This document shows, in pieces, positions 1-21,709 of a stretch of DNA of 21,709 nucleotides; position 1 is the stretch's first letter, and every line of letters begins with the position of its first letter. The notes under the pieces were generated by a model. The model was not told the DNA's origin, ran no database searches, and saw nothing but the letters and a program-made list of their open reading frames with translations. The translations under genes and the position numbers were made by a program. This DNA is from a virus, in the IMG/VR virus record IMGVR_UViG_3300017739_000137, positions 1-21,709 of that record; one strand, written 5' to 3'.

Positions 1-53
1 ACACTTCTCGACAGAACATTACACTTCTCGACACGTTTTAGCATAACTTGACA
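1..53. repeat. Direct repeats phased at 20 bp upstream of the early promoter
   Basis: The 13-mer ACACTTCTCGACA occurs exactly at 1-13 and 21-33. A degenerate third copy at 41-53 matches 8 of 13 positions and includes the promoter -35 box. The 20-bp period is close to two helical turns, so bound proteins would lie on about the same face of the DNA. An activator or repressor array, or iterons, are the natural readings. The array starts at the window edge and may continue to the left. Confidence 0.6.
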
Positions 54-76
54 TCATACGCTACTTATGAGATACT
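48..76 (+). promoter_or_regulatory. Sigma70-like early promoter
   Basis: A perfect -35 box TTGACA lies at 48-53. After a 17-bp spacer comes GATACT (71-76), which matches the -10 consensus at four of six positions. Initiation would fall near 82-84, about 100 bp before the first start codon. It is the best promoter seen in the window and probably drives the 184-5101 block with the host RNA polymerase. The assignment is by consensus only. Confidence 0.6.
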
Positions 77-82
77 ATACAG

Positions 83-151
83 GCTGGGAGTTCGGGCGGG
101 AGATCCTCTTCGTGTAACACGTTTACACGCCTTTCGTTACCGGCTCCCAGC
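83..151 (+). promoter_or_regulatory. Structured 5' leader of the early transcript
   Basis: GCTGGGAG at 83-90 pairs with CTCCCAGC at 144-151, and two G.U pairs extend the stem inward. Inside it, CGTGTAA (111-117) pairs with TTACACG (123-129) around a 5-nt loop. The outer stem begins almost exactly at the predicted transcription start, so the mRNA 5' end would be base-paired. Such 5' stems are known to stabilise bacterial mRNAs. The inner inverted repeat could instead be a DNA operator. No known riboswitch class is recognised. Confidence 0.5.
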
Positions 152-183
152 ACCCACTACTAAAACATTTATGGAGAACGACA

Positions 184-1125
184 ATGCAACACTACGACAC
201 ACAATCTAACGTGTTAGGGAATTCCCTAACTTCTGCTAACGCAACAGCACCAGCTATCAGTACGCCGTCGATCGCTACGTCTGCCATGCTGGTCGAGCTA
301 TCCATCAGCACATGGACTGCACGTAAGAAGGACAAGCGAGCGTCAGAAGACGTTACCCGTTCTAACGGTGCCGATTCCGGTGCGGCCAGCGTGAACAAGA
401 ACCTGCTCAGTGGGTGCGCTGAGTTAGAGGCCGTCCGCAAGTTCGGAGCCAACGCGCGTAACATCCACTACTCGATGACCATGCCATGGTCAGATGTGGG
501 CTTGCGCCTGCTACCTACCGCCATGTACGCCAAGTACCACCAAGCCATGACCGAGCTTCAAAACGAGTTCGAGCGACTGGGCGAGGTGTTCATCAACGCG
601 TACGGCTGGGAGTACAGCCAAGCACAGGCACGACTGGGTGCACTGTGGAAAGCTGACGACTACCCACCGGTCGAGTCTATCGCGGCTAAGTTCGGGTTCC
701 GTCTCAACTACATCCCACTACCTGACGCGGGCGACTTCCGTATCGACGTGGGCACTGAAGCAATGTCACAGATGAAAACACATTACGAGGAGTTCTATTC
801 GACACAGGTCAAGCGTGCGATGGACGACGTGTGGCGTCGTGTGTACGACTCACTCACTAAGATGTCAGAGCGTCTCGACTACGGCGACCACGAGGACAAG
901 AAGATATTCCGTGACACGCTCGTGGACAACGTGCTCGACATGGTGGATCTGCTCGACGTGTGCAACGTGACCGGTGACTCTCAGATGTCAGCTATGCGAC
1001 TCAATCTGGAGGATGCGCTTCGTGGTGTGACACCTGACGCACTACGTGAGGATGCGTTCCTACGTGCTGAGACCAAGCGAGCCGTGGACAGCGCCATCAA
1101 GTCTTTACCTTCACTCGACATCTAA
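184..1125 (+). CDS. DUF3150-like protein, first gene of the MoxR/VWA cassette
   Basis: A 313-residue protein of unknown function. The region from about residue 35, beginning LVELSISTWTARKK, and the following charged helical body resemble the DUF3150 family, whose members I recall beside MoxR-type ATPases and VWA proteins in phages and bacteria; this is recognition by eye. Residues 1-34 are a Ser/Thr/Ala-rich extension. The start is supported by GGAG at 173-176 in a leader (ATGGAGAACGACAATG) identical to that of the next gene. The extension contains one copy of the 18-bp palindrome (213-230), read as LGNSLT. A later ATG at 286 is closer to the presumed family start but has no visible ribosome-binding site. 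No catalytic motif or membrane segment is seen. It probably works with the two downstream genes. Confidence 0.6.
   Translation: MQHYDTQSNVLGNSLTSANATAPAISTPSIATSAMLVELSISTWTARKKDKRASEDVTRSNGADSGAASVNKNLLSGCAELEAVRKFGANARNIHYSMTMPWSDVGLRLLPTAMYAKYHQAMTELQNEFERLGEVFINAYGWEYSQAQARLGALWKADDYPPVESIAAKFGFRLNYIPLPDAGDFRIDVGTEAMSQMKTHYEEFYSTQVKRAMDDVWRRVYDSLTKMSERLDYGDHEDKKIFRDTLVDNVLDMVDLLDVCNVTGDSQMSAMRLNLEDALRGVTPDALREDAFLRAETKRAVDSAIKSLPSLDI
213..230. promoter_or_regulatory. 18-bp palindrome, copy 1
   Basis: Perfect palindrome GTTAGGGAATTCCCTAAC. This is the only copy inside a coding region, 29 bp after the ATG of the first gene. Extra CTAAC half-sites flank it at 206-210 and 236-240. As RNA it can form a 7-bp stem with an AAUU loop; as DNA it suits a dimeric binding protein. 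Confidence 0.7.
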
Positions 1126-1150
1126 TCAACAACCACACTACTAACAAACA

Positions 1151-1167
1151 GGTGCGACACGCGCACC
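1151..1167 (+). other. Intergenic hairpin
   Basis: GGTGCG (1151-1156) pairs with CGCACC (1162-1167) around a 5-nt loop, 25 bp after the first stop codon and 10 bp before palindrome copy 2. No T-run follows, so it is not a standard intrinsic terminator. An RNA-processing or 3'-end stability element is possible. Confidence 0.4.
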
Positions 1168-1176
1168 TAAAAACAA

Positions 1177-1194
1177 GTTAGGGAATTCCCTAAC
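1177..1194. promoter_or_regulatory. 18-bp palindrome, copy 2
   Basis: Exact copy of the palindrome, 14 bp upstream of the AAA+ ATPase start and directly next to its ribosome-binding leader (GGAG at 1198-1201). Confidence 0.75.
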
Positions 1195-1208
1195 AATGGA
1201 GAACGACA

Positions 1209-2297
1209 ATGAACGCACAAAATATGTATGCACTAAACCTTGACCAAGTCGCCAATGCGATACTGCACACTGGAGACCAACGCACCACGCTTGTACAGGG
1301 GCACATGGGTACTGGTAAGTCCACACTACTTAAGATGTTAGCAGAGAAGCTACCGACCCACGTCCCGTGTTACTTCGACTGTACCACCAAGGATCTCGGT
1401 GACATCGCGATACCCAACTTCAAGACATTGGACGACGCCGATTTCGTTCGGTTTGTACCTAACGAGGAGCTGGGCATACACCACAACAAGCCTGTCATCT
1501 TAATGTTCGACGAGTTCGGCAAGGCCAACCCCGCAGTCAAGCAAGGCGTACGTCGTACGATGTTAGAGCGTATGGTCGGTGCGACTAAGCTACCCGAGGG
1601 ATCGATTGTGTTTGCCACAACAAACCTAGGGGCAGAGGGTGTCGGTGATGTACTGATGGCACACCAGCGCAATGCGATCACGGTGGTCACACTACGCAAG
1701 CCCAACAATGTCGAGTGGATCGAGTGGGGTATCAATAACAACATCGACCCGACCATACTGGGCTGGGCGAAAGACAACCCGCAGTTGTTCGATGGGTTCG
1801 AGGACGTCAAGGATCCAGAGGACAACCCGTACATCTTCCATCCCAAGGCGCAACGTGCGGCGTTTGTTACCCCGCGTTCATTGGAAGCGGCGAGCGACTA
1901 CCTGCACAAGCGTCACCTGCTAGACGATCAGACCCTAACAGCTTTCCTTATGGGTACGATCGGCGACCGTGGTGCGATGGATCTTATGGCGTTCGTCAAG
2001 CTGGCCGATCAGCTACCGTCGCTCCAGTCGATCAAGGATGACCCGTTGACTGCCAAGGTTCCTGACAGTGCGGCGGCTGTATGTATGGTTGTTTACAGGT
2101 CATTGGCTACGATGTCCGCTGACTGGGTTGACCAGTGGATGACCTACCTGCCACGGCTCGACGTCAGTGCACAGGGTATGTTCGGTGGACAGGTGACGCG
2201 TGACACGTACGCACACCGCAAGATCATCATGACCAACAAGAAGTTCACCGACTGGGCGATGGCTAACAACCACATGTTCGCGGCGGACAAGAAGTAG
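1209..2297 (+). CDS. MoxR/CobS-type AAA+ ATPase
   Basis: A 362-residue single-module AAA+ ATPase. Visible motifs are Walker A GHMGTGKS (31-38), Walker B ILMFDE (97-102) and sensor-1 asparagine in FATTN (about 139), followed by an arginine-containing stretch (HQRNA) that may hold the arginine finger. The order and spacing fit MoxR-family ATPases, which usually form hexamers and act with a VWA-domain partner in metal insertion, enzyme maturation or complex remodelling. Here the next gene encodes such a partner. The start follows GGAG (1198-1201) and palindrome copy 2; the stop overlaps the first base of palindrome copy 3. Similarity to cobaltochelatase CobS does not imply cobalamin synthesis, since no other such gene is present. 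The ATPase call is firm; the substrate is unknown. Confidence 0.88.
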   Translation: MNAQNMYALNLDQVANAILHTGDQRTTLVQGHMGTGKSTLLKMLAEKLPTHVPCYFDCTTKDLGDIAIPNFKTLDDADFVRFVPNEELGIHHNKPVILMFDEFGKANPAVKQGVRRTMLERMVGATKLPEGSIVFATTNLGAEGVGDVLMAHQRNAITVVTLRKPNNVEWIEWGINNNIDPTILGWAKDNPQLFDGFEDVKDPEDNPYIFHPKAQRAAFVTPRSLEAASDYLHKRHLLDDQTLTAFLMGTIGDRGAMDLMAFVKLADQLPSLQSIKDDPLTAKVPDSAAAVCMVVYRSLATMSADWVDQWMTYLPRLDVSAQGMFGGQVTRDTYAHRKIIMTNKKFTDWAMANNHMFAADKK

Positions 2298-2314
2298 TTA
2301 GGGAATTCCCTAAC
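2297..2314. promoter_or_regulatory. 18-bp palindrome, copy 3
   Basis: Exact copy whose first G is also the last base of the ATPase stop codon TAG. It lies 19 bp upstream of the metallopeptidase/VWA start, followed by GTTAAC and the GGAGAACGAC leader. Confidence 0.75.
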
Positions 2315-2333
2315 TCGTTAACAGGAGAACGAC

Positions 2334-3560
2334 ATGCTATCTATTGGCAAACAACTGACAGCCGAGCAACGTCTGAGCAAGGCTGTGTATGACATCATCA
2401 ACAACCCCAAGTACGTGGCGTTGGCTGGTGTAGTAATGGTCGGTGATCGCAGTGTATCTGACACCGTACCGACGGCTTACACCAACGGACGTGATGAGGT
2501 GTACGGACGTGCGTTCATCGAGTCACTCAATGACGCCGAGCTTCGGTTCTTGGTACTGCACGAGGTGTACCACAAGCTGTACAAACACCTCACCACATGG
2601 GAGTGGATGTACAAGCAAGCCGCCGAGCTTGCCAACGTCGCTTGCGATCACGTCATCAACATCAAGATCAGCGATGACAACACGGACGGGTGGGCTGTCA
2701 TGCCAGCCGACGGGTGTCGCGACTACAAGTACCGTGGTTGGGACGAGGCTCGTGTGTTCAAGGATCTGTGTGAGAACAACTCAGGTGGTGATGGTAATGG
2801 TGACGGTTCAGGTGCCAATACCAACGTTGCCACTGGAGTCAATACGCATAGAGGGTTCGACGAGCACGACTGGGAGGGTGCACAAGAGTTGACCGACGAC
2901 GAGAAGCGTGAGCTTGCACGGGACATCGACGAGGCCATACGTCAGGGTGCGCTGGTTGCTGGCAAGATTGGCGACGGCTCCGAACGTGATCGGTTCGGTG
3001 ACTTGCTTGAGGCTCAGGTCGATTGGCGTGAGGTGCTACGTGAGTTCATCCAGACCACGTGTGCGGGTAGTGACTACGGTACATGGTCACGTCCTAACAG
3101 GCGTTACCTATCGTCTGGGTACTACATGCCCAGCGGTATCAGTGACCAGATCGGTGAGCTTGTCGTGGCTATTGATACGTCAGGGTCTATCGGTCAACGT
3201 GAGTTGACACTGTTCATGAGTGAGATACATCAGATCTGTCAATCGCTCTCGCCCGAACGCATACGTGTTCTGTACTGGGATACACGCGTACGTGGTAACG
3301 AGACATACGATATGCACGAGCTTGACGAGTTACCCAAGGCGACCAAGCCGGTCGGTGGTGGTGGCACCAATGTCGAGTGTGTTCCTAACTTCATACGTGA
3401 CGAGGGTATCAAGCCCCAAGCGTGTGTGGTTCTGACTGATGGGTACATCTGGGGATCATGGGGTCAGTGGGACTGCCCTGTGCTATGGTGTGTACTGGAC
3501 AACAAAACTGCAAAGCCCGACACGGGTAAGCAAGTTCACATACAATCTGGAGACCTATAA
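2334..3560 (+). CDS. Putative zinc metallopeptidase with C-terminal VWA domain
   Basis: A 408-residue protein with the architecture of DUF2201-type proteins. The N-terminal part carries a zincin helix HEVYH (76-80), followed by a helix containing ACDHVIN (about 103-109), in which D105 could be a further metal ligand. A Gly/Asn/Asp-rich linker lies around residues 145-165. The C-terminal part is a VWA-like fold whose MIDAS motif DTSGS (281-285) supplies the D-x-S-x-S metal-binding residues, with a later GGGGTN segment typical of such domains. VWA proteins are the usual partners of MoxR ATPases, and the upstream gene supplies one. Whether the HExxH motif is proteolytically active is unknown. 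The start follows GGAGAACGAC (2323-2332) and palindrome copy 3. It overlaps the next gene by one base. Confidence 0.82.
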   Translation: MLSIGKQLTAEQRLSKAVYDIINNPKYVALAGVVMVGDRSVSDTVPTAYTNGRDEVYGRAFIESLNDAELRFLVLHEVYHKLYKHLTTWEWMYKQAAELANVACDHVINIKISDDNTDGWAVMPADGCRDYKYRGWDEARVFKDLCENNSGGDGNGDGSGANTNVATGVNTHRGFDEHDWEGAQELTDDEKRELARDIDEAIRQGALVAGKIGDGSERDRFGDLLEAQVDWREVLREFIQTTCAGSDYGTWSRPNRRYLSSGYYMPSGISDQIGELVVAIDTSGSIGQRELTLFMSEIHQICQSLSPERIRVLYWDTRVRGNETYDMHELDELPKATKPVGGGGTNVECVPNFIRDEGIKPQACVVLTDGYIWGSWGQWDCPVLWCVLDNKTAKPDTGKQVHIQSGDL

Positions 3561-3709
3561 TGGACAGTAGAGTTGATATCGTTTATGTAATCCAACGCCT
3601 CAACCGTATATTGGAGAACAGGGTGGGTATGGCGGACGCTTTGGATGAGTTTCGTGATGAGTTACTTCACAATTTGACAGTGCACCCTACAACCAACGAG
3701 GAACAATAG
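3560..3709 (+). CDS. Small protein of unknown function (49 aa)
   Basis: A 49-codon frame starting at an ATG that shares its A with the upstream TAA stop (TAATG), with GGAG at 3549-3552 as ribosome-binding site 7 bp away. The product starts MDSRVDIVYVIQRLNRILEN and is predominantly charged and helical, with no recognised domain. The coupled start and good ribosome-binding site argue that it is translated; the length leaves room for chance. It sits directly behind the MoxR/VWA pair. Confidence 0.55.
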   Translation: MDSRVDIVYVIQRLNRILENRVGMADALDEFRDELLHNLTVHPTTNEEQ

Positions 3710-3711
3710 AT

Positions 3712-3876
3712 ATGGAATACGCATTCGCTGTAGCGATCATGGATAAGGTGGTCAAGGATCACTGCAATCATCTAATGGTAAAGGGTCAGAACAAACACGA
3801 CCCACTTACTCCGGCCAGTGCCGCACGAGAAGTTGAAGCGGTTAAGAATGCGTACGAGAAAGTACGCAACGGATAA
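3712..3876 (+). CDS. Small protein of unknown function (54 aa)
   Basis: A 54-codon frame starting two bases after the previous stop, with GAGGAA at 3698-3703 upstream. The product starts MEYAFAVAIMDKVVKDHC and is mostly helical and basic towards its end, without a signal peptide or recognised motif. Its position between translated genes, its ribosome-binding site and the lack of wasted space support it. Palindrome copy 4 begins 4 bp after its stop. Confidence 0.55.
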   Translation: MEYAFAVAIMDKVVKDHCNHLMVKGQNKHDPLTPASAAREVEAVKNAYEKVRNG

Positions 3877-3879
3877 CAA

Positions 3880-3897
3880 GTTAGGGAATTCCCTAAC
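3880..3897. promoter_or_regulatory. 18-bp palindrome, copy 4
   Basis: Exact copy 25 bp before the start of the 307-residue gene. A TATAAA at 3901-3906 lies just downstream and could act as a -10 box, but no good -35 is present at the right distance. GAGGAG (3909-3914) is the ribosome-binding site. Confidence 0.75.
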
Positions 3898-3921
3898 TCT
3901 TATAAAACGAGGAGAAAACAA

Positions 3922-4845
3922 ATGAGTTTTAATTGGGTAACAGTAGAGAAGTGTCGAGAGCAAGCGTCGAGCGCATTCGATTTCGGTCACCACGGTGACC
4001 ATGGAGACAAGGCATTGTTCGCAGACTGGCAACGACAGGTAGGTGCGGCGCTATGTTCGCGTGATTCTGGTATTACGTTCATACAACGTACCAGAACATC
4101 ATCGTGGGTAGTGCGTGACGATTGTCCGTGGGCTATCGGGTTCATTGCCTACACCGACAACCGTGACAACAAGGTGGGTGGGTGGAAGCCGACCTATTGT
4201 GTACACGCATGGTCGATCATCAATGACAAGTACAGTCACGGTAGTATCAATCGCAATACCAAAACATCTACCAACTTCGACACCGCACTAAAACTTGCTA
4301 AGACATACCTACGCCGACCTGCGCCAGCTACGTTGGCGAGTGTACGACAGGGTGTGTTGCAGAAAGGTATGCGTGACGAGTTCGAGAAAGTACGCAAGGG
4401 TGCAAATGAAACAGCAACTAAGGTGGTGGATATCGTGACAAACATATATGGGTCAAGCCGTAACCATAACAAGCGGCTGTACAAAGAGTTGAAGAACCTA
4501 CTCGACATGGGGCATAGCTTTCTGGACCCCGAGTTCAAGTCAGACGTCGAGGCAATGATACTTGCTGATGAGACGTTAGGTTCAGCAACCATCGAGGACG
4601 TACCGTTTTACTGTGTCATGACATACGAGTCTCGTAATCAGACTGTGTTGGATGTGGTTAAGGGTACACAGAGCAATCCGTACAGTGCCGATATCGAACA
4701 GGCATACCTACGCTTTACCGAGGACAAACTGCCCGAGGACATCACGCGTAAACTTGCTGTACTGCAAATGCTCGATAGTGAAGACTTCGTTGACGGCGTA
4801 GGTGTGAGTGCCGGTAACGGGGTGTACTATGTCGTCGCAGAGTAA
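3922..4845 (+). CDS. Unknown protein with a C-terminal module shared with the next gene
   Basis: A 307-residue soluble-looking protein not matched to any family I know. The N-terminal half is rich in Trp, His and Asp; the centre (about 130-220) is charged and helical. Residues 230-307 form a module repeated in the next gene: an opening YxVxxY strand, a central LPEDITRKLAVLQML helix and a closing VxxVG...Y.V strand pattern. The shared hexapeptide RKLAVL uses different codons in five of six positions, so the duplication is old and kept at protein level. The start is supported by GAGGAG (3909-3914) at 7-bp spacing. It overlaps the next gene by 17 bp. Confidence 0.75.
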   Translation: MSFNWVTVEKCREQASSAFDFGHHGDHGDKALFADWQRQVGAALCSRDSGITFIQRTRTSSWVVRDDCPWAIGFIAYTDNRDNKVGGWKPTYCVHAWSIINDKYSHGSINRNTKTSTNFDTALKLAKTYLRRPAPATLASVRQGVLQKGMRDEFEKVRKGANETATKVVDIVTNIYGSSRNHNKRLYKELKNLLDMGHSFLDPEFKSDVEAMILADETLGSATIEDVPFYCVMTYESRNQTVLDVVKGTQSNPYSADIEQAYLRFTEDKLPEDITRKLAVLQMLDSEDFVDGVGVSAGNGVYYVVAE

Positions 4846-5101
4846 TGAGTTACCACACGATGATAACATCTACCGCGTTGTGGTATACCCTAGTACGAAA
4901 AGTGTCTTAGTCACATGTTTCGGCATGGAAGGCGTTGACATGGCAGTAGAGGGAGCCTACGATTCGGTGGATGAGTTACCTGAGTGGATACAGCGCAAGC
5001 TGGCGGTACTCACTATGCTCAAGGTGAAGCCACCTATGCAAGCCGTATCAGATGTGGGGCGGCGTATAGATGATGATACCTTTTGGGTGTACCGATCTTA
5101 G
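4829..5101 (+). CDS. Small protein paralogous to the C-terminal module of its neighbour
   Basis: A 90-residue protein from the ATG at 4829, with a G-rich stretch (4819-4822) as a plausible ribosome-binding site. An in-frame ATG at 4808 exists but lies deeper in the upstream gene and has no clear ribosome-binding site. From Y15 the sequence aligns along its length with residues 230-307 of the preceding protein, including LPEWIQRKLAVLTML. It is therefore a free-standing version of that module. The function is unknown; an acidic, compact alpha/beta domain suggests a binding or inhibitor role, which is inference only. It is the last gene before the 5117-5140 terminator. Confidence 0.7.
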   Translation: MSSQSNELPHDDNIYRVVVYPSTKSVLVTCFGMEGVDMAVEGAYDSVDELPEWIQRKLAVLTMLKVKPPMQAVSDVGRRIDDDTFWVYRS

Positions 5102-5116
5102 TAGTGTGAGACGTTC

Positions 5117-5140
5117 GGGGAGCTTCGGCTCCCCTTTTTT
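5117..5140 (+). terminator. Intrinsic terminator closing the first gene block
   Basis: GGGGAGC (5117-5123), UUCG tetraloop (5124-5127), GCTCCCC (5128-5134), then six Ts (5135-5140). This is a textbook Rho-independent terminator, 15 bp after the last stop of the first block. Transcription of the downstream genes needs a new promoter or antitermination. Confidence 0.93.
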
Positions 5141-5158
5141 GTGCCTGTAAAAAATGAA

Positions 5159-5176
5159 GTTAGGGAATTCCCTAAC
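5159..5176. promoter_or_regulatory. 18-bp palindrome, copy 5, at the start of the second block
   Basis: Exact copy between the 5117-5140 terminator and the VRR-NUC gene. Since transcription should stop just upstream, the promoter for the second block is expected around 5141-5190, where this palindrome is the most conspicuous element. TAAAAA at 5180-5185 is a weak -10 candidate. This is the last copy found in the window. Confidence 0.75.
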
Positions 5177-5196
5177 TCGTAAAAATGGAGAGCAAC

Positions 5197-5499
5197 ATGG
5201 CAATGACACCCGAGGCGAAAGTAAAGAAGAAAGTCGTCGCACATCTTAAGACGTTAGGCGCGTATTACTTTTACCCTGTAACCGGGGGATACGGTAAGAG
5301 CGGAGTCCCTGACATCATAGGATGTTACGAGGGCAAGTTCTTTGGTATCGAATGTAAAGCAGGAAAAAATAAGCCCACCCCATTGCAAGAAAAGAATCTG
5401 AATGATATAAAACTAAACCACGGCATAGCGTTAGTTATAAATGAAACCAACATCGACGATGTGCTGAGTGTCTTAGAGGAGAGGACAGATGGAGTTTAA
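5197..5499 (+). CDS. VRR-NUC family nuclease
   Basis: A 100-residue PD-(D/E)XK nuclease of the VRR-NUC type common in phages. Motifs are E6 in the first helix, GGYGKSGVPD with D39, and the catalytic strand IECKAG with E52 and K54; a C-terminal helix follows. Family members are structure-specific nucleases related to Holliday-junction resolvases and may process replication forks or recombination intermediates. The start at 5197 is preferred over the in-frame ATG at 5185, because the GGAG at 5187-5190 then sits 6 bp upstream, matching the leader pattern of the first genes. The end overlaps the next gene by 11 bp. Confidence 0.85.
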   Translation: MAMTPEAKVKKKVVAHLKTLGAYYFYPVTGGYGKSGVPDIIGCYEGKFFGIECKAGKNKPTPLQEKNLNDIKLNHGIALVINETNIDDVLSVLEERTDGV

Positions 5500-5728
5500 C
5501 AAGTTTCCACCAGAGGCGTACGCCGAAAATGGTTGGGTCATTGTGGGCGACGATCGTTACCGACTGCGCCCCGACGGGCTGACGTTCGAGGGGTTCACAC
5601 AAGAGGGGTTCTTTGTGTATGGCCTGACTGATGCGGACGACGAATCGATCGGGCTACTGGCGCAAGCGAGCGAACAGGACGCCTACCACCCCGAGCTTGA
5701 TGCGGATCTCGACCCCACCAGATTGTGA
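5489..5728 (+). CDS. Small acidic protein of unknown function
   Basis: A 79-residue, strongly acidic protein (starts MEFNKFPPEAYAENGWVIVG; ends in an Asp-rich stretch). The start overlaps the VRR-NUC gene and is preceded by the purine-rich GAGGAGAGG, so translation is probably coupled. Acidic small phage proteins are sometimes DNA mimics or host-enzyme inhibitors; nothing here shows that directly. No recognised domain. Confidence 0.65.
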   Translation: MEFNKFPPEAYAENGWVIVGDDRYRLRPDGLTFEGFTQEGFFVYGLTDADDESIGLLAQASEQDAYHPELDADLDPTRL

Positions 5729-5744
5729 TACCAGTTATCAAAAT

Positions 5745-5779
5745 CGCGCCGAGCCTTGCCGGTCGCGTATAGCTTTTTT
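5745..5779 (+). terminator. Possible weak terminator or attenuator
   Basis: CGCGCCG (5745-5751) can pair with CGG-T-CGCG (5760-5767) with one bulge, and six Ts follow at 5774-5779. The T-run starts 6 nt after the stem, farther than in efficient terminators, so partial termination is the most that can be claimed. It occupies the 72-bp gap between the acidic protein and the DUF3310 gene. No promoter is evident in that gap. Confidence 0.3.
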
Positions 5780-5800
5780 CAAACCAACTAGGAGAAAAAC

Positions 5801-6214
5801 ATGACGACAAAGAAGCAGTCCAAAGGGGACAAGGTACGTGCGTACCTGAAAACAAATCCTGACGCGAGTCCAAACATGGTTGCAAAAGTGACAGAGGTTT
5901 CGTACGGGTATGCGTACAAGATCGTCAAGGAGGAGCAAGCCAACCGTGCCACTGCTAAAGTCTTGACTCAACATGTGGAGGAAGCGACAAGCACTGGAAA
6001 AAAGCCACAACCCGCCAGCCTAAGACAGGTTGGTGGAACGCATTACAAAACTTTATCCGTCGAGCCTTGGGACGCAATGCAAGCGTGGATGACTAAGGAA
6101 GAGTTCATTGGATACCTGAAGGGTAACGTAATCAAATACCTTGCCCGAACCAAAGGTGACGATGACTTGGAGAAAGCCGACCACTACATGCAGAAACTAT
6201 TCGAGGTGAAGTGA
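5801..6214 (+). CDS. HTH domain fused to DUF3310
   Basis: A 137-residue protein of two parts. Residues about 5-45 look like a helix-turn-helix (SPNMVAKVTEVSYGYAYKIV). Residues about 75-137 match the DUF3310 pattern known from many phages: VGGTHYKTLSVEPWD, then GYLKGNVIKYLART and a closing EKADHYMQKL helix. DUF3310 proteins are sometimes annotated as nucleotide kinases, though no P-loop is visible here, so that label is not adopted. The added HTH suggests nucleic-acid binding. GGAG at 5791-5794 supports the start. Its TGA stop shares its last A with the polymerase ATG. Confidence 0.8.
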   Translation: MTTKKQSKGDKVRAYLKTNPDASPNMVAKVTEVSYGYAYKIVKEEQANRATAKVLTQHVEEATSTGKKPQPASLRQVGGTHYKTLSVEPWDAMQAWMTKEEFIGYLKGNVIKYLARTKGDDDLEKADHYMQKLFEVK

Positions 6215-8043
6215 TGGATCTCATTACGTTAGATTTTGAGACGTACTATGCTAGAGACTTCTCGCTGTCTAAGATGACAACAGAAGAATACATCCGTGAC
6301 CCTCGTTTTGAGGTGATCGGTGTAGGAGTTAAGGTAAACAATGAAGGCACTGAGTGGGCAAGCGGTACACACGATGAAATCAAGCGATACCTTCACACCT
6401 TCAACTGGGCGGATAGCATGGTACTTGCTCACAATACTATGTTTGACGGTGCTATTCTGTCTTGGCTCTTTGATGTTCATCCTCGCGTTTACGCTGACAC
6501 TCTTTGTATCGCCCGTGCTCTACATGGGATTGACGCTGGCGGAAGTCTCAAGGCGCTATCTGAACGATATCAGATCGGCGTTAAGGGGACCGAGGTTCTA
6601 AACGCGTTAGGTAAACGCCGTGCCGATTTCACTGAACAGGAGCTTTCGCAGTACGGCGACTACTGTATCAACGACGTCGAGCTTACCTACAAACTCTTTA
6701 ACATCTTTATGCGTAAAGGGTTCCCCAAGCACGAGCTCCAACTAATCGACTGTACGTTACGTATGTTTGTTGAGCCTGTGTTGGATCTGGACATCGGGCT
6801 TCTCGAACAGCATCTCGAAGATACCAAGGAGCAGAAAGACCAGCTACTTGAGTCGGCAGGTGTGTCTAAAGAAGATCTCATGTCCAACCCGAAGTTTGCC
6901 GAAGTGCTCGAAGGGTTAGGTGTCAGTCCACCTATGAAGGTAAGCGCGACTACAGGTAAAGAAACATACGCGTTCGCCAAGTCCGACGAAGGGTTCAAGG
7001 CGTTGGCTGACCACGAGGACGCACGTGTCCAAGCAGTGGTGGCCGCACGGCTAGGTAATAAAAGTACCTTGGAAGAGACACGGACGCAGAGGTTCATCGA
7101 CATCGGCAAGCGTGGGATGTTGCCTGTACCTGTACGTTATTACGCCGCGCACACTGGACGCTGGGGTGGTGATGACAAGATCAACATGCAGAACTTACCC
7201 AGTCGTGGACCAAATGGTAAGAAGTTAAAGCGGAGCATCCTCGCACCCGAAGGATACAGCCTGATTGATGCGGACAGCGCACAGATCGAGGCACGGGTGT
7301 TAGCTTGGCTAGCAGAGCAGGATGATTTAACCGCCGCGTTTGACGCAGGGGAAGACGTCTACGTGAAAATGGCTTCTAGGATTTACGGTTGCGACGAAGC
7401 GGACGTTACCAAGGATCAACGATTCGTAGGTAAGACCACCATCCTTGGCGCTGGCTACGGCATGGGCGCGGTGAAGTTTCAGGCACAGCTTAAGAACTTT
7501 GGGTTTGAGGTAGAACTCGACGAGGCTCGTCGCATCATAAACATCTATCGTGAGTCGAATTGGAAGATCAACCACCTGTGGCGCAACTGCCAGAACATGA
7601 TACGTGCGATGGTCAACGGCGACAGTATGCAGGTAGGTAAGGCCGGTGTGCTGGAAGTGTTGGGATCGGAACGTGCTGTCAGATTACCGTCAGGGTTATT
7701 GCTACGGTATAACGACTTATCAGCAGAACAAACCGAGAACGGACTGGAATACAGCTACAAGACACGTCGAGGCCGTACGCGAATCTACGGTGGAAAGGTG
7801 ACAGAGAACCTGTGCCAAGCGGTAGCGCGTTGCATAATTGGTGAGCAGATGCTACAAATTAGCAAGAGATACCGCGTTGTGCTAACGGTTCACGACTCGA
7901 TTGTGGCATGTGTTCGCGACGATGAGGTAGATCAAGCACAGGCATACATAGAAGATTGTATGCGTCAGATTCCGGCATGGGCGGCAGGGCTACCCATTGA
8001 CTGTGAAAGTGGTACTGCCAAGTCGTATGGGGATTGTGAGTGA
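6214..8043 (+). CDS. Family A DNA polymerase with 3'-5' exonuclease
   Basis: A 609-residue replicative polymerase. The N-terminal DEDD exonuclease shows DFE (D7, E9), VLAHNTMFDG and CINDVELTY. Polymerase motifs are HTGRWGG before the fingers, motif A with D354 and E359, the O-helix R403-x3-K407-x3-L411-x3-Y415-G, and motif C VHDS (H560, D561). L411 corresponds to E. coli Pol I Phe762. There is no 5' nuclease domain. Start 6214 is chosen over GTG 6211 because GAGGT (6203-6207) is then 6 bp away and the start overlaps the upstream stop as TGATG. It copies the phage genome together with the SSB and primase-helicase encoded downstream. Confidence 0.95.
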   Translation: MDLITLDFETYYARDFSLSKMTTEEYIRDPRFEVIGVGVKVNNEGTEWASGTHDEIKRYLHTFNWADSMVLAHNTMFDGAILSWLFDVHPRVYADTLCIARALHGIDAGGSLKALSERYQIGVKGTEVLNALGKRRADFTEQELSQYGDYCINDVELTYKLFNIFMRKGFPKHELQLIDCTLRMFVEPVLDLDIGLLEQHLEDTKEQKDQLLESAGVSKEDLMSNPKFAEVLEGLGVSPPMKVSATTGKETYAFAKSDEGFKALADHEDARVQAVVAARLGNKSTLEETRTQRFIDIGKRGMLPVPVRYYAAHTGRWGGDDKINMQNLPSRGPNGKKLKRSILAPEGYSLIDADSAQIEARVLAWLAEQDDLTAAFDAGEDVYVKMASRIYGCDEADVTKDQRFVGKTTILGAGYGMGAVKFQAQLKNFGFEVELDEARRIINIYRESNWKINHLWRNCQNMIRAMVNGDSMQVGKAGVLEVLGSERAVRLPSGLLLRYNDLSAEQTENGLEYSYKTRRGRTRIYGGKVTENLCQAVARCIIGEQMLQISKRYRVVLTVHDSIVACVRDDEVDQAQAYIEDCMRQIPAWAAGLPIDCESGTAKSYGDCE

Positions 8044-8711
8044 ATATAGCGCCGTGGTCGTTTAGTAAGGCAAAAGCCTTTGAGCAATGTCCTAAACAGT
8101 TTTATCACGAGAAGATACTTCAAGAGTATCCGTTCGTTGAGACTGAAGCTATTCGCTACGGCAATGCGTTTCATACAGCCGCTGAGGAATACATCCGAGA
8201 CGGTACTCCACTCCCTAAAATGTTTGGCTACGCGCAAGCTATGCTCGACTCACTCAACACCAAGAAAGGCGCGAAGCTGTGTGAAGAGAAGCTAGGTGTA
8301 ACTGAGAACTTGTTACCGTGTGGTTTTTACGACGCTGATGTGTGGTACCGAGGTATTGCTGACCTGTTGATTATCAACGAAGAAGACGGGTTGGCATGGG
8401 TAATTGATTATAAGACAGGTAAGAGTGCTAAGTACGCTGACAAGGGACAGCTAGAGTTGATGGCGTTGTTGGTGTTTGCACACTACCCAAAGATTACGCA
8501 CGTACGTGCTGGGTTGTTGTTCGTCGTGAGTAATGACCTAGTAAAAGATAGCTACGCCGATTCCGATGCGGGTATGCTGTGGACTAAGTGGACGAACATA
8601 TATTCGATTATGCAGACAGCCGCTAAACGCAATGTATGGAACGCCCGACCAAGTGGATTATGTAAGCGCCACTGTCCTGTGACAGTGTGTGTACACAACG
8701 GGAGTAACTAG
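8040..8711 (+). CDS. Cas4/RecB-like PD-(D/E)XK nuclease with possible Fe-S site
   Basis: A 223-residue nuclease of the PDDEXK_1/Cas4 type. Visible are an N-terminal WSFSKAKAFEQC segment, a histidine in NAFHTAAEEY, D108 in GIADLLI, the catalytic D123-Y-K125 and Q137 in the following helix. C17 together with C208, C212 and C217 at the end is arranged as in Cas4/AddB proteins, whose four cysteines hold a 4Fe-4S cluster; the presence of a cluster here is inference. Start is GTG at 8040, overlapping the polymerase stop by 4 bp (GTGA). Its place in the replication operon suggests end-processing in recombination or replication, not CRISPR adaptation; no CRISPR array is present. Confidence 0.88.
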   Translation: MNIAPWSFSKAKAFEQCPKQFYHEKILQEYPFVETEAIRYGNAFHTAAEEYIRDGTPLPKMFGYAQAMLDSLNTKKGAKLCEEKLGVTENLLPCGFYDADVWYRGIADLLIINEEDGLAWVIDYKTGKSAKYADKGQLELMALLVFAHYPKITHVRAGLLFVVSNDLVKDSYADSDAGMLWTKWTNIYSIMQTAAKRNVWNARPSGLCKRHCPVTVCVHNGSN

Positions 8712-8987
8712 ATGTCACGTAACTACAAAAAGGAATACCGCCTACAGAAGGCACGGGGTGAACACGAAGATCGTATGGAACGACAGCGTGCTCGCCGCAA
8801 GATGGACAAGACAGGTAAAGATGCCAACAAGAATGGCAAGGCTGACAAGCGCGAAGGTAAAGATGTAGCGCACAAGAAGCCGCTGGCACGTGGTGGGTCT
8901 AACAAGGATGGCGTCTCTGTACAGAGCCGAAGCCGCAATCGTGCAGGTGGTGGTCGTCTGAGTCGTGGACCACGGAGAAACAAGTAA
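8712..8987 (+). CDS. Small basic HNH-like protein
   Basis: A 91-residue, very basic protein. Its C-terminal part (DVAHKKPLARGGSNKDG followed by SRSRNRAGGGR) resembles the core of HNH domains: the Asp/His pair, a Pro-Leu-x-x-Gly-Gly turn and a terminal Asn-Arg. Zinc-binding cysteines and the usual final His are missing, so nuclease activity is uncertain. The N-terminal half is Lys/Arg-rich and probably contacts nucleic acid. The ATG directly follows the upstream TAG, with GGGAG at 8700-8704 upstream. It overlaps the next gene by one base (TAATG). Confidence 0.65.
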   Translation: MSRNYKKEYRLQKARGEHEDRMERQRARRKMDKTGKDANKNGKADKREGKDVAHKKPLARGGSNKDGVSVQSRSRNRAGGGRLSRGPRRNK

Positions 8988-9304
8988 TGGCCTTTCCGCT
9001 GGAGATATGGGACAGAGCACGACTACTCTTGATGGGAGGCTACCGCCAAGATGAGGTGTCCTCAAACCTATCAGTAGAGTTTGCTGACAGCCTTGATGAG
9101 TTTCAAATAGAAGACCTACCTCTGATGGTAAGGTCAGTGCATCGGCAATTAGAGATGCTAAAAAGTAAAAATGTGACGCCGATTAAACGGCGCGTTTATG
9201 GAGAACAACGTGCAAATATTAAACAACAAGGCGCTTTTATTACGCCTGAGAAACCCAAACAAAGTAACGACGACGGTACAGAAAAGTCAGGAACTTTCGG
9301 ATAA
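8987..9304 (+). CDS. Unknown protein overlapping the helicase gene
   Basis: A 105-residue protein not recognised. Residues 1-60 look helical and folded, with a possible HTH-like segment (GYRQDEVSSNLSVEFAD). Residues from about 70 are polar and low in complexity. The ATG overlaps the upstream stop as TAATG. The last 95 bp run inside the start of the SNF2 helicase gene, an unusually long overlap for this operon, and that tail may be shaped by the helicase frame rather than by its own function. Confidence 0.6.
   Translation: MAFPLEIWDRARLLLMGGYRQDEVSSNLSVEFADSLDEFQIEDLPLMVRSVHRQLEMLKSKNVTPIKRRVYGEQRANIKQQGAFITPEKPKQSNDDGTEKSGTFG
9177..9192 (+). promoter_or_regulatory. Hairpin before the helicase ribosome-binding site
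   Basis: CGCCG (9177-9181) pairs with CGGCG (9188-9192) around a 6-nt loop, 8 bp before the GGAG at 9200-9203 and inside the upstream coding sequence. It could modulate access to the helicase start or the coupling of the two genes. Short stem; moderate support only. Confidence 0.35.
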
Positions 9305-10745
9305 CCAAGTTGTCGTGAACTGGGGTGTGGATGAAGCGCACTCTCTCAAGAATCTAAACATTAACGTCCCATCACCTATACAAGGACGTTACAACTGGCC
9401 GGGCCAGTACAAGCCCTACGACCACCAGAAGACAACAGCCGCCTTTCTTACTATGAATCGCCGCTCGTTCTGTTTCAACGAACAAGGTACGGGCAAGACG
9501 GCTTCAGCTATCTGGGCGTCAGACTTCTTGATGACGCAAAAGCAAATACAACGGGTACTTATAATATGTCCGCTGTCTATCATGGATAGTGCATGGCGTA
9601 ATGACTTGTTTAGTTTTGCGATGCACCGCACGGTGTCGGTTGCTTACGGCAGTAAAGAGAAGCGTAAGAAAATTATTAACGAAGGCTCTGAGTACGTCAT
9701 CATAAACTACGATGGCGTTGAGATTGTTCTTGATGAGATTCGTAACGGTGGGTTCGACTGCATCATCATTGACGAAGCGACTCACTACAAGAATCCACAG
9801 ACCAAACGCTGGAAGACGCTGTTTAAACTATTAGATGATAAGACGTGGCTGTGGTTGATGACAGGTACCCCTGCCGCACAGTCACCTCTTGATGCGTACG
9901 GACTTGCGAAGTTAGTCAACCCCGCAGGTGTGCCACGATTCTTCAGTGCGTTCCGAGATATGGTGATGCACAAGGTGACGCAGTTTAAGTGGATACCCAG
10001 AGACAACGCCACGCAGATCGTATACGAAGCACTACAACCTGCCATTCGATTCACTAAAGAAGAGTGCCTTGACCTGCCGGAAATGGTGTACACCAAGCGT
10101 GAGGTCGAACTGACACGACAGCAGGCTAAATACTACAAAGACCTTAAGCAGAGACTTGTTATACAGGCCGCTGGCGAAGAGATCACTGCCGCTAACGCCG
10201 CCATTATTATGAGCAAACTCCTACAAATATCTTCTGGTGCGGTCTACACCGACGATGGAGCGGCGCTGGAGTTTGATATCAAGCACCGCTACAAGGTACT
10301 GCGAGAGGTAATAGACGAGAGCAGTAAAAAGGTGCTGGTGTTCGTGCCGTTCAAGCACACCATCGACATCCTCACTGACAAACTTAGGTCGGACGGTATA
10401 ACGACTGAGGTTATACGTGGAGACGTGTCAGCACCAAACCGTACTGCTATCTTCAAACGCTTCCAAGAACAAGACGATCCTCGTGTGTTAGTTATTCAGC
10501 CGCAAGCGGCGGCACATGGGGTTACGTTAACTGCCGCCAACACTGTGGTGTGGTGGGGACCAACCAGCTCACTTGAGACCTATGCACAGGCTAACGCTCG
10601 TGTACATCGATCAGGGCAAGACCACAAATGTACTGTCGTACAGCTACAAGGATCGCCCGTAGAAAAGCGTGTTTACTCACTACTAGACAGTAGAATAGAC
10701 GTACACACAAAAATGATCGATTTATATAAAGAACTGCTTGACTAG
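9210..10745 (+). CDS. SNF2-family DEAD/DEAH-box helicase
   Basis: A 511-residue superfamily 2 helicase/translocase of the phage SNF2 type. In order: Q-tip region YDHQ, Walker A GTGKT (93-97), motif II DEAT (188-191), motif III region MTGTPAAQSPLDAYGL, and motif VI QANARVHRSGQ (460-470). Such ATPases move on double-stranded DNA and are thought to remodel forks, recombination intermediates or DNA-bound proteins. The GTG at 9210 is preferred over the ATG at 9198: GGAGAACAAC then forms a ribosome-binding leader like that of the first genes, while nothing suitable precedes 9198. A 61-bp gap follows, with no clear promoter. Confidence 0.92.
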   Translation: MQILNNKALLLRLRNPNKVTTTVQKSQELSDNQVVVNWGVDEAHSLKNLNINVPSPIQGRYNWPGQYKPYDHQKTTAAFLTMNRRSFCFNEQGTGKTASAIWASDFLMTQKQIQRVLIICPLSIMDSAWRNDLFSFAMHRTVSVAYGSKEKRKKIINEGSEYVIINYDGVEIVLDEIRNGGFDCIIIDEATHYKNPQTKRWKTLFKLLDDKTWLWLMTGTPAAQSPLDAYGLAKLVNPAGVPRFFSAFRDMVMHKVTQFKWIPRDNATQIVYEALQPAIRFTKEECLDLPEMVYTKREVELTRQQAKYYKDLKQRLVIQAAGEEITAANAAIIMSKLLQISSGAVYTDDGAALEFDIKHRYKVLREVIDESSKKVLVFVPFKHTIDILTDKLRSDGITTEVIRGDVSAPNRTAIFKRFQEQDDPRVLVIQPQAAAHGVTLTAANTVVWWGPTSSLETYAQANARVHRSGQDHKCTVVQLQGSPVEKRVYSLLDSRIDVHTKMIDLYKELLD

Positions 10746-10806
10746 CCCATTACGTGTAAGTAGAGTGTAAACCCCGACACTTTTGTCGTGTGCGTAGGAG
10801 ACTCAA

Positions 10807-11208
10807 ATGAGTGAAGTAGCAGGGTTAGCTGAGAAGCTAACGCGTGTTTATCTAAAAATCCGTGACGAAAAAGCCAAGCTGTCTGCGGAGTACAAAGAGA
10901 AAGAGGCCAGCCTTAACCAGCAAATGGATAAGGTAAAGACCGCTCTACTCGATTACTGCAAAGACCAAGGCGTCGAAAGCGTCAAGACTTCTGAAGGGTT
11001 GTTCTACCGTTCGGTGAAGACTAGGTACTGGACTAGCGACTGGGAGCAGATGCACAAGTTTGTGCTTGAGCATGAGGTTCCTGAGTTTATGGAAAAGCGC
11101 CTGAACCAAGCCAACGTGAAAACCTTTCTCGAAGAGAACCCCGACATTGTGCCGAAAGGTCTCAATGTGGATTCCGAATACACAATCTCAGTAAGGAAAA
11201 AATCATGA
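10807..11208 (+). CDS. Coiled-coil phage protein of unknown function
   Basis: A 133-residue protein with a highly charged N-terminal coiled coil (residues about 5-50), then a conserved-looking C-terminal domain (SEGLFYRSVKTRYW, HEVPEFMEKRLNQ, VKTFLEENPD). I recall this type from phage replication operons next to SSB-like genes, but no function is established. The N-terminal coiled coil recalls Gam-like nuclease inhibitors; that link is weak. GGAG at 10797-10800 gives the start. It overlaps the next gene by 4 bp (ATGA). Confidence 0.75.
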   Translation: MSEVAGLAEKLTRVYLKIRDEKAKLSAEYKEKEASLNQQMDKVKTALLDYCKDQGVESVKTSEGLFYRSVKTRYWTSDWEQMHKFVLEHEVPEFMEKRLNQANVKTFLEENPDIVPKGLNVDSEYTISVRKKS

Positions 11209-11513
11209 ACGGTCCTTTTGTACCAATCGAAGATCTGTCCAAGCACTTCTCTGTATCTGTATCAACGATCAGAGCTTGGGTGCGGCAAGGGCACATCCCC
11301 AAAAACACCTACATAAAAGTAGGTAACACCTACCGCTTCTCCGTTGCCGACGTGTCTTCTGCCTTGACTAATCAGCACGATGACAATGTTTCGCTTCTTG
11401 GGATATCTAATAGTCCCGAAGCAGTAATGGCTGATGGTCTGGAAGCCCAAGCCGATGCCGGTATTCCCGACGATCATTGGTCTAAAGAAATTACCGCTGA
11501 CGAAGACTTCTGA
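11205..11513 (+). CDS. MerR/excisionase-like HTH protein
   Basis: A 102-residue DNA-binding protein. Residues about 7-55 form a helix-turn-helix of the HTH_17/excisionase class: PIEDLSKHFSVSVSTIRAWV, then the wing segment VGNTYRFSVADV. The rest is an acidic tail probably without fold. Such proteins act as phage regulators or directionality factors. No integrase is seen in the window, so regulation is the safer guess. AAGGA (11193-11197) precedes the start, which overlaps the upstream stop. It is the clearest phage-encoded transcription-factor candidate here, and so one possible ligand of the 18-bp palindromes; this is inference. Confidence 0.8.
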   Translation: MNGPFVPIEDLSKHFSVSVSTIRAWVRQGHIPKNTYIKVGNTYRFSVADVSSALTNQHDDNVSLLGISNSPEAVMADGLEAQADAGIPDDHWSKEITADEDF

Positions 11514-12178
11514 TGGATCGGATTAGTTTAAGCGGTGGGACGTTCCGCATTATCGATAGTGGTAAGCAGGTGTCAGTGGTAGACGGGGACAACATTAAGT
11601 TTGTTATCCTGAACGCCGCTAAGATATCTCGTTCTTACTACGCTGATATGTTTGATGCGAACAACCCAGCACCACCTACATGCTGGTCAGCAGACACAAC
11701 TCAACCGTCACCCGATGTTCCTATGGAGGATCGACAGGCATCTCGATGTATGGACTGTCCTCAAAACATAAAAGGATCAGGTCAAGGTGGTGGACGAGCG
11801 TGTCGGTTTGCACAGCGTTTAGCGGTCGTCTTAGACGGACAGCTTGATAAGGTATACCAACTGCAACTACCAGCTACCTCGATCTTTGGTCGGGTCATAG
11901 ATGGCAAGATGCCGATGCAAGCCTATGCACAGTATCTATCTACACACAGCACTCCAGTTATCTCTGTGATAACACGTTGTGCCTTTGATCGTAATAGCCC
12001 TGTGCCGAAACTGTTCTTCCAAGCGCACCGTCCCCTCGAAGAAGAGGAGCTAGATCTCGTTGTCTCGTTAGCACAAAGCGATGAGGCCAACGAAGCGATT
12101 TCATTTAACCCGCCCCGTAAAGGGCAACTCTTTGCAGAAGTAGACGGCTTTGTCTACACCTCTGCGAATGCAACCTAA
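11513..12178 (+). CDS. Four-cysteine protein next to the SSB gene
   Basis: A 221-residue protein. Four cysteines, C57, C79, C82 and C97, within the segment from APPTCW to GGRACRFAQR look like a zinc site (C-x21-C-x2-C-x14-C), with a DCPQNIKGSGQG loop between them. Beta-rich stretches on both sides could form an OB-like fold. The position directly before the SSB gene, with coupled start TGATG, suggests a nucleic-acid-binding replication or recombination role, but I do not know a characterised homologue. The stop overlaps the ribosome-binding site of the SSB gene. Confidence 0.7.
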   Translation: MDRISLSGGTFRIIDSGKQVSVVDGDNIKFVILNAAKISRSYYADMFDANNPAPPTCWSADTTQPSPDVPMEDRQASRCMDCPQNIKGSGQGGGRACRFAQRLAVVLDGQLDKVYQLQLPATSIFGRVIDGKMPMQAYAQYLSTHSTPVISVITRCAFDRNSPVPKLFFQAHRPLEEEELDLVVSLAQSDEANEAISFNPPRKGQLFAEVDGFVYTSANAT

Positions 12179-12189
12179 GGAGACTAACC

Positions 12190-12891
12190 ATGTCAACTGA
12201 GCAACACGTTATCGGCAATGCCATTGCCATTTACCCCAAGATTGACCGCACGTACCGGTTTGATACTGCCGAGAACCGGTCAGTTCCTTGTGACGCACTG
12301 GATGATGGTGCGGAATACACTCTACAGTTCAAGGTCGATGAAGATACAGCTCGTGCGCTGTACGCTTACATGAAGGCTCTCTACAACGAGCGCAAGAAGT
12401 CTAATTGGCCTGACATAAAGAATCCGTTTAAGAAAACGGACGACGGTATGTTTAGCTACAAGGCAAACCTCAAGGGCGCGTACAACGGTGAGAAGACAAT
12501 CAAGCCAGCGCAGTACGATGCCAAGACACAGAAGCTACCTGACGACTTCCAGTTAACAAGTGATAGCGTAGTAAATATCGCTGTTGTCGGTGTTCCCTAT
12601 AGCGCATCGATGGGAGCAGGGGTATCTTTGAGACTGCGAGGTGTGCAGGTAATAAAACTAGCAGAACGTCAGAGTGTTTCTCCGTTCAGCGCTGTTGATG
12701 GTTTTGATGTTAACGAGTCAAACCCGTTCGCAGTTAGCAAGCCAGCGCCGGTAGCAGAAGACCTTGATGGGTTTGATGCCCCAGCAGAAGAACCTGCTGT
12801 CGAGGAGCCAACTAAAGTTGTTAAGAAGTCCGCTCCAGCACCCGCAGAAAGTGAAGACCTCAGTGCAATTATCGACAACTGGGACGATTAA
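12190..12891 (+). CDS. DUF2815-like single-strand DNA-binding protein
   Basis: A 233-residue protein whose residues 1-165 match the pattern of DUF2815 phage proteins, a family regarded as ssDNA-binding: IGNAIAIYPKIDRTYRF at the start, the central ALYNERKKSNWPDIKNPFKK and a C-terminal LRLRGVQVIKL strand. It ends in a Pro/Ala/Glu-rich linker and an acidic tip, AIIDNWDD, like the C-terminal tails of bacterial and T7-type SSBs that bind partner enzymes. AAGGAG (12177-12182) is a strong ribosome-binding site, suggesting high expression. It likely coats template strands for the polymerase and primase-helicase. Confidence 0.83.
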   Translation: MSTEQHVIGNAIAIYPKIDRTYRFDTAENRSVPCDALDDGAEYTLQFKVDEDTARALYAYMKALYNERKKSNWPDIKNPFKKTDDGMFSYKANLKGAYNGEKTIKPAQYDAKTQKLPDDFQLTSDSVVNIAVVGVPYSASMGAGVSLRLRGVQVIKLAERQSVSPFSAVDGFDVNESNPFAVSKPAPVAEDLDGFDAPAEEPAVEEPTKVVKKSAPAPAESEDLSAIIDNWDD

Positions 12892-12918
12892 TTTAGTCGT
12901 CACAAAGATAATTGGACC

Positions 12919-12960
12919 GCGCTACGGTAGGGCGGGGGACAAACGTCTCTGCCGTAGCGC
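12919..12960 (+). ncRNA. Strong hairpin between SSB and primase genes
   Basis: Within an 89-bp noncoding gap, 12919-12932 pairs with 12947-12960. Nine perfect pairs (GCGCTACGG/CCGTAGCGC) come first, then five more including two G.U pairs, with a G-rich apical loop. No T-run follows, so it is not a standard terminator. The G.U pairs would be mismatches on the opposite strand, which favours a + strand RNA or ssDNA structure. It could be a cis-regulatory leader for the primase gene, an RNA-processing site or an origin/priming hairpin. Confidence 0.6.
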
Positions 12961-12980
12961 CTCACGCAACGGGTGGAAAC

Positions 12981-15812
12981 ATGGATACAAAAACATTTTT
13001 ACAGAGGGTGTTAAGTAGCGAGGGACACTATTGCATATTTGCGGCAAAATCGGCGGAAGAGCGCAAGACACAAAAATTCTATAGCTCTATCGACGATGTT
13101 GTGGACGCCGCAACGCAGTTTGACCAGCAGGGATACGACGTCTACTACGGGCTAGCAACGTTTCACGAAGCTAACTCTCGTAAAGTTGATAATGTAAAAC
13201 ATCTTAAGTCGTTCTTCCTCGACCTTGACTGTGGCCCAACAAAAGAGTTCGCATCCCAAGAAGATGCGATAAAAGAATTACGTAAGTTCTGCACGGCTAA
13301 TTCACTGCCGAACCCGACGATGGTTAACTCGGGTCGTGGTGTGCATGTGTATTGGTTCTTGGATGAAGCTGTCTGCTACGAGGATTGGTTTCCTGTAGCG
13401 GAAAGACTGAAGCGATTGTGCGCGAAACAAAACTTTCTTGCTGACCCCGCAGTCACATCTGATGCCGCACGTGTGTTAAGAGTTCCTGACACACACAACT
13501 TCAAAACCAATCCTCCGTCGGACGTAGGCTTTTTTGGCTTAGTTGAGCGGGTTGAGACTGTCGGTTTTGACACATTCTCAGAATTGCTTGGCGGGGACAT
13601 GATACCAGTTCCCACTAAACACATACCCAAAGAGTTGAGCCAGACCATGCACAACCTGATGGGTAACCAAGAAAATGTGTTTAAAGACATTCTGGTGAAG
13701 ACTCAACGGGGTGATGGGTGTGAGCAACTGTACAACATCATTCGGCACCAAGAAGAGACAAGCGAACCTCTCTGGCGAGCAGGGTTATCGATCGCAAAGT
13801 TCTGTGTGGACAGTGACAAAGCGATGCACGTCATCTCTAAGAACCACCCTGAGTACACACCAGAAGACACGCAGGAGAAGCTCAGGCAGATTAAAGGTCC
13901 GTATACCTGTGTAAAGTTTGATGAGTTCAACCCTGACGTATGCCCAAACTGTCCGCAGTGGGGGCAGATAAAATCGCCGATTCTGTTGGGTAGGCGGCTC
14001 AAGGAAGCTGAGGTTAATGACGAGGGTGTTTACGTTGAAGCCCCGGCACTCGAACTTCCTAATCAACCTAAAACAACTTATGAGATACCTAAGTACCCAC
14101 CGCCTTACGTTCGTGGCGTTAACGGTGGCGTTTATATAAGGACCAAAAACGAAGACGGTGACGTTGAAGAGAAGAAGCTGTACCACAATGATCTGTATGT
14201 CGTGAAACGTGTACACGATCCTGAGGTAGGTGAAGCCATCGTCATGCGTCTGCACTTACCAAGAGACGGGGTGCGAGAGTTTACCTTACCTATGAGTGCT
14301 GTCACATCGACAGAAGAGTTTCGCAAAGCGCTATCCTCACGGGGCGTGACTGTAAAGAAGATGGATGATTTGATGACCTACACACTAAGTTGGGTGGATG
14401 AGTTACAAGCCACCAGCACAGCAGATCAAGCACACCGACAGTTCGGTTGGGCGGATGAGAGTATGAGTGCGTTTATCCTAGGTAACCAGAAGGTGACGCA
14501 CAACAACATCGAGTTCAATCCGCCGTCTAATCAGACTGTGGGTTTGTTTCCAGCGTTCGAGTCCAAGGGTACGTACCAAGCATGGCGTGACAACCTTGCA
14601 CTGTGGAACGATGAGAAGTTCGTTTTACAGCAGTTCGCAGTCGGCATGGGGTTTGGTAGTCCATTGATGGAGTTCCTGAACACTAACTGCGGCACCGTGT
14701 CTTTCTATAACAAAGACTCAGGTGTGGGTAAGACTGCTCTCTTGCTAGCCGCGTCCGGTATCTGGGGAGATCCTGAACAACTCGTGTTGCAGAAGGACGA
14801 TACCTACAACTTCAAGATGAACCGTGCTGAGGTGATGCACAGCCTACCTACGGGCATCGATGAGATAACCAACATGTCACCACGACAAATGTCAGAGCTT
14901 GTCTATCAAGGCACGAGCGGACAACAGCGTGGGCGTATGTCTCAGAGCGCAAACGTCGAGCGGTACAGGGGTGGGCGTTGGAGCTTGTTGATGATGTATA
15001 CCGCCAACACGAGCGTCGTGGAGCGTATCAGCATGGCAAAGGCTATGCCGAAAGCAGAGGCACAGCGGGTTTTGGAGTGTCGTGTAGACCGCATCTTTGA
15101 CTCGGTAAAGGACAAGGAAACTACCGACGCGTTCGAGAACGGCCTGTTAAATAACTACGGGCACGCCGGAATCATATACGTACAGTACATCATGAGAAAT
15201 TTACAGGCGTGTCAACAGCTTGTTATGGACGTACAGAAGCGTGTTGATACCCTCGCAGAGTTGACCTCTGAAAATAGGTTCTGGTCGGCAACCATAGCCT
15301 CCACCATATCCGGCTTGCTCATAGCTAAGAAGGCTGGGCTACACGATTTCGATGTTCAGAAGGTTTTTAAGTGGGCTGTTACGGATCTTGTAGCGCAGAA
15401 CAAACGCAACATGACCGACATGGGTGGCACCGTGTACGACGTGCTAGACGACTTCTTCAGTGAGAACATTAGCTACATCTTACAGATCAAGAGCACTGTG
15501 GATAATCGTGGCACACACAATAACGGGTTAGACGAATACGTGATACCTGAGCAGGTCGCGCGTGGGCGTTTGATAGCTCGGTACGAAACAGACACTAAGA
15601 TGTTTTACGTTAAACCCAAACCGTTGAAGGAATGGTGCGGTGAGTTGCAGATCAACTATGCGCACCTAGTGAACGAGATCATGACTAAGTGCAACGGTAA
15701 ACGTAAGAAGGTGCGGCTGACCAAAGGCACCAACCTACAGCTACCCGCATCTGATGTGCTCGCTATGAAGTTTGATATGGAGCCTGACGATGAAAATCTT
15801 GAAGACTTATGA
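12981..15812 (+). CDS. Primase-helicase fusion (AEP-like primase plus P-loop ATPase)
   Basis: A 943-residue replication protein. The N-terminal third looks like an archaeo-eukaryotic/PrimPol-type primase: catalytic D81-L-D83 in FFLDLD, SGRGVHVYW with H122, and a DAARVLRVPDTHNFK segment. C310, C321 and C324 (TCVKF, CPNCP) suggest a zinc-binding link near residue 320. The C-terminal half is a DUF927/SF3-like ATPase with Walker A DSGVGKT (579-585) and a Walker B-like GIDEIT about 40 residues later. It would both unwind and prime. The ATG at 12981 with GGGTGG upstream is chosen; an in-frame TTG at 12912 would read through the hairpin gap and has no ribosome-binding site. Confidence 0.85.
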   Translation: MDTKTFLQRVLSSEGHYCIFAAKSAEERKTQKFYSSIDDVVDAATQFDQQGYDVYYGLATFHEANSRKVDNVKHLKSFFLDLDCGPTKEFASQEDAIKELRKFCTANSLPNPTMVNSGRGVHVYWFLDEAVCYEDWFPVAERLKRLCAKQNFLADPAVTSDAARVLRVPDTHNFKTNPPSDVGFFGLVERVETVGFDTFSELLGGDMIPVPTKHIPKELSQTMHNLMGNQENVFKDILVKTQRGDGCEQLYNIIRHQEETSEPLWRAGLSIAKFCVDSDKAMHVISKNHPEYTPEDTQEKLRQIKGPYTCVKFDEFNPDVCPNCPQWGQIKSPILLGRRLKEAEVNDEGVYVEAPALELPNQPKTTYEIPKYPPPYVRGVNGGVYIRTKNEDGDVEEKKLYHNDLYVVKRVHDPEVGEAIVMRLHLPRDGVREFTLPMSAVTSTEEFRKALSSRGVTVKKMDDLMTYTLSWVDELQATSTADQAHRQFGWADESMSAFILGNQKVTHNNIEFNPPSNQTVGLFPAFESKGTYQAWRDNLALWNDEKFVLQQFAVGMGFGSPLMEFLNTNCGTVSFYNKDSGVGKTALLLAASGIWGDPEQLVLQKDDTYNFKMNRAEVMHSLPTGIDEITNMSPRQMSELVYQGTSGQQRGRMSQSANVERYRGGRWSLLMMYTANTSVVERISMAKAMPKAEAQRVLECRVDRIFDSVKDKETTDAFENGLLNNYGHAGIIYVQYIMRNLQACQQLVMDVQKRVDTLAELTSENRFWSATIASTISGLLIAKKAGLHDFDVQKVFKWAVTDLVAQNKRNMTDMGGTVYDVLDDFFSENISYILQIKSTVDNRGTHNNGLDEYVIPEQVARGRLIARYETDTKMFYVKPKPLKEWCGELQINYAHLVNEIMTKCNGKRKKVRLTKGTNLQLPASDVLAMKFDMEPDDENLEDL

Positions 15813-16011
15813 TCTCGCTCCTGATGGGGTACGCATCGAAGTTAACTGGGACAACCTGAGTATAGGTGCCTCGATATTCGTACCCTGCATCAACACAGAA
15901 GAGGCTGTGAAAGAAGTTACCCGCATCTGCGCCGAAAAAGGCTGGGATATAGAACATCGTCTGAGGATTGAGGACGAGTGTCTAGGGGTACGTTTTTGGC
16001 GTAAAATGTGA
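15790..16011 (+). CDS. Small protein of unknown function (73 aa)
   Basis: A 73-residue protein, last gene of the + strand block. It starts MKILKTYDLAPDGVRIEVNW and has alternating strands and one helix (NTEEAVKEVTRICAEKGW), suggesting a small alpha/beta fold. The start at 15790 has GGAG (15779-15782) at 7-bp spacing and overlaps the end of the primase gene by 23 bp; an in-frame ATG at 15772 has no such site. No family is recognised. Confidence 0.65.
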   Translation: MKILKTYDLAPDGVRIEVNWDNLSIGASIFVPCINTEEAVKEVTRICAEKGWDIEHRLRIEDECLGVRFWRKM

Positions 16012-16021
16012 TAGTGTGTTT

Positions 16022-16054
16022 GCGACAGTGGGTTCCACCCGATCCTTCTGTCGT
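16022..16054 (+). other. 3'-end stem-loop after the last replication gene
   Basis: CGACAG (16023-16028) pairs with CTGTCG (16048-16053), with a G.U pair outside, enclosing a smaller GGGT/ACCC hairpin (16030-16040). It lies 10 bp after the last + strand stop and 44 bp before the terminator. It may protect the transcript 3' end or be a protein-binding site. The remaining convergent gap holds nothing else recognisable before the terminator. Confidence 0.35.
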
Positions 16055-16097
16055 TCTCCTCGCCCTACTTGACGGCTCCGAAAAGTATGTGGCTTTT

Positions 16098-16127
16098 CCC
16101 CCTTTGGTCCCCCGAAGGGGGTTTTTT
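16098..16127 (+). terminator. Intrinsic terminator of the replication block
   Basis: CCCCC (16109-16113), GAA loop, GGGGG (16117-16121), then six Ts (16122-16127). An upstream CCCCCTT (16098-16104) offers an alternative longer stem with 16115-16121. The T-run touches the stop codon of the opposing gene. Read on the - strand the hairpin lacks a T-run, so it terminates + strand transcripts only. Confidence 0.88.
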
Positions 16128-19100
16128 CATTCAGGGGCTATGAAACCATTCATCTCTGCTTGCGAGTGACTTCGCACTAGCTCTCTCATGTTCGGCGATA
16201 GAGTAACACCATTGTACATCTCATTAGATGTTTTCATGTGTTGTTTCATAGAACGTTGAATTGACTCTGGTGTAATTGCAAAACTTGGATGCTTCTTGTT
16301 GTGCTTTTGTATGTCATCTAACACTTCAAGCAACGACGAAGTATCTCCTTGCCGTAGAGCTACGTAGTATTTCTTTCGTAGCTTTGACATATTCCGCGAC
16401 AGTGTGTTGTCGATACGCTTAACGCGTTGGTTGTTTTCTTGAATGCGCGTGTACTCAGCAGGTGCAAACCCAAAGAACTGAGCAAACAACTCACCACCAC
16501 TCAAGTCGTCATAGATGGGATCTTGGCGTCGAGAGTAGATGCCGCCATCTTGCTGGTAACGACTCAACACTTTGTATGCGTTAGAAACGCCAACAGGCAA
16601 CATGCTTTCTACGCCACGTTGGAAATTACCGGTGTACACATCGTTCAAGCCACGACCGAACCGCTTGGTCACACTCCATGCGGGACCACCAAGGTAGTAA
16701 CCTATGGTTTCTTCCATAGACGCGTCAGTGTTGTATCGGTTTGTTTGTAGAACTAAGCCTGTCAAACGTATTCGAGACGCGACATCCGCACCCGTGAGCT
16801 CGTTTACTGCGCCTTTGTACCAACCCTCGCCAACATAGTTACGTACGATCGTGTTGAAGTCGTCTTCGTCATCGCCTAACAAGAACAAGTCAGCGAATAA
16901 TTGTACAGCGCCGTACAACGGCACACCGTGAATACCTGCAAAGAATACCGCTGTACCGTGTATACCGATAAGTTGTTTCCCTGCGGTGCTTCTCATTGTG
17001 GCGGCTACGGCATCACTAAACCCACTTTCTTTTAGCTCTGCTTGGTAAACGTCGAGAGCTTGTTTGGCCGTCTTAATCATTGTGGCGTACATACGCAAGC
17101 CGTAAGACTTATACATTAAGGCTACACGCCCGATATTTTCTTGCGCTAATCTAGGCGCTGTCTCCAACGTAGAGCCGCCGTTGAACTCGTGCGTTTGCTT
17201 GAAGGCTGTCTCAACCGCAAGATCTTCTCTTTGTGCTTTTGTGAGGTTTGGTTGTTCTGCTTCTAACTTTTTGAGCGCTAGTTTATAGGATGCCACCATA
17301 GCAACTTGACGGTTGAACCGTTCTGCTTGGTTGAACATCATGGCCGAAATAGCAGTGCCTCTATCCAATGCAGAAAGCCCTTTGCGAGCTAACGATTCAT
17401 TTGGTCTAGCTTTGCCGCCTTCTATGAGACCAAGCACGTCCATCATGTAGGATCTGTTGAGGTGCCCACGCTTGGCCGCACGTTGTACGAGAGGCGCTAA
17501 TTCTTTTAACTCTTTAACACGTGCGGCAGGCAAGTCCATATCAGTACGTACTTCATACTTACCGTTAACTTCGGTGTAGTACGCATCTAACCCGTACGCA
17601 GGTGAAGCCGAATCTAGTGCCTCCTGCACTCGGTCACGGACGTTTTTATCGTCTCCCTTTTTGGGTGCTTGGTGTCTTGCCCCCATAACAACCCTAGTTG
17701 CGTCGTTGATTGCTTGGTAGCTGTTTTTTATACCGTGCTCGCCACTTAGCATTGGGAAGACAAACAAAGGAATTTGCGACGTGTTTACCATAGCGGATGC
17801 TGTGTTAAACCCGATAGTTCCAACAAACGCTAGTTGGTTAGCAACTCGCACCACGCCTTCAAACTCTTTAAACCTAGCGCCAGACGTAGAGAAGTTCATA
17901 CGTTTTAGCAGGTCGTCTTTTAACGCTTTCAACTGATATTGCTTTTGAGCACTAATATTTGGAACTTCTGCGACTTCGGCCTCAAGTTGTTGCACACGAG
18001 CGTTAAATCCTAGTCGTTCTATTTGTTGTCCTAGCGAGAACCCTTTTGTTTTGATCGCACGTAAAGCATCGGTCTCGTGACCAGCAATGTTTTCTCGCGG
18101 CTGTAGTGACTTGGCAAAAGACGTTTCAGGTAACGACTCAATTACCATACGCATAAACGCTTCTTGTGTTTTTCTATCAACACCACCAGCATCGAGTAAC
18201 TTGAGTGTTTGGTTTACAAACGAAGTAGGCGGCGCTTTCTGTGCATAGCTTAGATCAAGATCACCCTCACCAGACTTTGTAACCTCCATGTCAGGATTAC
18301 TCTCAATGTCTCGAATACGAGCCAACCATTCACTACGACTTTGATACATCTCGAAGACGTAGCTATCTTGCCCTTTAGGTGTCTTACCGTCTTTATATCG
18401 ATAACCTACTTTGTACCGCCCTTCACGCATGAGGGGGAAGTAAACTGCTAGATCAGCTTTGTCGATAAGCCGCTTTGTTATCTCGTTCTTGAGGTTTTTT
18501 GCTTCCTGCGTGTTACCCATCGTGTCATCAATACGAGAGAACAAAACATCTTTCAGTGCTTTGTGCTGATCCCTATAAAACTTCTCCATGTTTCCATAGA
18601 TGCGCCGCCCTTCAGGGTTTAGCTTCTTCCACTGCTCGTGGTTTTTCTGCCAGATATCCCATAAGTTGTTACCACTTTGGTCTGTTTTACCTTGGTACTT
18701 CTTTTTTGCGTCGGCAAAAGACAGCTTAGGGTCAACTTGGAATATCGTTGAACCGTATTCGCGGCTATAAATGATATCGTTGAACAGGGCTACTTGCTCT
18801 GGTGTCGTGGTATCAAACCACTTCTCCATTGGCTGAATTACTTTTCTGGTAGCTTCATCACGTGCGGCGATTGCACCGCGCATTTCTTCAACCGCTACAA
18901 GAAACTTCTGGGATATCGCTCCAAGGGGTTTACTGACTGTGTTTATCAAGTCAGTGAGGGCAACTAGGTCAAGGACTTTTGGCACAACAAAACCAGCTTT
19001 TTCTCCTAAGCTGTCCATTGTGTCTTCAGCCATTTGGCCAAACTTCCTACGTTCTCTACTTGTAGGAGGTTTAGAAAACTTCTTCTGCACGCCATCGATC

Positions 19101-21709
19101 ATACCCATCGCTTTCTTAACATACGTATGGGTACTCTGCATAGCCAGCACGTTTGCATCACGGAACTCAGGTGCAGGAGCGATAATCTCGTCGATTAGAA
19201 TGTCTGCTTTTGTTTGCGCTGACTCGATGCCTTTAGGTTTCATCCCAGCAAGACGACGCAAGAAGTTACCTACACTGTTAACAAAGCGTTGTAACGCATT
19301 AATGTTTGAACCATCAGGGTTGATGCTAGCAAGTTCTGCTTGGAACGCCGGATTCGACATAGCCTCAGAAACAAACTCATCAAGATTCTTAGTCCCATAT
19401 GCGGTACCAAGATTGTCCTTAACATCCTCAAACAATTTAGTAAGTTGTTTAGTTGTAGGATGAGACTTTTTAGACAACGTTGCCGATGTCACCGCATGAA
19501 CCATTTCATGCAAGAGAGTGTGTTGGCTGGTGCCGTAGGCTTCGTTTAGTTTGATTGTGTTGGTCTGTGGGTCGAAAGCCCCTGCAAGACTGCCATCCTT
19601 CGTATCAAAGAAGATCTCAACCTTTGTATTACCTACGTTATCAGCTAGTTTATTTGCTATCTGACGAACACGGCTATCCGGTGTAAGACCTGCTAGCACG
19701 CGCAGTGCTTCACCTAACTTACCATCACGTAGTAGCGACGTTGTAACTGGGTGCAACTCATTACCGAGCACAACATCACCGGTGCGTAACTCGTATGGCA
19801 TGTCGTCGAAGAACTCTTCAATCGCTTTTATTTCTGCATCGAGTTCACGCTGTTCACGTGACGCCTCTTTGCTAGCGTAGGCCGCATCATCAACGTAGTC
19901 CCGTATGACTCTTTGTGTTGCTACCTTAGCCTCAGCCTCCATTTCTGAAGGAGTTCTAGCCTTTCTTTCCTCGATTTTGATTCTTTGACTTACTAACCTG
20001 CTAACACGGCGAAGCTCTTCTCTTTTCTGTTTAGTGCGTTTTTCTATCCACGCATTGGTTTCTTTAGATAGATTCTTCTTAGCCCATGCTAAAACTTGTT
20101 TGGCATTACCTACATTTGATTGTGCGAAATAGGCTATTGTCTCTTCGCTCACACCTTTTTGTGCTCTAAAGTTTGAACTTCTATCTACAACATCATGAAT
20201 GGCTCTATCCAAAGCATCGATAACACGTTCATCCCTACCAAAGTAGGCTTCAATTGCCGCGTTCTCGTCCGTTTTTGATCTATCTTTCTCTCTGGACGTT
20301 ATTTTTTCTAGGCGAGCTTCAACTGCATCGACATCTGCATCTGATACAGGATCTTTGTCAGCCGGAACCTCAAAGAGCTTGGGCCGAGACAGTACACCGC
20401 GCTTTACCACACCTTTGGTAGTTCTTGACTTTTTTTCTTTTTTCGCCGGGGCCGCAGGAGTCTTAGCTTTTTGTGTAACTTGTTTAGGCGCAGTAGGTTT
20501 CTTTGCCTGCTTTGTACCCCTAGTAGTTTTTGTTCGTTTAGTGTCTTTTTGTTTTGCTATTTCTTGCTCACGCCCTCGAACGCGTTCAACAAACAAACCT
20601 GTTAGTTTAGGGCTTACTTCTTCCCCTGCGTTGACACGCAATGTAAGTTGACCACCAATGGTGTTTTCTTCTTCTTTGGTGAGTGGTTTAGTTTTATCTT
20701 CTAGTCTAGCTAGTAGTTGTTGGTCTGTTTTACTTAGTGCAGGTTGCTCAACAGCCTCTCTTCGTACAGGTTCTCCAACGCCTCTTCCAGTGTCTGCCAC
20801 TCCTGTTCCTTCAGGTGCGACAGCGACGGTGGTATCTGGCTGTGTAGGAGGTACTGCTCGCTCTGCCCCCACATCTGGTACAGCAGTTGGAACGCCAACT
20901 CCACTTGGAACTTGCTGAGGTTCTGCACCTCTTGCATCTGGAACTCCTGTCTCAGGGGCTGGTCCGCGTCTCTGTGTCGTCGGCGTAAATAGATCACCTT
21001 GCCTCTCCGATACTCCCTCTAACAATCGTGCCACATTAGCACGAGCTTGTTGACTACCTTTCTTACCTTTAGCAAAGTTCTGTAAACGTCTTTGCGTCTG
21101 AGGTTGATTGAGATCTCTATTAATCAGAAGCCTACGTTCAGGCGACTTTGGAGCAAAACCTAAGTCATCAAGGCGCTTTGCAGTAAGTATATCCGGTGCT
21201 GGTGTAGGCTCTTGTGCCTTAGGTGCAGGTTCTTTGAAAGGTTCACGAGTACGGCGCGGAATACCACCACGCGGCCCGATTAGCGCTTGCTGTTCCTGTT
21301 GCTGTTCGAACCCCATATCCTGTTGTTCTGGAGTACGAGGAGGCTGTGTAGTAGGTTCTTCTTTGGCGCGTCGTGGGATACCCCCACGTGGTCCAAACAT
21401 CTCACGTTGAACTTGGTCGCGTTCTGCACGCTCGATGGGCAAATCCATCTGTTCAGTTGGTTCTGGTCTAGGCGCTTCTCTACGGGGCTGTGCCGATTCT
21501 ATTTCACGTTCTAGCGTGAACGCATCAATCTGTTCGTCTTGTGCTCTGGCTCGTGCACGCTGTTCTTCTGCGGCACGTACTTCAGATTCACGCACTTGGG
21601 CTTCGCGGGCGCGTTCTTCTGGCGAAGCTCTTTCTACAGAAGCATCTGGGCTTAATCTAGCAGGTATTCGAGAGGTCTGACCGTCTCTAGTTGTGCGAAC
21701 AACTTCGTC
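16127..21709 (-). CDS. Giant polyvalent virion-type protein with zincin motif (partial)
   Basis: The frame is open from the right edge to the TGA at 16127-16129: 1860 visible residues, true start outside the window. The N-terminal 430 residues or so are Pro/Gln/Lys-rich and probably disordered, with a repeated GPRGGIPRR motif (about 106 and 145). A zincin-like segment follows: HEMVH (about 734-738) and a downstream NLDEFVSEAM glutamate. The C-terminal half is long and helical, with NQAERFNRQ (about 1460) and GRVALMYKSYGLR (about 1526), resembling the PLxRFG/large-polyvalent-protein class of marine phages. A hydrophobic stretch lies around 1575-1610. Such proteins are presumed internal virion proteins ejected with the DNA; that role is inference. 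It runs opposite to the replication genes, fitting a late structural block. Confidence 0.8.
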   Translation of the reverse strand, partial: DEVVRTTRDGQTSRIPARLSPDASVERASPEERAREAQVRESEVRAAEEQRARARAQDEQIDAFTLEREIESAQPRREAPRPEPTEQMDLPIERAERDQVQREMFGPRGGIPRRAKEEPTTQPPRTPEQQDMGFEQQQEQQALIGPRGGIPRRTREPFKEPAPKAQEPTPAPDILTAKRLDDLGFAPKSPERRLLINRDLNQPQTQRRLQNFAKGKKGSQQARANVARLLEGVSERQGDLFTPTTQRRGPAPETGVPDARGAEPQQVPSGVGVPTAVPDVGAERAVPPTQPDTTVAVAPEGTGVADTGRGVGEPVRREAVEQPALSKTDQQLLARLEDKTKPLTKEEENTIGGQLTLRVNAGEEVSPKLTGLFVERVRGREQEIAKQKDTKRTKTTRGTKQAKKPTAPKQVTQKAKTPAAPAKKEKKSRTTKGVVKRGVLSRPKLFEVPADKDPVSDADVDAVEARLEKITSREKDRSKTDENAAIEAYFGRDERVIDALDRAIHDVVDRSSNFRAQKGVSEETIAYFAQSNVGNAKQVLAWAKKNLSKETNAWIEKRTKQKREELRRVSRLVSQRIKIEERKARTPSEMEAEAKVATQRVIRDYVDDAAYASKEASREQRELDAEIKAIEEFFDDMPYELRTGDVVLGNELHPVTTSLLRDGKLGEALRVLAGLTPDSRVRQIANKLADNVGNTKVEIFFDTKDGSLAGAFDPQTNTIKLNEAYGTSQHTLLHEMVHAVTSATLSKKSHPTTKQLTKLFEDVKDNLGTAYGTKNLDEFVSEAMSNPAFQAELASINPDGSNINALQRFVNSVGNFLRRLAGMKPKGIESAQTKADILIDEIIAPAPEFRDANVLAMQSTHTYVKKAMGMIDGVQKKFSKPPTSRERRKFGQMAEDTMDSLGEKAGFVVPKVLDLVALTDLINTVSKPLGAISQKFLVAVEEMRGAIAARDEATRKVIQPMEKWFDTTTPEQVALFNDIIYSREYGSTIFQVDPKLSFADAKKKYQGKTDQSGNNLWDIWQKNHEQWKKLNPEGRRIYGNMEKFYRDQHKALKDVLFSRIDDTMGNTQEAKNLKNEITKRLIDKADLAVYFPLMREGRYKVGYRYKDGKTPKGQDSYVFEMYQSRSEWLARIRDIESNPDMEVTKSGEGDLDLSYAQKAPPTSFVNQTLKLLDAGGVDRKTQEAFMRMVIESLPETSFAKSLQPRENIAGHETDALRAIKTKGFSLGQQIERLGFNARVQQLEAEVAEVPNISAQKQYQLKALKDDLLKRMNFSTSGARFKEFEGVVRVANQLAFVGTIGFNTASAMVNTSQIPLFVFPMLSGEHGIKNSYQAINDATRVVMGARHQAPKKGDDKNVRDRVQEALDSASPAYGLDAYYTEVNGKYEVRTDMDLPAARVKELKELAPLVQRAAKRGHLNRSYMMDVLGLIEGGKARPNESLARKGLSALDRGTAISAMMFNQAERFNRQVAMVASYKLALKKLEAEQPNLTKAQREDLAVETAFKQTHEFNGGSTLETAPRLAQENIGRVALMYKSYGLRMYATMIKTAKQALDVYQAELKESGFSDAVAATMRSTAGKQLIGIHGTAVFFAGIHGVPLYGAVQLFADLFLLGDDEDDFNTIVRNYVGEGWYKGAVNELTGADVASRIRLTGLVLQTNRYNTDASMEETIGYYLGGPAWSVTKRFGRGLNDVYTGNFQRGVESMLPVGVSNAYKVLSRYQQDGGIYSRRQDPIYDDLSGGELFAQFFGFAPAEYTRIQENNQRVKRIDNTLSRNMSKLRKKYYVALRQGDTSSLLEVLDDIQKHNKKHPSFAITPESIQRSMKQHMKTSNEMYNGVTLSPNMRELVRSHSQAEMNGFIAPE
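21251..21394 (-). repeat. Two copies of a GPRGGIPRR motif in the giant protein
   Basis: The nine residues GPRGGIPRR are encoded at 21368-21394 and again at 21251-21277, 39 codons apart, separated by a Gln/Glu/Pro-rich linker. Seven of nine codons differ, all synonymously, so the repeat is kept at protein level and is not a recent DNA duplication. Confidence 0.75.

Follow-up and report, generated by a model that had tools for sequence, protein, structure and literature searches.

The early block and its palindromes

The stretch of viral DNA analysed here (the window, 21,709 nucleotides) is an entire 21.7-kb record, classed as linear. It carries a rightward early/replication block that encodes a MoxR ATPase, a metallopeptidase-VWA protein, a VRR-NUC-like protein, a family A DNA polymerase, a PD-(D/E)XK nuclease, an SNF2 helicase, an HTH_17 protein and a DUF927 primase-helicase. 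On the plus strand, g1 (184..1125, Shine-Dalgarno sequence GGAGAACGACA) encodes an early protein of 313 residues and unknown function, and is followed by genes for a 362-residue MoxR-like AAA ATPase (1209..2297; PF00004), a putative metallopeptidase-VWA protein of 408 residues (DUF2201; 2334..3560; PF13203 and PF09967), a 307-aa protein of unknown function (3922..4845) and a VRR-NUC-like nuclease (5185..5499, probable start 5197), the last being 39% identical to the annotated VRR-NUC protein of Rhizobium phage RHph_TM3_14A. This phage, which has a similar gene set, is also the top match for the polymerase among isolates. Convergent with the early block, a minus-strand gene (16127-21595) encodes a protein of 1822 residues that contains a large polyvalent protein domain (LPD39). 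Long bacterial contigs, possibly with proviruses, were also found to carry relatives of the phage DNA polymerase (L366, L379 and L380; Dehalococcoidia MAG, Vreelandella massiliensis and Motiliproteus coralliicola), and the flanks fetched around these related polymerases contained no palindrome arrays.

Five exact copies of an 18-bp palindrome are present in the window, as an earlier note on this DNA had reported, and a scan allowing up to three mismatches found no others there. This is well above chance expectation, 100 dinucleotide shuffles having yielded no copy. The same note placed four copies shortly before start codons, which agrees with the distances of 14, 19, 24 and 20 nt found for copies 2–5, all of which precede ATG codons with a Shine-Dalgarno sequence. 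Copy 2 (1177..1194) ends 14 nt ahead of the MoxR-like gene, copy 3 (2297..2314) overlaps the MoxR stop codon and lies 19 nt ahead of the VWA gene, and copy 4 (3880..3897) lies 24 nt ahead of the 307-aa gene. Copy 5 (5159..5176) is found between the VRR-NUC-like gene and an intrinsic terminator on the plus strand (5117..5140), directly upstream of it; the distance of 20 nt is to the Shine-Dalgarno-preceded ATG at 5197, the nearer ATG at 5185 having no such sequence. A GC-rich hairpin with a T run occurs at the equivalent place in L016, L030, L289, L288 and L286. Copy 1 (213..230) is instead intragenic, in frame within the open reading frame at 184-1125 and 29 nt past the first base of its ATG, and this type of placement near the g1 start is conserved in many relatives.

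Two other repeats were noted. The record opens (window 1-35) with two copies of ACACTTCTCGACA spaced 22 bp apart, and a sigma70-like TTGACA/GATACT pair lies directly downstream at 48-76. A second motif, GATACCAGTT, is found at 5727-5736 and 13601-13610 and also in L010, L017, L276 and L277; it often has an AGCG-rich stretch after it and is enriched in the noncoding control regions of this phage group.

A family of arm types across relatives

The exact 18-mer was found in at least 61 IMG/VR stretches, often several times per contig, and its variants mostly retain GTTAGGG/CCCTAAC with an altered centre, giving a core of GTTAGGG-N3-5-CCCTAAC. On contigs with at least three copies, the spacer of 261 perfect-arm sites is 4 nt in 224, 3 nt in 21, 5 nt in 16 and 6–8 nt in none, the invariance of the arms in this set being partly a matter of selection because the contigs were picked by the motif. 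Scanning the collection for spacers of 5–9 nt returned mostly single, chance-like matches, though true 5-nt spacers occur. The central AATT, which the earlier note had expected to be kept if the site were a DNA operator, is replaced in relatives by a spacer of 3–5 variable bases. The EcoRI-type GAATTC to which the note drew attention is indeed confined to the five palindromes in the window; however, since only about four sites would be expected by chance, its absence elsewhere carries little meaning, and with the core not conserved in relatives a significance of EcoRI was rejected.

A motif-blind sample of 80 loci, fetched by the VWA protein alone, gives a broader picture of the sites. A 6-nt arm recurs as an inverted repeat at least three times in 71 of the 80 loci, compared with none of 40 shuffled loci, and it varies between phages while being nearly uniform within each. 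The arm types comprise GTTAGTG, GTAGTG, GTTAGGG, TTTAGGG, GTTAGTCC, GTAGTCC and GTTAGGC, together with GTTATAC, TGTATACA, GTTATGCC, GTTATCC, GTGGGAC, GATAAGTA and TTTACGC; these type labels rest on exact arms, and degenerate sites can be missed. A few phages have two palindrome types, as seen on contigs L346, L348 and L329 (GTTAGTC with GTTATGC, or GTTAGTC with GTAGTG). The palindrome of the window is one version of a switch-like family of sites that is spread across the early genes of many uncultivated phages. An array comparable to these palindromes was not found in KPP25.

In three near-complete genomes of 60–63 kb (G001, G002 and G015), no site falls outside the early/replication block apart from one in G001, near the record start and beside the primase gene, a few kb of G001 and G002 having been searched by pattern only. 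Each phage has 5–13 copies in its early block, most of them without a nearby promoter, and counts from the sequence collections are lower bounds. Placement was assessed for 275 sites, with genes on metagenomic contigs taken from simple calls made for this analysis. Called open reading frames make up 77% of the sequence but contain only 32% of the sites. Among intergenic sites, half end 10–49 nt ahead of the next called start, and 69 of the 275 sites begin at most ~10 nt from a stop codon. Of the sites inside genes, many lie 26–41 nt past the gene start, often that of g1.

Concentration of several sites in the ~7–15 kb around the replication genes, and their near confinement to that block in the three genomes, is what might be seen for sites of partition, replication or packaging that lie between early genes by coincidence. 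Such sites would need neither to keep so close to gene starts and stop codons nor to conserve an intragenic position near the g1 start, and we consider this explanation highly improbable.

Concerted change of sites and Reg

In sister phages whose proteins are mostly 80–95% identical, the syntenic palindromes have been swapped together with their flanks largely kept, as is directly visible in alignments covering the start of each of five genes (g1, MoxR, VWA, the 307-aa gene and VRR). The arm at these positions is GTTAGGG in the window and L016, GTAGTCC in L289 and GTTAGTG in L288. Such concerted swaps point to a trans-acting factor with changed specificity. A hybrid arrangement was also observed (L286 / L021), in which three sites are GTTAGTG and the one before VRR is GTTAGGG, a pattern such as recombination would leave.

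The candidate for this factor is an unannotated protein of 165–200 residues, here called Reg, which is the first early gene in two genomes and is typically the first gene of the rightward early operon; its profile matched at least 116 open reading frames. The window begins downstream of Reg, the gene itself lying outside, upstream of base 1: the L030 contig includes the first 30 bases of the window and has Reg ~0.9 kb further upstream, and L054, near-identical to the window over g1 and MoxR, has the last 32 Reg residues at its edge. In eight non-Reg proteins, genomes G009 (GTTAGGG) and G015 (GTAGTCC) show the same closeness to the window, with identities of 80% for g1, 82% for MoxR, 88% for VWA, 69% for the 307-aa protein, 92–93% for VRR, 95% for the polymerase, 96–97% for the RecB-like nuclease and 92–93% for SNF2. 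Sharp differences between the two are limited to Reg and the palindromes: by BLAST, the L030 Reg has 60% identity to its counterpart in G009 and no match in G015, whose Reg is distant and detectable by profile alone.

Comparison of 34 diverged Regs placed the four columns that best separate GTTAGGG from GTTAGTG phages in a single segment, QQQxG(S/A)xx(K/N)D (z = 8.8, 8.5, 5.5 and 5.4). On the same loci the best column reached z = 3.7 for g1, 5.9 for MoxR and 4.5 for VWA, compared with 9–13 for Reg, and these three proteins were rejected as binders on account of their weaker association with operator type. The HTH_17 protein (11205..11513, plus strand) was likewise rejected, its helix SVSTIRAWVRQGHIP being identical in GTTAGGG and GTTAGTG phages, with two changes in the GTAGTCC phage.

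Within the Reg segment, Ser110 accompanies GTTAGGG and Ala110 accompanies GTTAGTG. A two-residue rule was written before 80 further Reg loci were fetched by the peptide [KR]RYWQQQ, the palindromes not being consulted, and the scored contigs were those with at least two sites and little overlap with earlier ones. The prewritten rule held in 27 of 27 contigs where it was applicable, many of these new contigs being mutually related. Residue 110 alone, a reading chosen after seeing the data, agreed with the sites in 42 of 42 new contigs with at least two sites and in 17 of 18 single-site contigs, one of them a tie. On a Reg tree from which the helix columns were left out, operator type changes about six times, and 62 of 67 non-redundant Regs fit the residue–operator pairing. 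The three supported independent switch pairs were nearly always concordant and never opposed, and are not significant alone because they are too few (sign test p 0.25); the clearest switch is that of L055, an Ala Reg with GTTAGTG sites that sits within a group of Ser Regs with GTTAGGG sites, L087 among them. The exceptions to the pairing are L122, L098 and L157 (Gly), and L288. One contig (L122 / G006) carries two Reg genes, both with Ala110 despite its GTTAGGG sites.

The L030 Reg is predicted to be all-alpha (pLDDT 90, pTM 0.66), and the prediction for the diverged L294 Reg shows the helices in an identical order, beginning at the central region. Residues 110, 113, 117 and, more loosely, 116 point toward one side of a long helix (95–124), at helical angles of 200, 140, 180 and 80 degrees, respectively. 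Searches of Pfam, PHROG and PDB sequences gave no match for Reg, fold searches gave no confident match, and tblastn of isolate phage records with two Regs gave none. From the covariation, Reg very probably binds the palindromes, and we infer that it does so as a dimer, in which each subunit would read one 7-bp arm through one side of helix 95–124, with Ser or Ala at residue 110 accompanying the choice between GTTAGGG and GTTAGTG.

Target, mode of action and relation to known systems

In several arm classes the two arms are complementary up to a centre of 1–2 nt (GTTATCCA-S-TGGATAAC, GATAAGTA-AT-TACTTATC and TGTATACATATGTATACA), which favours double-stranded DNA since an RNA stem-loop cannot use such pairing. 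A site is also found upstream of Reg in nearly all of 43 Reg loci, usually 117–175 nt before the Reg start. At 13 loci with a promoter matching at least 10 of 12 consensus positions, the site nearest the Reg promoter begins 33–64 bp (median 48) upstream of the −35 box and, being ahead of that box, is not transcribed from the early promoter. Among single-mismatch sites, transversions predominate (34, compared with 4 G-U changes). The earlier note had offered an RNA hairpin with an AAUU loop as one alternative. On such a reading, Reg or a nuclease would bind a stem-loop close to the beginning of each gene's RNA, which would act in translation, processing or stability. Many sites do lie 10–40 nt ahead of start codons, a spacer of 3–5 nt is natural for loops and is the main point for RNA, and the covariation of Reg is by itself silent on DNA versus RNA. 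However, the near-continuous pairing of arms in several classes, the site outside the early transcript and the scarcity of G-U variants all speak against a hairpin, which we regard as improbable; the target is very probably double-stranded DNA.

The site ahead of the Reg promoter occupies a class I activator-like position, and could also suit activation or looping. The sites might then be activator sites, with Reg switching on transcription from at least the early promoter of its own gene. Several Reg promoters, however, agree with the consensus at 11–12 of 12 positions and ought to work unaided, and most other sites are 10–49 nt away from the start codon that follows, too close for a promoter to fit in between. 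A promoter-linked activator, also raised in the earlier note, is thus unlikely.

The five palindromes are best explained overall as operators of Reg, a phage-encoded sequence-specific regulator, and probably are such operators. Among the possibilities listed in the earlier note, an operator for a dimeric regulator gives the best fit to the syntenic gene-start sites, the symmetric arm changes and the single protein helix that tracks the sites. The covariation that the note had proposed to look for was found in so far as both arms change symmetrically, which favours an operator, and failed in that the AATT core is not kept. Variation of the spacer over 3–5 nt is unusual for a rigid dimer and counts against the operator explanation.

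Repression of elongation together with autoregulation is favoured because the placement of the sites resembles that of roadblock sites such as the L5 stoperators; by this analogy, we give roadblock-type repression about an even chance. In the mechanism that we propose, one site would lie upstream of the early promoter and others at several early gene starts, either immediately ahead of the Shine-Dalgarno sequence or inside the gene, ~30 nt from its start, where bound Reg would most likely block elongating RNA polymerase gene by gene. We infer that Reg would in this way limit its own synthesis and turn down the early/replication operon, and it may also damp the early operon of another phage that infects the same cell and shares its site type.

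The phiC31 repressor sites are conserved inverted repeats in the early region. Genomes of phiC31 and L5 have 18–30 dispersed repressor-binding sites, and phiC31 is temperate with three repressor isoforms (PMC4557955). The palindromes here share with phiC31 the presence of multiple dispersed inverted-repeat sites in the early region, although Reg is much smaller than the phiC31 repressor. They resemble the stoperators of Cluster A phages (L5, Bxb1; PMC6550527, PMC9283540) in being numerous, dispersed and often intergenic, in that few are associated with promoters, in the involvement of a phage DNA-binding protein (putative here), and in the joint divergence of site consensus and protein between relatives. 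Stoperators, however, are 13-bp asymmetric sites that are mostly oriented with transcription and are bound by a monomer with an HTH domain in temperate phages, whereas the palindromes here are symmetric sites of 15–18 bp, Reg does not fall into a recognisable HTH family and the integrase searches were negative. Repressor gp33 of BPs (PMC4557955) likewise uses two half sites with a variable spacer and has further operators through the genome, but its half sites are 12-bp palindromes or variants and the phage is temperate with integration-dependent immunity. KorB of RK2 (PMC11790492) is a sequence-specific DNA-binding protein capable of long-range silencing, but it is a DNA-sliding clamp that works with KorA, and nothing here suggests a clamp. 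Sites of the same architecture are found in RHph_TM3_14A (L274), a phage of related gene order, in which GTTACC-N5/6-GGTAAC occurs 18 times, compared with none in shuffles, with many copies at gene boundaries; its sites, however, extend over early and structural genes. Neither HMM nor hhalign searches found a Reg homologue in this phage, which appears to have a parallel palindrome system. Literature searches on dispersed palindromic phage operators found no description of the Reg–palindrome system.

Tyrosine integrase (PF00589) was absent from 29 records and serine resolvase (PF00239) from 28, the controls being positive in both cases. This result is compatible with extrachromosomal maintenance, and lysogenic immunity of the L5 type is not established because no integrase was found. 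An immunity-like effect is nevertheless hypothesised because the operator types are diverse. We tentatively suggest, as one joint reading, that Reg is a previously undescribed phage protein family with a readable specificity helix and that Reg and its palindromes form an immunity-like system, by which a phage might shut down co-infecting phages of the same group and not others; at least 12 operator types, switched together with Reg, would then split the lineage into groups.

With these results, a repeat that lacked an explanation becomes part of a regulatory system found across the lineage, for which a candidate binder is named and a protein–DNA code has predictive value. The natural operator swaps provide a clean data set in which a regulator and its dispersed sites change specificity together, and how such joint change comes about has long been asked in work on how phage immunity evolves. 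Dispersed-operator control is familiar from actinobacteriophages, and the system described here would extend it beyond them to common environmental phages.
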